Assembly: GCA_019636875.1 (NCBI GenBank)
Contig: JAHBWR010000005.1
Coordinates: 1 to 64,000, forward strand
Length of the DNA: 64,000 bases
Reading direction: 5' to 3'
DNA from: Nitrospira sp.
GTDB lineage: Bacteria > Nitrospirota > Nitrospiria > Nitrospirales > Nitrospiraceae
Shown: positions 1-64,000 of the stretch, piece by piece
Position numbering within the stretch: the first letter of the stretch is position 1
How the letters are laid out: the number at the start of each line of letters is the position of its first letter
Notes under the pieces: generated by a model
What the model was told of the DNA's origin: nothing
The model's database searches: none
The model's input: the letters and a program-made list of their open reading frames with translations, nothing else
Made by a program: the position numbers and the translations under genes

Positions 1-837
1 AGCACAACAACTCAATACAGCGTCGATCTCTCCCCCAGCGTCACAAGTGTGACCATTGCCGCGCAGCCGCGAGTGCCCGGCGACACGGTGACGATCGATG
101 GTCAAGCGACGACAAGTCGCACGATTACCGTAAGCCCGTCAGGAGGCCCCCCCACGGTCGTCAGTATCGTAGTGTCCGAATCGACGACCAAGTCGAGAAC
201 CTATACTGTGGTTCTCAACACGGCCTCATTGGTAGGGAACAACGACTTGTCAGCGTTAGGGGTCATACCCGGCCCATTAACTCCGGCGTTCGCTTCGGGC
301 CAGCAGAACTACACCCTGGATGTGGCGACCGATGTCACCACAGTCAGCGTGTCCGCGACCAAGTCTGATCCGAACGCCGTGATATCTGGTGATGTGCTAA
401 ATACCGGGCAGGCTGTGATTTCGCTCGGTGGGCCAGGAACGACCAAAGACGTGTTGATTACGGTCACGGCTCAAAATGGAAATGCAAAAACCTACCGCAT
501 TACCATCACACGAGCGATGCCTACAGACAACAATAACCTGGCTGCCTTGATCGTGAACGCAGGCTCCTTAGATCCGGCCTTTGACGCGGGTACGCTGACC
601 TATACCGTGAACGTCGCCAGCGTCGTTGACAGCCTAACCGTCTCCGCAACCAAGTCCGATCCGAACGCCGTGCTGTCCTCAGCGGGTTCGGTAATCGCCG
701 CAGCAGGGGTCCCAATAGGTCGTGTAACCGTCACGCTCGCTCGGAACACAACTACGCGTGTATCGATCCTCGTGACCGCACGGGACGGAACAACCCGCAA
801 GACATACACGATCGACATTTTCCGACCAGAGCGCTAG
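1..837 (+). CDS. Cadherin-like beta-sandwich repeat protein, 3' part only
   Basis: The frame is open from the first base, so the true start lies upstream; 278 codons are visible. The product shows two full and one partial cadherin-like beta-sandwich repeats (Pfam PF12733 type, recognised by eye). Each has a Y-T-V-D/N-V strand, an SATKSDPNAV segment and a closing KTYRITI-like strand. Repeats begin near visible residues 64 and 161. Such domains occur in secreted or surface proteins; ligand and role are unknown. The last repeat shares GSVIAAAG and SATKSDPNA with the lipoprotein at 5501-6508, so the two are paralogues on either side of a conserved leftward operon. Family call is good; function is open. 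Confidence 0.8.
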   Translation, partial: STTTQYSVDLSPSVTSVTIAAQPRVPGDTVTIDGQATTSRTITVSPSGGPPTVVSIVVSESTTKSRTYTVVLNTASLVGNNDLSALGVIPGPLTPAFASGQQNYTLDVATDVTTVSVSATKSDPNAVISGDVLNTGQAVISLGGPGTTKDVLITVTAQNGNAKTYRITITRAMPTDNNNLAALIVNAGSLDPAFDAGTLTYTVNVASVVDSLTVSATKSDPNAVLSSAGSVIAAAGVPIGRVTVTLARNTTTRVSILVTARDGTTRKTYTIDIFRPER

Positions 838-999
838 CAGAGCGCAAGGTCTTCTACTGATGCAGGCTCTCCTGCCGCCCCTTGCAGCGAGGAGCCGATA
901 GCACCGCCAGCCACCAAGAGACTCCCGGACCGCTCTCCTCTCTTGACGCGAATAGCCGATGGCACCTGTCCGGAACATGGGTTCGCAGCACAGAAGGTT

Positions 1000-1671
1000 C
1001 TATCGTTTCGGATCCAATTCGATCAGCCCCTTCCGTATGGCAAGAATGGCTGCTTGTGTCCGATCATAGACTTGCAGTTTATGGAAAATATTTCGAACGT
1101 GATTCTTCACGGTCTTTTCACTGAGGTCGAGACTGTTGGCGATCTCTTTGTTGGTTTTCCCATCCGCGACGAGCCGTAACACGGTGATCTCTCGCTCCGT
1201 CAAATCATGCTCCGCCCACGCCGACTTCTTCCCCTTCTTTTGGGCCATCATCGAGAACTCGGCCAGGATTTTGCTGGCGACCGATGGATGAATAAGCGAT
1301 TCGCCGCGATAGATCGCGCGAATGGCCGCCACGATTTGAGACGACTCGGAGTCTTTCAGTAAGTATCCTGTCGCGCCCGCGCGGACCAAGTCAAAGATGT
1401 ATTGTTGTTCTTCGTACATGGTTAACGCGACGATGCCGATATGTGGGAGCTCGCGTTTGATCTGCCGCGTCGCCTCAACCCCACCCATGCGTGGCATGCT
1501 CACATCCATCAGAATCACATCAGGAAGAAGCGTACTAGCCTTTTCGACGGCTTCGACTCCATCCTGAGCTTCACCGACGACTTGGATGTCCTCTTTGGTC
1601 TTGAGAATAGCCGCCAACCCTTCTCGGACCACCCGATGGTCGTCGGCGATGAGGACTTTAATCTTCTCCAT
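1000..1671 (-). CDS. NarL/FixJ-type response regulator
   Basis: 223 aa. Receiver domain (residues 4-120) with acidic pair D10/D11, phospho-acceptor D56 in LMDVSMP and K106. A LuxR-type helix-turn-helix follows at about 155-215 (LTEREITVLRLVADGKTNKE). It is the predicted DNA-binding output partner of the histidine kinase just upstream; their reading frames overlap by 14 nt, which implies translational coupling. I chose the ATG at 1671 because it has a strong AAGGAGGAG ribosome site 6-8 nt upstream and starts exactly at the receiver (MEKIKVLIADDH). The frame is open further upstream, but that reads through the kinase gene. Target genes cannot be read from the sequence. Confidence 0.95.
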   Translation of the reverse strand: MEKIKVLIADDHRVVREGLAAILKTKEDIQVVGEAQDGVEAVEKASTLLPDVILMDVSMPRMGGVEATRQIKRELPHIGIVALTMYEEQQYIFDLVRAGATGYLLKDSESSQIVAAIRAIYRGESLIHPSVASKILAEFSMMAQKKGKKSAWAEHDLTEREITVLRLVADGKTNKEIANSLDLSEKTVKNHVRNIFHKLQVYDRTQAAILAIRKGLIELDPKR

Positions 1672-2773
1672 TGTGTATCTCCTCCTTATTGCCCATTGGT
1701 ACATCCACAACGACTTTGGTGCCCTTCCCCGGTTTGGACTCCACGCGACCTTCGCCGCCAACAAGTCGTGTTCGCTCCAGAATCCCCTTGATGCCGAAAT
1801 GATCCCATTTTTCCGGGTCTCGGAGCACTGCCTCCATGTCGAACCCGACACCATTGTCGGCAATCGTGACCCGTAACCGGTCTGGTCCGATATCCAGTTT
1901 GATCGCCACCCGGTCGGCTTTCGCATGTTTCTCGACGTTGCTTAACGCTTCCTGGATAATGCGAAAAAGAAAAATCTTGGTCCGGGGAAACAAGATCTGT
2001 TCATCTCCTGTCACCGTAAACTTCGTGGCGATGTGAGTTTGCGTTTGGTATGAGGCGAAATAGTTCGTGAGGCCAGGGATGAGATCCATCTTGTCATAGT
2101 GGAGCGGACGCAGATTAAAGATCACTTGGCGGGCTTCCTGTATGGCCAGCTTTAATTGAGCCTTGCTCTCCTTGAGGGTGGCAAGACTGGCTCGAGGATT
2201 CTTTCGGATGAGCTGCTGGCACAGATCCAGCTTGAAATTCACGCCAGCCAAAATCTGCACGAATCCATCGTGGATCTCGCAGGCGATTCTCGTCCGTTCG
2301 TCCGTGACGGCCGCGCCTGTTTCTTTCACGTAGAGCCGATAGAGCGACTGATATTTGTTCAGCGTCTTTTCGATCTCGGCCGTCGCGCGGATGCGGGCTT
2401 CAATCAATTCCCACATGAACTTTGCACTCGCGCCGCCGATGGCGGTCACACCCATCCGGTGGAAATCTTGAAGAAATTTCCAGACGTCTGGATCTCCTGA
2501 CACGTCGATGATCAAATCCACATGCTCCATCGTGAGCAGCTGCCGATAATCCTGAGTAATCGGAATCTTCAGTTGTCGGGCAAGATCCAGCCCGGGCGCG
2601 TCTGGAACCACCTCCGCCACCCCAACGATCTGGACAAGCGGATCATTCGCAAAAATTTCCATTAAGGCGGTGCCGCCGCGACCAGCACCTATGATCGCCA
2701 CACTCGTCGCCCCTGGAGACGGTGTGTCTCGTCGCCCACGCTTTGAGGGTGGTGCGGTCATCAGCTGTACCAT
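1658..2773 (-). CDS. Histidine kinase with N-terminal Rossmann domain
   Basis: 371 aa. The C-terminal half is a NarX/DegS-type kinase: HisKA_3 H-box with H168 in EIHDG, N-box around N279 (EALSNVEKHA) and ATP-lid DNGVGF at 306-311. Residues about 24-125 look like an NAD(P)-binding Rossmann unit (VAIIGAGRGGTALMEIF, then a dehydrogenase-like VDLIIDVSGDPDV) instead of a PAS, HAMP or membrane sensor. No membrane segment is visible, so it is probably cytosolic. Inference: it may sense a dinucleotide or a metabolite linked to redox state. It overlaps the response regulator gene by 14 nt and lies 100 nt downstream of nrdR, probably in the same leftward unit. Confidence 0.9.
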   Translation of the reverse strand: MVQLMTAPPSKRGRRDTPSPGATSVAIIGAGRGGTALMEIFANDPLVQIVGVAEVVPDAPGLDLARQLKIPITQDYRQLLTMEHVDLIIDVSGDPDVWKFLQDFHRMGVTAIGGASAKFMWELIEARIRATAEIEKTLNKYQSLYRLYVKETGAAVTDERTRIACEIHDGFVQILAGVNFKLDLCQQLIRKNPRASLATLKESKAQLKLAIQEARQVIFNLRPLHYDKMDLIPGLTNYFASYQTQTHIATKFTVTGDEQILFPRTKIFLFRIIQEALSNVEKHAKADRVAIKLDIGPDRLRVTIADNGVGFDMEAVLRDPEKWDHFGIKGILERTRLVGGEGRVESKPGKGTKVVVDVPMGNKEEIHNGED

Positions 2774-2873
2774 GCTCCGATCGTTGTCATCTGCGTCTCT
2801 AGCGGAAGGAAGGTGGAAGGGAAAATCTCAAACGACGTTGAGAACGAGCGGCGAGCGGGATAACGGTCTAAGA

Positions 2874-3338
2874 TCAATGGTCGCGTCGTTGGTCAGCCAA
2901 GGTCTTCAACTCGTCCATGAATTGCTCGATGTCCTTGAATTCCCGATAGACGGATGCAAACCGGACATAGGCCACCTGGTCGAGTTGGTGCAACTCCTTC
3001 ATCACTTCTTCTCCCACCACTCGGCTCTCGATCTCCGTTTCGCCCATTTCCTGAATCCGTTTCTCGATTCGATCAGTCACGGCTTCGATAGTCCCGGTGC
3101 TGATCGGCCTTTTCTCACAGGCTTTCTTGAGGCCCGCGAGAATCTTCGTGCGGTCGAACGACTCACGGCGACCATCTTTCTTCACGACAACCGGAAGAAT
3201 TTCTTCGACACGTTCGTAGGTGGTATAGCGACGTTTACATCCAAGGCATTCGCGACGGCGGCGAATAACTTCGCCTTCCTTGGCCATACGGGAATCGACC
3301 ACCTTGTCTTCGAGTTCATCGCAGAAGGGACATTTCAC
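2874..3338 (-). CDS. nrdR: Transcriptional repressor NrdR
   Basis: 154 aa, the normal family length. N-terminal zinc ribbon with CPFC at residues 3-6 and CLGC around 31-34, the basic RRRREC motif and YTTYERVE. An ATP-cone domain follows (about 49-139). NrdR represses ribonucleotide reductase genes according to the nucleotide bound by the ATP-cone. It lies 32 nt after glyA, an arrangement seen in several phyla that links dNTP supply to folate/one-carbon metabolism. No ribonucleotide reductase gene is in the window. Confidence 0.97.
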
Positions 3339-3370
3339 TGGAAACGACCTGCTCTCTCACTCGGGACCGA

Positions 3371-4636
3371 CTAGTAGGGATGAAAGATCGGGAACCGGGC
3401 ACACAACGCTTTCGCCTGTATGCGAACATCTTCCAACACCTCTGTTTCTTGCCGATGCTGGAGAACACGGTCGACCAGTTCTACGATCTGTTTCATCTCA
3501 GGTTCGCGCATGCCACGAGTGGACACGATGGGTGACCCTAAACGGATGCCGCTGGCGATGGCGGGCGGTTTTTCGTCGTAGGGTACGGCGTTCTTATTGA
3601 CGATGATTCCGGCCGCATCAAGCGCTGCATCTGCCTCTTTCCCCGTGATCCCCTTGTTCGTGAGATTCAGGAGCATCAAATGGGTATCCGTTCCACCCGA
3701 GACGATCTTATAGCCACGATCAACAAACCCTTGGGCCAGCGCCCTGGCATTGGTCAAAACTTGTTGCTGATAACGCTTGAACGACGGAGACAACGCTTCC
3801 TTGAAGGCCACCGCTTTGGCGGCAATCACATGCATCAACGGCCCACCCTGCAGCCCTGGGAAGACCAGCTTGTCGACCGCCTTGGCATATTCAGCTCGGC
3901 ACATCGTGACACCGCCACGAGGGCCGCGCAGCGTCTTATGGGTCGTGGTCGTTACGAAATCGGCATAGGGGACAGGATTGGGGTGCAGACCCGCTGCGAT
4001 CAGCCCAGCAATATGCGCAATATCTACCAACAGATAGGCTCCGACCGATTTAGCAATCTGTTGGAACCGCGGAAAATCAAGAGTGCGCGCGTACGCGCTG
4101 GCCCCGACGACGATCATGCGGGGACGACATTCCTCCGCGACTTTTTGGACTGCATCATAATCGATCGTTTCCGTCTGACGATCAACGCCATAGGAGAAGA
4201 CGCGGAACAGGATGCCGGAGAAGTTAACTTTACTGCCATGCGTGAGATGTCCGCCTTGAGCGAGGTCCATCCCTAGAATGGTGTCTCCTGCCTTCAGCAC
4301 CGACAAGTACGCCGCCATGTTGGCCTGCGAACCTGAATGCGGCTGCACATTGACGTGCTCCGCGCCGAAGATTTCCTTGCACCGCTGAATCGCCAAATCC
4401 TCGACCGCATCGGCATATTGGCATCCACCGTAGTACCGCTTGCTTGGGTACCCTTCCGCATATTTATTCGTGAGCAGCGACCCTTGTGCGGCCAACACCG
4501 CCGGGCTGGCAAAATTTTCCGACGCGATCAGCAGCAGCTTCTCGCGCTGCCGAACTTCTTCCGCTTCAATTGCGGCGTAGACGTCGGGATCGGCCGTCTT
4601 CAGTGCATCCCATGAACCCATCGCATCGCTGCTCAT
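3371..4636 (-). CDS. glyA: Serine hydroxymethyltransferase
   Basis: 421 aa, full length. Converts serine plus tetrahydrofolate to glycine plus 5,10-methylene-THF; PLP enzyme, cytosolic. The PLP-lysine motif [11 protein letters not shown] is present, with the N-terminal LIASENF, the [14 protein letters not shown] stretch and [13 protein letters not shown] all typical of SHMT. It sits between rplI (21 nt upstream) and nrdR. With kbl-tdh at 7.7-9.9 kb and the formiminotransferase-cyclodeaminase at 23 kb, it makes this stretch rich in glycine/one-carbon functions. Confidence 0.98.
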
Positions 4637-4657
4637 CGTGTCTCCGTGCTCCAGATT

Positions 4658-5131
4658 CTATTTTTCCGCCGAGGCCTCTTCAGCCTCTTGCTTCTTCACG
4701 ACGTGGACTTTCACAGTGGCCATCACATCCCGCGGCATCTTAATGGGCACGGCGACGGTCCCGAGCTCCTTGATAGGATGAGCAAGTTGGATCTTACGGC
4801 GATCCACGGTTACACCTTGCGCGGCCAGCCCTTCTGCGATGTCTTTGGCGGTGACGGAGCCAAACAATTTGTCGTCCTTACCCGCCTGCATCTCGATCGT
4901 CAGCGAAACCGCCGACACCTTCTTGGCATGGGCTTCGATTTCCAGCTTTTCCTTCTTCGCCTTCTCGGCTGCCACTCGTTTGACATGTTCAAACGCCTTG
5001 ATACTCCGGCTGTCGGCCTCCACAGCCTTGCGACGCGGCAACAAATAGTTCCGTGCAAATCCATCCTTGACGTTGATGAGGTCGCCGAGGTGTCCTACAC
5101 CTTCCAGGGTCTCTTGAAGAATGACTTTCAT
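4658..5131 (-). CDS. rplI: 50S ribosomal protein bL9
   Basis: 157 aa. N-terminal L9 signature GxLVxVKxGFARNYLLPR-like (residues 13-33: GDLINVKDGFARNYLLPR), a long central helix (about 45-75) and the C-terminal RNA-binding domain; typical architecture. First gene of a leftward unit with glyA and nrdR. An AAGGAG-type ribosome site precedes the ATG at 5131, and a near-consensus promoter lies at 5163-5191. Confidence 0.98.
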   Translation of the reverse strand: MKVILQETLEGVGHLGDLINVKDGFARNYLLPRRKAVEADSRSIKAFEHVKRVAAEKAKKEKLEIEAHAKKVSAVSLTIEMQAGKDDKLFGSVTAKDIAEGLAAQGVTVDRRKIQLAHPIKELGTVAVPIKMPRDVMATVKVHVVKKQEAEEASAEK

Positions 5132-5500
5132 ACCCCTACTCCTTCATATGATAAAGTAGCCGAGAATACTGACCCAACTGCAAAATGTCAATTCCGAAAC
5201 CTTCCGGCTAATCCACAATAAGAAATGTCCATTTATTTATCTGCTGAACGGCTCTCGTCACCATTTTGCCCTCATCCAACGGTCATCCGAGTTCACCATG
5301 CTTGATGGTCAAGATTAGGTCCCGCCTCGTTTTTCCATTCGCAGGGGCATCCCGTGTACATCCTGCTTATCCGTACTCAAGTAGGGATAGACCGGTCCGG
5401 AGGGCTTTTCGTACTATCACGACCTACCCTAATTGTTCACCTGGGTAGCTGGACCCAACAGACTATCCAGCAAGATCTAGAGGACAGAGTTGGGTTCATC
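5132..5500. other. Divergent intergenic region rplI / lipoprotein
   Basis: 369 bases between divergent genes. Apart from the leftward promoter at 5163-5191 I see no gene, no strong hairpin and no repeat. The rightward frame is open from 5354, but the first 49 codons have no protein character and no ribosome site. Confidence 0.5.
5163..5191 (-). promoter_or_regulatory. Sigma70-type promoter for rplI operon
   Basis: Reading the minus strand: TTGACA (5191-5186), a 17-bp spacer, then TATTCT (5168-5163), about 32 nt upstream of the rplI start codon. Perfect -35 and optimal spacing. Likely drives rplI-glyA-nrdR and perhaps the two-component genes behind them. Confidence 0.65.
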
Positions 5501-6508
5501 ATGAGACGTTGCTTCACTATTGCCACCCGATCTCTTGCCGCTGTTTTTCTGATCACAACCGGCATCGCCACCTATAGCTGTACAGACACGGGATCGATTG
5601 ACCCAGGTCCACAACTCGCTGGCCTGTCGGTCCTCGGCACTTCACTCCAACCACCGTTCGCCAAGGAAACAACCCATTACAACGTCGATCTACCCATCAC
5701 CACGGCAAGCATAACGGTCGTAGCCACGAAATCTGATCCGAATGATGTGGTATCTGGCGCGATCACTCTCCCGGCAGGGCAAGCGACCGGACAGGCAGTC
5801 ATTCCACCACCTGGGCCTGGGTCAAGCAAGGACGTTTCTCTCACCGTTACTTCTCCTGATGGAAGAGCAAAGGTCTACACTATTACACTCAGGACGGTCA
5901 CCATGGGGGGAGACAACGCCCTGAAGAGTTTAACCGTGTCCCCAGGCATCTTGTCTCCTGTTTTTTCTGCCGGAACACAAGACTACAGGGTAGACGTAGG
6001 CACCAACATCACAGAAGTGACTGTTTCAGCGACCAAATCTGACGCCAATGCCGTGCTGTCGGGTGATATGCTCAACAATGGACAGGCGACCATCGCACTT
6101 GACGGGCCAGGGACGACCAAAGTTGTGTCCATTCTTGTTACTGCACCGGACGGGACCTCAAAAGCTTATACCATCGCCGTCAATCGAGCGGTACCTTCAA
6201 GCGACACCAATCTCTCTGACCTGACGGTGAGGCCGTGGTCCTTAGATCCTGATTTCGCTCCAGGAATCCTGAGCTACACCGTTTCTGTTCCCAACGACGT
6301 AGATAGCGTGCTCCTCTCAGCAACGAAGTCCGATGAAAATGCGACGCTGTCCGCATTGGGCTCAGTGATCGCCGCAGCAGGAACTCGAACGGGACAAGTG
6401 TCCCTCAGGCTAAGGGGAAGGCGCACCGAGATCGGTATCACGGTCATCGCACAGGACGGTGTGAGTACGAAGACTTATGGCCTTACCATAGTTCGATCTC
6501 GCAGATAG
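5501..6508 (+). CDS. Cadherin-like repeat lipoprotein
   Basis: 335 aa from the ATG at 5501 (MRRCFTIATRSLAAVFL...). An N-terminal hydrophobic signal ends in ATYSC, a weak lipobox, so it is probably a lipoprotein. Three cadherin-like beta-sandwich repeats follow (about residues 37-124, 130-220 and 225-335), with recurring VSATKSDxNAVLSG and GPGTTKVVSILVTAPDG elements. Likely extracytoplasmic; ligand unknown. Paralogue of the truncated protein at 1-837. The Shine-Dalgarno sequence is weak (GAGGAC, far upstream), so the start rests on the signal peptide. Confidence 0.78.
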   Translation: MRRCFTIATRSLAAVFLITTGIATYSCTDTGSIDPGPQLAGLSVLGTSLQPPFAKETTHYNVDLPITTASITVVATKSDPNDVVSGAITLPAGQATGQAVIPPPGPGSSKDVSLTVTSPDGRAKVYTITLRTVTMGGDNALKSLTVSPGILSPVFSAGTQDYRVDVGTNITEVTVSATKSDANAVLSGDMLNNGQATIALDGPGTTKVVSILVTAPDGTSKAYTIAVNRAVPSSDTNLSDLTVRPWSLDPDFAPGILSYTVSVPNDVDSVLLSATKSDENATLSALGSVIAAAGTRTGQVSLRLRGRRTEIGITVIAQDGVSTKTYGLTIVRSRR

Positions 6509-6590
6509 ACAGGATCCGGAGAGAGGGAAAAGGACAAAGACAAGAAAAGAGCCCATGAGAAGCCGACACACCGCACGACCAATTGAATTG

Positions 6591-6740
6591 TTATGAAATT
6601 ACACCGAGCGCCCGACCCACCTCCGCAAAGGCCGCCACGGCCTGCTGCAACTGAGCCATTGTATGGGCCGCGGACATTTGCGTGCGGATTCTTGCTTGCC
6701 CTTGCGGCACCACCAGATAACTAAACCCGATGACGTGGTG
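6591..6740 (-). pseudogene. Decayed duplicate of the kbl 3' end
   Basis: The minus strand reads [20 protein letters not shown] and continues through [21 protein letters not shown] to a TAA at 6591. This matches the last ~46 residues of Kbl at 7679-8869, with roughly 38 of 46 identical by eye. No start or upstream part of kbl accompanies it: similarity stops at the stop codon of the Tim44-like gene (6747). It is therefore a 150-bp remnant of a duplication, separated from the intact copy by the Tim44-like gene. Confidence 0.9.
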
Positions 6741-6746
6741 GTCAGG

Positions 6747-7535
6747 TTAGCTGGCTCGCTGAATCGCGGAGAGCACCCATAGGCCGTCCGAAGACTGGGT
6801 AAACGTCCAGGTTTCCGTGGATTCCGTCGATTTCTTCTCACTACCCTTCACGACGTACCCTGAGTCGCCAGGTTGTTTCGTGAGCGAGACATAATAGTTA
6901 CGGGCACTCCACCGAAGTTTCGCTGACGCATGGCGTGCCCCTTGCGCGACCCATGCCTCCACAATCTCTGCACGGCCCAATACCACATCCTCCACCTGAT
7001 GCCGAAGATCTTGGCTTGTGTTATCGGCGAGGGCAGTGCTGAAATAATTCAGCATGTCCGGTGTCACGAACTGCCGCAATTCCTGCAGATCCGACTTACT
7101 CCATGCTCGATACACGTCGGTCAGAAGATGCTGAAACGCGGCCTTGTCGGCGGAAGTAATACTGTCAATCGACACACTCTGTCGGTCCCCGGAAGATTGC
7201 CTGCTCAATGCTCCCTTGCTGGAGGAACCTTGCCCAATGGGCTCCGAAAAGTCTGGAAGAGAGGGCCGCTGTAGTTTGAGAAAGTAAAAGAGCGTCGCGG
7301 CAATCAGCACAACTAGGAGCAGCAGAACTCCGACAGGGCCGAGACCTTCACGCGGACGTGCCGGAGCCGATTTGTGCTCATCCGTCTCGGCGTCAGTGGT
7401 CTGCGCCTCACTGGCTGCGACTTGGAAACTTGCGTAATCGGTCTCTGATCTGTGTTGTGCCTCGGCAATCGGCAGAGCAGCAATGCCCAGACCCGTCACC
7501 ATGACACAGGACAGCATGAGTCTTGTGATATTCAC
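6747..7535 (-). CDS. Tim44-like domain membrane protein
   Basis: 262 aa. Signal peptide (residues 1-26, ending IAEAQ), a low-complexity acidic/basic linker, a transmembrane helix at about 68-86 (GPVGVLLLLVVLIAATLFYF), and a C-terminal domain (about 120-260) resembling the bacterial Tim44-like family PF04280 (DVYRAWSKSDLQELRQFVTPDML, ending TWTFTQSSDGLWVLSAIQ). Family members are inner-membrane proteins of unclear function; mitochondrial Tim44 anchors the import motor. The gene sits between the intact kbl and a decayed kbl tail, so it may have moved with, or been caught inside, that duplication. Confidence 0.82.
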   Translation of the reverse strand: MNITRLMLSCVMVTGLGIAALPIAEAQHRSETDYASFQVAASEAQTTDAETDEHKSAPARPREGLGPVGVLLLLVVLIAATLFYFLKLQRPSLPDFSEPIGQGSSSKGALSRQSSGDRQSVSIDSITSADKAAFQHLLTDVYRAWSKSDLQELRQFVTPDMLNYFSTALADNTSQDLRHQVEDVVLGRAEIVEAWVAQGARHASAKLRWSARNYYVSLTKQPGDSGYVVKGSEKKSTESTETWTFTQSSDGLWVLSAIQRAS

Positions 7536-7678
7536 ATCTTCCTCCTCCGGTAAGCTGTGCGGCCACTAGGCTAGCGAATGGTCGTACGCTCTGGCAACAA
7601 CAGTCTCTAAACATGCGCTGCCGTCAAGAAATGGAGGAGAAAAAGGAACAAGCTACGTTTCATTGCCTTTGAACCGGT

Positions 7679-8869
7679 TTACGGGATGATGCCCAGCGTT
7701 CGCCCCACCTTGGCAAAGGCGGCGACGGCTCGTTCGAGCTGGGCCGTCGTATGCGCCGCCGACATTTGAGTGCGGATTCTCGCTTGCCCTTGCGGTACCA
7801 CCGGATAACTGAACCCGACGACATAGACCCCTTCCTTCAGCAAAGACTCCGCCATTGACGTTGCGAGGGTGGCCTCGCCAAGCATCACAGGGATAATGGG
7901 GTGCTCGCCAGGAACGAGCCGGAACCCAAGCTTGGTCAATTTGTCCCGGAAAAAGACAGCATTGGCACGAAGCTGCTCCCTGAGGTCGTCGCCTTGCTCC
8001 ACAAGATGGAGCGCAGCCAACGCACCGGCAGCAATAGGAGGAGGAACTGAATTCGAAAACAGATAGGGCCTCGATCGTTGGCGCAAGAGCTCAACCACCT
8101 CGGCTTTGCCGGAGGTGAATCCTCCGGTTGCGCCACCAAGCGTTTTCCCCAAGGTGCTCGTCACCATCTCGATGCGGTCGGCCACGCCGAAATGAGCCGG
8201 TGTCCCCCGTCCCTGTGGTCCCAAGACACCAGTCGCGTGGCTGTCATCGACCACCACCGCTGCGTCGTACCGTTCCGCCAGCTCGACAATTCGATCCAGC
8301 TTCGCTAGATCGCCATCCATGGAGAAAACCCCATCCGTCACGATCAGCCGCAGGCGGCAGCCACTCGCGTCCGTGAGTCGCGCCTGGAGGTCAGGCATAT
8401 CGGAGTGGGCGTATCGAAACCGCTTGGCCTTACAAAGTCGGATGCCATCGATCAGGCTGGCATGGTTTAGGGCATCGCTGATCACGGCGTCACCCTCATC
8501 CAGCAACACCTCGAACAATCCGCCATTCGCATCGAAGCAGGAACTGTAGAGGATGGTGTCCTCGGTACCGAGAAACACACTGACGGCCTGCTCCAGCTGC
8601 TTATGCAGATCTTGCGTGCCGCAGATAAACCGCACGGAAGCCATGCCATAGCCGTATGTGTCCAGCCCTGTTTTAGTAGCCTGCACGATGGCGGGATGAT
8701 TCGCGAGCCCCAGATAATTGTTCGCACAGAGATTGAGCACTTGCCCTTGCGTGACGCGGATCTCGGACCCTTGTGGACCCATCAATCGACGCTCAGACTT
8801 GTAGAGGCCTTTGGCGCGGATGTCGCTGAGCTGGCTTTCGAGCACGTTTTTGAAGGACGAATAGGCCAT
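7679..8869 (-). CDS. kbl: Glycine C-acetyltransferase (2-amino-3-ketobutyrate CoA ligase)
   Basis: 396 aa, full length. PLP alpha-oxoamine synthase that cleaves 2-amino-3-oxobutyrate with CoA into glycine and acetyl-CoA. Visible: [10 protein letters not shown] near the N-terminus, VVDDSHATG and the PLP-lysine loop [13 protein letters not shown]. Lies 40 nt behind tdh, so the two complete the threonine-to-glycine route. The last ~46 residues are duplicated as a remnant at 6591-6740. Confidence 0.97.
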
Positions 8870-8909
8870 GAATGGACAGGACTGAGAGATCGGGCAGTGC
8901 GCAGCCCTA

Positions 8910-9944
8910 TTATGGAATCAGCACCACCTTCCCACAACGCCCCGACTGGATCAAGTCGAACCCAACCGCAAACTCTTTCATCGGCAGCGAATGCGTGATG
9001 ATCGGCCGAATGTCGAGACCGGCTTTGAAGAGGCCCGCTAAGCGATACCACGTGCTAAAGAGGCGTCGCCCGGTGATTCCATAGACACGAATCCCTTTGA
9101 AAATGATTTCATTCGGCAGATCGAAGGGGACCGCACCGGTCGGAATGCCAAAGAGGGTTACCCGCCCGCCATTCTTCACCGCTTGGAAGACCTGGTGCAA
9201 CGCTGCGGGGTTTCCTGACATCTCAAGCGCGGCATCAACCCCTTCCCCAGCCGTACTATCGAGGATCTTTGCTGCAATCTGTTCAGGCGAGTCCACCTTG
9301 GCATTGAGAACACGGTCCACTCCAACCTGTTTCGCCAACCCAAGGCGATAATCACTGATATCCGATGCGATAATCGTAGCCGCACCGGCCGTTCGTGCCA
9401 CAGCGGCAGCAAAGAGTCCCGTGGGCCCGCAACCCGTAATCAGGACCGTCTGCCCGGTTAAGTCTTCAATCAGGGCCGCGTCAACGGCATTGCCAAGTGG
9501 TTCTTGTGCGCAGGCTAGTTCAGGTGGGATGGCCGGATCCGTACGCCACAAAACACTTTCTGGCAGCGCCACATACTGTGCATACGAGCCGTCTCGATCG
9601 ATTCCGAGTATTTTGTAGTGCTTGCAGACGTGAGCTTGGCCGGTGCGACATTGAAAGCAGGCACCACAGGTCAAATGTGATTCGGCGGCGACGTAGTCCC
9701 CAACTTTCACGAGAGAGACATCCCGCCCTACCTCCACCACATGGCCGCACAGCTCGTGGCCGATGATGCGAGGTGGTTGCACGCGCCGTTGCGCCCATTC
9801 ATCCCACTGATAGATATGGACGTCGGTTCCACATAACGAGGTCGCCGCCACCTTCACCACGGCGTCGTGCGGTCCAGGCGTTGGATCCGCCCATTCGGCC
9901 AGGGTTAAGCCTGGTCCAGCGGTCGTTTTAACGAGGGCTTGCAT
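8910..9944 (-). CDS. tdh: L-threonine 3-dehydrogenase
   Basis: 344 aa zinc-dependent MDR enzyme oxidising threonine to 2-amino-3-oxobutyrate with NAD. Catalytic zinc region [17 protein letters not shown] and [12 protein letters not shown]; structural-zinc loop [15 protein letters not shown]; Rossmann motif [14 protein letters not shown]. The WDEW segment is typical of Tdh rather than other alcohol dehydrogenases. First gene of tdh-kbl; the product feeds Kbl. Confidence 0.96.
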
Positions 9945-10040
9945 GGATTCATTCTATACCAGGTTCGCTCATTGGACCCTATGTTTCAGCGAAAGAAACG
10001 GGTTGCGCCGAAATCCAGTGGTGGGTAGGATGCCCGCATA

Positions 10041-11045
10041 ATGATTCATCCAGTTGTGACAGGTCTCCTTGTGGTCGCTGGATTACTGTGTGTGCCATCG
10101 TATCAAGGCCTGGCGCAGGCAAACAGGCCATTAGAGTCTCATCCAATCATGCTGCAACCCGTTTCTTCTGTACAACAGTGGGCGACGTTCGATTTCACAG
10201 GTTCGAACGGCTCCGGCAGTCTCAAACTCGGGCAACCGCTTGAGCTGTCGATTACTCTCGGGGGAATGTCCCCGGACCCCATGCCCATTGTAGCTATCTG
10301 TGAATCAGCAGATTTTGAATCACAAATCGTACCCTTGAAACCTGATCCGCGTTCAGCGGTGATGAATGCAGTCGCAACCCTGGTGCCCGTGGCGCACGAT
10401 CGGCTGGCTCACAACCCACGGGTTTCTCGGCTCCATGTGACCTTCGCCAGATCAACCGACACGAAATTCGAACGGGTACTGACTCGGATTATCTATCTTA
10501 CAACGAGCGACTCCAAGCCCGCTGGTGAAAGCCCTGCGTCGCTCACATCCCATCAAGCCCCTTCCGAAGACCCTTCAAGCGAAATTGATCTAGCCGCGGG
10601 CCAAGCCGAGCCTTTGCCTGGTGCAATTCCTCTGATCAACGAAGAGGTGGTAGAGGAAGACCTCCTACCGTCTCGGTCTCTACAACCGACCCTCACCTAT
10701 TGGGACCAAGTCCGTGACCTCCTAGACCGAAGCTGGAGCCGTGCCATCGGGCACATGTCGACCGCCTTGTCTCCCCACACCGTGCACATGCAATTTCGGC
10801 TGTACCCTGGCGGGCGCGCCCAGTTACTGCAGATTGCGGACGGATCAGGAACCGCTGAGATTGATCAGGCCGGTATACAAGCGATCGCCGATGCGCAGCC
10901 CTTCCCGCCCTTCCCTCTGGGCGTCGGAAACGAGCCGACTGATATTCATGTGCGACTACAGACCGGCTCAAAGTCCGGGGTACGGGACTTTCACACCGTG
11001 CGCCCTCAGCAACTTGCACGGCCAACCAGTACGCCGAACAACTGA
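10041..11045 (+). CDS. Secreted protein with TonB-C-like domain
   Basis: 334 aa. Signal peptide at residues 1-28 (ending YQGLAQA), a middle region without recognised domain (about 30-205), a proline/glutamate-rich linker, and a C-terminal segment (about 245-305) with TonB C-terminal character: MQFRLYPGGRAQLLQIADGS, then IDQAGIQAIADAQPFPPFP. TonB-C domains normally contact TonB-dependent receptors, but the N-terminus here looks cleavable rather than a TonB anchor and no ExbBD genes are near. Divergent from tdh; YceI follows 25 nt downstream. Confidence 0.7.
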   Translation: MIHPVVTGLLVVAGLLCVPSYQGLAQANRPLESHPIMLQPVSSVQQWATFDFTGSNGSGSLKLGQPLELSITLGGMSPDPMPIVAICESADFESQIVPLKPDPRSAVMNAVATLVPVAHDRLAHNPRVSRLHVTFARSTDTKFERVLTRIIYLTTSDSKPAGESPASLTSHQAPSEDPSSEIDLAAGQAEPLPGAIPLINEEVVEEDLLPSRSLQPTLTYWDQVRDLLDRSWSRAIGHMSTALSPHTVHMQFRLYPGGRAQLLQIADGSGTAEIDQAGIQAIADAQPFPPFPLGVGNEPTDIHVRLQTGSKSGVRDFHTVRPQQLARPTSTPNN

Positions 11046-11070
11046 GCTGGCCCCTCGAATGGAGGATGTC

Positions 11071-11706
11071 ATGCAGATATCACATCGCTTAGAGACGCGG
11101 TTGAAATCGAGCTGGCCATCGGGTCTGGTGATGGTAAGTCTCCTCGCATTGTTCCCAATCCCAGCCGGAGCGGAAACGGCTCGCTGGACTATCGATCAGG
11201 ATCACTCGGCGATCGAGTTTCGCGTCGCCCATATGGTGGTGTCAAAAACATCGGGGCGGTTCACCGACTACCAGGGATTCATTGAGATGGACACAGACAC
11301 GAAGACCTTGAAATCCATTGAGGCCACGATCAAGGCAGGATCCATCGATACCAATCATGACAAACGCGACGCGCATCTACGCAATGCCGATTTTTTAGAT
11401 GTCGAACGGTTTCCGACGATGACATACAAACTGTCCCAGTATCAGAAGCAAGGGGACACCTACACAATTATCGGCGACCTCACCCTGCGCGGAGTAACCA
11501 AGCAGGTCACGCTCAGTGCGACGTTCAACGGCGTCACCAAGGATCCCTGGGGGAACACGCGAGCCGGCTTCAGTGCCGATGGCACCCTCAACCGCAAAGA
11601 TTTTGGCATGGTGTGGAACAAAGTGCTTGATAGCGGTGGGCTCGTCGTGGGAGATGAGGTCCATATCCACTTGGATATCGAATGCATTAAGGCCCAAACC
11701 TCCTAG
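11071..11706 (+). CDS. YceI family periplasmic protein
   Basis: 211 aa. Signal peptide (about 1-33, ending PAGA), then the YceI lipocalin-like fold: WTIDQDHSAIEFRVAHMVVS, GxF.DYQG, IDTNHDKRDAHLRNADFLDV, LTLRGVTKQV and FGMVWNK. YceI proteins bind polyisoprenoid-like lipids in the periplasm. Start at 11071 chosen because GGAGG lies 6 nt upstream and the signal peptide begins there; a closer ATG at 11059 has no ribosome site. Confidence 0.93.
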   Translation: MQISHRLETRLKSSWPSGLVMVSLLALFPIPAGAETARWTIDQDHSAIEFRVAHMVVSKTSGRFTDYQGFIEMDTDTKTLKSIEATIKAGSIDTNHDKRDAHLRNADFLDVERFPTMTYKLSQYQKQGDTYTIIGDLTLRGVTKQVTLSATFNGVTKDPWGNTRAGFSADGTLNRKDFGMVWNKVLDSGGLVVGDEVHIHLDIECIKAQTS

Positions 11707-11758
11707 CCCACAGAGCTACAACACTGAAACAGCCGCACCAGAAATATGGTGTCAATCG

Positions 11759-12757
11759 ATGAAGGCGATGGTCCTCGATAAGACAAGCGCTGTCTCTAGC
11801 CATCCCTTACAGCTTCGAGATCAACCTCTGCCTATTCCCAAGCCTGGTCATGTCCTCGTGAGGGTCCAGGTGTGTGGCGTCTGTCGCACGGATCTCCATG
11901 TGGTGGAAGGGGAACTGCCGGACCCTACACTGCCGCTGATCCCAGGCCATCAGGCTGTCGGCACGGTGGTACAAGTCGGCTCCGAGGTTTCAGAGATCAA
12001 GGAAGGGGATCGCGTAGGGATTGCCTGGTTGCAAGGCACATGTGGTCAATGCGAGTTCTGCACGAGTGGGCGGGAAAATCTTTGTTTGAACGCCAAGTTC
12101 ACCGGCTATCAGGTCAACGGCGGATATGCCGAATATGCCCTTGTGCCTGCTCGATTCGCCTACCCTATCCCCTCGATCTTTTCAGATGATGAAGCCGCGC
12201 CCTTGCTCTGTGCCGGAATCATAGGCTATCGAGCTTTGCGATTAAGCAACATCAAGCCTGGTCAGCGCCTCGGGTTGTATGGCTTCGGCGCATCAGCTCA
12301 CATCACCATCCAGATCGCACGCCATTGGGGTTGTGAGGTGTATGTCAGTTCGCTCAAACAAGAGCATCAAGAATTGGCCAGACAATTGGGAGCGGTCTGG
12401 GTCGGCGGGGCGACGGAGATGCCACCCGATAAACTGCAGGGGTCGATTATTTTTGCTCCAGCCGGGGAGCTCGTGCCTCCGGCACTGCGCGCACTCGACC
12501 GAGGCGGAACACTGGCCTTAGCGGGCATACATATGTCGCCGATTCCGTCGTTGGACTACGACCGTGACGTGTTTGGCGAACGGGTCATCCGCAGCGTGTC
12601 CGCCAACACCAGGCAAGACGGAATCGATCTCCTACACGAAGCATCTGTGATCCCGATCAAACCACACACGGTCCGCTTTCCACTTGAGGAGGCAAACCGC
12701 GCATTACACGAATTGAAAGCGGGGAGTTTTCAAGGCGCCGCGGTGCTGACGATGTGA
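11759..12757 (+). CDS. Zinc-dependent alcohol dehydrogenase
   Basis: 332 aa MDR-family enzyme of the AdhA/AdhP group. Catalytic zinc motif CGVCRTDLHVVEG and GHQAVGTVVQVG, structural-zinc loop CGQCEFCTSGRENLC, cofactor motif LYGFGASAHI. The second G of the usual GxGxxG is replaced here (GFGASA), as in many members of this subgroup. Substrate not determinable. Start at 11759 (MKAMVLDK) from family alignment; 52 nt after yceI. Confidence 0.92.
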   Translation: MKAMVLDKTSAVSSHPLQLRDQPLPIPKPGHVLVRVQVCGVCRTDLHVVEGELPDPTLPLIPGHQAVGTVVQVGSEVSEIKEGDRVGIAWLQGTCGQCEFCTSGRENLCLNAKFTGYQVNGGYAEYALVPARFAYPIPSIFSDDEAAPLLCAGIIGYRALRLSNIKPGQRLGLYGFGASAHITIQIARHWGCEVYVSSLKQEHQELARQLGAVWVGGATEMPPDKLQGSIIFAPAGELVPPALRALDRGGTLALAGIHMSPIPSLDYDRDVFGERVIRSVSANTRQDGIDLLHEASVIPIKPHTVRFPLEEANRALHELKAGSFQGAAVLTM

Positions 12758-12918
12758 ATCAGAACGTGCAATAACTGACTGGTCGTCGCACCCGCCTTCA
12801 GTGTGCTAGTGCTTTATTCAGCCATGAATTTACGTTCCGTCCCATCAGAAAGCGGGAAAGCTCATGGCAAAATTGATCCCGCAATCCGGCGACGGGAACA
12901 AAATTGTGTAGAGAAAAT

Positions 12919-12947
12919 TTTACTCGCAGCACAAACTCTGCTATATC
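12919..12947 (+). promoter_or_regulatory. Possible promoter of the lysine-rich microgene
   Basis: TTTACT, a 17-bp spacer and TATATC, about 50 nt before the ATG at 12997. Each box differs from sigma70 consensus by two bases. It lies in a locally AT-rich stretch that contrasts with the GC-rich surroundings. Confidence 0.35.
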
Positions 12948-12996
12948 ACACATACACAATCACCATTTTTTAAAATCGAAGGGAGGTGGAGTACTC

Positions 12997-13071
12997 ATGG
13001 CAACGAAGAAAGCAGCGAAGAAGCCGGCCAAGAAGGCCGCGGCCAAGAAGCCAGCCAAGAAGAAGAAGTAG
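12997..13071 (+). CDS. 24-aa lysine/alanine-rich histone-tail-like microprotein
   Basis: ATG at 12997, TAG at 13069-13071. Composition is almost only K, A and P, with repeated AKKPAKKAA units (13 Lys, 6 Ala, 3 Pro), like the C-terminal tails of histone H1 or bacterial HU/Hc1-type proteins. A strong GGGAGGTGG ribosome site sits 8-10 nt upstream, a possible promoter at 12919-12947, and an 11-bp perfect hairpin follows at 13079. Probably a small nucleic-acid-binding basic protein. Alternative: the tail of a longer gene, but no open frame joins it upstream. Confidence 0.72.
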   Translation: MATKKAAKKPAKKAAAKKPAKKKK

Positions 13072-13078
13072 TCGTATT

Positions 13079-13110
13079 GTGAGGAGGCGGCGTCCAGATC
13101 GCCTCCTCAC
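13079..13110. terminator. Perfect 11-bp hairpin after the microgene
   Basis: GTGAGGAGGCG (13079-13089), a 10-nt loop, CGCCTCCTCAC (13100-13110). It starts 7 nt after the microgene stop codon. There is no T-run behind it, so it may be a non-canonical terminator or a 3' stabiliser. Confidence 0.6.
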
Positions 13111-13393
13111 CATTCCCACATCATCGATCGTCCTCACCCCCGCACCACATCGCACAAGTCGATGCCCAAACGAACGCTCCTTCGGTAACGCGTCCGAGAG
13201 ATTTGCCCCAGACAGAATTCACAACTACCGACGAGAGCTCCCACTCACTAACCAGCCCTCCAACGGGATAGAATCGGCAAAGGTGCTCAGATGCAACCAG
13301 ATTCAATGAGGAAGAGAGCCGCATGAGATGAGGAATTCAGAACACGACGACAGAACTGCTGGTAGGCTGAGTGCCCCACAAGCAAACAGCGGA

Positions 13394-13433
13394 CAGAAAA
13401 AGAAAGGGGAGGTGATCACCACATCACCTCCCC
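13394..13433 (-). terminator. Rho-independent terminator, leftward
   Basis: Perfect 11-bp stem GGGGAGGTGAT / ATCACCTCCCC (13406-13416 and 13423-13433) with a 6-nt loop. On the minus strand it is followed by a T-rich tail (complement of AGAAAAAGAAA at 13395-13405). It terminates something transcribed leftward; the nearest candidate is the 23-codon ORF at 13424-13495. Confidence 0.8.
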
Positions 13434-13495
13434 CAGTTCCTTCGCACCAGGAGAGACTCCATGGCGTAAAGAAAGCAGCAGTCGAATCCTAGCAT
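13424..13495 (-). CDS. Candidate 23-aa microprotein or leader peptide
   Basis: Minus-strand ATG at 13495 with AGGGGGA 5-6 nt upstream and TGA at 13426-13424, inside the terminator stem. The peptide begins MLGFDCCFLYAMESLL and ends in a basic RRNWGR. Just upstream on that strand (13510-13545) is the most AT-rich patch of the neighbourhood. Promoter-like patch, ribosome site, short ORF and intrinsic terminator together form a complete minigene. The coding call is uncertain; it could equally be a structured small RNA. Confidence 0.35.
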   Translation of the reverse strand: MLGFDCCFLYAMESLLVRRNWGR

Positions 13496-13764
13496 GAATT
13501 TCCCCCTAGAAAACAGAATAAATAAATTAATATAATCAACAGGTTGGGAAATTCTCATCGGCGATGCGAACTGGAAGAGGCCTAGGCGAGGATCATGATT
13601 AAGCGAGCCTAGTGCCCGGTTGAGGCGAAAGAACCGAACGTTGGCTACCCCCTGGGTTCTAGACTTCCAGTAACAGCTCCCCCTACACCGTGGGATACCC
13701 GGATATACTCCCTGGCAAGCTTCTGAACCCCTTACAACGTCTGGCTGAAACACCCATGCAAACC

Positions 13765-14637
13765 TTATCGCTTTCGGTTGAGCATACTCGCTGCCTGCTC
13801 TGACACTTCTTTCACCAAGATTCCCATCTTGGGATGCGACGGTTCACAATCAACCGGCCAGTCGTGGTGCCGCAACCGCTCGCTCGTGGTGGGACCGATC
13901 GAAGCAATGACCATCTTCGTCAATGCCGTGCGAAAGGCCTCCACCCGTCCCCGTCCATCCTGTTCCAAGACATGCATGACGTGGTCCACCTGAGCCGCAT
14001 TGGTGATCAGGATCACATCAACACACCCTGCTGTAATCTGATCGAGCATATGACGTATGGAACTCAGGTCTTCTGGTAGAGCCCATTTGTAGATCGGAAC
14101 CGGAAACACGTCCGCACCTCGCTGCTCCAATGCGTGCACAAAGTCTGGGTTAGAGACTCCGTATTCCTGTACAGCAACTCGCAGGTCTTTCACGGGCCGA
14201 TGTTGATCCAGCACGGCAATCACATCTGTCCAGATATTGGGCTCCGGGACCGTGAGCGTCGCGTGAAGACCGACAGACTTGAGAGCTGCAACCGACTTGG
14301 GGCCACGTGCCACAATGGTCGTCAGTTGGAGAGCAGTCATGACTGATGACCAAGAGAAGCGTGTCTTGAGCAGATCAAACAATGTTGTTGTCCCGACACC
14401 GGTCAGGAGGATCAGCAAGTCAACGCGGCCGGCCATGAGCCGTACCCCGAACTCGTGCACGACTGGATTGTCTTGGAGTCGGACCTCTCGCAGAATCGGA
14501 GCAACCAGTGGCCGCCCGCCGTAGCGTTCGATCAGACGGGTGATCTCGGTGGCCATCCGACTTTCGAACGCAGCTATGGTCATGCCGTTGAATGCCATGG
14601 AGGTTATGATCGTACCATAGCCGTCCAGCACAACCAT
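13765..14637 (-). CDS. hemD: Uroporphyrinogen-III synthase family protein
   Basis: 290 aa. Two-lobed HemD pattern: the first lobe with FESRMATEITRLIERYGGRPLVAP and a second lobe with VDVILITNAAQVDHVMHVL and VIASIGPTTSERLRHHDW. HemD cyclises hydroxymethylbilane to uroporphyrinogen III in tetrapyrrole (heme, siroheme, heme d1) synthesis; primary sequence is poorly conserved, so the call rests on these blocks. No other heme gene adjoins. The start is ambiguous: ATGs at 14637 and 14598 (MAFNGMTIAAFES) both lack a clear ribosome site; the second begins closer to the family start. Confidence 0.82.
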   Translation of the reverse strand: MVVLDGYGTIITSMAFNGMTIAAFESRMATEITRLIERYGGRPLVAPILREVRLQDNPVVHEFGVRLMAGRVDLLILLTGVGTTTLFDLLKTRFSWSSVMTALQLTTIVARGPKSVAALKSVGLHATLTVPEPNIWTDVIAVLDQHRPVKDLRVAVQEYGVSNPDFVHALEQRGADVFPVPIYKWALPEDLSSIRHMLDQITAGCVDVILITNAAQVDHVMHVLEQDGRGRVEAFRTALTKMVIASIGPTTSERLRHHDWPVDCEPSHPKMGILVKEVSEQAASMLNRKR

Positions 14638-14721
14638 CTCAGCGGATTTTTCATTGACGACTTAGCAGTCGTCTCCCTACTATACAGACTTCGCTCTGAC
14701 GTACTCACTCATTGCACTGAC

Positions 14722-15159
14722 ATGACCACTTCACTCCATCGAGGCCTTCGCCACCTAGCACTCCGTGTGATGGACCTCCCTCGCTCGCGCCGATTTTATG
14801 AAGAGCTCCTCGGCTTTCATCCTGTATGGGAACCGGATCCGGACAATGTGTATTTCAGCTCTGGAAATGACAACTTGGCCCTTCATCAGATCTCCGAGAG
14901 CGAACGAGCTTCCTACGATCCCTCGAAGACCCAACTGCTTGATCATCTCGGAGTGATCTTGGAGAGCCCACAGGCAGTCGATCAGATGTACCAGAGCATC
15001 GCGCCCCGGATTGAGACAATGGGTGGACGCATCGCCAAGGAACCGAAGCAGCACCGTGACGGCAGTTATTCATTCTATTTTTCCGACCCCGACGGCAACG
15101 TGATCCAGGCCCTGTACGAACCGGCAATCAGTGCACTACGGTTCACCGCCAACCCATAA
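14722..15159 (+). CDS. VOC/glyoxalase superfamily protein
   Basis: 145 aa, one VOC domain: RGLRHLALRVMDLPRSRRFYEELLGFHPVW at the N-terminus (His as first metal ligand) and YSFYFSDPDGNVIQALYEP at the C-terminus (Glu/Gln metal-ligand region). Members bind a divalent metal and act as glyoxalases, dioxygenases or resistance proteins; the substrate here is unknown. It is divergent from hemD and 5 nt ahead of the MBL-fold gene, so the two are probably co-translated. Start at 14722 chosen by domain start. Confidence 0.85.
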   Translation: MTTSLHRGLRHLALRVMDLPRSRRFYEELLGFHPVWEPDPDNVYFSSGNDNLALHQISESERASYDPSKTQLLDHLGVILESPQAVDQMYQSIAPRIETMGGRIAKEPKQHRDGSYSFYFSDPDGNVIQALYEPAISALRFTANP

Positions 15160-15164
15160 GCCCG

Positions 15165-16769
15165 ATGTGGACTGCTATTCCGCACAACCACTACGTCAGT
15201 CTCGTCCCCTGGTGTTGGGTCCAATTGGAGAGTGCGGCGCCTCCTGGCCCATTCCCGTTCATCGGTGGTATCGCCCCTGAAGTCGTTGCCAGCCTGCATG
15301 AGGCCCATAGCCTTATGGCAAGTGCCATCGATACGGCAATCAGCGATGTCTTCTCAAAACGGGCACCGCTCGATGATCCTGATCGCAGACAACGGCTGGA
15401 AGATGCCTATGCTGAACTAGTCAATGCGCGTCCCTATCTTAAACAGCACATTCACTGCGGTCGTCGGCCAGAGGGGACATACCATTGGGATTACCCGATC
15501 GATCCGACCAAATCGGCCACCGTCACCAATGGTGGCCTCCGCATTTTTCATGCGGTCAACCGACAAGCGCTGCCAATGGGCTTCAATGACCGTCGCCTCA
15601 GCCCATCCGTAGGGAAACTCCTCGGCTTACTCGACGGCACTCATACGGCCGATGCGCTACGATCCGCCATCGCCGCTATGCCTCGCGATGCACAAGGCCT
15701 ACTCATGAAATTGCTCGAAACACTGCAGCAGTATGGATGCCTGGCCACTTCGCCTTCAGCTTTGGCCCATCGCCATTGGTTCGAGGTCGTCCAGGATCAG
15801 GACACAGTCCATCTTGGACACGCGGCTCTGCTTTATCGACAACGTGGGTCTGTCTTCTTATTCGATCCATGGCTGCTGCCCTGGTTTGCCGAATCACCGT
15901 TGCCGTCGCTCTGGGGTCCGCTGTTACCGAAACCTGCCGCCGTATTTCTCACGCACGATCACGACGATCACGTCGATTCTCGCACCTTGCTCCATTTGCC
16001 TAAAGACATCCCGATCATTGTTCCCAGTCGACGAAACCGGAAACAGTTGTACTTCGATTATCGAGCCTTGCTCGAAGAATTGGGGTTTGATCAAGTCATC
16101 GAGCTGGCCCATGGCGAAAGTTGGGCCTTTGAAGGTGGCACAGTCGTTTCAGTCCCGTTCTATGGAGAAGACCCGTGTGACTTAGAAATGCCGAGAAATT
16201 GCTACTTGATCTCTGATCGTGGGTACAATGTCCTCGTTCATGCCGATAGCGGTCCGACGAACAGCGGACGATCGGCGCTCAAGGATCATGTCATTCATCG
16301 ACTCGTGGAACGGTATGGGGCGATTTCCCTCGTGCTCGCCTCGCAGCAGCAACTGCTGGAAATCAGAAGCCATGCGGCTCACGCACCGCTGTCCCACCCC
16401 GGAAAATGGTTGGATGTCGGCGAGAACGGCTACCTCACCAACGGCTACCTTGCCGAACTCTGTGCCGCCGCCCATACGCGAATGTTTGTTTCCTATGCGA
16501 CCGGAGGCGCGGACTGGTATCCGGATCACCTGTCCTTCATGTTCAGCCACCGCAATCCTTCCAGGACGGCACTCCTAACGGCTCACTGGGAAGATCCCCA
16601 GAAATTGAAAGGCCTTCTTGATTCTCAAGAATGTCGCTATCATCGTGCCCATGCCCTCGATCTCTATCGGGCAACGAGTCAAGGCGAGATTCAGGTCATC
16701 TCATCGGCGGATGCCCTCGCTCCGCTCAATCTGTATTGTCTCGACCATGGCAACCCGCCATTCATGTAG
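15165..16769 (+). CDS. MBL-fold hydrolase with central PqqD-like segment
   Basis: 534 aa. Residues about 200-480 form a metallo-beta-lactamase fold: HDHDDH metal motif at 264-269, HADSG with D361. Residues about 122-195 (GGLRIFHAVNRQALPMGF, then LGLLDGTHTADALRSAI) resemble the PqqD/RiPP-recognition winged helix in spacing and sequence. The N-terminal ~120 residues are unrecognised. Such combinations occur in peptide-modification or cofactor pathways, but no precursor peptide or radical SAM gene is visible here. It sits directly behind the VOC gene. The MBL assignment is firm; PqqD-like is inference by eye. Confidence 0.75.
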   Translation: MWTAIPHNHYVSLVPWCWVQLESAAPPGPFPFIGGIAPEVVASLHEAHSLMASAIDTAISDVFSKRAPLDDPDRRQRLEDAYAELVNARPYLKQHIHCGRRPEGTYHWDYPIDPTKSATVTNGGLRIFHAVNRQALPMGFNDRRLSPSVGKLLGLLDGTHTADALRSAIAAMPRDAQGLLMKLLETLQQYGCLATSPSALAHRHWFEVVQDQDTVHLGHAALLYRQRGSVFLFDPWLLPWFAESPLPSLWGPLLPKPAAVFLTHDHDDHVDSRTLLHLPKDIPIIVPSRRNRKQLYFDYRALLEELGFDQVIELAHGESWAFEGGTVVSVPFYGEDPCDLEMPRNCYLISDRGYNVLVHADSGPTNSGRSALKDHVIHRLVERYGAISLVLASQQQLLEIRSHAAHAPLSHPGKWLDVGENGYLTNGYLAELCAAAHTRMFVSYATGGADWYPDHLSFMFSHRNPSRTALLTAHWEDPQKLKGLLDSQECRYHRAHALDLYRATSQGEIQVISSADALAPLNLYCLDHGNPPFM

Positions 16770-16814
16770 TATGACAAACAGCACTAAGCATTCATCATGG
16801 CAGGAGAATCGTAC

Positions 16815-17837
16815 ATGAACAACCAACAACCAGCTATTCTGGTCACGGGAGTCGCCGGATTCATAGGATTTCACGTGGCCAATCGTCTGCTGGACAGAGG
16901 CGAACACGTCATCGGTCTCGATAACATCAACGACTACTACGACGTCCGGCTAAAAGAAGCTCGCCTCGCCCAATTGAAGACACGCGAGCGATTCACCTTC
17001 GTCAAGCTGGATCTTGCTGACCGACAGGGCATGCGCAACCTCTTCGCCGACAACACGATACGACGAGTCGTGCATCTCGCCGCTCAAGCCGGTGTGCGCT
17101 ATTCACTCGTGAACCCTCATGCCTACACCGAGAGCAACATCGAAGGGTTTATGAATATTCTCGAAGGCTGTCGACACGCTGGGATCGACCACCTCGTCTA
17201 CGCGTCCTCCAGCTCCGTGTATGGCGGCAACACTCACATGCCGTTTTCCATTCATGATAACGTCGACCATCCGGTGTCGCTCTATGCCGCGAGCAAGAAA
17301 GCCAACGAACTGATGGCACACTGTTATGCGCATCTCTATCGACTGCCCTGCACCGGTCTTCGATTTTTTACCGTTTATGGCCCTTGGGGACGGCCCGACA
17401 TGGCCCTCTTCATCTTTACCAAAGCAATCTTGGAAGGCAGACCGATCGATGTGTTCAACCAGGGGAAGATGCAACGAGATTTTACCTATGTAGACGACAT
17501 CGTCGACGGTGTCATCCGGACGCTTGATCATCCTGCGACGGCGAACGCAGCATGGTCAGGAGAGAAGCCGGACCCAGGAACGAGCTCGGCGCCGGCTAGA
17601 ATCTACAACATCGGCAATCACCGGCCTGTTGAACTGCTGCACTTCATCGAGGTGCTGGAAAAGGCATTGGGGAAGAACGCTGAAAAGAGGCTGTTGCCGT
17701 TGCAACCGGGAGACGTTCCAGCAACATATGCCGATATCGACGATCTCACGACCGATGTCGGCTTCAAACCGACCACCCCAATTGAAGTAGGAATTCCTCG
17801 ATTTGTGCAGTGGTATCGGGAGTTTTATCGAGCCTGA
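16815..17837 (+). CDS. NAD-dependent UDP-glucuronate 4-epimerase-like
   Basis: 340 aa extended short-chain dehydrogenase. Cofactor motif [17 protein letters not shown] at the N-terminus, [17 protein letters not shown] typical of the UDP-GlcA epimerase (CapI/LspL) group, SSSSVYGG, catalytic YAASKKANE, and [16 protein letters not shown]. Likely interconverts UDP-glucuronate and UDP-galacturonate for surface polysaccharide. Start at 16815 ([12 protein letters not shown]) has AGGAGA 8 nt upstream; the frame is open 6 codons earlier to a second ATG. 45 nt behind the MBL gene. Confidence 0.92.
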
Positions 17838-17853
17838 CGTAGCTACTCGGCGC

Positions 17854-18417
17854 TTAATAACATCCGATTGGCACAAATCCCGTCCCGAAAAGTCTGGACA
17901 GGGCAATATAGCGGGCATTATCGTAAAATGAGTAGCTTGGCCCACGCTGATTGCGCCCGGTGATATCTCCCCCGTAGGACGGATCGGACCCAAAGAAAAA
18001 TCCTCCCCGCGTCTTCTGTACCAGATGCATCCATTCTGAATAGAGTGCACAGACTTCCTGCTGAACAGAGCCGGATGATGCAATGCCTGCATGCCAATCC
18101 CGCGCCCAGTCCGGGACCTGATGTACGATCATCTCAGACGAATGATCCTGGTGGGGGGACACCTCATAGTGGGGTGCCCCGGCGGTCAGAGTTCGTGGAG
18201 CAGTGGGCATAGTCTCTAAATCGGGTACGACGGAAATAGGCTTGAGTGCCAATGCAGAACATCCATCTTTCTCTTTGTTGGTATACAGATAGCTACCATC
18301 TGTTTGTAGGCACTCCCAAGTCGTCGCGCTTCCGGAGGTCGAATCATCGAAGGCTGCGGCACCAGAGGCAACTGCGAAGATGACTGCCGAGAGACACAAT
18401 GAATGGTTCAGTCGCAT
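17854..18417 (-). CDS. Secreted DUF4124-like hypothetical protein
   Basis: 187 aa from the ATG at 18417, preceded by GGAGGT. Signal peptide of about 24 residues (ends GAAAF). The next ~35 residues (WECLQTDGSYLYTNKEKDGC) resemble the DUF4124 region of small periplasmic proteins. The C-terminal part has two conserved-looking cysteines and GGFFFGSDPSYGGDITGRNQ, which I do not recognise. Convergent with the epimerase gene (16 nt between stops). Confidence 0.68.
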   Translation of the reverse strand: MRLNHSLCLSAVIFAVASGAAAFDDSTSGSATTWECLQTDGSYLYTNKEKDGCSALALKPISVVPDLETMPTAPRTLTAGAPHYEVSPHQDHSSEMIVHQVPDWARDWHAGIASSGSVQQEVCALYSEWMHLVQKTRGGFFFGSDPSYGGDITGRNQRGPSYSFYDNARYIALSRLFGTGFVPIGCY

Positions 18418-18813
18418 GTGGCACCTCCAGATCCCGAAGCACACGTCGTGGTTGCCGAGTCTATGGTGCCCACACCCTACGGAATGCCCTCTTTTTTCGT
18501 CTATGCCTCTTTGGAGGGGGAAACTCCAGCTGGAGCGGCGTTTTCCGTCCTGTCCTTTGTCTTCTACGCCTACTCATGCTTCGTTGTTGCCAACAGAACA
18601 GCGTCAAGGCTAGAAGAATTCCCCCTCTCTTCACACGCATTTCACATCCATATATCCAGCTTTGCCTTGTCCCGCATGGCGCGCTCAGGTATCCTGCGTA
18701 TCACTTCCGTGATAGCTGATCGATCGTGCGCGTATTCCGATTGGAACGATGTTGCGGCAGAACCGTCAATCAGCAGAATCGTTGAGTTACCAGAAGTGAG
18801 ATGAATCAGTAAC
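18418..18813. other. Intergenic stretch, no gene seen
   Basis: About 396 bases between divergent genes. Rightward frames are open here, but none has protein character or a ribosome site. No strong hairpin or repeat seen; it must carry promoters for both neighbours. Confidence 0.4.
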
Positions 18814-20823
18814 ATGACTGACTACGGTGTCCTCGGAAATTTACTCCTCATTTACACGGTCTCGATCGCCGTGGTGTTCCTCTTCCACCAATTTCGGCTG
18901 CCATCGATTGCCGGATTTCTCGTCGCAGGGGCGTTGATCGGCCCACATGGGCTGAACCTTATTTCCGATATCGAGACGGTACAGGTCTTGGCGGAAATCG
19001 GGATCGTCTTGCTGCTCTTCACGATCGGCATTGAATTTTCATTGAAACATCTGGCCTCGCTTCGCCGACTCCTCCTCATCGCGGCTCCGATTCAAGTCGG
19101 AGGCGTCATCGCCATTGCGTTGGCAGGAGGATTGTTGGTCGGCTTGCCGGCGCCGCAGGCCATTTTCTGGGGGTTCCTCCTGTCACTCAGCAGCACCGCC
19201 ATTGTGCTGAAAGCGCTGGCGGCCAGTGGTGACAGCGACTCACCGCATGGACGGGCCACGATCGGTATTCTCGTGTTTCAGGATTTAGCCGTGGTCCCCA
19301 TGATCTTGCTCACACCCATTCTTGCCAGCCCAAGCGACGGTGCACTCAGCTCTGTGTTGTTTACGTTGGGCAAGTCCATCGTGGTGGTCGGTTGTATCGT
19401 AGCAGGCGCATGGTTCGCAGTTCCAAAACTTCTGGAGCACATTGTTCGCAGCAGAAGCCGAGAACTGTTTCTCCTAACTGTCATCGTCATGTGCCTCGGA
19501 ATCGCCTGGTTGACATCACTCGGAGGGCTCTCCCTGGCCTTGGGTGCCTTCATCGCCGGACTCGTCATTTCGGAGTCTGAATACAGCCATCAGGCCATTG
19601 CCGAAGTCCTTCCATTTCGGGACAGCTTCAATAGCCTATTTTTCGTCTCCATCGGGATCCTGATGGATTGGCGCATCTTGCTTGAATACCCCATGGTGGT
19701 CATCGGCCTCTTGATTTTCGTCCTTCTTGTGAAGTTCGTCACCGGAGCGGCAGCTGTGTTGGCTGTATCTATGCCACCTCGCGCCGCCGTGATGACCGGA
19801 ATCGCTCTGGCACAGGTGGGCGAATTCAGCTTTATCCTGGCACAGGTGGGACAAGACGACAATCTCCTCTCGGGGGCACCCTATCAGATTTTTCTGGCCG
19901 TCTCAGTCTGCTCGATGATTATCACGCCATTCCTGATGCAGCTATCACCGCATATCGGTCGCCGAATCGAGGCCGTTCAACGGCTTCGTCACTGGTTTCC
20001 GGGACAAACCACGGCCCATGTATTGGAAACGGAGGGACGGCATCTCCGGATCAAGGACCATGTCATCATCGTGGGGTACGGATTAAACGGGCGGAATCTG
20101 GCTCGGGTACTGGGAGAGACGGAGGTCCCTTATATTGCTTTGGATTTGGACGGAGATACCGTCCGCCGAGAGGCGGCACATGGACTCCCACTCTACTATG
20201 GAGATGCCACAAACCCAAATGTCTTGAGACACGTGAAGATCGAGAATGCGCGGGTACTGGTCGTTGCGATTTCCGACCCCTTCATGGCGCGCCGGGCGGT
20301 ACAAGTCGCCCGAAGCCTGAACCCCAAGATTCATATCGTCGTGCGAACCCGCTACTTGCGCGAGTTGGAAGAACTCCACCAGCTGGGAGCCGACGATGTG
20401 GTACCTGAAGAATTTGAGACATCCATCGAGATCTTTGCGCTCGTGCTGCGTACCTACAACATGCCGCAAGACTTCGTCATGCGGAAGGCCGAGCAGGTCC
20501 GTCGAGAGGGATACGCACTCCTCCGACGAAGCGAACTGCCCGAGCTGGCACACCACCTTCGCGGTGGCACTCTGACTGATGTGGAAGTGGAAACCTGCAG
20601 GATCGAGGAGCATTCCCCGGCGGTCGGCCAGACACTTCTCCAACTCGCACTACGACCAAAAACCGGTGCCTCCATCATCGCACTGACCAGAGGCGGTGTC
20701 ACCGAATCCAACCCATCGGAGAAAACCAGGCTCTTTGCAGGGGATATCGTGGTGCTGCTCGGATCACGGGATGAGATCCAGCGCGCAATGGGGTTCATCC
20801 TAGCCAGTGAACCGGAAGCCTAG
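18814..20823 (+). CDS. CPA2 cation:proton antiporter, KefB/YbaL type
   Basis: 669 aa. About 12 membrane segments in residues 1-385 (Na_H_exchanger domain; core LLLFTIGIEFSLKHL, SSTAIVLKAL, FQDLAVVPMILL, GAFIAGLVISES). A TrkA-N Rossmann domain follows near 413-530 (VIIVGYGLNGRNLARVL) and a TrkA-C domain at about 580-665. Predicted inner-membrane potassium or sodium/proton exchange gated by nucleotide at the RCK-like domain. Alone on its strand; start ATG at 18814. Confidence 0.94.
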   Translation: MTDYGVLGNLLLIYTVSIAVVFLFHQFRLPSIAGFLVAGALIGPHGLNLISDIETVQVLAEIGIVLLLFTIGIEFSLKHLASLRRLLLIAAPIQVGGVIAIALAGGLLVGLPAPQAIFWGFLLSLSSTAIVLKALAASGDSDSPHGRATIGILVFQDLAVVPMILLTPILASPSDGALSSVLFTLGKSIVVVGCIVAGAWFAVPKLLEHIVRSRSRELFLLTVIVMCLGIAWLTSLGGLSLALGAFIAGLVISESEYSHQAIAEVLPFRDSFNSLFFVSIGILMDWRILLEYPMVVIGLLIFVLLVKFVTGAAAVLAVSMPPRAAVMTGIALAQVGEFSFILAQVGQDDNLLSGAPYQIFLAVSVCSMIITPFLMQLSPHIGRRIEAVQRLRHWFPGQTTAHVLETEGRHLRIKDHVIIVGYGLNGRNLARVLGETEVPYIALDLDGDTVRREAAHGLPLYYGDATNPNVLRHVKIENARVLVVAISDPFMARRAVQVARSLNPKIHIVVRTRYLRELEELHQLGADDVVPEEFETSIEIFALVLRTYNMPQDFVMRKAEQVRREGYALLRRSELPELAHHLRGGTLTDVEVETCRIEEHSPAVGQTLLQLALRPKTGASIIALTRGGVTESNPSEKTRLFAGDIVVLLGSRDEIQRAMGFILASEPEA

Positions 20824-20831
20824 CGTACGAG

Positions 20832-21914
20832 TCAGCTCCGCCACCTAAGCGTCACTCGTTCCTTGAGCGGATGCTCGAAAGGTCGCCCTGTCTGAACCGA
20901 CTCGAGATGGGCAGCCTTGAGCTTGTAGTACCATTTAGCCAGCATGTCGGCATCGCCAACAAACATCGATGAAGGCTTGTGCCGCAGCCCCATCACAAGA
21001 TGCTTCATGGCTCGTTCATCTTGCCTCAGAAACATTTTCGTCAATGTTCGAAAGATGAGATTCCCAAAAGGCAACCAATGTAGGCCCCGCCAATAGGCCG
21101 AAAAATCGATCCGACACTCCATCTCTGACACGGGGGTTGCCATCAATCGATTGGCCAGCCACGCGGTTCCACATTGCATAAGCTCAACCCGTTGATTCGG
21201 CAGTACGAAATCGATGGTCGTGCTGAGCGGTCCTCCGTAGATCCGTTCCATCCAATGAAACGGACCGCTGTTCTTGGCCGGCCGATGAGCGGTCATCCGA
21301 AAACCGTTCGGAATCGGCTCAAAAATTTTGGTCTTCTCGTGCATTCGAGCATCACTGCGCCACCAGGAATGGACATAGGGCCCGTGAACTGGGTCAATCA
21401 GACCGATGACGCCGTCGTCAGCCGTGCAGGTGTAGGTCAACGAAATGTGGAAGGTTTGTCGAGGTTCAGAGGGAAGCGGCATGCGTGGAACCGGCGGCAA
21501 GGGATCGAGGTTTCCGCGTTCATCGGCGAGATATAACCAAATCATCCCATCGGTTTCTTCCGCCGGATACGTGGCAATGCCGATCTTATCGGTCTTCAGA
21601 ATGGGGTCATCTGGAAGAGCCGGGATGCGCTGACAACGCCCCTTTGTATCGAATTGCCAGCCATGATATGGGCATTCCACTCGCTCGCCGTCGAATCGGC
21701 CGAACGACAAGGGCATCCCCCGATGAGGGCAGATATCACGCATGGCCGATAGCGTGCCGGTCCGATCACGGCACAGCACGATCGGCAATCCCAACATCTG
21801 AAGTGCCTTCATCGTCCCTGAACGCAAGGTATGACTCGGCATAGCCGGATACCAAAATCCAAAGAGAGGAGCACTCCTCGAAACCGTGCTTTCACCTGAT
21901 GGCTGTTCGATCAT
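20832..21914 (-). CDS. Rieske non-heme iron oxygenase
   Basis: 360 aa. Rieske [2Fe-2S] ligands CPHRG and CPYHGW near residues 60-85 (C-x-H ... C-x2-H). The C-terminal region resembles ring-hydroxylating oxygenases of the vanillate demethylase / pheophorbide a oxygenase group. Substrate unknown; no reductase or ferredoxin gene adjoins. Start at 21914 (ATG); a TTG two codons earlier is possible. Convergent with the antiporter gene (8 nt between stops). Confidence 0.88.
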   Translation of the reverse strand: MIEQPSGESTVSRSAPLFGFWYPAMPSHTLRSGTMKALQMLGLPIVLCRDRTGTLSAMRDICPHRGMPLSFGRFDGERVECPYHGWQFDTKGRCQRIPALPDDPILKTDKIGIATYPAEETDGMIWLYLADERGNLDPLPPVPRMPLPSEPRQTFHISLTYTCTADDGVIGLIDPVHGPYVHSWWRSDARMHEKTKIFEPIPNGFRMTAHRPAKNSGPFHWMERIYGGPLSTTIDFVLPNQRVELMQCGTAWLANRLMATPVSEMECRIDFSAYWRGLHWLPFGNLIFRTLTKMFLRQDERAMKHLVMGLRHKPSSMFVGDADMLAKWYYKLKAAHLESVQTGRPFEHPLKERVTLRWRS

Positions 21915-22025
21915 TCGCAAGGATAGGAGAATCAGTCGCTAGGCATCATGGTAATGGACAGGACTATACTGGGGGTAAAGGACTAGGTCAAGCAAGGGGC
22001 AAAGGACGCATGGTTGTCCGGTTCC

Positions 22026-22055
22026 TTGACACCCCAAACAATCACATACTATTCT
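22026..22055 (+). promoter_or_regulatory. Sigma70-type promoter for dsrE2-tusA
   Basis: TTGACA (22026-22031), 18-bp spacer, TATTCT (22050-22055), about 60 nt upstream of the ATG at 22114. Same -10 sequence as the rplI promoter. Confidence 0.55.
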
Positions 22056-22113
22056 CTTCATAGAGACCATTCTGAGCCTTTCGGAAGGCTCTGCTCGATA
22101 AAGAGGTGACGTG

Positions 22114-22644
22114 ATGATCGCGACGCAAATTGAACCAACGGCGACGTTGGCACAGCTACAGGAGTCGAAGCCGGAAAGAGTCACGATCGTGTTACTGAGC
22201 GGTGATCTCGATCGTGCGATGGCCGCGTTTATTATCGCGACAGGTGCGGCCGCCATGGGCATGCGCGTGACGGTGTTCTTTACATTTTGGGGACTGAATG
22301 CCATCCGGAGAAGGGGAGCAACCAGTTCCGCAAAAGATTGGCTCCGACGGATGTTTGGTTTACTCAACAAAGGTGGCGCCGATACACTCCCTCTCTCCCG
22401 CTTCCATTTTGGAGGGATCGGCACCAAGATGATGCAGAAAGTCATGAAGCAAAATAGGATGCCGGGAGTTCCGGAATTGATGCAGACGGCCCTCGATCTA
22501 GGTGTGCGATTTATCGCCTGTACCACGACGATGGGTCTCATGGGCATTACCAAAGACACACTGGTTGACGGCATCGATCAGTTCGCCGGCGTAACGACCT
22601 ATTTGGCGGAAGCCAAGCAAGGCAGCGTCAACCTGTTCATCTGA
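22114..22644 (+). CDS. DsrE2-like sulfur-trafficking protein
   Basis: 176 aa. DsrE/DsrF/DrsH-like fold: VTIVLLSGDLDRAMAAFIIATGAAAMGMRVTVFFTFWG, a loop GADTLPLSRFHFGGIG and the conserved cysteine in FIACTTTMGLMGI. The cysteine and MGLMG sequence match the DsrE2 group, which accepts persulfide sulfur and works with TusA in cytoplasmic sulfur transfer. tusA follows 27 nt downstream. GAGGTG precedes the start; a GTG one codon upstream is also possible. Confidence 0.9.
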   Translation: MIATQIEPTATLAQLQESKPERVTIVLLSGDLDRAMAAFIIATGAAAMGMRVTVFFTFWGLNAIRRRGATSSAKDWLRRMFGLLNKGGADTLPLSRFHFGGIGTKMMQKVMKQNRMPGVPELMQTALDLGVRFIACTTTMGLMGITKDTLVDGIDQFAGVTTYLAEAKQGSVNLFI

Positions 22645-22671
22645 ACCATCAACTGAAGCGAGAGGGCGTTG

Positions 22672-22917
22672 ATGATGCAAGCCGATGTCAAACTCGATAC
22701 CTTGGGGTACTTCTGTCCGATGCCGATCATCCTGACGTCCAAAAAAATAAAAGAGTTGGCATTGGGGCAAGTCTTAGAAGTCGTCTCGGATGATGAGGGC
22801 ATCAAGAAAGACATGCCCGCCTGGTGTGAGACCACTGGCCATCAAATGATGGGTTTGGAAGAGGAACAGGCGAAGTCGGGCCGGATCTACAAGGCTTTTG
22901 TCAAGAAAACCAAGTAG
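22672..22917 (+). CDS. TusA-like sulfur carrier
   Basis: 81 aa. TusA/SirA fold with the active-site CPMP motif (DTLGYFCPMPIILTSKKIKEL) and GQVLEVVSDDEGIKKDMPAWC. The cysteine carries persulfide sulfur to acceptor proteins. Directly behind the DsrE2-like gene and closed by the terminator at 22943-22990, so the two form a two-gene unit. ATGs at 22672 and 22675 are equally possible starts. Confidence 0.92.
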   Translation: MMQADVKLDTLGYFCPMPIILTSKKIKELALGQVLEVVSDDEGIKKDMPAWCETTGHQMMGLEEEQAKSGRIYKAFVKKTK

Positions 22918-22942
22918 TCTGATCTTTCACAGACGCGGAGAG

Positions 22943-22990
22943 CACGAAAGCCGGAAGGACGATGGTTGGTCCTCCGGCTTTTTCGTGTGG
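22943..22990 (+). terminator. Rho-independent terminator after tusA
   Basis: Stem AAAGCCGGAAGGAC (22947-22960) with GTCCTCCGGCTTT (22969-22981): one bulged A, 8-nt loop, followed by T residues. Flanking CACG/CGTG extends the stem. Confidence 0.85.
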
Positions 22991-23005
22991 ACTCATGACA
23001 GTGAC

Positions 23006-24472
23006 ATGAAACAACTCGTCGAGTGCGTTCCTAACTTTAGTGAAGGCCGGAATCAAACGACGATTCAGGCGCTGATTGATGCCGTGAAATCCACCGAAGG
23101 TGTAGTGCTGCTGGACCACTCAATGGATACGGATCACCATCGAGCCGTGCTGACGTTCTGCGGAGCTCCTGCGGCCATGATCGAGGCCGCTTTTCGTGCG
23201 ATTCGAGTCGCCACCGATCTGATTGATCTACGTACCCATGGCGGTGTCCATCCTCGTATCGGAGCGACGGACGTGGTGCCGTTCATACCGATCAAAGGCA
23301 CCACGATGCAAGACTGCGTTCAGCTCGCCAAACAACTGGGAGATCGAGTTGGACGCGAGTTCCAGATCCCGGTCTTCTTGTACGAGCGTTCTGCAGCTCA
23401 CATCGACCATGCCCCGCTGGAGGCCGTTCGACGGGGAGGGCTTGAAGGCTTAGCCTTCCGCATGGCTTCCGATCCCGATTGGACGCCGGACTTCGGCCCA
23501 GCTCGACTTCATCAAAGTGCGGGAGCGATCGCGATCGGCGCACGCCCTCCCCTCATCGCCTATAATGTGAACCTTCACTCAACGGACGTTGCGGTTGCTC
23601 GGTCGATCGCGAGGACTATTCGCCATTCAAGCGGAGGGTTACCCTATCTCAAGGCAATCGGGGTGGAATTACCCAGCCGTGGCATGGTCCAGATCGCGAT
23701 GAATTTGACTGATTACCAGGTCACTCCGATCCACACCGCTCTACAGTCGGTCAAAATCGAAGCCGCAAAGTATGAAATCGAGGTGGCTGGAAGCGAACTG
23801 ATCGGCCTGGTACCACAGGCGGCATTGGACCAAGCTGCTGCTACTTCGTTAGAGCTCAATCGATTCGATTCCAGTCAGGTACTCGAAACCCGGATAGCCG
23901 AAGCCCTGCAGAGTAGGAACGAGACGGACGAGACCGTATCGGACTTTCTCGCTGCAGTAGCAGAAGCTGCGCCCTCACGAGCGGGCGGCAGTGTGACGGC
24001 GCTCGTTGGTGCTTTGGCGGCTTCTCTTGGAGTGATGGGAGCACGTCTTGGTCGCCACCAAGATACCGAACAACGCTTGCTTCTCTTGAGCCGACGGCTT
24101 CATCAACTCGTTCAAGAAGATACCACGGCTTATGAAGAGCTAATGCATGCTTATAAGATTCCTAAGCAGCACCCAGATCGTCCGATGGCGGTTTCGACAG
24201 CTCTCCATAAAGCTACAGAAGTACCTCTAGAGATTGCTGAACTCTCTTGTGAGGTGGGAAGGTCTATTGATTCCGCCCTTCCCTCAGCAAAACGAGCCGT
24301 TCATTCTGATCTTACGGTAGGTATAACGATGGCAATAGCGGCGGCTCACGCGGCACTTCATACCGTCAACGCAAACATTACATTGCAATCAAATCAACAT
24401 CTTATCGATGCTCTGCGGCCCAGAGTCGAGCAATCAGAGCAAAACCTTGAGGAACTAAAAAGGTTGTGTTAG
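23006..24472 (+). CDS. Bifunctional glutamate formiminotransferase / formimino-THF cyclodeaminase
   Basis: 488 aa. Residues 1-300 are the formiminotransferase (VECVPNFSEGRN at the start; DHHRAVLTFCG; HGGVHPRIGATDVVPFIP). Residues about 312-488 are the cyclodeaminase (FLAAVAEAAPSRAGGSVTAL, then a helical domain). It moves a formimino group to THF and converts it to methenyl-THF plus ammonia, so it joins the one-carbon functions of glyA and kbl-tdh. No histidine-utilisation (hut) genes are near. Start from family alignment; no good ribosome site seen. Confidence 0.93.
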   Translation: MKQLVECVPNFSEGRNQTTIQALIDAVKSTEGVVLLDHSMDTDHHRAVLTFCGAPAAMIEAAFRAIRVATDLIDLRTHGGVHPRIGATDVVPFIPIKGTTMQDCVQLAKQLGDRVGREFQIPVFLYERSAAHIDHAPLEAVRRGGLEGLAFRMASDPDWTPDFGPARLHQSAGAIAIGARPPLIAYNVNLHSTDVAVARSIARTIRHSSGGLPYLKAIGVELPSRGMVQIAMNLTDYQVTPIHTALQSVKIEAAKYEIEVAGSELIGLVPQAALDQAAATSLELNRFDSSQVLETRIAEALQSRNETDETVSDFLAAVAEAAPSRAGGSVTALVGALAASLGVMGARLGRHQDTEQRLLLLSRRLHQLVQEDTTAYEELMHAYKIPKQHPDRPMAVSTALHKATEVPLEIAELSCEVGRSIDSALPSAKRAVHSDLTVGITMAIAAAHAALHTVNANITLQSNQHLIDALRPRVEQSEQNLEELKRLC

Positions 24473-24544
24473 ACTCCGACGCCGAATTCGTGGAAACCCT
24501 AAGCAGCAGGCTGACCTGGCCTGAGAAAGTCGAAAGTCACGCGA

Positions 24545-24739
24545 ATGGAAATCAAGGTTTTTAACAATAACGTTGAAAAAGCCCTGAAGGTCGCGAAAAA
24601 GAAGTTGGCGGGAGAAGGGCTATTTCGCGAGCTCAAGCGCCGTCGTTTCTATGAGAAGCCCAGTGTCAGGAAGAAAGCCAAACAGCGTGAGGCACAGAGG
24701 CGTCGTCAAAAATGGCTTTCCAAGCGAAGACCTGACTAG
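24545..24739 (+). CDS. rpsU: 30S ribosomal protein bS21
   Basis: 64 aa, highly basic, full family length: MEIKVFNNNVEKALKVAKKK at the start, then FRELKRRRFYEKPSVRKKAK. Short distance (72 nt) behind the folate enzyme. Confidence 0.96.
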   Translation: MEIKVFNNNVEKALKVAKKKLAGEGLFRELKRRRFYEKPSVRKKAKQREAQRRRQKWLSKRRPD

Positions 24740-24802
24740 CCCTATCCCAAGCGTGTCCCTGTCCCCCTCGGTCATCTTCCTTCTTGTTTTAATCCAAGTC
24801 TG

Positions 24803-25462
24803 ATGCGCCGGGATGACATCCACGAGGCGATCCGACTTGTGAGGCAAGAGGTTCGCCGATGGCAGGAACCGGTCCTCGGCGTCGTTGCCAAGCAATCCAA
24901 CCGAGATCCGTTTCTGATCCTTATCTCCTGTCTCCTGAGCCTTCGCACGAAAGACAAAACCACTAGGGAAGCCAGTGATCGACTGTTTACCCTAGCACAC
25001 ACACCGACATCACTGCTGAAGCTGCCCCTGAAAAAGATCGAACGGGCGATCTATCCGGTCGGATTCTACCGAACGAAGGCCAAATCAATTCATCAGATTT
25101 GCCATCAGCTGATCGATAAATACGGAGGCAGGGTCCCGGACTCCATCGACGAACTGGTAACCCTCCCAGGAGTTGGACGAAAGACCGCCAATCTGGTCGT
25201 CACTGTCGGATTTCAAAAGCCTGGAATTTGCGTCGATGTGCATGTCCATCGCATCAGTAACCGGTGGGGCTATATCAAAACGAAAACTCCTGAAGAATCG
25301 GAACAGGCCCTCAGACGTAAGCTCCCAAAACAGTACTGGATCACCTACAACGACCTCCTCGTCCCCTATGGACAAAACCTGTGCTTTCCGGTTTCGCCGC
25401 TCTGCAGCCGATGTAAGTTGAGCGGACTGTGCGATCAGGTAGGAGTCACAAAGTCACGTTAA
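24803..25462 (+). CDS. nth: Endonuclease III
   Basis: 219 aa. HhH motif LPGVGRKTANLVV with catalytic Lys, catalytic Asp in VDVHVHRISNRWG, and C-terminal [4Fe-4S] cluster C-x6-C-x2-C-x5-C (CFPVSPLCSRCKLSGLC). DNA glycosylase/AP lyase for oxidised pyrimidines. ATG at 24803. Confidence 0.96.
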   Translation: MRRDDIHEAIRLVRQEVRRWQEPVLGVVAKQSNRDPFLILISCLLSLRTKDKTTREASDRLFTLAHTPTSLLKLPLKKIERAIYPVGFYRTKAKSIHQICHQLIDKYGGRVPDSIDELVTLPGVGRKTANLVVTVGFQKPGICVDVHVHRISNRWGYIKTKTPEESEQALRRKLPKQYWITYNDLLVPYGQNLCFPVSPLCSRCKLSGLCDQVGVTKSR

Positions 25463-25531
25463 ACGTGAAACGCGAGAGGATATCGCCAAGGCCCCCCTCT
25501 CTCACCTTTTATGTTTTACTGTTCACATCCC

Positions 25532-25951
25532 TCAGATGAACAATTTCGTTTCTGCCTCGGCAGTCAGCGATAGGATGGCCGGTAGCCCCATGACCTCATC
25601 GACATTCTTTTCGACCGCGTTCGTGTCCACGCCCATATACTCTAACCCAGCACTGCAGGCGATAAGCCGGAGCTTTCCGACCAGCTTGGCATCCTGAAAC
25701 ATTTCGGAGATCTTCGGCACCTTCTTCTCTTTGAGCAGCCGAGCCACCTCCTCGGCTGATCCCGCATATTCCGGCGGGAAATCAATCTGATCGATCTTGC
25801 CCTCGGCTAGCTTTTTGATCGTCCAGAACAACAAGACCACGATCACGTCCTTGCCCATCGCCGCGGCCGTCATGCCAAGTGTCGCAACTTGGTGCAGCTT
25901 ATCGTAGGTCGCATTGTGGGCAAAAATGACGAACTTTGGTGTGGTGGACAT
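25532..25951 (-). CDS. DsrE family protein
   Basis: 139 aa. FVIFAHNATYDKLHQVATLGMTAAAMGKDVIVVLLFW at the N-terminus and the conserved cysteine block LRLIACSAGLEYMGVD mark a DsrE/DsrF-like fold, with an insertion EGKIDQIDFPPEYAGSAEEVA. Like the DsrE2 protein at 22114 it ends in a KLFI/NLFI motif. Predicted sulfur-relay or small-molecule-binding protein. Convergent with nth. Confidence 0.85.
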   Translation of the reverse strand: MSTTPKFVIFAHNATYDKLHQVATLGMTAAAMGKDVIVVLLFWTIKKLAEGKIDQIDFPPEYAGSAEEVARLLKEKKVPKISEMFQDAKLVGKLRLIACSAGLEYMGVDTNAVEKNVDEVMGLPAILSLTAEAETKLFI

Positions 25952-26142
25952 GTCCAGTTCTTCCGCACTTGCGTTTTCAGGTTGTTCGCATAATCGGCAG
26001 TGGCCGAATTAGTTTCCGCGAGAGACTCCAATCGTAGCTCCAAGCTTAGTGATTATAACGACCAGACCCAACCGCGTAAACACGAGACTTCACATCTGCT
26101 TCGCCTTGAGGGGCGCGCAGGCCCATGCTAGGATGCCGCCCG

Positions 26143-26574
26143 ATGGATTGGCTACTGACGACGGTTCAACGGTACGTCTCAACTGAAGCGCTCGTGACCC
26201 TGACGGCGCTTTCGATCATCTTCTTTGTTGGATCGCTGATCGCCATCCCGTTCATCCTCGTTCGGCTTCCAACAGATTTTTTCGACACTCGAGTTCCACG
26301 CCGTTGGATGGTAAATCACCACCCAGTGCTTCGACTATTCGGTCACATCGCGAAGAACGTGGTTGGGGCCATCTTTCTCTTCGCCGGATTCCTCATGCTA
26401 TTCTTGCCGGGCCAAGGCATTCTCACGATGCTGATCGGTGTGACCATGTTGGATTTTCCAGGCAAGCGAAGGTTAGAGGCGAGAATGATCGGCCAACCGG
26501 CGGTGCTCAACACCATCAACAGTATGCGCCAGAAGTTCGGCAAGCCACCGCTCACCATTGCGCCACAACTGTGA
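26143..26574 (+). CDS. Small membrane protein, PGPGW-like family
   Basis: 143 aa with two or three membrane segments (about 14-38 and 72-105). Core FLPGQGILTMLIGVTMLDFPGKRRLEA resembles the PGPGW putative transmembrane family (PF09656). Function unknown. Start set at 26143 (MDWLLTTV); an in-frame ATG six codons upstream is possible. Confidence 0.7.
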   Translation: MDWLLTTVQRYVSTEALVTLTALSIIFFVGSLIAIPFILVRLPTDFFDTRVPRRWMVNHHPVLRLFGHIAKNVVGAIFLFAGFLMLFLPGQGILTMLIGVTMLDFPGKRRLEARMIGQPAVLNTINSMRQKFGKPPLTIAPQL

Positions 26575-26667
26575 ACGGGCAAACCATTCGTTCTCCCCGA
26601 ATCATACCTCAGAAGTCGTCAACGCCTATGCCTGAACATTCACCAACTCTGAGGAAAGACTCCCCCC

Positions 26668-29322
26668 ATGCCTGATGCCATAGAGCCAAGGAAAACTCTG
26701 TACCTGATCGACGGTAGCGCCTATATTTATCGGGCCTTCTTCGCCCTACCGGCCCTGAACAATTCAAAAGGCCTCCAGACCAACGCCGTTTACGGCTTCA
26801 TGACTACCCTCCTCAAGATTATTCGCGAACACAAGCCGGACGGTCTTGCCGTGGCCTTTGACGAAAAAGGCCCGACAATCCGACATGAGGAATTCAAAGA
26901 ATATAAGGCGCAGCGACCGCCGATGCCGGACAGCATGCAAGCGCAGATCCCATACATTCATCGGGCAGTGGAGGCGCTGAACATTCCCGCCGTGAAGCAG
27001 GCCGGATATGAAGCGGACGATCTGATCGGCACACTGGCTAGGCAGGCAGAGCAAGCCGGCTACGACATTGTGATTGTCACCGGTGATAAGGACATGTTGC
27101 AGTTACTGACCACTCACGTTCGCATCTACGATCCGGTGAAAGACAAGTGGTCAGGCGAGCCGGAATGCGTCGCCAAGTTCGGTGTCGAGCCTGGACGCGT
27201 GGTTGAAGTTATGGGGTTGATGGGAGATGCCAGCGACAACATTCCCGGCGTGAAAGGCATCGGAGAGAAAACCGCCATCAAGCTAATCACGCAGTTCGGA
27301 ACGATCGACGAGCTACTGCGTCGGCTCGACGAGGTCGCACCCGCTCGAATCAAGACGCTCCTCACCGACCAGGCAGAGAATGCGCGGCTCAGCCGGAAAC
27401 TGGCAACCATCGATACACAAAGCCCTGTTGAATTTCATCCGGACTCTTACCGAATCCAACCGCCACATGACGCGCACTTGACCGAACTGCTGCGGGAGCT
27501 CGAATTTACGTCGCTGCTCAAGAGCCTACAATCATCGCCGAAGCAATCAGACTCGAAGACACAGGCCATCATCATCGAAGACGAAGCGACGGCCCAACGA
27601 TTTGTCAGTGGTTTACCGGAAAAGACGCCGCTCGGCGTGCACTGTTTGTTGGCCGGCCAACCAAGCGTCCACGCAGACCTGCTCGGCCTGGCCCTCTCCA
27701 CCGAAGGCCAAACAGCCTTTATTCCGATCGACGTGCACACCTTCATGCGACCGATCCTCCCACTCCTACACGACACACACAGGACCAAAGTCGTGCACGA
27801 TCTCAAAGGCACCCTGCTGGCCTTCCACCGAATCGGCGTCAACCTGGCCCCTCCCTACATAGACACGATGGTCGGGGACTATTTGCTGAATCCGAATCGC
27901 CGTGACCATAGCCTCGAGACAATCGCCGTAGAACGATTGGGTGAGCGATTGAGTTCACGAAGTCATGAACAAACCAAGACACGGTCGCTCTTTGAGATTG
28001 ATACCGGCTCCCGTGAAACGGCAGCAACCGCTGCAAGTACCTTACCGAAGCTCGGCTCGATCCTGACCGCGCAGTTGAAAGCGCAAGGGAGCTTGAAACT
28101 GTTCACCGACGTTGAGATGCCGCTTGTGCCGATCTTGGCTGACATCGAGCGGAATGGGTTCCTCCTGGATGTGGAAGGGCTTCACGGACTGAGCAAGGAA
28201 CTCGAACGAGAACTCGATCGCATGATGGAGACCATCGCCGGAATCGCCGGCGGCGAGTTCAACATCAATTCACCGAAACAACTCGCGACGGTCCTCTTCG
28301 ACAGACTCGGGTTGAAGCCGATCCGCAAGACAAAAACGGGCTACTCCACCGATGAAGATACCTTGACGCAACTCGCCACGCATCATGAGCTGCCCGCGCA
28401 AATTCTCAATTACCGAAGTCTCAGCAAGCTCAAGTCGACCTATGTGGATGCGCTCCCCGAACTTATCAGGCCGGAGACGAAGCGGCTCCACACCTCCTTG
28501 AACCAGACCGTCGCCGCCACGGGACGCCTCTCCTCTACCGATCCCAATCTCCAAAATATCCCCGTCAAAGGCGAGTATGGCCTGCGCATCCGCGAAGCGT
28601 TTATTGTCCCCAAAGGTCATGAGCTCTTCTGCGCGGACTATAGCCAGATCGAGCCGCGCATTCTCGCCCATCTTTCACACGATCCCCATTTGCTAGACGT
28701 GTTCACAAAGGGAGAGGATATCCACATGGCCACGGCCATGGAGATCTTCGGCCTCCCATCCAGTCAAATCACTAGAGACATGCGCCGCGCCGCCAAGACC
28801 GTCGTATTCGGCATCGTCTACGGCATCAGTCCGTTTGGCCTGTCACAGAACCTGGGTGTATCCCATGCCGAAGCCAAGAAATATATCGACACCTTCTTCG
28901 AAAAGTTTGCGGCGGTGCGAGCCCTCATGGATCAGAACATCGCCGAGGGACGAGAGAAGGGTTACACCACGACCATTCTCGGCCGCCGACGGCCGATTCC
29001 CGAACTTCAAAGTGGGGATCCTGCACAGCGTGGCTTCGGCGAGCGCATGGCGGTTAACAGCCCCATCCAAGGTTCTGCCGCGGACCTCATCAAAGTGGCC
29101 ATGATCAACGTGCACAAAAAGCTCCACGAGGAGCTGCCACACGTGAAGATGATCCTCCAAGTCCACGACGAACTCATCTTCGAAGTACCAGACCATGACC
29201 TGGAGGACGCAAAGCGGTTGGTGAAGGAAGAAATGGAAGGCGTCGGGACACAGCTAGGCTTGTCAGTACCGCTTAAAGTGGACTTAGGTGTCGGCAAAAA
29301 CTGGCGGGTTGCGCATCCATAA
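26668..29322 (+). CDS. polA: DNA polymerase I
   Basis: 884 aa. 5'-nuclease domain (1-300: LIDGSAYIYRAFFALP, YEADDLIGT, VTGDKDMLQL, GVKGIGEKTA), a 3'-exonuclease-like domain (about 305-490), and a family-A polymerase domain (490-884: TGRLSSTDPNLQNIP, DYSQIEPRILAHLS, QVHDELIFEV). In the middle domain the expected DxE of ExoI is absent (LGVHCLLAGQ) and the Asp of the ExoII NLKYD block is replaced (HDLKGTLL), so proofreading is probably lost, as in Taq-type enzymes. Replication/repair gap filling. Confidence 0.96.
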   Translation: MPDAIEPRKTLYLIDGSAYIYRAFFALPALNNSKGLQTNAVYGFMTTLLKIIREHKPDGLAVAFDEKGPTIRHEEFKEYKAQRPPMPDSMQAQIPYIHRAVEALNIPAVKQAGYEADDLIGTLARQAEQAGYDIVIVTGDKDMLQLLTTHVRIYDPVKDKWSGEPECVAKFGVEPGRVVEVMGLMGDASDNIPGVKGIGEKTAIKLITQFGTIDELLRRLDEVAPARIKTLLTDQAENARLSRKLATIDTQSPVEFHPDSYRIQPPHDAHLTELLRELEFTSLLKSLQSSPKQSDSKTQAIIIEDEATAQRFVSGLPEKTPLGVHCLLAGQPSVHADLLGLALSTEGQTAFIPIDVHTFMRPILPLLHDTHRTKVVHDLKGTLLAFHRIGVNLAPPYIDTMVGDYLLNPNRRDHSLETIAVERLGERLSSRSHEQTKTRSLFEIDTGSRETAATAASTLPKLGSILTAQLKAQGSLKLFTDVEMPLVPILADIERNGFLLDVEGLHGLSKELERELDRMMETIAGIAGGEFNINSPKQLATVLFDRLGLKPIRKTKTGYSTDEDTLTQLATHHELPAQILNYRSLSKLKSTYVDALPELIRPETKRLHTSLNQTVAATGRLSSTDPNLQNIPVKGEYGLRIREAFIVPKGHELFCADYSQIEPRILAHLSHDPHLLDVFTKGEDIHMATAMEIFGLPSSQITRDMRRAAKTVVFGIVYGISPFGLSQNLGVSHAEAKKYIDTFFEKFAAVRALMDQNIAEGREKGYTTTILGRRRPIPELQSGDPAQRGFGERMAVNSPIQGSAADLIKVAMINVHKKLHEELPHVKMILQVHDELIFEVPDHDLEDAKRLVKEEMEGVGTQLGLSVPLKVDLGVGKNWRVAHP

Positions 29323-29346
29323 TCCACAATTTCTATGAGGTGACCT

Positions 29347-29604
29347 ATGCTGACCATACGAATCTCTGTCGCGTGGATGATAGCTGCTCTCAGCCTTGGG
29401 GCCTTGGGGCTCGTACTCGTCCTTGGCCAACCCTTCACCGTCAAGGCGCAGGAGCCGAAACGGTTTCAGTATCGGATCATCGAGGTGCTCCCCGACACTC
29501 AGAATATGCAAACCAAGTTGAACGAATTTGGTGCGGCTGGCTGGGAACTCGTCTCGGTATCAATGGGGGATATGACTGAGCCGAGGCTGATTTTTAAGAA
29601 GTGA
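29347..29604 (+). CDS. DUF4177-like small anchored protein
   Basis: 85 aa. Membrane or signal segment (residues 5-30), then a short domain FQYRIIEVLPDTQNMQTKLNEFGAAGWELVSVS, typical of DUF4177. Function unknown. A GAGGTG ribosome site precedes the ATG. 24 nt after polA. Confidence 0.78.
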   Translation: MLTIRISVAWMIAALSLGALGLVLVLGQPFTVKAQEPKRFQYRIIEVLPDTQNMQTKLNEFGAAGWELVSVSMGDMTEPRLIFKK

Positions 29605-29648
29605 CGCTTGCGGCGTAATAGGGCCAACAACCTTCAGGAGAGTCCCTG

Positions 29649-29966
29649 ATGAGGAAAGTCTTCGTCTCTCAGAATTTGATCGAGGTCGAGATGCGCAAGG
29701 AGCGGCTTGAGCAGGTCGGCATCCAGTGCATGATCAAGAATCAACGCTTATCTGGACTTGCGGGGGAGATTCCCTTTGCGGAGATTTTCCCCGAACTCTG
29801 GGTCATCCAAGACGAGGATGCCTATCGGGCGCGGCAAGTCCTCGACGAAGAGTTGATCTCACAGCCATCAAACCCTGACGCCTGGGTATGTGCCGGATGT
29901 GGAGAACAGCACGAGAGCCAATTTTCCAAATGTTGGAAGTGTGGACAGGAAAGCGTATCTCTGTGA
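29649..29966 (+). CDS. DUF2007-like protein with C-terminal zinc ribbon
   Basis: 105 aa. Residues 1-70 (MRKVFVSQNLIEVEMRKERL, then ELWVIQDEDAYRARQVLDE) match the DUF2007 putative signal-transducing family. Residues 79-100 form a zinc ribbon CAGC...CWKC. CAGGAGAG precedes the ATG. Likely a small regulatory or binding protein. Confidence 0.8.
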   Translation: MRKVFVSQNLIEVEMRKERLEQVGIQCMIKNQRLSGLAGEIPFAEIFPELWVIQDEDAYRARQVLDEELISQPSNPDAWVCAGCGEQHESQFSKCWKCGQESVSL

Positions 29967-30148
29967 TGGGGTAAAGCGTCAACACCCGTACTCGATCACT
30001 TCTTCCCGCCCACAAGATTCCAACCTGACCGCGCTAGCGTCAAACCCTTCTCACCAATGAGCTTCCCCATGGGTGACGCACAAAGATGCGACACCTAGAA
30101 CCGGTCTGTACCCTATACAGAAAACGAGACCATCGGCCTTCAATCGAT

Positions 30149-30397
30149 CTACGGCTTCTGGCCGCTTTCATCCGCCTTTTTCAAACAGTCGTTAAACGCG
30201 AGTCGTTGTTGAACGAACGACCAGAACATTTTGTACCGATTGAGCGCGTCCAACTCCTCCACGTATTCCTTACACTGCTTCTCCTTCCACGGTTCGACGT
30301 TGTCCGGTGGCGCGGTCACAATCCATGCTCCCCCGATAAGGGCTGTCACCCCTAGCACCGCGCTTGCGATAATCACCATTCCTGTCTTGCCAATCAT
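30149..30397 (-). CDS. Hypothetical single-pass membrane protein
   Basis: 82 aa from the ATG at 30397. One hydrophobic helix (about 6-27) followed by a soluble charged tail with two cysteines (KQCKEYVEEL ... FNDCLKKAD) that could form a disulfide in the periplasm. Not recognised. AGAGGG ribosome site upstream; lies 75 nt downstream of the tRNA gene on the same strand. Confidence 0.55.
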   Translation of the reverse strand: MIGKTGMVIIASAVLGVTALIGGAWIVTAPPDNVEPWKEKQCKEYVEELDALNRYKMFWSFVQQRLAFNDCLKKADESGQKP

Positions 30398-30472
30398 GAA
30401 TCCCTCTTTCGGTACGTTGAAGGTCAAAAAAACCAGACAAGTCATGGTTGACTCGTCTTTACCTGCTGAACC

Positions 30473-30562
30473 TGGTGCCGGAGACCGGGATCGAACCGGT
30501 ACGGACCTTGTGAGTCCGAGGGATTTTAAGTCCCTTGCGTCTGCCTATTCCGCCACTCCGGC
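30473..30562 (-). tRNA. tRNA-Leu (anticodon UAA)
   Basis: The 90-nt minus strand folds as a class II tRNA: acceptor GCCGGAG / CTCCGGC, D-arm GTGGCGGAATAGGC, anticodon stem AGGGA / TCCCT with loop CTTAAAA (anticodon TAA), a long variable arm, T-arm GGTTCGATCC, discriminator A and an encoded CCA. It reads UUA leucine codons. Confidence 0.96.
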
Positions 30563-30728
30563 AAGAGGGCGGATTTTAACATAGCGGATCCGTCCCCACA
30601 GCCACTTTTATCATGGCCCCATACCCGCCCGTGAACATGCAAAAGATATCGAGGTTGCGCTACAATGCGATGATTCGTATTAGTGAAACGATGCACGATA
30701 GTGAGGTAGGCCGCTGCGACCATACGGT

Positions 30729-31319
30729 TTGCGCTTTTTGGGCGTGCTTTTCTTACTCACAACAGCCCTGCCTTCATCAGCAGACGGGCAGGAAGCGGTC
30801 CTCGATATCCTCCCGCTCCGCCCGTTCAGTTTCGACGTGTCATTCAACGATCGCACCTTTGCGCCTACTCGTCGAGTCATCTCCGTTCAAGCAGGCATCA
30901 CGGCACTTCGCTATGGTCCGCTCGAATTAAGAGGCATCTATCAGTATTACAGTCACCATACCCCTACTTTCACCACCGACCAGCATTCGCTGTACGCCAA
31001 TCCCCGCTGGAACAATTTCATCGATTTATTGGACTTCCCCAACGGCAAACCACTCAGTCGCATTATTCGACATGTTTTATTCGGACCGTTGGAGCACCGG
31101 GCGGTACCGTATGTCGGAGCCATGCTGGGTGGAACTCTGCCGGGAAGAGGAGCACTTTCACCGGGCTACCTGTACGGAGGACAGATCGGCGTACGGTTTC
31201 CTGTCGTCCAAGGATTTTCGGTCGATATGGGACTGCAGTACACACGATTCGAGATTGATTTCCAGGGCAAGTCCGACTTGTCACGGCAATGGCTCTTCAC
31301 CATTGGGGTTCGGTTTTAA
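30729..31319 (+). CDS. Predicted outer-membrane beta-barrel protein
   Basis: 196 aa. Signal peptide (about 1-20), alternating amphipathic strands and a C-terminal Phe (LFTIGVRF), the usual outer-membrane insertion signal. Size and the opening VISVQAGITALRYG recall PagL-like lipid A deacylase barrels, but I cannot show catalytic residues, so the family stays open. The start codon is TTG at 30729; no ATG or GTG fits a signal peptide, and an in-frame stop lies just upstream. Confidence 0.65.
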   Translation: MRFLGVLFLLTTALPSSADGQEAVLDILPLRPFSFDVSFNDRTFAPTRRVISVQAGITALRYGPLELRGIYQYYSHHTPTFTTDQHSLYANPRWNNFIDLLDFPNGKPLSRIIRHVLFGPLEHRAVPYVGAMLGGTLPGRGALSPGYLYGGQIGVRFPVVQGFSVDMGLQYTRFEIDFQGKSDLSRQWLFTIGVRF

Positions 31320-31365
31320 ACGGCTGGCGATTAATCCGTCGAGAGACTAAGAGAGGATACGGGGC

Positions 31366-32397
31366 GTGAACCTTCGCACTGTCAAAAGACTTTTTGCCAC
31401 GCTTCTTCTGACGATGCCGAGCATCTTTCTACAAGGATGCGGGCTTGTGTATGATGCCGTTGATCGTATACATCCGCTGACACGCGACGAATTATCATCG
31501 ATCTGTGCAAGGGGGCGATTGCACGTCGGTATCGCCGTGGAGCCATTTCGTCCATTTGTCTTCCATGCCGTGTACACTGACGCAGGCATTCGAGTCACAG
31601 GCTTAGATATCGAATTGATCCGAGAGGTCGCCGCCGCATTGACCTCACATTGTCATGGCCCACATCCGATCGTTCCGACTTTGCACGTGACTCGCTTTCC
31701 CGATCTCTTCATCAAAATGAACGAAGGGCAGCTCGATTTATTTGTCTCGTCGGTGAGCGGGACCGTTCCCGGAACGAGGCCAGCTGGCTTGTGGTTTTCA
31801 GCTCCCTATTTTCGTGACGACGGTATCGCCGCGATCATACAAAGGCCGGAGGTGGCTCAACATGTCATGGCAGAATTTCAAACACAAGGCGGCCATCATG
31901 ATACGCTAACAGCTGTTCAGCATGGCCTCAACGGCTTGACCGTGGCGGTACAGAAAGGCCGATCAGCACACCTCTATGCCCAAGCCAACCTCAAGGGAGT
32001 CCACTTAGTCATTTGCGATTCGATTCCCGCTGCGATCGAAACCGCCGATCCACGTATCGATGTCATCCTCTCTGAACAATCTATTCTCGAGTACGTGACA
32101 AAACGAGTCTGGCAACACTGGCACCTCCTGACACGCACCGACGGAATCCCCTTGATGCTGACCCACGCAGATTTCTCCATCGTCACGAGCGATGAGCATA
32201 GGCGATTACAATGGTTTCTCAACAACCTGCTCTTTCACTTAGAAGAATCAGGACGGTTGACCCAGATGCGAACGCGCTGGATCGATGAAGAATACGCCCC
32301 CACGAGGCGAGCCACCACAGAAGGGTTGCCGCTCGAAGTCACGCAGGTGCCAGACCATTATGATCAGGGGCAATGCCGCTTGGCGGAGGACTCATGA
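31366..32397 (+). CDS. Solute-binding family 3 lipoprotein
   Basis: 343 aa. Lipoprotein signal with lipobox LQGC (Cys 25), then a periplasmic binding protein type II fold of the amino-acid family: GRLHVGIAVEPFRPFVF, GLDIELIREVAAALT, FPDLFIKMNEGQLDLFVSSV, and YFRDDGIAAI. No ABC permease or ATPase adjoins, so it may be a sensor-like or orphan binding protein rather than a transporter part. The heme protein gene follows at 32414, 16 nt after the stop. GTG start. Confidence 0.85.
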   Translation: MNLRTVKRLFATLLLTMPSIFLQGCGLVYDAVDRIHPLTRDELSSICARGRLHVGIAVEPFRPFVFHAVYTDAGIRVTGLDIELIREVAAALTSHCHGPHPIVPTLHVTRFPDLFIKMNEGQLDLFVSSVSGTVPGTRPAGLWFSAPYFRDDGIAAIIQRPEVAQHVMAEFQTQGGHHDTLTAVQHGLNGLTVAVQKGRSAHLYAQANLKGVHLVICDSIPAAIETADPRIDVILSEQSILEYVTKRVWQHWHLLTRTDGIPLMLTHADFSIVTSDEHRRLQWFLNNLLFHLEESGRLTQMRTRWIDEEYAPTRRATTEGLPLEVTQVPDHYDQGQCRLAEDS

Positions 32398-32413
32398 CAA
32401 AACGGAGGGGTCC

Positions 32414-33160
32414 ATGCCCGTACCCTTGAAGCTATTCCTCCTGTTCGGTCTATTGTGGCTGTTCGTCTATTCCCCAAACAGCTGGGCGCAGACCGCTCAC
32501 AAGGAAACCGAGCGAACTGCCGAATTGCTGGCCACCCTCCTGGACGCCGGACGTGTCGTTGTCGAGGAACATCAACCCTTGATCAACGATCCACGAAAAG
32601 GTGATAAAGGCTTCTCACCCGGCGTCTTTGAGCGGCTGGTCCTCGCTGAATTCTTTCGCCAGTCTCAGATCGACCTGAAGAGCTCCGCTTCTTCATTGCC
32701 TCCCCATACACGAGATCTGTTGATGCGACTGCTCCACGCCAGTAAGGAGGTCGTAGCGGATGCGCAATTTGTGATCAATCAACGAGGGATCGGATATAAG
32801 AACTTTATCCCGGCCACCTTCGGAAGCCAAGCTGCACGGAGGTTTTCCAAGCAATCGCTGGTCACCATAAAACAGACGACGCTCGATCCGAGAAACCTGC
32901 AAAACGCGCCCGACGCATACGAGGAAACGGTCCTGACGCGGCTTGCCCACCAACCGGCCTCACCCACACCGATCGTCGAATGGGTCAACGGTGGACGGTT
33001 ACTCAGGGCGATGATGCCGATCTACTATTCAGAAGATTGCCTGATGTGCCACGGAAACCCAAAAGGGATCCTTGATATCTCCGGCTACCCAAGAGAGGGC
33101 GCTCAGGCAGGCGATCTTGCCGGTGCCATCAGCATTCAAATCCCCGCGGACCATCGGTAG
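32414..33160 (+). CDS. Periplasmic DUF3365 c-type heme protein
   Basis: 248 aa. Signal peptide (about 1-25, ends SWAQ). The body matches the Tll0287-like/DUF3365 sensor-like domain: helical N-terminal part with NQRGIGYKNFIPATFG and a heme-attachment motif CLMCH at 209-213 with GNPKG behind it. Such proteins bind heme c covalently in a PAS-like fold and are proposed redox or gas sensors. Start at 32414 with GGAGGGG upstream. Probably co-transcribed with the solute-binding lipoprotein. Confidence 0.88.
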   Translation: MPVPLKLFLLFGLLWLFVYSPNSWAQTAHKETERTAELLATLLDAGRVVVEEHQPLINDPRKGDKGFSPGVFERLVLAEFFRQSQIDLKSSASSLPPHTRDLLMRLLHASKEVVADAQFVINQRGIGYKNFIPATFGSQAARRFSKQSLVTIKQTTLDPRNLQNAPDAYEETVLTRLAHQPASPTPIVEWVNGGRLLRAMMPIYYSEDCLMCHGNPKGILDISGYPREGAQAGDLAGAISIQIPADHR

Positions 33161-33226
33161 CAGATCCAGCCGCAACGGAGAAGGAACACAACGGGTGGAT
33201 CTGCCACCGATGATCGTCAGCGGGAA

Positions 33227-33496
33227 TCAATTCATGACAGCGGCGAGTTGTGGAGTCCGCTCTTCACAATTATTGACAATCGGTGGCTTATGGTCGAACG
33301 CGACCTTCACACCGGACTTGACGGCTCTTCCCCACCGATTGGTCTGCGCCTGTGCCTTCCGAGCATATCGGCTGATACTCCGACGTGCATCAGACCCAGT
33401 CTGTGGAGCGAAGAGGAGCCCCAGTCCCGCTCCGATGACGGCTCCACCAACGATGCATGCAGCTGCCTTGGCGACGTACTTCCCCTGCTCCGACAT
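33227..33496 (-). CDS. YtxH-like small protein
   Basis: 89 aa. Hydrophobic glycine-rich N-terminal helix (AACIVGGAVIGAGLGLLFAPQTGSD) followed by a basic helical tail, typical of YtxH-domain proteins, which are often stress-linked. GGGAGG ribosome site upstream of the ATG at 33496. Confidence 0.75.
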   Translation of the reverse strand: MSEQGKYVAKAAACIVGGAVIGAGLGLLFAPQTGSDARRSISRYARKAQAQTNRWGRAVKSGVKVAFDHKPPIVNNCEERTPQLAAVMN

Positions 33497-33943
33497 GGTG
33501 AACCTCCCTCATAATGGTGATGATGTAGCGGACAACCATCCAAATGTGCTTCTGCCGAATGTGTATCAGCATGCTTTGTGCCAGCTGGGGGCATGGCTAA
33601 CGGTCGGCGATTTCCTCGGAAAATCAACGAGGCGACGCACGCTGATTAGAAGTGACAAATATTGGGTCTCTTTTTCACGACAGAGGAAGGCACAGCCGTT
33701 TCAGAAATCCAACACCTCTACACCTTGAATCCTGGGAAATGATTTGTAGGCAAGGTTTTCCCAGGACTCTGTCCCAATCATCCTGTTCATTGCAGACCCG
33801 CTTGCATTGATTCGTGAGCCCCCGTATGATCCGTCGGCAATGCTGCTTCATGAGTCACAGAAAAGGCACCTATTACCACCGTATCCTGAAGTTGTTCAGA
33901 ATACGAACGATGCCATTCGGAGCACACTCCTGACAGAGAATAC
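33497..33943. other. Intergenic stretch with one inverted repeat
   Basis: About 450 bases between ytxH-like and lgt. The only structure I see is an inverted repeat CCTGGGAAA / TTTCCCAGG at 33731-33739 and 33757-33765 (17-nt spacer). No gene recognised. Confidence 0.4.
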
Positions 33944-34756
33944 ATGAGTTCACTAGCCTCGATACCGTACCCAAATATCGATCCCGTCATTGTTGCTCTG
34001 GGTCCCATTCAATTGCGGTGGTATGGACTGATGTACCTGATCGGCCTGACGGCGGCCTATTTTTTGATTCAGCACAAGGTGAGCCGTAAGGGGCTGGAGA
34101 TCAGGAAGGACCAGATCTATGACATGGTCGTCTACGCAGCCTTCGGCGTGTTCTTGGGTGGGCGGATCGGGTATACGCTCTTCTACAACTTTTCCTATTA
34201 CATCGAGAACCCTCTGAAATTGCTCGCAGTTTGGGAGGGAGGAATGTCCTTCCACGGTGGGCTCATCGGAACAATTATCGCACTGATCTGGTTTAGCCGT
34301 AGGCAAGGGATTCCTGCCTATACGATCGCGGATTTGGCGGCCTCCGTCACCCCGATCGGGCTAGGGTGCGGTCGCATAGGGAATTTCATCAATGGCGAGC
34401 TCTTTGGCCGGTCGACCGACATCGCGTGGTGTATGGTCTTCCCGACCGGAGGTCCGGTTTGTCGCCACCCCTCACAGCTATACGAAGCCATGCTGGAGGG
34501 GCTCACGTTGTTTGCGGTGTTGTGGTGGATCGATCGACGCCCGACTCCTCCCGGGACGATCTTCTGGACCTTTGTGACCGGGTACGGTACCAGCCGACTG
34601 ATCGTTGAACTCTTCCGTGAACCGGATCAACACCTCGGCTTCATCTTCGGCCCCATTACTATGGGACAGATTCTCTCCCTGCCGATGGTACTGATCGGAA
34701 TCATCATGCTCGTGCTGGGTTACCAGCGAGCCAGGCAAAAGCCTGCGTACTCATGA
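33944..34756 (+). CDS. lgt: Prolipoprotein diacylglyceryl transferase
   Basis: 270 aa, seven predicted membrane helices. Signature blocks WYGLMYLIGL, MSFHGGLIG, and GRIGNFINGELFGRSTD (essential Arg/Asn/Glu region). Transfers diacylglycerol from phosphatidylglycerol to lipobox cysteines; inner membrane. Relevant to the many lipoproteins in this window. Convergent with the zincin gene. Confidence 0.97.
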   Translation: MSSLASIPYPNIDPVIVALGPIQLRWYGLMYLIGLTAAYFLIQHKVSRKGLEIRKDQIYDMVVYAAFGVFLGGRIGYTLFYNFSYYIENPLKLLAVWEGGMSFHGGLIGTIIALIWFSRRQGIPAYTIADLAASVTPIGLGCGRIGNFINGELFGRSTDIAWCMVFPTGGPVCRHPSQLYEAMLEGLTLFAVLWWIDRRPTPPGTIFWTFVTGYGTSRLIVELFREPDQHLGFIFGPITMGQILSLPMVLIGIIMLVLGYQRARQKPAYS

Positions 34757-34776
34757 GAACACTGATCGATGCTCAT

Positions 34777-35154
34777 TCAGTAGGGCATTTCATCATCATC
34801 TAGGCCAACATGGTGCCCGAGTTCGTGCACCACCGTGTCGTACACCTCCTGAACCACTTCTTCCGGAGTCTCGCAGAGACGGAGAATCGGGCCGCAATAG
34901 ATGGAAATCCGTGGTGGTGGCTCACCACCCGGCCTGAAGAACGAATCGTCTGCCAGCGATTGGCCTTGATAGAGACCCAGTAAATCATCCTTCTCATCCA
35001 GCTCCAGATCTCGCAAGACGTCCTCAGGCGGCTCTTCTTCTACAACGACGGCAATGGACTCCATGAGCTTGGCGTAGGGAGGCGGGAGATCCCCAATAGC
35101 CTGTTGGACTAACTCTGCAAATGCTTCTGAAGAGATCGGTTCTCGTCGAGCCAT
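34777..35154 (-). CDS. Zincin-like metallopeptidase
   Basis: 125 aa. C-terminal HELGHHVGLDDDEMPY contains HExxH at 110-114 and a downstream acidic ligand, matching the bacterial zincin-like family (PF06262, DUF1025). Cytosolic, substrate unknown. Last gene of the leftward addBA run, 18 nt behind addA. Start chosen at MARREP. Confidence 0.88.
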   Translation of the reverse strand: MARREPISSEAFAELVQQAIGDLPPPYAKLMESIAVVVEEEPPEDVLRDLELDEKDDLLGLYQGQSLADDSFFRPGGEPPPRISIYCGPILRLCETPEEVVQEVYDTVVHELGHHVGLDDDEMPY

Positions 35155-35172
35155 GTTGAAAGTCCACAAACC

Positions 35173-38100
35173 TTACAATTCTATGGCGACGCCACACCGC
35201 AGGAAAAGGCAATGGAACCGTGGTTCAACCCCCAGGACCTGTTTGGCAGCAGCCTTATAGACTTCTCCTTGCGTCCGGTACCGTTCAGCGCGAGCCGCCG
35301 CCTGATCCGCCGGAACCCCATCCGTCTTATAGTCGGCGATCCACAGCTCCCCTTCAACCCGATAGAGAAGATCCATGACTCCTTCCATCACCTGCCGCTC
35401 ACCCCATGGCATGCTAAATGGAACTTCACGACCGAGGATATGAGATGATTGCAGCCGTACATAGGCTTCCGATCGACCGAAGACCGCAAGAAGCGTCTTC
35501 ACCTCATCCTCGACTATTTCAGCATGGGCTTGTTCGGCTTGGCCAAGGACCGATCGAAGAACGGCGCCGACCGGATCCGATAACCCGGAGGGATCCCGTG
35601 AAAAATCCCATTGTTCCAGCAGGCGATGAGTCACCACGCCGACTAAACGACCAATAGCCGGATCCTGTCGAACGGCAACCCGCGCACCTCGAACACAGTC
35701 TTCCCCGTGGTCCAAACCCGTCGGCGTCAAATGGCGCAGGCTCTCGCCGGTTTTCTGCCATCGGGCAGTCCTCATCTCCCACAGACGAGCCAGCTCTTGT
35801 GGATCGATCGGCGTCTGGCCGTCTACCCCATCTATACGTCGCCGAGGCCGTTTTCGTTCCGGTGCCGCGACGACTCGTTGCGGAATCCTACTGGCTCCGA
35901 TGGTCAAGGCCTCGGTCGATCGATCTCCGATCTCTCCCGTCCCGATGTTTCGCAATAGCTCGAAGACCGTTTCGCCGACGGAACGGGCCGTTACTCCGCC
36001 CGACAAAAGCAGCATCTCTTTCGCTCTCGTCATCCCGACATAAAGCACCCGTCGCCGTTCGGCATCTTCTCGTAACCGCAGCTTGTGTTGGACCAGCACT
36101 GAACCAAGCGATCGATGCCGACCGAGGAAGAGCCCATAGGTGGCGCTCGACCAATCATAGGAGATCTGCGGCGCACTCCGCTCACGCCCACTCCCTTGGT
36201 GCAGACCCGGCAACACGACGATGGGGAATTCCAGCCCCTTGGCCTTATGAATCGTCAGCACGTGCACCGCCTCGAGTGATTCTTCGGCAAGCAGGCTTTC
36301 AGCCTCATCCGGCTGTTCCTCGAGTCGAGCGATCATCAGATCGACGAAGCCACTCAGCGTCATGTGCGGTCGGTCAGCGAGCGAGGCAGCCGTCTGCTTC
36401 ACTTTTAATAGATTGGCTACAGCCTGTTCCCCATGCAGCGACGCAGCGGCCAAATCGAGGATGGGCAATCGGTCACACACCAGATCAAGCGCGTCGGCCA
36501 GCGGCATAACGGGGATGGCTCGGTGGAGCCACAGCAGATGCTCATACAGTCGCCGCACGGCATCGGCGCGGACATGAGGCCATGTCCTCAGATTATCTGC
36601 CAAGAGATAGTTGAAATGCCCGGCCTCTTTGAGTTCATAGAGTTCTCGATCCGTCAGCCCTCCGAGCGGCGAGCGAAGGAGGCCAGTCATAGCAATTTCA
36701 TCATGCGGGTGGTCCAAAACACGCAGGAGATTGACGAAATCAATCACTTCTTGGCGGCGGTAGAAATGCTTCTCACCTTCGATCACATAGGGAATCTCGT
36801 GCCGTCGCAATGCATCGAGGTACGCATCGGCCTGCGTCAGTTTCCTGAACAGCAGCGCGACGTGACCCGGTTTCACCATGGATCGACTGAACACCTCCTC
36901 AACCAACCAGCGAGCCAGCACTTCGCTTTCAGCTCGTGTTGCGCCCGCTGCATCGAACGGTTCATCCTCGTCATCCGGCCTCGTCACGCAGAGATGGACA
37001 CCCGGCTCGATCAAAGTTGGCTTCCGCTGAGGACGTACCTCCAACCGTACGTTGGCCGGCTGGACCAGTGGACGTCGCTCAAAGAGCCGATCGAACGTTT
37101 CATTGACCGGTCCTAAAACCTCGCCATCACTGCGGAAGTTCGTCGTCAAGGCCTGCGCGATGCCGCCCTCAGACAGGACTTTGTCCACGACTCGATCGAA
37201 GGCTTCTATGTCAGCTCGCCGAAAGGCATAGATCGACTGTTTTGGATCTCCCACAATGAACAGCTTCCCCGGTTCGAGGACCATCTCTTGCCATCGGGCC
37301 GCTTGTGCTCCATGACGCTCGGAAACCGCCAAGATAATCTCATACTGCGTCGGGTCCGTGTCCTGAAACTCATCGATCAACAAGGCACGATATTCTCGTT
37401 TGATCCGCTCACGGAGGGTCGGGTATTCAAGGAGCAACCTCCTCGCCCTCGCCAACAACCCATCAAAAGAAAGCCAGCCCTGTCGAACAAATGTTTCTCG
37501 GATGTTCCGCACCAGTGGAATAAGGAGTTGCAGGAGGTCATTCAGAAAAGTGTGGTCGACCGTGAAAAGTTGTTGCGCGATCTCGATCAGGGCACCCGCC
37601 TCTCTGAAATCATGCTTCTCCCATCCAGCCACTGCACTCCCAAGATCTTTGTCGAGCCATGCTCGTTCTTCGATGGTCACATCTTGCCGGGCCGCCAACC
37701 CCTTGCTTGCCACAAGGTTCAGCACAGAAGCTGCAGCAGCCAGCATCTGCTCGACCTTACGGCGCTTCGGCCTGTCATGTTCGTTCAACAGCTGCTCGGC
37801 CCGTGCTCCCATGAGCTGCATCCAATCCGACAGAGCCGGCGATATCGCGGTTGAAGCAAGTTGTTGCTGCATCGCATCGAGATCAATCGATTCACTGCAC
37901 AAGGACCGGGCCAACGACCTGACTGCATCGAGCGTGGCCGATGACAAGATCGATCGCCAGACCGGATGGTGTTGGCCGTTGCGGCTCAATTCCTGATCGA
38001 GCCAGCAATCCCATGCCGCCGTGAACTGCTCTTCAAATCGCAGACCATCATCTTCCTTAAAATCAGGGTCGACGCCGCTTTCCAGCGGATGAAGTCGTAA

Positions 38101-38520
38101 CAGGTGTGCCGCGAAACTATGGAGGGTACCGATCTGCGCCTTTTCCAATTCGCGCAAGGCGGCCTTGGCACGCACAGCGATCGTCTCACCGGTCAGTCCA
38201 TACCGATCTTGGAGATCGCGCTTCGAAACAGCCCCTCCGTCGGCTGCTCGCAGCGTATCGGATTGTGGGTGGGCGAGGACGGTCAGCCGTTCTCGCAACC
38301 GCACCTTCATCTCGGTTGCCGCCTTGTTGGTGAATGTCAGTGCCACCACCTGCGTCATCGACACCGGGGCCGGTGCCTTCATGAGCAGATGGACGAGACG
38401 ATTGACGAGCAGGGTTGTCTTCCCGGTCCCTGCGCCCGCCACGACCACCACGTTTCGATCGAAGGTCGTCTCGGCCGACTCTCGGGCTGCACGATCCGGT
38501 ATGAGCAAATCGTTATGCAT
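35173..38520 (-). CDS. AddA-like UvrD helicase/nuclease
   Basis: 1115 aa. Superfamily I helicase: Walker A GAGTGKT (29-35), TFTNKAATEM, DEFQDTDPTQYE, GDPKQSIYAFRRAD, TTNFRSD, and VHVLTIHKAKGLEFPIVVLPG. C-terminal RecB-type nuclease with IADYKTDGV (about residue 1060). With the AddB-like gene just upstream (ATG overlaps its stop by 8 nt) it forms an AddAB double-strand-break resection complex that loads the recombinase. Confidence 0.93.
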   Translation of the reverse strand: MHNDLLIPDRAARESAETTFDRNVVVVAGAGTGKTTLLVNRLVHLLMKAPAPVSMTQVVALTFTNKAATEMKVRLRERLTVLAHPQSDTLRAADGGAVSKRDLQDRYGLTGETIAVRAKAALRELEKAQIGTLHSFAAHLLRLHPLESGVDPDFKEDDGLRFEEQFTAAWDCWLDQELSRNGQHHPVWRSILSSATLDAVRSLARSLCSESIDLDAMQQQLASTAISPALSDWMQLMGARAEQLLNEHDRPKRRKVEQMLAAAASVLNLVASKGLAARQDVTIEERAWLDKDLGSAVAGWEKHDFREAGALIEIAQQLFTVDHTFLNDLLQLLIPLVRNIRETFVRQGWLSFDGLLARARRLLLEYPTLRERIKREYRALLIDEFQDTDPTQYEIILAVSERHGAQAARWQEMVLEPGKLFIVGDPKQSIYAFRRADIEAFDRVVDKVLSEGGIAQALTTNFRSDGEVLGPVNETFDRLFERRPLVQPANVRLEVRPQRKPTLIEPGVHLCVTRPDDEDEPFDAAGATRAESEVLARWLVEEVFSRSMVKPGHVALLFRKLTQADAYLDALRRHEIPYVIEGEKHFYRRQEVIDFVNLLRVLDHPHDEIAMTGLLRSPLGGLTDRELYELKEAGHFNYLLADNLRTWPHVRADAVRRLYEHLLWLHRAIPVMPLADALDLVCDRLPILDLAAASLHGEQAVANLLKVKQTAASLADRPHMTLSGFVDLMIARLEEQPDEAESLLAEESLEAVHVLTIHKAKGLEFPIVVLPGLHQGSGRERSAPQISYDWSSATYGLFLGRHRSLGSVLVQHKLRLREDAERRRVLYVGMTRAKEMLLLSGGVTARSVGETVFELLRNIGTGEIGDRSTEALTIGASRIPQRVVAAPERKRPRRRIDGVDGQTPIDPQELARLWEMRTARWQKTGESLRHLTPTGLDHGEDCVRGARVAVRQDPAIGRLVGVVTHRLLEQWDFSRDPSGLSDPVGAVLRSVLGQAEQAHAEIVEDEVKTLLAVFGRSEAYVRLQSSHILGREVPFSMPWGERQVMEGVMDLLYRVEGELWIADYKTDGVPADQAAARAERYRTQGEVYKAAAKQVLGVEPRFHCLFLRCGVAIEL

Positions 38521-41500
38521 CGTTGATCTTCTGGGTACGCAGCCTCTTCAACTCTTTCGGCTCGGTTGCTCGATACGCTCTCCACCATGTCGGTGCATGC
38601 TCTCGCCGGCAGATCACACGAAACTCACAATGGTCGCAATAGCCGTCCGGGAGAATAAAAAAGCGCCCAGTCCGGACCCCGTCGATCACGGTCTTGATCG
38701 ACTGGTGGATCAACCTCCCGGTCTCTGAGGCCCACGATGGTGGATCAAACGACGAACAATCAATCGGCTTCGGCCACGTGGGTGCAAGAAACAGGAACTG
38801 GACATGACGAGCCGTGGACTGTCCAGAACCGGCAAGACAACTATAGAACGGTGGCTGCATCCGAATCCCACGGACCGCAGACTGGATCAGATTGCGATCT
38901 TCCGATTTCATGGCCGACCCAAGTTTGAACTTGTAGTCAACCACGCGCAGTGCACCGGAGTGTCGGTGCCGATCAAGTCGATCGATTCGCCCCCGGACCT
39001 TCAACGAATCCCCGTCTATAATATCGGGGATCACTCCCTCCCCATCCACTTCAAAGGCAATCGGTTGGTACGGATGCGCTGTCTGATCCGCTTCGTCTGC
39101 CTCCACAGCCGCCGTGATAAGCATCACGATCTGTTCTTTCTGCAGCTCCCACAAGAGATAGTGACCGGTTCGATGTTCCGCTTCGAGCTCTGCGGCTGCT
39201 TGTTCAACCGATATGCAGATCGCTTGCTTCTTCATATCGTCCGTGGCTTGTACAACCGGCCATCCAGACTGCACAAGTTGTTCGTAGCACCGACGTAAGG
39301 CGGCGTGGCAGAACGTCCCTACCAGCGCCACATCAGGCTGTTGCAACATCGAACGGCGGCTCGGCTCGAGTCGCAGCACATCTGAAGCAAAGTATTGGAA
39401 GGGACAGCGCGCATACCGTTCGATCGGCGTTGGAGCCACACCCCGATCCATGAGCCGAGCCCAATGGGACTCGACCGCTCCGACCATCCCATCGAACGAA
39501 TTCAGCTTACTACCTTCCTCTTCGATGCGATCCAGCGCCGCGTAGGCATGTTGGAAGGAGGCGACGTCGCGCCCGAGCGCTTGGACCAGTTCGACAGGGT
39601 CTTGCCCGTTCAAAGCCATCCATTGAGTCAGTTCGGGAGGTGGTAAGAACCTCGTAATCATCGGCCGTTGCGTCACTCGATCAGTCACACGGCGAGGTAC
39701 CACATCGATCGGTTGTTCGTGAGCGCTGAACCGCCGGCGAGCGTCTTCGACATAGGAAGAGGTCGCCAGCATCCGTCCCGTTTCATCCGCCCGTTGAGAG
39801 GAGAGATAGAGCCTCTGACTGGCGGCCTGACAGAGCAGGCGGAAGAGCAGCATCTCCTCCTCATAGGCTGTTAATTTCTCGTCGATCTTGAATCCAAGTG
39901 TGGCCTCGAGAACACGCCGATGGCGATCCCTCAGAAAGGCATCTTCCCGAATATAGCGCGGAAACACTTTCTCGTTCAGGCCGAGGATGAATAGCGCCTT
40001 AAATGGGATTCCGCGAGCTGCCATCACGTCGAGCACCATCACCCCATGCGAAGAGCTATCGCGAAGAGGAATTCTCGTTCGTTCGAAGGTGTGCGTCAGC
40101 AGTTCCACGAATTCCGCCCAGGTCATCTCTTCGGTGAGCGGCTCCAATTCCAAAAGGATGCCCCAGACATGATCGATGGCATCCCACAGCCCAGGCCGGT
40201 GAACAATCTGAGCACGCTCGGCAGATAATTCTGCGACATCCGGCCGCTGTAGACGCCGCTCGACCAGAGTCCGGCAAGCCGTGACCAGCTGGCCGATCGT
40301 GCCTCGCAACGGTAGGTTCGTGCAGTCGTCCATGAGTTGTGAGACCACCTGCCAGAGGAGATCGATCACTCCCGTCGAAATTGCAAGGGAGCCGATTGGG
40401 CTCTCATCTTCTTCAACGATTAATGCAGCATGACTGGCCCGTTCCAACCACCTCCACTCCTCAACCCCGCGAGTGATATGAAGGGCTTGAACCAGCACTT
40501 TCCATTGGTCGGGGCGATACGACTCCGACAGGTCGTCGAAGAGATCAGTTTTATAGAGCGGGGATGTCACCACATCGAGGACGGCCCCGCGATAGAAATC
40601 ACGTAACGGGAGGGAAGCTAGTTGCAGTACGAGCTTGCAGATCGGTTCGTGAATCAATGGTCTCGATGCGGTCGTCTGGAAGGGAATCCGATGGCGATCG
40701 AAGATCGACTGAAGAACCGGGCTGTAGGGGTCGAGAGTCCTAGCAGCGATGCCGATCTCATCGAACCGATAGCCGTTGGTTTCAACCAGATCGAGAATCG
40801 TGCGGCAGGTGGCTGCCAATTCTTCTTCCACGCCGATCACACTTCTGAGGGTAAGCTGGACAGAATGCTCCGTGACATGAGCAGAGTCCTGCTTCAATCG
40901 GATCGCTGCCTTGTCCGGCACTGCCAACGGTTGGATGTACCGATCGAAAAAGCGCCGAGCGAATGCATAGGCCGGATCATCCTCCAGTGGGAAAAACAAG
41001 GTTGTGTCCTTGATCCGGCTGACGGCTCCAAAGAAAGACAGCTGTACCTGTGTGAGATCATAGAACCCGTAATAGAACACGTGCTTCAACGACTGGAGGT
41101 ACGAAGCGGTCGGGATGAAAGGAAGAAGCGCCTCCGCCAAATCATCTTGCGTTCCAGCCTCTAGGGTTCTGCCGGCCTCCTTCACGGCCGCGTAGAGCGA
41201 GATGAGGGCTCCGAGCCACTCCCGGTCGTCCTCCTCAAAATACCCTTCTCCGAGGCTTTGCCATACCTGCTTCGGATCGACATCGGCATCCCGCACGTCA
41301 CGAATCGTCGCCCAGAGCGCCCCCCAAGTTCCAGAAGATTGCCCAATGCGTTGTAGCGGAACCTGGCTGGAGAGCTTGCTGCGAACGATGTGACGGACCA
41401 ATCGCTCAAAGAACAACTCATCCACTAGACGCGGCAATGGGCAACGACCCGAGACTTCTCCGGCCAGCCGCAGAGCGAGTTGGTGAAAGGTCTGTATATG

Positions 41501-41683
41501 AAGATTCAGAAAAGACAACCCCTGTTCGACAGACAGGAGCGTGCGCAGACGATCAGCGAGTGGTGTGGAGGGAACGAAGATGCCGATCGGTGCAAGAGGA
41601 TCGGTAACCTTGGCGCGCGTGAGATGATCGACAAGCGCGGTTTCGAGAACAGGGTGAAAGCGACCGGTGATGACCCGCAACAT
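38513..41683 (-). CDS. AddB-like inactivated-helicase / PD-(D/E)XK nuclease
   Basis: 1056 aa. The N-terminal half resembles an inactivated helicase; the C-terminus is a PD-(D/E)XK nuclease with VVDYKF and an iron-sulfur staple: a Cys in YARCPFQYFA and C-x2-C-x5-C in YCDHCEFRVICRRE, as in AddB. Partner of the AddA-like protein; the reading frames overlap by 8 nt. Start ATG 41683, 16 nt behind the zinc-ribbon microgene. Confidence 0.9.
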   Translation of the reverse strand: MLRVITGRFHPVLETALVDHLTRAKVTDPLAPIGIFVPSTPLADRLRTLLSVEQGLSFLNLHIQTFHQLALRLAGEVSGRCPLPRLVDELFFERLVRHIVRSKLSSQVPLQRIGQSSGTWGALWATIRDVRDADVDPKQVWQSLGEGYFEEDDREWLGALISLYAAVKEAGRTLEAGTQDDLAEALLPFIPTASYLQSLKHVFYYGFYDLTQVQLSFFGAVSRIKDTTLFFPLEDDPAYAFARRFFDRYIQPLAVPDKAAIRLKQDSAHVTEHSVQLTLRSVIGVEEELAATCRTILDLVETNGYRFDEIGIAARTLDPYSPVLQSIFDRHRIPFQTTASRPLIHEPICKLVLQLASLPLRDFYRGAVLDVVTSPLYKTDLFDDLSESYRPDQWKVLVQALHITRGVEEWRWLERASHAALIVEEDESPIGSLAISTGVIDLLWQVVSQLMDDCTNLPLRGTIGQLVTACRTLVERRLQRPDVAELSAERAQIVHRPGLWDAIDHVWGILLELEPLTEEMTWAEFVELLTHTFERTRIPLRDSSSHGVMVLDVMAARGIPFKALFILGLNEKVFPRYIREDAFLRDRHRRVLEATLGFKIDEKLTAYEEEMLLFRLLCQAASQRLYLSSQRADETGRMLATSSYVEDARRRFSAHEQPIDVVPRRVTDRVTQRPMITRFLPPPELTQWMALNGQDPVELVQALGRDVASFQHAYAALDRIEEEGSKLNSFDGMVGAVESHWARLMDRGVAPTPIERYARCPFQYFASDVLRLEPSRRSMLQQPDVALVGTFCHAALRRCYEQLVQSGWPVVQATDDMKKQAICISVEQAAAELEAEHRTGHYLLWELQKEQIVMLITAAVEADEADQTAHPYQPIAFEVDGEGVIPDIIDGDSLKVRGRIDRLDRHRHSGALRVVDYKFKLGSAMKSEDRNLIQSAVRGIRMQPPFYSCLAGSGQSTARHVQFLFLAPTWPKPIDCSSFDPPSWASETGRLIHQSIKTVIDGVRTGRFFILPDGYCDHCEFRVICRREHAPTWWRAYRATEPKELKRLRTQKINDA

Positions 41684-41699
41684 GGTCGGTCATTGTACG

Positions 41700-41858
41700 C
41701 TACCCGGTCTCCGGTCCCAAGAGCTCGCCGTTACAATCGACGCACGCCCAGTCGCCGTCGATAAACGACATGGGATCGCCACAGATCGGGCAATCCGGCG
41801 GAGGTCCCTTGGCAATGAGTGGAAGAAGATCTGGAAGCTCGTTATCGTCTTCGTCCAT
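41700..41858 (-). CDS. 52-aa zinc-ribbon microprotein
   Basis: ATG at 41858, TAG at 41702-41700. The peptide has an acidic start (MDEDDNELPDLLP), then CPIC and CVDC pairs that form one zinc ribbon, with MSFIDGDWA between them and a short acidic tail. It begins 6 nt after the stop of the thioredoxin-like gene (GGAAG ribosome site inside that gap) and ends 16 nt before addB, so it is embedded in the operon. Function unknown. Confidence 0.8.
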   Translation of the reverse strand: MDEDDNELPDLLPLIAKGPPPDCPICGDPMSFIDGDWACVDCNGELLGPETG

Positions 41859-41864
41859 CACTTC

Positions 41865-42131
41865 CTAGCCTTCCCGTTGTTTAATCTTGAGTTGAAGGGC
41901 CTTTTCTGCGCTCTCCCGACTCGGAACGCCGACGAACGTCAGCTTTCCGTCGAGAATTGTCGCAGGCACGGCCCGGACAGAATGGCGGTCCGCCAACTCC
42001 TGACCATCCTTCGTGGTGATATCCACTTCCCGATAGGAAAAGCTGTATTTCACACGCAACTGTTTCCACAGGCTCTTCGCCGACGGACAAGCTCCGCAGC
42101 TGGGCGAGACAAGCAAGGTAACATTCGGCAT
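41865..42131 (-). CDS. Thioredoxin/glutaredoxin-like protein
   Basis: 88 aa from the ATG at 42131 (MPNVTLLVSPSCGACPSAK). Redox motif CGAC in the glutaredoxin position; VPATILDGKLTFVGVPS supplies the cis-Pro. Small thiol-disulfide oxidoreductase. First gene of the leftward unit leading to addBA. Confidence 0.87.
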   Translation of the reverse strand: MPNVTLLVSPSCGACPSAKSLWKQLRVKYSFSYREVDITTKDGQELADRHSVRAVPATILDGKLTFVGVPSRESAEKALQLKIKQREG

Positions 42132-42296
42132 AACGCTTCCAGAATAAGTCCAAAAATATTCAACTGAAGTGATCTTAGCATCCGCGGAAAACGGCACGCA
42201 AGGACGGGAGAGGGCTCGTTCCAAATTTCAGTAGCCACTAGGTACAGCTGGCAGTGGAAAGGTTTCTCACAAAGGCGTAAGGTGTGTGCATCGCAT

Positions 42297-43271
42297 ATGA
42301 GAAGACATATCGGGTACATCTCCCTCTGGCTCGTCGTCACAGTATTACTCTTCAATTCTGCGGCTATTGCTGAGGACAACAAACAAGATTCGTCCGCGCT
42401 GCGTGTCCTGACTTACAACCTACTCCATGACGGACCCTGGTCGGGATTCTTCGAGAACGGCACCCACCTCGAAGAGCGACTGGACATGACCATTCAGGAA
42501 CTGCAGCGGCTGCAACCTGACGTGATCGCGCTTCAGGAAGCATCGGACAGCCGAAAGCATGGCAACGTCCCACAACGGATTGCCGATGCGCTTGGGTATC
42601 AGATGGTGTTCGAGCCTGCGACCCAACACATTTCCGGGCTCCGCTTCCTAGATCGGCTGATCACCTCAGCCATCGGCTTCAAAGAAGGACCGGCGATCTT
42701 AAGCCGCTATCCAATCGTGGCCTGGGAAGTCTACGACCTGCCTCGCTGTGAACGACGCATGGATCCCCGCATTCTTCTGCGCGCTGCCATCGACGCCCCA
42801 GACGGACCGGTCCAAGTCTTTTCAACTCATACGTCGAAAGGAGACGACTGCCAACTCGAACGAGTCGGAGAGGTGTTTCGTGAATATCGAGGGACGGGAC
42901 GAGCGATTCTGATGGGCGACTTGAACACCGGTGATCAGTCTGCTGTTCTTGCTGAATGGCAAAAAGAGCCCGGATTCATCGATGTCTTTCGAGTTGCGAA
43001 TCCAGGAATATCCGGCGGTACCGTTTGGCAGAACATCCACGTCGAATGGCCCACCGCCGATCGCCGCGTCGATTTTATTTTTTTGGCGGATGGGACAAAC
43101 GGGAAGGATCCAGTCGTGCGCGCCAGCCGCCTGGCGTTTGATCAACCCGGTCTCCTCCCCAACGGCGATGCACTTTGGCCATCAGACCATCGTGGTGTGC
43201 TGGCCGATATAGAGTTAGCGCCGGTCGAGAGCCCTCGAATGAGCCGGCTTTCTAAGATGAAGAGTCGGTAA
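42297..43271 (+). CDS. Secreted endonuclease/exonuclease/phosphatase family protein
   Basis: 324 aa. N-terminal signal (about 1-24), then an EEP fold: LRVLTYNLLHDG, VIALQEAS (catalytic Glu), VFSTHTSKGDD, LMGDLNTGD, and C-terminal SDHRGVLADIEL. Acts outside the cytoplasm on nucleic acids, phospholipid head groups or sugar phosphates; substrate not resolvable. Start at the ATG 42297; an upstream GTG at 42282 is possible. Confidence 0.87.
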   Translation: MRRHIGYISLWLVVTVLLFNSAAIAEDNKQDSSALRVLTYNLLHDGPWSGFFENGTHLEERLDMTIQELQRLQPDVIALQEASDSRKHGNVPQRIADALGYQMVFEPATQHISGLRFLDRLITSAIGFKEGPAILSRYPIVAWEVYDLPRCERRMDPRILLRAAIDAPDGPVQVFSTHTSKGDDCQLERVGEVFREYRGTGRAILMGDLNTGDQSAVLAEWQKEPGFIDVFRVANPGISGGTVWQNIHVEWPTADRRVDFIFLADGTNGKDPVVRASRLAFDQPGLLPNGDALWPSDHRGVLADIELAPVESPRMSRLSKMKSR

Positions 43272-43318
43272 CAGTCCATGAGTAATTGTGTTTAAGCCAC
43301 CTAATTCAGATGGTGTTT

Positions 43319-44731
43319 TCATACGCTGGCAGGCTCCGGTCTGGGGTTATGCCAACCTCCGTCTGCGCTAATGAGCATATCAGCCTCTTGAGGCCCCCAA
43401 CTGCCTTCCTTGTACGGATGGGCCTGGTGATGAGTCGTCAGCACAGGGTCGACTACCGCCCAAGCAGCCTCCACCGCCTCTTCACGGGTGAAGAGCGCGC
43501 CGTTACCTGCCATGGCATCGCCTAAGAGTCGCTCATAAGGCGTTTCTTCTCCCGATCGTTCTTCAAGCAGATAGAGCTCCCGTTGATCGCCAATAAACTC
43601 TTTCCCCGCGCGTTTGACGCGAGCAGCAAGAGCGACGGCTGAGCTGGGGGAAAGACGAAAACGCAGATAATTGGCTCGCCCGGCTATCGGTCTTGAATCG
43701 TCAAACAGCCGTTGCGGAGGAGGCTTCAGTTGCACGAGGACCTCAGCAGCCGTTGCGGCCAGACATTTACCCGAACGCAGATACCACGGTACTCCCTCCC
43801 AGCGCCATGAGTCGATAAAGAGCCGCAACGCACAAAATGTCTCGACATCGGATCCTTTGGCTACCCCAGGCTCTTGTCGGTAGCCGGTGTATTGGCCACG
43901 CACCACATCGTCTGGTCGCAGAGGGCGCATAGCATGAAAGACCTTGCCTTTCTCACTATGGACGGCACCATATCCCTGATAGGCTGGCGGCTCCATTGCC
44001 AGCAGCGCGACGATCTGGAACAGATGGTTCTGGATGACGTCGCGCAAACAACCAGCGGTTTCATAAAACTTGCCACGACCTCTAACACTGAAATTTTCAG
44101 CGAGTGTGATTTGAACACTGGCCACACAATTGCGGTTCCAAATCGGCTCAAGGAACGAATTGGCAAACCTGAAATAGAGGATATTCATGATCGCCTCCTT
44201 GCCGAGGAAGTGATCGATGCGGAAGATCGAGTCTTCAGGGAACACGGACTGAGAGATGCGGTTAAGTTCCCGCGCAGAAGCCAGATCACGTCCGAACGGT
44301 TTTTCGATGATCACACGCGCACCCTTTGCCAAACCCGCAGCACCGAGCCCTTGGATGACCGGTATGAATAGCGAGGGGGGGATAGCGAGATAATGCGCCG
44401 GGCATTCGGCATCGCCCAGTGCCTGTTTGAGCGCCTGGAACGTACTAGCGTCGTTGTAATCACCGCTCACGTACCGCAGAAGAGCGAGCAGGTGGTCGAT
44501 AGCATCCCGATCATCGCACATGCCAGCCTGCTTAATACTGTCCGTCGTGTGGTTGCGTAGTTGCGCCAGGCTCCACTTCGGAGCCGCGATTCCCACCACA
44601 GGCACCTTAAGAACACCCTGCTTGGCCATTACGTAAAGTGCCGGTAAAATCATCTTGTGGGCCAGATCCCCCGTGACGCCAAAGAGCACCAGGGCATCGG
44701 ACCGTTTGGCACTGCCATCAGTCTCACTCAT
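43319..44731 (-). CDS. zwf: Glucose-6-phosphate 1-dehydrogenase
   Basis: 470 aa. NADP-binding [19 protein letters not shown], active-site [21 protein letters not shown], and the substrate-region blocks [11 protein letters not shown] and [13 protein letters not shown]. First step of the oxidative pentose-phosphate pathway, NADPH source. No gnd or pgl is adjacent. Confidence 0.96.
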
Positions 44732-45600
44732 TCACCACGTCCTTTCCTGAAGGTCTTCTGTCGTGAGCGCCATTTCCCCTCATCTTCTGCCTTTGATTCC
44801 CGATCTACGAGGATAGCATGTAGGTTTAGGTTCTCCCTACCTATGTGTTCCCGACAATGCGCTCCTTCATGGACAAGAGGCATTGCACTGGACAACCTGT
44901 CCTGCACCGGACAGTTCGTCCAGGTCGGTCGATTAAGCAGTCTCATGATCCAGTTACATGCCCCCATTATTCCGGTAGATCACTTTCCCGGAACAGAAAG
45001 AGCGATGATCGGCACCCCTGAAACTCGGATCATGAGACTCGAGCAAAATAAATGCCGTCGGAAGGAGCTGATATGCACTAGCGCAAATAGGGCCATCGCA
45101 CGAATGAAGATCCTCGTATTCTTTGTTGCAAGGTTCAGCTTGGACGAAATAGTGGGTCATTATGTCACATTGGATCAAAATGACACGTATCTGACCATTG
45201 AAATTATTGGTCAAAAGCTTTTCCAGCAGCTGTGCTCATCGGCATACCATTGGGCGTTGTTTTTACCATAAAACGCACACTTCCCTAATCTCATCAATCT
45301 CTTCCATAGAACGCCTGAGACAGCTCGTCGCTCGGCATACACATTGCTGAAGCTGTAGTGTACGTCGTGCATTCCATCCAACAGAGAAGAGCGATGTCAT
45401 GCCTCGACGAGAGTCCATAAAGACCCGTACGGCAGCAGGCGCTTCGGCTAAATTTGTCTAGAACACAGGGTGGGAAGCGTGATCGCCAGTCTGGAAGAGA
45501 GAACCGGTGAAGAACTCATCCGCCAACTTCTTGCCTCCATTGCTCATATCGATTGAGGAAGTGAGGCCATAATCGTTATGTAAGGATTTCTGTTGCACGC
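44732..45600. other. Long intergenic region upstream of the RND pump
   Basis: About 870 bases without a convincing gene. It contains the sigma54-type promoter at 45332-45348. A TGTCA-N13-TGACA pair at 45164-45186 lies about 150 bp further upstream, a usual distance for an enhancer-binding protein. A rightward open frame at 44657-45271 has no ribosome site and no family pattern. Confidence 0.5.
45332..45348 (+). promoter_or_regulatory. Possible sigma54 (-24/-12) promoter of RND-1
   Basis: TCGGCATACACATTGCT: GG at 45334-45335, GC at 45346-45347, exactly 10 bases between, with the TTGCT of the -12 element. It lies 254 nt before the RND start, so the leader would be long. Confidence 0.45.
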
Positions 45601-48600
45601 ATGAAACAGATCGTTCTCATCGCCCTGCGCAGACCATATACCTTCGTCGTGATGTCCATTTTGCTCCTCCTGTTGGGAGGCCGGACGATCATTCGCATGC
45701 CCACCGATGTCTTTCCGAACATCACGATTCCGGTTACCTCCGTGGTCTGGGTCTACACCGGCATGCTGCCCCAAAAGGTCGAAGGGCGCATCACCTATCT
45801 ATTCGAACGCTTCCTCACTTCCACAGTGGAAGGTATCAAATATATCCATAGTCACTCTTACTATGGCTTCAGCATCACGAATATCTTCCTCCAAGACACT
45901 GTCGATGTGGCCAGAGCCGAAGCGGATATCGTGGGCATTGCGCAAACCGTCGTCAAGGCACTGCCTCCCGATATCTCTCCGCCTATGATCATGCGTCTCG
46001 CCCCATCCTCCATCCCCGTGGCCATGTTGGAGATCAGTTCCGACGACATGACCCCTGCAGAACTCTTCAATCTCGCCTATATGCGGATCCGTCCTCTCCT
46101 CGTGACGGTGCCCGGGATTGTCCTGCCGCATCCGTACGGCGGACAGGACATGCAGGTCATGGTCAATCTCGACCAGCAGAAGCTGCTGGCTCGCAATCTC
46201 ACCCCGGCTGATATTCATGATGTCCTTATGAAGCAATATCGTGTTCAGCCGACCGGCGATGTCAAGATCCTAACGACCGACTGGATCGTCCAGACGAATG
46301 CGTCGCCGCCGAAAATCGAGGATTTCGCTAACATTCCTGTGAAGCGGGATGGCAATGCATTCATCTACCTGCGCGATGTCGCCACAGTGCAACTCATGGG
46401 CCGTGTCCAGCAGAACGCGGTCCTGGTGAACGGGAAACAACGGGTCATCATCGTCGCGATGAAAAGCACCGAGGCGTCAACTCTGGACGTGGTCGATGGA
46501 ATAAAACAAATGATTCCACGGACTGAGGAAATTTCTCCGAAGGGCGTGAAAATCAGACTTCTCAACGACGCGTCGACGTTCGTCAAGGATTCGATTTCAG
46601 ATGTATTGCATGAAATGACGATAGCTGTCGCGCTTGTCGGCGTCATCGTGTTGTTGCTGCTTGGTTCATGGAGGGCCACCGTCATTGTGTGGATCTCGAT
46701 CCCGCTGTCCATCCTCGCCGCGATTATCGGACTGCATTGGCTCGATGAGACGATTAATGTCATGACCCTGGGGGGATTAGCGCTCGCCGTCGGTATTCTG
46801 GTCGATAACGCGACCGTTATGATTGAGAATATCGATCGTCATAAAAAAATGGACAAACCGATCGACGACGCCATCATTGATGCGGCTGATCAGATTATCG
46901 TGCCGACGCTCGTCTCCACCCTCTGCATCGCGGTCGTCTGGTTCCCGCTCTTTGGGCTGAGCGGTGTCGCTGGCTATCTGTTTGCGCCCATGGCGGAAGC
47001 GGTCATGATCGCGATGTTGGCCTCCTTCCTCCTCTCCTATACGCTCGTGCCGACGATGGCCAAGTATATGCTCAAGGATGAGCCATCCGCCGAGTCCCCG
47101 CCCATCACCCCGCAGGCCAGCGAGCATGATACGCAAGGCATGGCCGCATCATCGTGGAACGTCTTCATTCGGTTTCAACAATGGTTCGAACGACAGTTCA
47201 ATCGGTTCCGCGAGCGCTATGGTGGGCTGCTCACGCAGGCGATCACTCATCGTGGTCTTTTCGTCACCGTCTCTCTGGCGCTGGCCGTCGCCTCCTTCGG
47301 CCTATTCTTTTTCCTCGGGCGAGACTACTTCCCTGAAATTAGATCGGGTGTCATACAGATGCATATGCGGGCGCCTCTGGGAACACGTATCGAAACAAGC
47401 GGACGCCTGGCCACGCTGGTGTCGGACAGCATCGAGATGCTACTGCCCGATGAGGTCGATAACATCGTTAGTAATTGCGGGCTGCCCGTCGGACCGCATA
47501 ATCTCGCCTTCATCCCGACGCCGACGATCGGTTCTCAGGATTGTGATCTGACGATTCTCTTGAAGAATGAGAAATCGCCGGTGTGGGACTTCCGGCGCAT
47601 TCTCCGCCAGGGATTGAATGAACGCTATCCAGGTATCGAATTTACGTTTCAGCCGTCCGACTTAACCGCCAAGATTCTCAACTTCGGCGCACCCGCGCCG
47701 ATCGACGTGCAGGTCAACGGTCCGGACATTTACCCCAATTACGAGTTCGCCAGAAAATTGGCGTTCAAATATCGTGAAATACCCGGCGCCAGGGACGTCG
47801 TGGTTCAGCAAACGATGCGCACACCGACTCTCACGGTCGAGGGCGACCGCACGTTCAGCTTTGGAGTCAACAGAACCATCAGTGACGTCGCCGACAACCT
47901 ACTCATGACGACCGCAGGAAGCCAACAGGTGGACCAAATCTATTGGCTCGATCCTTCGACGGGCATGTCGTACATGATTAACGTGTACACTCCACAGCCA
48001 CAGATCAATAGCATCAAGAGTCTCAAGACCATCCCGGTTGATTCTTCGACCAATTCTACACATGATCAAGGTATCCAGTTGCTCGGTAATTTGGCTTCCA
48101 TCACAACGGAAGGAACGCCGGGTGTCATCACGCACGGAAATATTATGCCGCTCTTCGACGTCTATGTGTCCGCTGAAGGGCGGGATCTCGGGGGGGTATT
48201 GGCCGATGTCGAGAAGGTGACCCATAGTATGGAACAGGAAAAACCCAGCGGCGCTGCGATTGAGATTCATGGCCAGGCGTCTCTGATGTATGACGCCTAT
48301 ACCGAGTTGATCGTGGGACTGCTTGCTGCGATCGCGCTCGTTTATCTACTGATCGTCGTCAATTTCCAATCCTGGCTCGATCCCATTGTCATCATTTCGG
48401 CGCTGCCGGGCGCACTAGCCGGAATCGCCTGGGCCTTGTTCTTGTCCGAGACACGGCTGTCTGAACCAGCGCTGACAGGAGCCATCATGACCATGGGAAC
48501 CGGAACCGCCAATTCGATCCTCGTCGTGTCCTATGCACGCCAACGGTTCGAGGAGCATGCAGACGCCTTGCGGGCCGCGATCGAAGCCGGGAAGACTCGC

Positions 48601-48795
48601 TTTCGGCCGGTCCTGATGACGGCCTCGGCCATGATCGCAGGAATGGTTCCCATGGCGACAGGGTATTCGCAGAATGCGCCACTGGGTCGAGCCGTCATCG
48701 GTGGCTTGCTCATTGCCACGCTCTTTACCCTCTTCGTCGTGCCGTGTGTGTACGCCATCATTTATAGTCGGCGCGCCGCCACTCAAAAGGCCTGA
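45601..48795 (+). CDS. RND efflux pump inner-membrane protein (RND-1)
   Basis: 1064 aa, full AcrB length, 12 membrane helices in two halves with large periplasmic loops. N-terminal PTDVFPNITIPVTSVVWVYTG is typical. In TM4 the proton-relay motif reads GILVDNATVMIEN: one Asp kept, the second replaced by Asn, as in several non-AcrB subgroups. The C-terminal half has MTMGTGTANSILVVSYARQRFEE. Adaptor gene follows 5 nt later. Substrate unknown. About the same length and clearly similar throughout to RND-2 at 61160. Confidence 0.95.
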   Translation: MKQIVLIALRRPYTFVVMSILLLLLGGRTIIRMPTDVFPNITIPVTSVVWVYTGMLPQKVEGRITYLFERFLTSTVEGIKYIHSHSYYGFSITNIFLQDTVDVARAEADIVGIAQTVVKALPPDISPPMIMRLAPSSIPVAMLEISSDDMTPAELFNLAYMRIRPLLVTVPGIVLPHPYGGQDMQVMVNLDQQKLLARNLTPADIHDVLMKQYRVQPTGDVKILTTDWIVQTNASPPKIEDFANIPVKRDGNAFIYLRDVATVQLMGRVQQNAVLVNGKQRVIIVAMKSTEASTLDVVDGIKQMIPRTEEISPKGVKIRLLNDASTFVKDSISDVLHEMTIAVALVGVIVLLLLGSWRATVIVWISIPLSILAAIIGLHWLDETINVMTLGGLALAVGILVDNATVMIENIDRHKKMDKPIDDAIIDAADQIIVPTLVSTLCIAVVWFPLFGLSGVAGYLFAPMAEAVMIAMLASFLLSYTLVPTMAKYMLKDEPSAESPPITPQASEHDTQGMAASSWNVFIRFQQWFERQFNRFRERYGGLLTQAITHRGLFVTVSLALAVASFGLFFFLGRDYFPEIRSGVIQMHMRAPLGTRIETSGRLATLVSDSIEMLLPDEVDNIVSNCGLPVGPHNLAFIPTPTIGSQDCDLTILLKNEKSPVWDFRRILRQGLNERYPGIEFTFQPSDLTAKILNFGAPAPIDVQVNGPDIYPNYEFARKLAFKYREIPGARDVVVQQTMRTPTLTVEGDRTFSFGVNRTISDVADNLLMTTAGSQQVDQIYWLDPSTGMSYMINVYTPQPQINSIKSLKTIPVDSSTNSTHDQGIQLLGNLASITTEGTPGVITHGNIMPLFDVYVSAEGRDLGGVLADVEKVTHSMEQEKPSGAAIEIHGQASLMYDAYTELIVGLLAAIALVYLLIVVNFQSWLDPIVIISALPGALAGIAWALFLSETRLSEPALTGAIMTMGTGTANSILVVSYARQRFEEHADALRAAIEAGKTRFRPVLMTASAMIAGMVPMATGYSQNAPLGRAVIGGLLIATLFTLFVVPCVYAIIYSRRAATQKA

Positions 48796-48800
48796 GTTTG

Positions 48801-50012
48801 ATGAAGATCGTGCGTGGAAAATTCGTTGCCATGGCGTTGATCATGGTGGGTCTGTTGTACATCGGATTTCGGATCTATTCGAGCAGGCTGGACGAGGCTA
48901 CAATGCGTGAGCAAACGCACAAAGACGCCATCCCCACCGTGGCTGTCGTCAATCCAAAACCCGTGACCGCGAGCGAGACGATTACGCTTCCCGGCAACCT
49001 CGTCGGGTGGTACGAGGCTCCCATCTATGCTCGTGTCACCGGCTATGTCGAAGCATGGTACAAGGACTATGGGGCTCAAATCAGGAAAGACGATATCCTT
49101 GCCGAAATCAACACGCCGGATCTCGATGCCGAATATCGACAGGCAAAAGCGGATCTTAAGGCCGAACGAATCAAGTATGAACTCGCCGAGGTGACGGCCA
49201 AACGTTGGCTGGCACAGCGTAAGAACCAGGCGGTGTCCGAGCAGTCCATCACGGTCCATGTCAAAAACATGAAAGCCCAGGCGGCAATCGTCCTCGCGGC
49301 CGAACAAAAGGTCAAGAACATCGAAGCCTTCATTGGGTTCAAACAAATCGTTGCCCCGTTTGATGGCGTGGTGGTCCAACGCAACATCAATGTCGGGGAT
49401 TTGGTCAGTAAGGAAGGCATGCTCAGTACGCCGAATGCGGTGACCAGCCTCTTCAGGGTGGCGGTCGTCGATAAACTGCGCCTCTTTGTCAATGTGCCCG
49501 AGCAGTTTGGACCCTTCCTTCATCCGGGCATGACAGCCGACGTGACGGTGCCACAAATCCCGCATCGGCATTTCACAGCCGATTTCCTCACTGTCTCCCG
49601 CGGGTTTGATATCCGCACTCGTACGGCGGTCACCGTCTTCACAATTGACAATACCGATCGGGCCTTGTGGCCCGGTTCGTACGCCAAGGTCGAGCTCACG
49701 GCGCCGGTAGATCGGCAGGCATTCACCATTCCGTCCACCGCGTTGGTGTTTCAAGAACATGGTACACAAGTGGCTGTGGTGACGGACGACACCCATGTAC
49801 ACTTGAAATCCATCACGGTGAGTAAACTGATGGACAAAGCCATCGAAGTTGAAGAAGGGCTTTCGGCAAATGATCGCGTGATCAACAATCCAAGCGCCGC
49901 GTTGCATGAAGGCGCCACCGTGCGTGTCGTCACGCCGGAGCCGGGGTATGATCTTCTCAACGTCTCGGATCCGAAGTCGTCGCTTCAGTCCGAACAATCG
50001 TCTCCACATTGA
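48801..50012 (+). CDS. RND periplasmic adaptor (MFP)
   Basis: 403 aa. Uncleaved N-terminal anchor (about 9-25), biotinyl-lipoyl halves (IYARVTGYVEAWYKDYGAQI and FKQIVAPFDGVVVQRNINVG), a helical hairpin between them (about 105-180) and a beta-barrel/MP domain. Links RND-1 to an outer-membrane channel, which is not encoded here. Order pump-then-adaptor is the reverse of most RND operons. Start ATG 48801; a TTG one codon earlier is possible. Confidence 0.93.
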   Translation: MKIVRGKFVAMALIMVGLLYIGFRIYSSRLDEATMREQTHKDAIPTVAVVNPKPVTASETITLPGNLVGWYEAPIYARVTGYVEAWYKDYGAQIRKDDILAEINTPDLDAEYRQAKADLKAERIKYELAEVTAKRWLAQRKNQAVSEQSITVHVKNMKAQAAIVLAAEQKVKNIEAFIGFKQIVAPFDGVVVQRNINVGDLVSKEGMLSTPNAVTSLFRVAVVDKLRLFVNVPEQFGPFLHPGMTADVTVPQIPHRHFTADFLTVSRGFDIRTRTAVTVFTIDNTDRALWPGSYAKVELTAPVDRQAFTIPSTALVFQEHGTQVAVVTDDTHVHLKSITVSKLMDKAIEVEEGLSANDRVINNPSAALHEGATVRVVTPEPGYDLLNVSDPKSSLQSEQSSPH

Positions 50013-50192
50013 AAGAGACTAATCACCACCGAATCCAGGATCATGATTTCCTAAGACGCTCCAGATTGAATGGGCGCGGAATAGTCCAAAATGGCCCGCA
50101 TGAAATCACAGAGACCTATGCGATCGATCAAGCCCCATCATTGAGAAGCGTGCCCGTCAGCGTGGGAAAAAGATCATTCTCCGGTCGTTGCA

Positions 50193-50573
50193 TCACGATC
50201 GAGCCGCGACAGGGGCTGCAGAAGAAACTAGATCGATCAAGGTATTGTCTTCGAATGGTTTTCGAATCCATGCGAATGGGCGCACCCTCATGTCCACAGG
50301 GGGAATATTCGTCACCATCCCAGACAGTAAAATAATCGGTGTTTCCAGCCTGTGCGCATGAATATGATTCAGCAACTCCATTCCACAGATGGACAACATC
50401 GGATAATCGGCAATCACGACATCGAAGCGACGTTTGTTTAATTCTATGAGCGCATGCGCTCCGTCGTCTACCTGCAGCACATTGTAACCGATCTCATCCA
50501 GGACCCGCGACACAACCAAGCCTGCATCCGCATCATCGTTCACCACAAGGACTCGTTTGCCATTGCCATTCAT
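50193..50573 (-). CDS. Single-domain response regulator
   Basis: 126 aa receiver without output domain: RVLVVNDDADAGLVVSRVL, phospho-acceptor Asp in VVIADYPML (about residue 53), and the conserved Lys in WIRKPFED. A CheY/Spo0F-like relay protein. Convergent with the adaptor gene; the nearest kinase in the window is at 58853. Confidence 0.9.
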   Translation of the reverse strand: MNGNGKRVLVVNDDADAGLVVSRVLDEIGYNVLQVDDGAHALIELNKRRFDVVIADYPMLSICGMELLNHIHAHRLETPIILLSGMVTNIPPVDMRVRPFAWIRKPFEDNTLIDLVSSAAPVAARS

Positions 50574-50884
50574 GGCGCCTCCTCTTCATACAACTGTGTG
50601 TCTTCGTTATGTGTCCTACCGTGGATCGTGAAGGTCTCCGGGTAAATCGGCCCAGCGATACACGCGTTCCAAAATGTCAGGGTGCCACCTGAAACGCCCA
50701 GATCGGTTCTCATGGAGATTTATCAGGCAGCACAAATAATCATCCGATCTTTTCCCTCGCATTTCACCTTCGGAGCCTCGAAATTATGTAGGAAAAGCGA
50801 CCGTCCTGCCCACCTCTCTTAGAACTGATAGGTGTTCGTTTCGGCAGTATGTACGACCTCGAAAGGAAACAGCGAGACGGTCGC
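50574..50884. other. Intergenic stretch, nothing seen
   Basis: About 310 bases between the receiver gene and the 18-codon ORF, both leftward. No gene, strong hairpin or repeat recognised; it must hold the receiver gene promoter. Confidence 0.35.
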
Positions 50885-50941
50885 TCAGTTTTCCAACCAG
50901 TAACATAACAGGATAAAACCGATATAACGGACCAGACGCAT
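50885..50941 (-). CDS. Candidate 18-aa membrane microprotein
   Basis: Peptide MRLVRYIGFILLCYWLEN: a basic N-terminus and one short hydrophobic helix. ATG at 50941 lies 3 nt after the stop codon of the nucleotidyltransferase, and AAGGAGAG inside the end of that gene is a strong ribosome site. The layout suggests a translated small hydrophobic protein co-expressed with that gene. Unproven. Confidence 0.5.
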   Translation of the reverse strand: MRLVRYIGFILLCYWLEN

Positions 50942-50944
50942 CGG

Positions 50945-52000
50945 TCACTCTCCTTTCTCTGTTAACTTGAGCAAGGAAGAAGATCTCTTCTCGCTCACTT
51001 GAACAGGTCCATCATGGCACTGATATCGAGCAAGCGCGGGAGTCTCAGTCCGGCGCGTCGCCGGGGCCCGAGGTGTTCTGACCGAAACCGATGGTGTCAG
51101 ACCGAGCGCCCTAGCATCGTTGAATATGCGCTCCTTAGTCCCCCAATCGCTCCAGTGTATATTTTCTACTAGAAGCACCAACGATCTCGCATCTCGCCCC
51201 GCCAAGATAGAAGTCGAAAAATTTACGCTAGGAAGCGTGTGATACACCGCCTTGATAAGGTCTTGCTCTCTCCGACTTCCAAAAAATCGTTGCAAGAGGG
51301 CAAAACGCGCAGCAACGTCCGGCACCTGCCTCCACATTAGATCCATCATTGCTGTGGCGCGCATGATGATGACCATCGTATTCCAGAGCCATCCCTCGCC
51401 CAACAATTGTTCCGCTCGGTCATAACGAGGCTTCTCGACAAAACGGGCAATTTGCCGAATGGTGTGGCGGCCGTCGTGTTCCACGAGATTTCCAGGTTTG
51501 ATCCAGCCGTACTCCGATTCTGGCCGGTCAGGTTGCACTGCCAAAAGTACAGGAGAGTCGACATTCTGGTCCGCCACGAAATGCCGCGCAGCCGCTATGG
51601 CTCGCATAAAGCGCCGACCGGGTACGATGAAGTGATCGGCCGGTAGAATCGCCACCACTGCCTCCGGGTCCTTGCGCAGAACATGAATCAGCGGTAACAG
51701 AATGCCGGGCGCCGTATCGCGGTTTTCCGGTTGGAGCAATACCGTACGGGGTGGTGAAGGCCCTAGGTTTCGAACCATGTATGAGTCGTGATGAGCCATT
51801 CCGCTGACAACGAGTCGTTCAGACGGTATCAGGAGTCGTGCCCGATTGATGGTACGTTCCAACATCGACTGACGACCGACAAAGGTGCAAAACTGCTTCG
51901 GTATGGCTGATCCGACTTGCTCGCGAATGTACCCTTTCAGCCGCTCTCCTTCCCCCCCTGCTAAGATAATTCCCCATAGCGACGTCTTCCCCAGACTCAT
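50945..52000 (-). CDS. Mannose-1-phosphate guanylyltransferase-like nucleotidyltransferase
   Basis: 351 aa. N-terminal signature GIILAGGEGERLKGY and IPKQFC; ILPADHFIV; FVEKPRYDR; ENIHWSDWGTKERIF near the end. Builds a nucleotide sugar (GDP-mannose most likely) from sugar-1-phosphate for surface polysaccharide. Start at 52000 (MSLGKTSLWG) with GGAGGT upstream. A decayed second copy lies at 56740-56990. Confidence 0.88.
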   Translation of the reverse strand: MSLGKTSLWGIILAGGEGERLKGYIREQVGSAIPKQFCTFVGRQSMLERTINRARLLIPSERLVVSGMAHHDSYMVRNLGPSPPRTVLLQPENRDTAPGILLPLIHVLRKDPEAVVAILPADHFIVPGRRFMRAIAAARHFVADQNVDSPVLLAVQPDRPESEYGWIKPGNLVEHDGRHTIRQIARFVEKPRYDRAEQLLGEGWLWNTMVIIMRATAMMDLMWRQVPDVAARFALLQRFFGSRREQDLIKAVYHTLPSVNFSTSILAGRDARSLVLLVENIHWSDWGTKERIFNDARALGLTPSVSVRTPRAPATRRTETPALARYQCHDGPVQVSEKRSSSLLKLTEKGE

Positions 52001-52246
52001 GACCACCTCCAGGCAAGAATCTCCATGGTGGTGCAAGTCGCTATTGACGTTCGACATTCCCCAAATGACGATCGCCTGTGCCGTGTGTTGTCCCGAACCG
52101 GCGATTCCACCACGACATAGCTGGGTTCGTCCACGATAAGCGTCTCTTGCAAAGTCCCCACGTCATCGTCCTTGCTCGTTCCAGAACAGGCTGCCAGACC
52201 CTCGAATCACCTACTCTTATCCAACATGCGCGTTGAACGGGGTGGG

Positions 52247-53128
52247 TCATCGGCCAAGGCCGACTCCCTCATGCGACGGAGCCCTTGCATGATCAGCCTC
52301 GGGGTTGAGGATCACCGGCACATTCATTTTGTCCGGCAACAGCACGAACTTGGAGGCGGCACTGTCGTAGAGTTTGAACCGGAGATATTCCGCCGTCAGG
52401 GTCTTGGCGATGGTCTCTTGGGCCTTGGCCTGCCCGGCCGCCCGAATCTTCATCCCTTCCGCCTCTCCTTCAGACCTGATCCGGACCGAATCGCCTTCCC
52501 CACTGGCTCGCCTGCGCATAATTTCCGCGTCCTTCGACGCAATGATCAGTTCGAACTCTTTTTGTTCCTTCTCCTGCTCCTTGGCCTGTTTGCGTTCCAC
52601 CGCGTCCAACACAACCTTGGCCAAATCGATATCGGCCAGGGCGATGCTCGACACTTCCAGATGCCGTCCCTTAAGTTTCTCCACTACCACGGCCTGGATT
52701 TTGCTGGCGATTTCCGCACTATTTTCCGGCACGGTGACCATCGGATAGTTGGACACTACACTCCGGACAGCCGCCAGGAGTTCCGGTTTCACAACGCGGA
52801 TATAGAAATCCGGCCCGATTTCCTGGGCAAGGAAATAGACCTCGTCTGGAATCGGGCGCATGATGATGGCGGCGTGCAGGATGACCAGGAGGTCATCGGA
52901 GCTTAAGGCATCCACGGTTTCCGTATAACTGCGCCACTTCACGTCGTACAGGTAGACCTGGTTCCAGGGGGCGCGCCAATAGAACCCACTCTTCAAGGGT
53001 TGGGTCGTCAGGCCTTGGGTTAAGGGATACCACCGTAATCCGCGTTCACCAGGCTGGACGCTGGTCCCGCAGGCCTGCAGTGACAGCATCATCAGGACTA
53101 GCAGGATCGCTTTTGATACACACTGCAT
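52247..53128 (-). CDS. Band-7/prohibitin-like lipoprotein
   Basis: 293 aa. Lipoprotein signal with SLQAC lipobox, then an SPFH domain (about 30-185) beginning GERGLRWYPLTQGLTTQPLK, and a coiled-coil tail (KQAKEQEKEQKEFELIIASKDAEI and IRSEGEAEGMKIRAAGQAKAQ). Prohibitin-type scaffold, here anchored as a lipoprotein rather than by a membrane helix. GGGAGGAG ribosome site before ATG 53128. Confidence 0.9.
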   Translation of the reverse strand: MQCVSKAILLVLMMLSLQACGTSVQPGERGLRWYPLTQGLTTQPLKSGFYWRAPWNQVYLYDVKWRSYTETVDALSSDDLLVILHAAIIMRPIPDEVYFLAQEIGPDFYIRVVKPELLAAVRSVVSNYPMVTVPENSAEIASKIQAVVVEKLKGRHLEVSSIALADIDLAKVVLDAVERKQAKEQEKEQKEFELIIASKDAEIMRRRASGEGDSVRIRSEGEAEGMKIRAAGQAKAQETIAKTLTAEYLRFKLYDSAASKFVLLPDKMNVPVILNPEADHARAPSHEGVGLGR

Positions 53129-53169
53129 AGTCTCCTCCCTTCTCAGCGATACACGCGATGCCAATCGGC

Positions 53170-53538
53170 CTAACGAGATTCCAATCCTACCCCAGTCGGC
53201 CGAGGCGACTCGTGGATACGCTCCATCTGTTCATGCGCCTTCCGTTCATACTCCTGCGCGGCCTCCTCATAGGATTGGGCCAACAGCCGGGTTCCCGCCA
53301 CCCAATCGGAAGTTGGGCCGAACAGGCGTTCGTACACGGCGATGCGCACAGATAAGTCCTCGGATGCCTGTCGTAGTTTCGCCGCCTCATGACGATAGTA
53401 GGTCGCAATCTTCCGGTGGTCCCGGGTTGATCCAGCGGCTGATAACTCCAATTCGCCTGTGGCAGCCGTGGTCGTACAGCCGTTCACCGCCAGTCCCAAC
53501 GCGACCGTGAGTCCCATGGTAAGGAATACCTGTTTCAT
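53170..53538 (-). CDS. Small helical lipoprotein
   Basis: 122 aa. Lipobox VNGC (Cys 21), then a mostly helical body with charged heptads (HRKIATYYRHEAAKLRQASE and SYEEAAQEYERKAHEQMERI). Not recognised as a family. It lies 41 nt upstream of the Band-7 lipoprotein gene, and both are leftward, so co-expression is likely. Upstream is one copy of a duplicated intergenic element (53588-53730). Confidence 0.72.
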   Translation of the reverse strand: MKQVFLTMGLTVALGLAVNGCTTTAATGELELSAAGSTRDHRKIATYYRHEAAKLRQASEDLSVRIAVYERLFGPTSDWVAGTRLLAQSYEEAAQEYERKAHEQMERIHESPRPTGVGLESR

Positions 53539-54188
53539 TCGTGTCTACCTGAATGCCGCGCTGCTTACCTAGAACCAACAGCAAGCATGATGCCATTGAA
53601 GGGAGCGAACGGCGGATTTTTACAGGAGTGCGTTCTAGCGATTTCGCCACTGGATGGGAACGACTCGGCAGGAAATCGGAGACGACTGCGTGACAGTCTG
53701 GCACCGTGTGACACGAAGACACAGGCTCGGACTGAAATTGATGTACGGAGCTGAAGCCAGCGTCCCATCGTGAGAAACATGTGCCGCCCATGCAAAAATG
53801 AACTTTGTCCTAAATGTTTTTCGACACATGCAGAGGCCGGTGAGTGATATGGCGCGTTCCTTTTCCACCTGGATTGCCGAGGAGCTCAAATGGTTGCTTC
53901 AGCATTGCACGATACCTGAAGCGATCGCCGAATCCTGGCACGTTGCTTGATACATCAGTGGACGATATCATTTACCTAATCATACTAGGAGGCATTGGGT
54001 ATCACTGGTTGCGATCGGTAAATGCATGTCGGTCAGCGTGAACATATATACGCTGATGATATCCGTGACGCACAGACAAACTGTGAGTTTTCCCTTGTTG
54101 ACTCATGCGGTGGGCCGAATTGGATTGCCCATGTCAACCACGGAACTGGTTACTCAGCACAACCGCCATGTGAAAAGGAAGTAAATCG
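53539..54188. other. Intergenic region between divergent lipoprotein and slp genes
   Basis: 650 bases; contains element copy A (53588-53730). In 53731-54188 I see no gene or strong structure. Confidence 0.4.
53588..53730. repeat. Intergenic element, copy A
   Basis: About 140 bases similar to 57283-57430. Anchors TGATGCC (53588), GGCAG (53667), CGTGACA (53689) and CACAG (53720) recur there with the same spacing to within one base. Located 50 nt upstream of the small helical lipoprotein gene. Confidence 0.7.
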
Positions 54189-54719
54189 GTGAATCTCATG
54201 AGAATAACGCGATCTGTCTTAGTTGTAGTTCTCTGCGGGATCCTCGGATGTACCGCTGTGCCGCGCAAATATGTGCGTGAATCCGTTCCGCATCTGACAT
54301 TTCCGACACTGGCTGCCAACCCGCAGCTCTATCAAAATCGACTTGTGATTTTAGGAGCCGCCATCGTGAAGGAGGAACGGCGGGATGGGAACCTCTGGTT
54401 GCACGTGAAGAATCGCCCGCTCAGTAAGGAGTACCGTCCTCAACTGCCGTCTAGCCCGTACGATCCCGACGCTGGATGGTATTGGATCGTCGTCGAAACC
54501 CCTCAGACCCTTCCCGATTCTTATCACCAATGGGCCGAGCTGACGGTCGTTGGCCGTGTCACTGGCTTCGGACCCGGCAAGGAGCCGCTGCTCAAAATGG
54601 TCTACGTACGGGGGTGGGGCCTCACTTCCGCCCATCACGGCGTGTGGGAGCACGCGGAGGATCTGAACTATATTGAGCCGATACCACGTGCGATCCGTGG
54701 TGAACTAGGTCAACAATAG
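54189..54719 (+). CDS. Slp family lipoprotein (slp-1)
   Basis: 176 aa. Lipobox LGC in GILGCTAVPRKY, then an Slp-type outer-membrane lipoprotein body: VRESVPHLTFPTLAANPQLY, RLVILGAAIVKEERR and VGRVTGFGPGKEPLLKMVYVRGWG. Slp proteins are induced by starvation and stress in enterics. GTG start at 54189 with AAGGAAG 7 nt upstream; ATG at 54198 is an alternative. Its 3' end overlaps the 3' end of slp-2 on the other strand by 98 bp. Confidence 0.85.
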   Translation: MNLMRITRSVLVVVLCGILGCTAVPRKYVRESVPHLTFPTLAANPQLYQNRLVILGAAIVKEERRDGNLWLHVKNRPLSKEYRPQLPSSPYDPDAGWYWIVVETPQTLPDSYHQWAELTVVGRVTGFGPGKEPLLKMVYVRGWGLTSAHHGVWEHAEDLNYIEPIPRAIRGELGQQ

Positions 54720-55287
54720 GATCCGCAGCGGACCCTATGCGGTTGGCGCGACAGAAGATTCCATCTTCCGGGGGCCAATAGCCCATGTTACCTTCCCACG
54801 CAATATCGGGCATTTTGGCTTCCTGGGTTTTCCAGATGTGAAGACATTGCGCGATGAGGTGTGGCAGCATTTGCGGAATGCCGTCGATCATTTCTGTGGT
54901 GGGTCTGTCCGTCGTGCCAATCACCGCAAATTCATTCCCCGCCTCCAACATGCTGGGCTCGAGAGAGCCTGTGAAGACAATCCCGAAGGTGGATGGGTAT
55001 TCCCGTTTGACACACTCCGGGCAATAGCCAGCATATTTCTCGATGGCCTGCTCTTCGGCCAGAATGATGACCCCGTCCAGTGTTCGAACCACGTTCAAGA
55101 TTCGTCCGCCCAACTCGACGTGGTGAGGGGACATGGAGTCTGTAGTAGGGTGATTAGCTTCCTCCTTCCACGCCTTGAAATTGAACGTGTCCGTTTCAAC
55201 GTCCTTCATCATCCCAGGCGGAAAGATCGGGGGAGTTGTACAGGCGGCCAGCCAGAGACACATCACCAACAAGACAATGAAACGCAT
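54622..55287 (-). CDS. Slp family lipoprotein (slp-2)
   Basis: 221 aa. Lipobox LAAC in LLVMCLWLAACTTPP, then a diverged Slp-like body with LGGRILNVVRTLDGVIILAEEQ, two cysteines in YCPECVKRE and GNEFAVIGTT. Convergent with slp-1, overlapping it by 98 bp. The last ~35 residues (after about MGYWPPEDG) lie in the overlap or just before it and look like readthrough beyond a lost stop. Paralogue of slp-1 but distant. Confidence 0.78.
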   Translation of the reverse strand: MRFIVLLVMCLWLAACTTPPIFPPGMMKDVETDTFNFKAWKEEANHPTTDSMSPHHVELGGRILNVVRTLDGVIILAEEQAIEKYAGYCPECVKREYPSTFGIVFTGSLEPSMLEAGNEFAVIGTTDRPTTEMIDGIPQMLPHLIAQCLHIWKTQEAKMPDIAWEGNMGYWPPEDGIFCRANRIGSAADPIVDLVHHGSHVVSAQYSSDPPRAPTRRDGRK

Positions 55288-55434
55288 GGGCGCCCTCTCC
55301 TTTCTTTCCTATGACACAGATACAGAGGAGGTCTCTCTGCCTCTGAATGATAAGAGGCTGAGAAAATGAGTTGCGGCGTAGGCATGGTCTCGCTACCTTC
55401 TTGCGAGCATCACACCTGTCACAGCCTGCATCAG

Positions 55435-56331
55435 TTACTCAACAACCCAAATGGCAAACCCTTGTCCCTTTCGAATGAGATCCTCTCCGACATTCATAGA
55501 TCGCATTTTCCTGATCCACGAACGAGCATGTCGGCCAACGACCAGTGTCCCACAGTTCCACTCCTGGGCCACCCTCAGGATCTCTTGAGCGACATCAGGA
55601 CGATGAATGGGCAAAGAAAAGCTTGTGCTGATGTCGTATGGGGACACTCCGCTCTGGATGAGGATGGCCCGAGCTTTGTCGAGCGACACTTGGGCCTGAC
55701 GCTTCGCCGTTTCAATCCACCGGGCTTGGTCTTGCCGAAGCTCGCCGCTCAGTCGCTGTTCTAGCTCAGGATGTTCCGCTCCTCCGAATTCCAAGAACAC
55801 CGGAGGAATGGAAGGAAGCACATGCAGGAGACGAACATGGACATCCGTGCGTCCCCGCAGGATCTGACTGACATAGGAGACCGCCTTGAGCGAGGGTGCA
55901 GACTCCTCTACCGCAATCAGAAATTTATTGGTTCGATTCATAAGGACCGACGCCCCCTGCTGTGTCACTCCCTGCGTCACCCATTCCTTCGCCATCGAGA
56001 CTTCGTCGAGCCGAAACACTCGTGCTGCACAGGGAATCACCCAGCTGAAGGCTTTGAACGTTTGTCGAATCCACTCCACATCGGTGACGACAGCGATGCG
56101 GTCCCAGCGAAACAGGTACGTCATCCCTAGCTTGAGGTCCTCCCATAAGGCACTCGGTTCCACTCCGGCAAAATTGGGGTCGATCCAAAAATACAGGCGG
56201 ACTTTCTGGTAATCTGCCAGGGCCTGACCGACTGCAGGGGTCAGAACATGCCCGTAATCCTCTTTCGTCACATGACTTTTACACGCAAACCCCATGACTG
56301 TAGGTGGAAATCCATTCAAAACCTCAATCAT
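55435..56331 (-). CDS. SpoIIAA-like / UspA fusion protein
   Basis: 298 aa. Residues 1-120 match the SpoIIAA-like (PF11964) fold: MIEVLNGFPPTVMGFACKSH, LYFWIDPNFAGVEPSALWED, and DVEWIRQTFKAFSWVIPC. Residues about 135-298 are a universal stress protein domain (KFLIAVEESAPSLKAVSYVS, ending GTLVVGRHARSWIRK and GQGFAIWVVE). Cytosolic stress protein, ligand unknown. Start 56331 with GAGGAGGG upstream. Confidence 0.87.
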   Translation of the reverse strand: MIEVLNGFPPTVMGFACKSHVTKEDYGHVLTPAVGQALADYQKVRLYFWIDPNFAGVEPSALWEDLKLGMTYLFRWDRIAVVTDVEWIRQTFKAFSWVIPCAARVFRLDEVSMAKEWVTQGVTQQGASVLMNRTNKFLIAVEESAPSLKAVSYVSQILRGRTDVHVRLLHVLPSIPPVFLEFGGAEHPELEQRLSGELRQDQARWIETAKRQAQVSLDKARAILIQSGVSPYDISTSFSLPIHRPDVAQEILRVAQEWNCGTLVVGRHARSWIRKMRSMNVGEDLIRKGQGFAIWVVE

Positions 56332-56431
56332 ACGTCCCTCCTCTGAGACCGGCCTATTCATCTCGCACGTACCGGACCGCTCCATTTCCAGAACTTCATA
56401 ATCGGTACGTCACATACCGGCAACGCTCGGT

Positions 56432-56683
56432 TTATGAAACCAACTTATGCGGAGACCCCATTGACAGCATATCGGTCAATCCTTTTCGCACCCGACGTAG
56501 ATGGATCCTCTCATCCCGAAGCCTCTGGATTTCCACCTCAATGTCCGCCAACATACAATCAATTCCCATCATCCTGTGTATCAGACCGACCTGCCTCCCG
56601 CGAACAGGCTGCCGAGTGTGCCCAACTGATATGTCGATCGGCCATGTCTTAACTCCACCGGTCTTGTTGTCCAAAGGCTTCAT
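56432..56683 (-). CDS. Hypothetical small protein with basic coiled-coil segment
   Basis: 83 aa from ATG 56683, preceded 8-9 nt upstream by AAGAGGA. The second half (MLADIEVEIQRLRDERIHLR) is a charged helix. No family recognised. It lies 3' of the decayed nucleotidyltransferase copy on the same strand. Possibly real, possibly chance. Confidence 0.4.
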   Translation of the reverse strand: MKPLDNKTGGVKTWPIDISVGHTRQPVRGRQVGLIHRMMGIDCMLADIEVEIQRLRDERIHLRRVRKGLTDMLSMGSPHKLVS

Positions 56684-56739
56684 CTTTGATCCTCTTGATT
56701 TCTGATGGATGTTTGGCGTTCCCCACACGCCTTGTCAGC

Positions 56740-56990
56740 ATTGTTCGGGCTCCACATTCCTTCGACCTCATCGTCACAACATGCGCTCCATGGTGCACCA
56801 CCCGATCCAGTATATTTTCTCCACTTGAACCACCAAGGATCTTATGTCCCGCCCAGAACAATTGAGTGCGAAAAGCTAATGTTAGGAATCACGTCATATA
56901 CACCTTGATGAAGTGGCCCGACGATAGGATCGCTGCCACTGCATGCGGATCCTTTCACATAATGTAAATCAGCGGCAGCGTTTGAGACGC
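56740..56990 (-). pseudogene. Decayed copy of the nucleotidyltransferase gene
   Basis: Two blocks match the intact gene at 50945-52000. 56769-56910 matches 51122-51262, and 56913-56985 matches 51633-51705. In between, about 370 bases of the intact gene are missing, so the reading jumps from the ILPADHFI region to the IKAVYHTLPSVNF region. An in-frame TGA replaces the Arg before KDP and further stops follow. No 5' part is recognisable. Confidence 0.85.
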
Positions 56991-57154
56991 AATTGCCGCA
57001 ACTTCCCTTGCAACACTTCGAATGACTCCCCAGACACTTGATGTTTGGGTTCGGCCTTAACCTGACCACGCCATATCCCTTGATCCGGATCAAATAGGTA
57101 TTCCAGCAATTCCATACCGCATTGTTTCTCTGAAGAAGGGTTCTCACTCTCCAT
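56969..57154 (-). CDS. Doubtful 61-aa ORF, weakly HicB-like
   Basis: Starts MESENPSSEKQCGMELLEYL; the middle (FDPDQGIWRGQVKAEPKHQV, then SGESFEVLQGKLRQL) resembles HicB antitoxin-type domains in pattern. Its last residues run into the decayed nucleotidyltransferase copy, so the natural end is lost. No HicA gene seen. Likely a remnant. Confidence 0.3.
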   Translation of the reverse strand: MESENPSSEKQCGMELLEYLFDPDQGIWRGQVKAEPKHQVSGESFEVLQGKLRQLRLKRCR

Positions 57155-57282
57155 TTCATTCAAGAACGTGTTGCTTGCCGTTGTCGCATGATGTGGTCTT
57201 GATTCAAACCTGATTCCTACTGATGGCAACCTGCACGGGACCTTGAGCTCCTGATACGAACAACAACGATAAAAAGCAAAGG

Positions 57283-57430
57283 TGATGCCATCAAGGAGAG
57301 CGCATTGGGGTCTCATACTGATGAATGTTTCCCATGACTCCGTCTCTGTCTAGAGCCAACTGGGCAGAAGAATCAGCAACATTTCGTGACACGCTGACAC
57401 TGCTTGCCATAAAGGCACAGTACAGGCTAG
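57283..57430. repeat. Intergenic element, copy B
   Basis: Partner of copy A (53588-53730). Anchors TGATGCC 57283, GGCAG 57362, CGTGACA 57385, CACAG 57416; spacings 79, 23 and 31 against 79, 22 and 31 in copy A. Lies between the decayed region and the NtrC-type regulator. Confidence 0.7.
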
Positions 57431-57449
57431 AGCAGGAATGGGATTTAAA

Positions 57450-58853
57450 TCATGAACTCATGGGATCGGAAGCGTCGGTCTCGGTGGCAGCCTGAGGTTT
57501 CCCAAGACCGTATCGGTCGATCAGCCGATAGAGCGTTCGCCGGCTGATCCCGAGCAACCGCGCCGCCCGCTCCTTATTGCCGCGAGTTGCCTCCAGCATT
57601 TTGACCACCTGTTCCCGTTGTAACGCTTTAAGGGTACCAGGAAGAATGGGACTGTGATTCGGAGTACGTTTGCCTTTTTGAAGGACTTCGGGCGGGAGAT
57701 CATCGATGGAAAGGATCGCATGGGTGGCCAGCGCCACCGCTCGTTCCACGACATGTTCGAGTTCGCGCACATTCCCTGGCCAGGAATATTCTCCCAGCGC
57801 TTGCATGGCGGACGAAGAGAAGGACGTGACAGGCACCTCCTTTTGGTCGCCATACCGTGCCAGGAAAAATTCGGCGAGTAGAGGAAGATCTTCCGGTCGT
57901 TCTCGAAGCGGCGGAAGCACAATCGTGACCGTATTCAGGCGGTAGAGCAAATCTTCTCGAAATCGACCGGCCCCCGTCAGCTCAGCAAGGTTACGACGCG
58001 AGGCCGCGATAATCCGCAAATCAACCCGTACCGACTCATTGCTGCCGAGCCTTCTGATTTCCCCTTCTTGAAGGACACGGAGGAGTTTGGCCTGTCCAGC
58101 TGGAGTCAGATCACCGATCTCATCAAGGAAAAATGTGCCCCCGTTGGCTTCCTCAAGTAAGCCGTGCCTCATGCTGTGCGCGCCGGTAAACGAACCCTTG
58201 GTATGGCCGAACAGCTCGCTTTCGAGCAATGAGTCTGGTATCGCACTGCAATTGACGGCGACGAACCGGTGTATCGAACGCGGGCTATTGTCGTGAATCG
58301 CCCGGGCAATCAATTCCTTGCCGGTCCCGCTTTCTCCCTGAATCAAGACGGCTGTCCGGCTGTGAGCCACCTTTCCGATGAGTTTGAAGACCTCGACCAT
58401 CTTTTTGCTTTGCCCCATCAGCGAAGCAGCCCGTGGCCGATCACTGAATGCACGGTTGAGCGTGCGATTGTTCTCGATCAGACGCCGATGGTCGACGGCC
58501 CGCTTCATCGTGACCACGAGATCATCGAGGTTCACCGGTTTAGCGATGTAATCGAACGCCCCTTGTTTCATCGCTTGAATTGCCGTGTCGACGGAGCCGA
58601 AGGCGGTCAAGAGCACGATCGGCATTTCGGGCATGGTCTTGCGAAAAGAATCCAGCAGATCCAAACCAGAGTAGGGAGTCATGTGGATGTCACTCAATAC
58701 AGCGTCATACGGAATCACATCGGCCTTGCTCATGGCTTCCACACCGTCACGGGCGGTGTCAACTTCAAAGCCGGCCTGATTCAAGGCCTCCGCCATCATC
58801 TCTCGATTCCTCTGGTCGTCGTCCACGACGAGGATCGAAGGCGAATCATTCAT
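57450..58853 (-). CDS. NtrC-family sigma54-dependent response regulator
   Basis: 467 aa. Receiver with phospho-acceptor D55 (LSDIHMTPYSG) and K105; AAA+ domain with Walker A GESGTGKE (173-180), sigma54-contact loop GSFTGA (220-225, a variant of GAFTGA) and Walker B at about 241-246 (FFLDEIG); C-terminal Fis-type helix-turn-helix (ERAARLLGISRRTLYRLIDR). Activates sigma54 promoters. Its ATG overlaps the kinase stop codon by one base (TAATG), which fixes the start and couples translation. Confidence 0.96.
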   Translation of the reverse strand: MNDSPSILVVDDDQRNREMMAEALNQAGFEVDTARDGVEAMSKADVIPYDAVLSDIHMTPYSGLDLLDSFRKTMPEMPIVLLTAFGSVDTAIQAMKQGAFDYIAKPVNLDDLVVTMKRAVDHRRLIENNRTLNRAFSDRPRAASLMGQSKKMVEVFKLIGKVAHSRTAVLIQGESGTGKELIARAIHDNSPRSIHRFVAVNCSAIPDSLLESELFGHTKGSFTGAHSMRHGLLEEANGGTFFLDEIGDLTPAGQAKLLRVLQEGEIRRLGSNESVRVDLRIIAASRRNLAELTGAGRFREDLLYRLNTVTIVLPPLRERPEDLPLLAEFFLARYGDQKEVPVTSFSSSAMQALGEYSWPGNVRELEHVVERAVALATHAILSIDDLPPEVLQKGKRTPNHSPILPGTLKALQREQVVKMLEATRGNKERAARLLGISRRTLYRLIDRYGLGKPQAATETDASDPMSS

Positions 58854-60466
58854 TACTCTCTCCGTATGTCCCGCTCTGGGTTCCAAATGGGAAGATCAAT
58901 GGTGAACTCAGTTCCATACCCCACGTGGCTCCTCACGGCCAGCCGGCCGCCGCTGTCGGTCACCACGCGGTGACAGATCGCCAGTCCAAGGCCGGTCCCT
59001 CCCTGGTCATGCCGGGTCGTAAAAAATGGGTCAAAAATCCTGGGTAGATGCTCCGAAGGGATCCCGGCGCCCGTGTCCCCGATCGTCAGACGAACAGTCG
59101 GATCTTCGATCGGAGCACCTTCGCCCACCATGACGATTCCAGGAGGTCTGTCGCCCCACGAGACTCTGGTTTGGACAGTCAACTCTCCGCCAAGCGGCAT
59201 CGCCTGAACGGCGTTGTTGACCAGATTGAAGAGCAACCCATGCAGCGCACGGGCGTCGCCGGCGACCGGTGGAAGATCGGCTTGCAAGTCGGTCTTCAGG
59301 GTGATGTGCTGCCTCGGTAGACTAGGTGAGAGTAAAATCGTCACCTCATTGATGGTTGTATTGAGGCTCACGCAAGTTGATCGGAACTGCATACGAGTCT
59401 GATCCAACAGTTGTTTGATGATACTCACCATGCGGCTGACCTCCGATCCAATGATGGCAAGGTGGCGCTGACGGCTTACGGAGTCCGTCGTGCCTGTGAG
59501 CATTTGCAGGTGACCGGAGAGTGCGTTCAAGGGATTCCCCAATTCATGGGCCACGGTCGCGGAAAATTCTCCCAGAGCAGCTAACCGCTGGCTTCGTTCG
59601 GCAGCAAGCCTCGCTTCCACGAGTTCGAGATTCGCTCGCTGCAGTTCCTCGGTTGTCTCCGAGATCCGAATCCGAAGCGTTTCGTTGAAATGGCGGACTT
59701 CCTCAAGGAGACGGTTCTTTTCTCTCCCGGCTTCTCGCATGCGATCAAGCATCCTATTAAATTGAGTCGCCACCTCCTGGATTTCCGAAGGACCTTGGAT
59801 CGTCGCATGACCGGATAGGTCTTCCGCTTCGACACTTCGTATGGTCTGCAACAGTCGGTGAACTGGCCGATGGACCTTGACCCGGATCAAGAGCCAAAAG
59901 ATTATCGATGTGACGACCACAACACCGATACCGATGGACTTGGCCAGCTCAGTTTCTTGCTTGATGATGTCGTCGTACTCCTTTACAGAAAACAGTCCGC
60001 GTAATGCCCCGACGACTTGGTCGTCTATCACAATCGGAGCTGTCATGCGCAAGGCCCGTTCTCCTGACGCCTCATCGAGTTGCATAACGGACTCCCCCGA
60101 TTCCACCTTAACCCGTTCCTGTGAATCCAATATTTTTGGCACTGCCTGCGGCTCGGTGCTCACAATAAGTGAACTGAATTGATGTGAGATTTCATACACC
60201 GAGAGCCGCAAAATTCCTGGCCGGATCTCCTGGATCTCATGGATCAAATTTTCCAACGCCTTCACGTCGTGAATTCCGCCTGCCTGGCTGATCATGGCGC
60301 TGACCGACTGGGAAAGGAGCAAAAACGCAACCTCCCGGTTGTGCGCTCCCGCACGATCGATGATCTGGCCTTCGAGAAAAGCAATAAAAAGAATCGAAAG
60401 CGCAACCAGCATCATTCCGGTGATAGTGACCCATACCATGATGCCTTGGAGCTTGAATGGCTTCAT
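58853..60466 (-). CDS. Membrane histidine kinase, partner of the NtrC-type regulator
   Basis: 537 aa. Transmembrane helices at about 10-32 and 170-190 enclose a periplasmic sensor domain; HAMP (about 190-245), coiled coil, H-box [22 protein letters not shown]-box [12 protein letters not shown], and ATP-binding [11 protein letters not shown] and [10 protein letters not shown]. The signal is unknown. Start at 60466 with GGAGA upstream; a four-codon longer start is possible. Confidence 0.94.
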
Positions 60467-60838
60467 GCATATCTCCAAGACATTGAATCAATGCATAAAG
60501 TCCGTGTCAGTCGGAATGACCGAGAGCCATAGGCTCCCCTGTCTTCACTCCCTTCATCACCATAGGACTCTCTAGTGTCCATTAGACATGTTTAATATGT
60601 TGCGCTGAAAGACGGTCCAATACCTCGTCCCATGGTATGACCTTCATAAAAGATGCCGCGGTGGTTCGCTCCTTGTTTATCACCCCTATTCCCTATGTAT
60701 TCCCTATGCATCTCGTGCCGTATTAGGTGTCCCTCAGACATTCCTCCGCCTCGCCCCACGAGGAATATTGCCCTGAGAAAATTCTATCCATGAAGGAATG
60801 AACACACGTTTACCATCCCGTATGTGATGGTGAGATGT

Positions 60839-60858
60839 GGCACAAATCCGTGTGTGCC
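60839..60858. promoter_or_regulatory. Inverted repeat, possible activator site
   Basis: GGCACA-N8-TGTGCC, perfect 6-bp arms, 116 bp upstream of the -24 GG of the RND-2 promoter. The distance suits an NtrC-type enhancer site; identity of the binder is inferred only. Confidence 0.35.
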
Positions 60859-60972
60859 TAGTGAATAGATTTGGCATTTGTGTTTCGTTATGGCACACCG
60901 TCTTCTCTTTTGAGTCACTCCGAGCGCATCGAATTGCCACAGAATCTCATGACACAGATCCTTTGCCTGTCC

Positions 60973-60988
60973 AGGCAAACTCCTTGCT
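60973..60988 (+). promoter_or_regulatory. Possible sigma54 (-24/-12) promoter of RND-2
   Basis: AGGCAAACTCCTTGCT: GG at 60974-60975, 10 bases, GC at 60986-60987, with TTGCT at -12. About 170 nt before the RND-2 start. Confidence 0.5.
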
Positions 60989-61159
60989 CATAGTCGTCGT
61001 ACATGGGTTTGAAAGCGTGTCGGCAGTGGTCCAATCTTAAAGACCGGTGGACCAATTGAACGCCCAAATCAGGTGGGAGGTCACCACGAAGGTGGTCGCA
61101 TTTAAGGTGATGCTCGTCTTCATGAAACAACTTCCCCCAGTCGCTGAGAGGTCTCTCGC

Positions 61160-64000
61160 ATGAATAAACTCGTCCAGATAGCTCTACGTAAGCCGTATAC
61201 CTTTGTCGTGCTCGCCGTCCTCATCGTGGTGTTCGGGGCGCTGGCGGTGACGGAAGCGCCAACTGACGTCTTTCCCGTCATCCAAATTCCGGTCAGTTCC
61301 ATCGTCTGGATCTACGACAACCTGATGCCGGCGGATGTCGAGGGCCGTATCACCTATGTATTCGAACGCTTTCTCACCCAGACCGTGGAGGGCATCAAAT
61401 ATATATGGAGTAACTCGTTATTCGGCAATGCCATCATCAATGTCTATCTTCAAGACGGGGTCGACCTTGGTGGCAGCGAAGCCGATATCGCGGCGATTTC
61501 TCAAACGACGGTCAAGGCGCTGCCGCCGGATATCAACGCACCCATGGTCATGCGGCTGTTCCCCTCACAGGTCCCGGTCGCCACCCTGCAAATCACGTCA
61601 GAGACGCTGACCCCGGCGGAACTCTATAACCTTTCCATCATGAGAATTCGCCCTCTCCTCGTCACGATCCCAGGCGCGATCTTGCCACACCCCTACGGGG
61701 GCCAAGACATGCAGGTCATGATCAATCTCGATCAGCAGAAACTCCTCGCCCGTCACCTCACCCCGGCTGATATTCACGAGGCCGTGTCGAGACAGAATCT
61801 GGTGTTGCCGGGAGGGGATATCAAGCTCAAGGCGACCGATTGGCTCGTCCTGACGAATGCGTCTGCATTGAAGATCGAGGATTTCGACGAAATCCCGATC
61901 AAGCGAGACGGCAATGCCTTCATTCATTTGCGTGACGTGGCCGTCACGCGCCTTGCCGGCCGAGTGCAAACGAACGCCGTCATCGTTGAGGGCCAGCAGG
62001 CCGTCATCGTCGTCGTGATGAAAAGCAGTGAAGCCTCCACCTTAGAGGTCGTGCACGGAATCAAGGAAATTATTCCGCGTATCCAGGATGTCCTCCCGAA
62101 AGATGTCAAAGTCAAACTGCTCATCGATGCGTCACAGTTCGTCAAGGATGCCATCGCGGACGTGGTGCACGAAATGCTGACCGCCGCCGCGCTGGTTGGG
62201 ATCATTGTGCTGCTACTCTTGGGCTCCTGGCGCCCCACGCTCATCGTCCTCACTTCACTGCCACTCTCTATCTTGAGCGCACTCATTATCCTGCATATTC
62301 AAGAAGAGTCGATCAACGTCATGACCCTGGGCGGCTTAGCACTGGCCGTTGGCATTCTCGTCGATAATGCTGCGGTCATGATCGAAAATGTCGACACCCA
62401 CCTCGCCTCGGGTAAGCCGTTGGAGACCGCGATCATCGATGCCGCCAACCAGATCCTCCTGCCCACATTCGTCGCCACGCTCGCCATTACGATTGTCTGG
62501 GTCCCACTCTTTCATCTGAGCGGGCTCTCCGGCTGGGTGTTCCCACCCATGGCCAAAGCGGTCATCTATTCGATGCTTGCCTCCTTTATCCTGACGTACA
62601 CACTGGTGCCGACCATGGCGAAATATATCTTGAAGCCTCACCATGGCCCGCACGCGCCTGGACATGGGGACCCTCACCTTGCGGTCCAATCGGGGAATCT
62701 CTTCGTCCGCTTCCAACAGTGGTTCCAAGACAGCTTTGAGCGCTTCCGAGACGGGTACAGTGCTCGACTCCAACTGGTCATGGGGCATCGCGTCATGTTT
62801 GTCACGGTCTCGTTCGTCCTCTCGGTGAGTTCCCTCGTGCTCTTTTACTTCAACGGCACGGAGTTCTTCCCCGAGATTAAGTCCGGGATCATGCAGATGC
62901 ACATGCGCGCCCCGCTCGGCACGCGCATCGAGGTGGCCGCTCGGCTGACCTCTCTGGTCTCGAATGACATCAAAGAACTGTTGCCAGGCCAGGTGGAATC
63001 CATCGTAAGCAATTGCGGCATTCCTGTTGGAGCGCACAACCTCGCCTTCATCCCCACCCCGACTGTTGGCACACAGGACTGTGACCTCACCATTTCGTTA
63101 ACGAACGGGCAGTCGCCCGTGTGGGACTATCGCCGCATCCTCCGGAAAGGGCTGAATGCCCGCTATCCGGGCACCGAATTCACCTTCCAACCGGCGGATC
63201 TCACCGCGAGAATCCTCAACTTCGGCTCCCTCGCACCGATCGATGTGCAGATCAACGGTCCTGATATCTATGCCAATCATGAGTTTGCCAGAAAATTGGC
63301 CGGGAGATTGCGGCATATCCCTGGATCGACGGACGTAGTGGTTCAGCAACCGATGGGTATGCCGACGCTGCTCGCCGAAGCCGATAGACGGTTTGCCCTT
63401 GGGATGAACCTGGACCAGACAGACTTCGGAAACAACATGCTCGTCACGACCGCCGGCAGTCAACAGGTCGATCAGAAGTATTGGCTTGATCGGGCGACAG
63501 GCATGTCCTATCGGATCAATGTGTACACCCCGCAACCGCAGCTCACGAGCCTCAGAGACCTCATGACCGTCCCCGTCGCAAAGGAGGGTCGTGAGTCCAC
63601 ATCGGAAGGAGGAGTCGTCAATTCACAGCTGCTGGGAAACCTGGCCAATCTCAAACCAATCGGCACGCCAGGAGCGGTCACGCACGGGAATATTATGCCG
63701 CTGATCGACGTCTATGTGGCCGCAGAAGGACGATCGCTCGGCGAGGTGCTGGCAGATGTGCAGCAGATCACCCATGAGATGGAAGGGGAGATGCCCACCG
63801 GTGCGGTGATTGAAATCAAAGGCCAGGCCGAGGTGATGCACGAAGCCCTGACGGAAATGCTCTTCGGATTGCTGGCGGCCGTCGTATTGGTGTACCTCCT
63901 GATCGTCGTCAACTTCCAGTCCTGGCTCGATCCCTTCATTATCATTACGGCGTTGCCCGGAGCGTTGGCCGGGATCGCCTGGGCCTTATTCGTGACGCAC
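61160..64000 (+). CDS. RND efflux pump inner-membrane protein (RND-2), 5' part
   Basis: Starts at ATG 61160 (MNKLVQIALRKPYTFVVLAV) and runs open to the window end (947 codons, so near complete). N-terminal TEAPTDVFPVIQIPVSSIVW, TM4 motif GILVDNAAVMIENVD (Asp then Asn as in RND-1), periplasmic blocks shared with RND-1 (MHMRAPLGTRIE, IVSNCGIPVG, FTFQPADLTARILNFG) and the second-half membrane core LLIVVNFQSWLDP. Close paralogue of RND-1. The stop and any adaptor gene lie beyond the window. Confidence 0.95.
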   Translation, partial: MNKLVQIALRKPYTFVVLAVLIVVFGALAVTEAPTDVFPVIQIPVSSIVWIYDNLMPADVEGRITYVFERFLTQTVEGIKYIWSNSLFGNAIINVYLQDGVDLGGSEADIAAISQTTVKALPPDINAPMVMRLFPSQVPVATLQITSETLTPAELYNLSIMRIRPLLVTIPGAILPHPYGGQDMQVMINLDQQKLLARHLTPADIHEAVSRQNLVLPGGDIKLKATDWLVLTNASALKIEDFDEIPIKRDGNAFIHLRDVAVTRLAGRVQTNAVIVEGQQAVIVVVMKSSEASTLEVVHGIKEIIPRIQDVLPKDVKVKLLIDASQFVKDAIADVVHEMLTAAALVGIIVLLLLGSWRPTLIVLTSLPLSILSALIILHIQEESINVMTLGGLALAVGILVDNAAVMIENVDTHLASGKPLETAIIDAANQILLPTFVATLAITIVWVPLFHLSGLSGWVFPPMAKAVIYSMLASFILTYTLVPTMAKYILKPHHGPHAPGHGDPHLAVQSGNLFVRFQQWFQDSFERFRDGYSARLQLVMGHRVMFVTVSFVLSVSSLVLFYFNGTEFFPEIKSGIMQMHMRAPLGTRIEVAARLTSLVSNDIKELLPGQVESIVSNCGIPVGAHNLAFIPTPTVGTQDCDLTISLTNGQSPVWDYRRILRKGLNARYPGTEFTFQPADLTARILNFGSLAPIDVQINGPDIYANHEFARKLAGRLRHIPGSTDVVVQQPMGMPTLLAEADRRFALGMNLDQTDFGNNMLVTTAGSQQVDQKYWLDRATGMSYRINVYTPQPQLTSLRDLMTVPVAKEGRESTSEGGVVNSQLLGNLANLKPIGTPGAVTHGNIMPLIDVYVAAEGRSLGEVLADVQQITHEMEGEMPTGAVIEIKGQAEVMHEALTEMLFGLLAAVVLVYLLIVVNFQSWLDPFIIITALPGALAGIAWALFVTH

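What the first reader, a model, noticed from the sequence alone, without database searches (positions are those of the whole stretch)
12919..13110. 24-codon lysine-rich histone-tail-like microgene
A complete minigene: AT-rich promoter-like stretch, strong ribosome site, 24 codons almost entirely K/A/P, and a perfect 11-bp hairpin 7 nt after the stop. Free-standing H1-tail-like peptides of this size are easily missed by gene callers; this one may compact DNA or bind RNA.
Basis: partly seen in the sequence, partly recalled or inferred. Interest (0 to 1): 0.55.

Follow-up and report, generated by a model that had tools for sequence, protein, structure and literature searches.

The report
Lysine-peptide gene with antisense RNA partner
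In Nitrospira bacteria a tiny gene for a peptide made almost only of lysine and alanine is paired with a small RNA that looks built to switch it off, a layout like a toxin-antitoxin pair but with an unusual, purely positively charged peptide.

Summary
The microgene is real and its coordinates are right. It encodes MATKKAAKKPAKKAAAKKPAKKKK behind a conserved promoter and ribosome site, with a perfect 11-bp hairpin 7 nt after the stop. It is conserved in Nitrospiraceae: 70 distinct loci, 14-54 aa, only M/K/A/P/T/V, pN/pS about 0.06-0.10, compensated hairpin. 220-600 nt downstream, convergent, lies a small-RNA gene (window 13479 to 13397, minus): a -10 hexamer usually 6 nt before the start, two hairpins with compensatory changes, a U-tract terminator. 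Its 5' end is complementary to codons 4-8 of the microgene, with broken pairing on over the start codon and ribosome site. Of 68 loci with enough downstream sequence 65 carry it; across 79 genus genomes 39 have both, 38 neither, two only the RNA (peptide gene cut or masked). Codon 5 is AAA in 68 of 70 although AAG rules elsewhere, as pairing would demand. The module sits in at least 20 contexts; five relatives have only 65-66 nt at the window's site. Best reading: an antisense-controlled peptide module working like a type I toxin-antitoxin pair. Toxicity and any DNA or RNA binding are untested. No Rfam or above-threshold protein family matches.

The parts
12919..12947 (+). Promoter of the microgene: TTTACT (12919-12924), 17-nt spacer, TATATC (12942-12947), with conserved spacer (GCACAAACTCTGC)
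   Evidence: most positions conserved in 66 aligned upstream stretches; unique in own genome
12981..12986 (+). Shine-Dalgarno sequence GGGAGG
   Evidence: kept in relatives (in one search the selection regex itself required a GGNGGTG)
12997..13071 (+). Microgene 1: MATKKAAKKPAKKAAAKKPAKKKK (24 aa, net charge +12, GRAVY -1.43)
13006..13016 (+). Predicted target site AAGAAAGCAGC (codons 4-8), complementary to the 5' end of the small RNA
   Evidence: codon 5 AAA 68/70, codon 6 GCA 68/70
13079..13110 (+). 3' hairpin of the microgene mRNA, 11 bp, no U-tract (putative 3' end/terminator)
   Evidence: compensatory stem variants
13397..13479 (-). Convergent small-RNA gene, predicted +1 at 13479: 5' GCUGCUUUCUU..., hairpin 1 (13474-13437), terminator hairpin (13434-13405), U-rich tail (13404-13397)
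13486..13491 (-). -10 element TAGGAT (preceded by TGC, extended -10) of the small RNA, 6 nt before its predicted start
13516..13539 (-). Conserved AT-rich stretch upstream of the small-RNA promoter (UP-element-like)
   Evidence: alignment

Best explanation
It is a two-gene module. Gene 1 makes a short mRNA (about 160 nt, predicted) for a strongly cationic K/A/P peptide. Gene 2, convergent and about 290 nt further on (window spacing), makes an ~83-nt small RNA ending in an intrinsic terminator. The small RNA's 5' end pairs with codons 4-8 of the mRNA, and partial pairing continues over the AUG and the ribosome site, so translation of the peptide is blocked. Shown here by sequence: conservation, coding constraint, RNA structures, complementarity, co-occurrence and occurrence in many contexts as a unit. 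Inferred: transcription, pairing in the cell, translational block. Most speculative: that the unrepressed peptide harms or halts its own cell by binding nucleic acids, ribosomes, polyphosphate or membrane, so that the pair works like a type I toxin-antitoxin system. I give about 0.8 to 'antisense RNA controls this peptide' and about 0.45 to 'the peptide is a toxin'; the confidence below is for the module and its regulation.
For: Peptide under purifying selection in 70 distinct loci, residues only M/K/A/P/T/V. Small RNA found by regex in 53 of 68 loci with at least 700 nt downstream and by covariance model in 12 of the remaining 15: 65 of 68. Genus co-occurrence 39 both / 0 microgene only / 2 RNA only / 38 neither; in the two exceptions the microgene is cut by the contig end (G011) or has N at the start codon (G014). 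RNA structure: z -5.6 in the window, -4.9 and -5.5 in two others; hairpin 1 in 47 of 48 individual folds; covariation score above all 500 shuffles. -10 hexamer 6 nt before the 5' end in 59 of the 61 rows where both marks were found (65 rows); U-tract in 63 of 65. Duplex of RNA nt 1-45 with own mRNA: mean z -5.6 against dinucleotide shuffles, 3 of 4800 shuffles reaching. Codon 5 AAA in 68 of 70 against 50 of 570 other Lys codons; 26 of 27 in the subset fetched by whole-stretch similarity. Cassette-like: 20 upstream context groups among 65 loci, five short sites, and type II toxin-antitoxin genes in the same gap in two relatives.
Against: No transcript or peptide data. Longest unbroken pairing in the window is 12 (11 Watson-Crick plus one G-U), short for a type I antitoxin. 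Cognate pairs are only slightly better than non-cognate ones (-48.6 against -47.9, P 0.015, not corrected for relatedness). The peptide lacks a hydrophobic helix. The sister microgene 2 (12-18 aa in the family) is in 70 of 79 genus genomes, with no such RNA at the 17 microgene 2 loci scanned, which speaks against strong toxicity of such peptides. The small RNA pairs with microgene 2 of the own genome at least as strongly (-46.6 against -42.3). Three loci (L060, L078, L188) lack the RNA nearby, as does L212, a TTG-start gene with the microgene 1 type of hairpin.
Confidence: 0.75

Rival explanations
1. A housekeeping cationic peptide (nucleoid, ribosome or polyphosphate binder, like a free AlgP/H1 tail) whose dose is tuned by an antisense small RNA; not a toxin.
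For: The sister microgene 2 is near-universal in the genus and unpaired; order family f3 has longer H1-like versions; the KPAA-rich AlgP tail is needed for polyP granule spacing and KPAA peptides bind DNA (PMC9239181, passages read).
Against: Patchy presence (39 of 79), many contexts and short sites fit a dispensable module better than a housekeeping gene.
Confidence: 0.4
2. The minus-strand element is a decayed inverted copy of the microgene, and the complementarity is only its ancestry.
For: The complementary strand resembles ATGGCnACnAAGAAAGCAGC; 14 of 65 rows still show an open start-like frame.
Against: Kept -10 at fixed spacing, U-tract terminator, compensated hairpins, and no kept start codon (ATG just before the seed in 38 of 65); near-exact co-occurrence. 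Origin by inverted duplication is still plausible; loss of function is not.
Confidence: 0.05
3. The small RNA is the main working product, with both microgenes (and possibly others) among its trans targets.
For: Predicted pairing with microgene 2 as strong as with microgene 1; only these two genes match the MATKKA-start pattern in the own genome.
Against: The small RNA occurs only with microgene 1, while microgene 2 persists without it; codon 5 is AAA in 68/70 of microgene 1 but 19/59 of microgene 2.
Confidence: 0.15
4. An ordinary H1/HC2-like DNA-binding protein gene.
For: Composition; the 54-aa variant hits HC2 at E 3.2e-6 and hist_H1_lk_Burk at 2.2e-4.
Against: Both below curated cut-offs; the 24-aa peptide hits nothing; does not explain the small RNA.
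Confidence: 0.1

Closest known systems
Non-overlapping type I toxin-antitoxin loci of E. coli (tisB-istR1, shoB-ohsC, zor-orz, dinQ-agrB)
   Same: Short peptide gene beside a separately transcribed small RNA that pairs with the peptide mRNA (passages of PMC4147584)
   Different: Those are divergent and the antitoxins target the long 5' UTR, not the start (same paper); here genes are convergent, the target runs from codon 8 back to the ribosome site, and the peptide is polycationic, not hydrophobic
symE-SymR
   Same: Cytosolic, non-membrane type I product; antitoxin RNA covers start codon and ribosome site (passages)
   Different: SymR is encoded opposite symE; here the RNA is encoded apart and the peptide is 24 aa of K/A/P
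Clostridioides difficile type I modules
   Same: Convergent arrangement, lysine-rich end of the peptide (passages of PMC6563280)
   Different: Overlapping genes with long complementarity, hydrophobic N-terminus
AlgP/PhaF and HC2/H1-like tails
   Same: K/A/P composition (passages of PMC9239181)
   Different: Long proteins with other domains; no antisense RNA known to me (recall)

Membership tests
Type I toxin-antitoxin system | Peptide under about 60 aa | tested here: met
   14-54 aa in 70 loci
Type I toxin-antitoxin system | Adjacent RNA complementary to the peptide mRNA (18 nt or more perfect in known cases, PMC4147584) | tested here: inconclusive
   Adjacent and far above shuffles, but longest unbroken run 12 pairs in the window
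Type I toxin-antitoxin system | Hydrophobic transmembrane peptide (typical, not universal: SymE and RalR are cytosolic) | tested here: not met
   GRAVY -1.43, net charge +12
Type I toxin-antitoxin system | Peptide toxic, RNA neutralises | not testable with these tools
   Needs expression assays
Type I toxin-antitoxin system | Patchy distribution and varied genomic location (usual, not defining) | tested here: met
HC2 / histone H1-like (PF07382, NF038053, NF038052) | Score above curated cut-off | tested here: not met
   24-aa: no hit; 54-aa: 27.8 against 40, 21.5 against 80, 14.5 against 135 bits
Known RNA family (Rfam 15) | Match to any covariance model | tested here: not met
   0 matches up to E 1 in window 12500-13800 and up to E 0.5 in four further loci

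The most novel reading that the evidence does not exclude
A mobile type I-like toxin-antitoxin family of Nitrospirota whose toxin is a disordered lysine polycation instead of a membrane peptide, silenced by a new small-RNA family that pairs inside the first codons.
Probability: 0.4. Interest if true: 0.85.

Novelty: new variant of a known kind. Interest (0 to 1): 0.7.

Why it matters
Type I systems were reported only from Proteobacteria, Firmicutes and Tenericutes until a 2025 cyanobacterial case, whose authors blame searches tied to the features of known loci (PMC12390103, abstract and passages). A structured, conserved peptide-plus-RNA module in nitrite oxidisers would extend this to Nitrospirota and to a class of peptide that such searches and gene callers skip. 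It would also give a concrete handle on what free H1-tail-like peptides do in bacteria: the small RNA suggests that the cell needs to keep this one silent.

Tried and rejected
Decayed-paralog reading of the downstream element: first adopted when I saw ATGGCGTAAAGAAAGCAGC, then rejected on promoter, terminator, covariation and co-occurrence. Conserved neighbourhood with ADH or hemD: rejected, only 4 of 70 loci have them as neighbours in the sequence held. Hairpin as a genome-wide repeat: rejected. Promoter regulon: no second copy. Known RNA family: none. Known protein family: none above cut-off. The cognate-against-non-cognate duplex test gave only a weak signal, and a comparison of two clades was mixed (one clade's RNAs bind both clades' mRNAs best). 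RNAalifold on the MAFFT alignment missed most of hairpin 1; the structure used later was taken from the window's own fold and the alignment refitted to it, so the pair counts lean towards it. Structure prediction was not run: the 24-aa peptide is below the 30-aa limit.

Full report
Observation. The microgene is as described. Start 12997, stop 13069-13071, GGGAGG at 12981-12986, hairpin 13079-13110. The finding's left coordinate falls on a -35-like TTTACT, followed after 17 nt by TATATC. The window is G000:C145. The contigs of the named collection that carry the start-region pattern are nearly all labelled Nitrospira or Nitrospiraceae (33 stretches, one labelled 'uncultured Nitrosospira'), so I take the window to be a Nitrospira.

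Conservation. A 256-nt query found the stretch across the genus and in further genera of the family. A start-region pattern with up to 3 mismatches occurs in 39 of 79 genus genomes. I collected ATG-type loci with a regex that requires a ribosome site and a K-rich frame: 73, collapsed to 70. This filter would drop broken frames, so I also looked at some homologous loci that fell outside it: they were cut by contig ends (L215, L222) or had N at the start codon (L026), not frameshifted. Peptides are 14-28 aa plus one of 54; all 1430 residues are M, K, A, P, T or V. pN/pS is 0.064 over gap-free blocks (0.10 on unique rows) and 0.07 over the whole codon alignment; the same start block read in the other two frames gives 0.59 and 3.8 against 0.11 in frame. 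The stem varies in compensated ways: GAGGAGGCG/CGCCTCCTC 46, GAGGGGGCG/CGCCCCCTC 5, GAGAAGGCG/CGCCTTCTC 1, GAGGGGGCA/TGCCCCCTC 1, and 17 others, several of them changed on one side only (70 loci).

The second gene. In 53 of 68 loci with at least 700 nt downstream, a hairpin GGGGAGGTGAT...ATCACCTCCCC with a T-run on the minus strand lies 218-596 nt after the microgene (distances from 52 of them). The aligned minus strand (53 sequences) shows an AT-rich block, a -10-like hexamer, 6 nt, then GCTGCTTTCTT, hairpin 1, terminator hairpin and U-tract. A covariance model found it in 12 of the 15 loci that the regex missed; L060, L078 and L188 lack it within the sequence held. A copy about 3.1 kb from the L060 gene appears when more sequence is taken (L223). 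Fold z-scores are -5.6, -4.9 and -5.5 for three sequences, 0 of 200 shuffles each. Hairpin 1 appears in the individual folds of 47 of 48. Pair counting on 64 distinct rows gives 10 pairs with double changes against 4.3 in shuffles (0 of 500), and every slid structure is worse (the alignment was fitted to this structure).

Complementarity. The first 11 nt of the small RNA are the reverse complement of AAGAAAGCAGC in codons 4-8; in the window a twelfth G-U pair follows and pairing continues with breaks over the AUG and the ribosome site. Over 48 pairs, RNA nt 1-45 against mRNA -45 to +30 gives mean z -5.55; 3 of 4800 shuffles reach the observed energy (L160 left out because its seed is duplicated). 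Cognate pairs beat permuted ones only slightly (P 0.015). Codon 5 is AAA in 68 of 70 while other lysines use AAG 520 to 50; codon 6 is GCA in 68 of 70 while other alanines are mixed. Part of this could come from the search pattern, but the 27 loci fetched by whole-stretch similarity, mostly from other genera, show the same (26 of 27). Microgene 2 shows AAA in only 19 of 59.

Co-occurrence and movement. In 175 family genomes the model hits 68. In the genus: 39 both, 0 microgene only, 2 RNA only, 38 neither; Fisher P 1.6e-20, not corrected for relatedness. Flanks fall into 20 upstream groups (65 loci) and 31 downstream groups (67 loci). At the window's site, the ADH and hemD matches end about 1014 nt apart (1028 in G087, 723 in G015, both with the module), but 65-66 nt apart in L229, L234, L238, L240 and L248, in otherwise matching order. 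Of these five genomes G007, G068 and G102 carry the module elsewhere. In two other relatives the same gap holds type II toxin-antitoxin genes: BrnT-like (below its Pfam cut-off) plus CopG/BrnA-like in L246, and Phd/YefM plus a broken PIN frame in L232. Of 30 hemD loci read, 13 reach ADH: three with the module, five short, one of 154 nt, four with other sequence of 1.1-1.4 kb (L231, L232, L233, L246); 17 show no ADH in the sequence held.

Sister gene. Microgene 2 (TTG start, MATKKAAKKKKK) with its own hairpin is in 70 of 79 genus genomes; I recognised an lpxC-like reading frame beside it from memory, not tested. In order family f3 its counterparts are 24-64 aa. No small RNA was found at the 17 microgene 2 loci included.

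Reading. The evidence supports an antisense-RNA-controlled cationic peptide module. It works like a type I toxin-antitoxin pair in layout, size, pairing site and scattered location; I do not file it as one, because toxicity is untested, unbroken pairing is short and the peptide is not hydrophobic. The near-universal unpaired sister peptide is the best argument against toxicity.

Literature. Searches for Nitrospira with lysine-rich small protein (0 papers), Nitrospira with type I toxin-antitoxin (1, about MazF, seen as a listing), and type I TA with antisense RNA, small peptide and lysine-rich (0) found no report of this module in the held library. A broad sRNA search with Nitrospira as one of five terms and one search were read only as listings. 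Most subscription journals are not held.

Noticed in passing
G000:C90:37723-37755 (minus), L022: Sister microgene with TTG start encoding MATKKAAKKKKK and its own hairpin, in 70 of 79 genus genomes; in genus g12 of the family the hairpin has a T7 tail (canonical terminator)
   Followed up: partly
window 12757-13765; L232, L246, L231, L233: The gap between the ADH and hemD genes looks like an insertion hotspot: peptide/RNA module here, BrnT/BrnA-like and Phd-PIN-like type II genes in two relatives, other inserts in two more
   Followed up: partly
L223 (G089:C503): A 54-aa version of the peptide, with the matching small RNA about 3.1 kb away instead of a few hundred bases
   Followed up: no
L125-L144 (order family f3): Longer (24-64 aa) AKKKAPAKK-repeat genes with TTG starts and hairpins after the stop, two in a row in some genomes
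   Followed up: no
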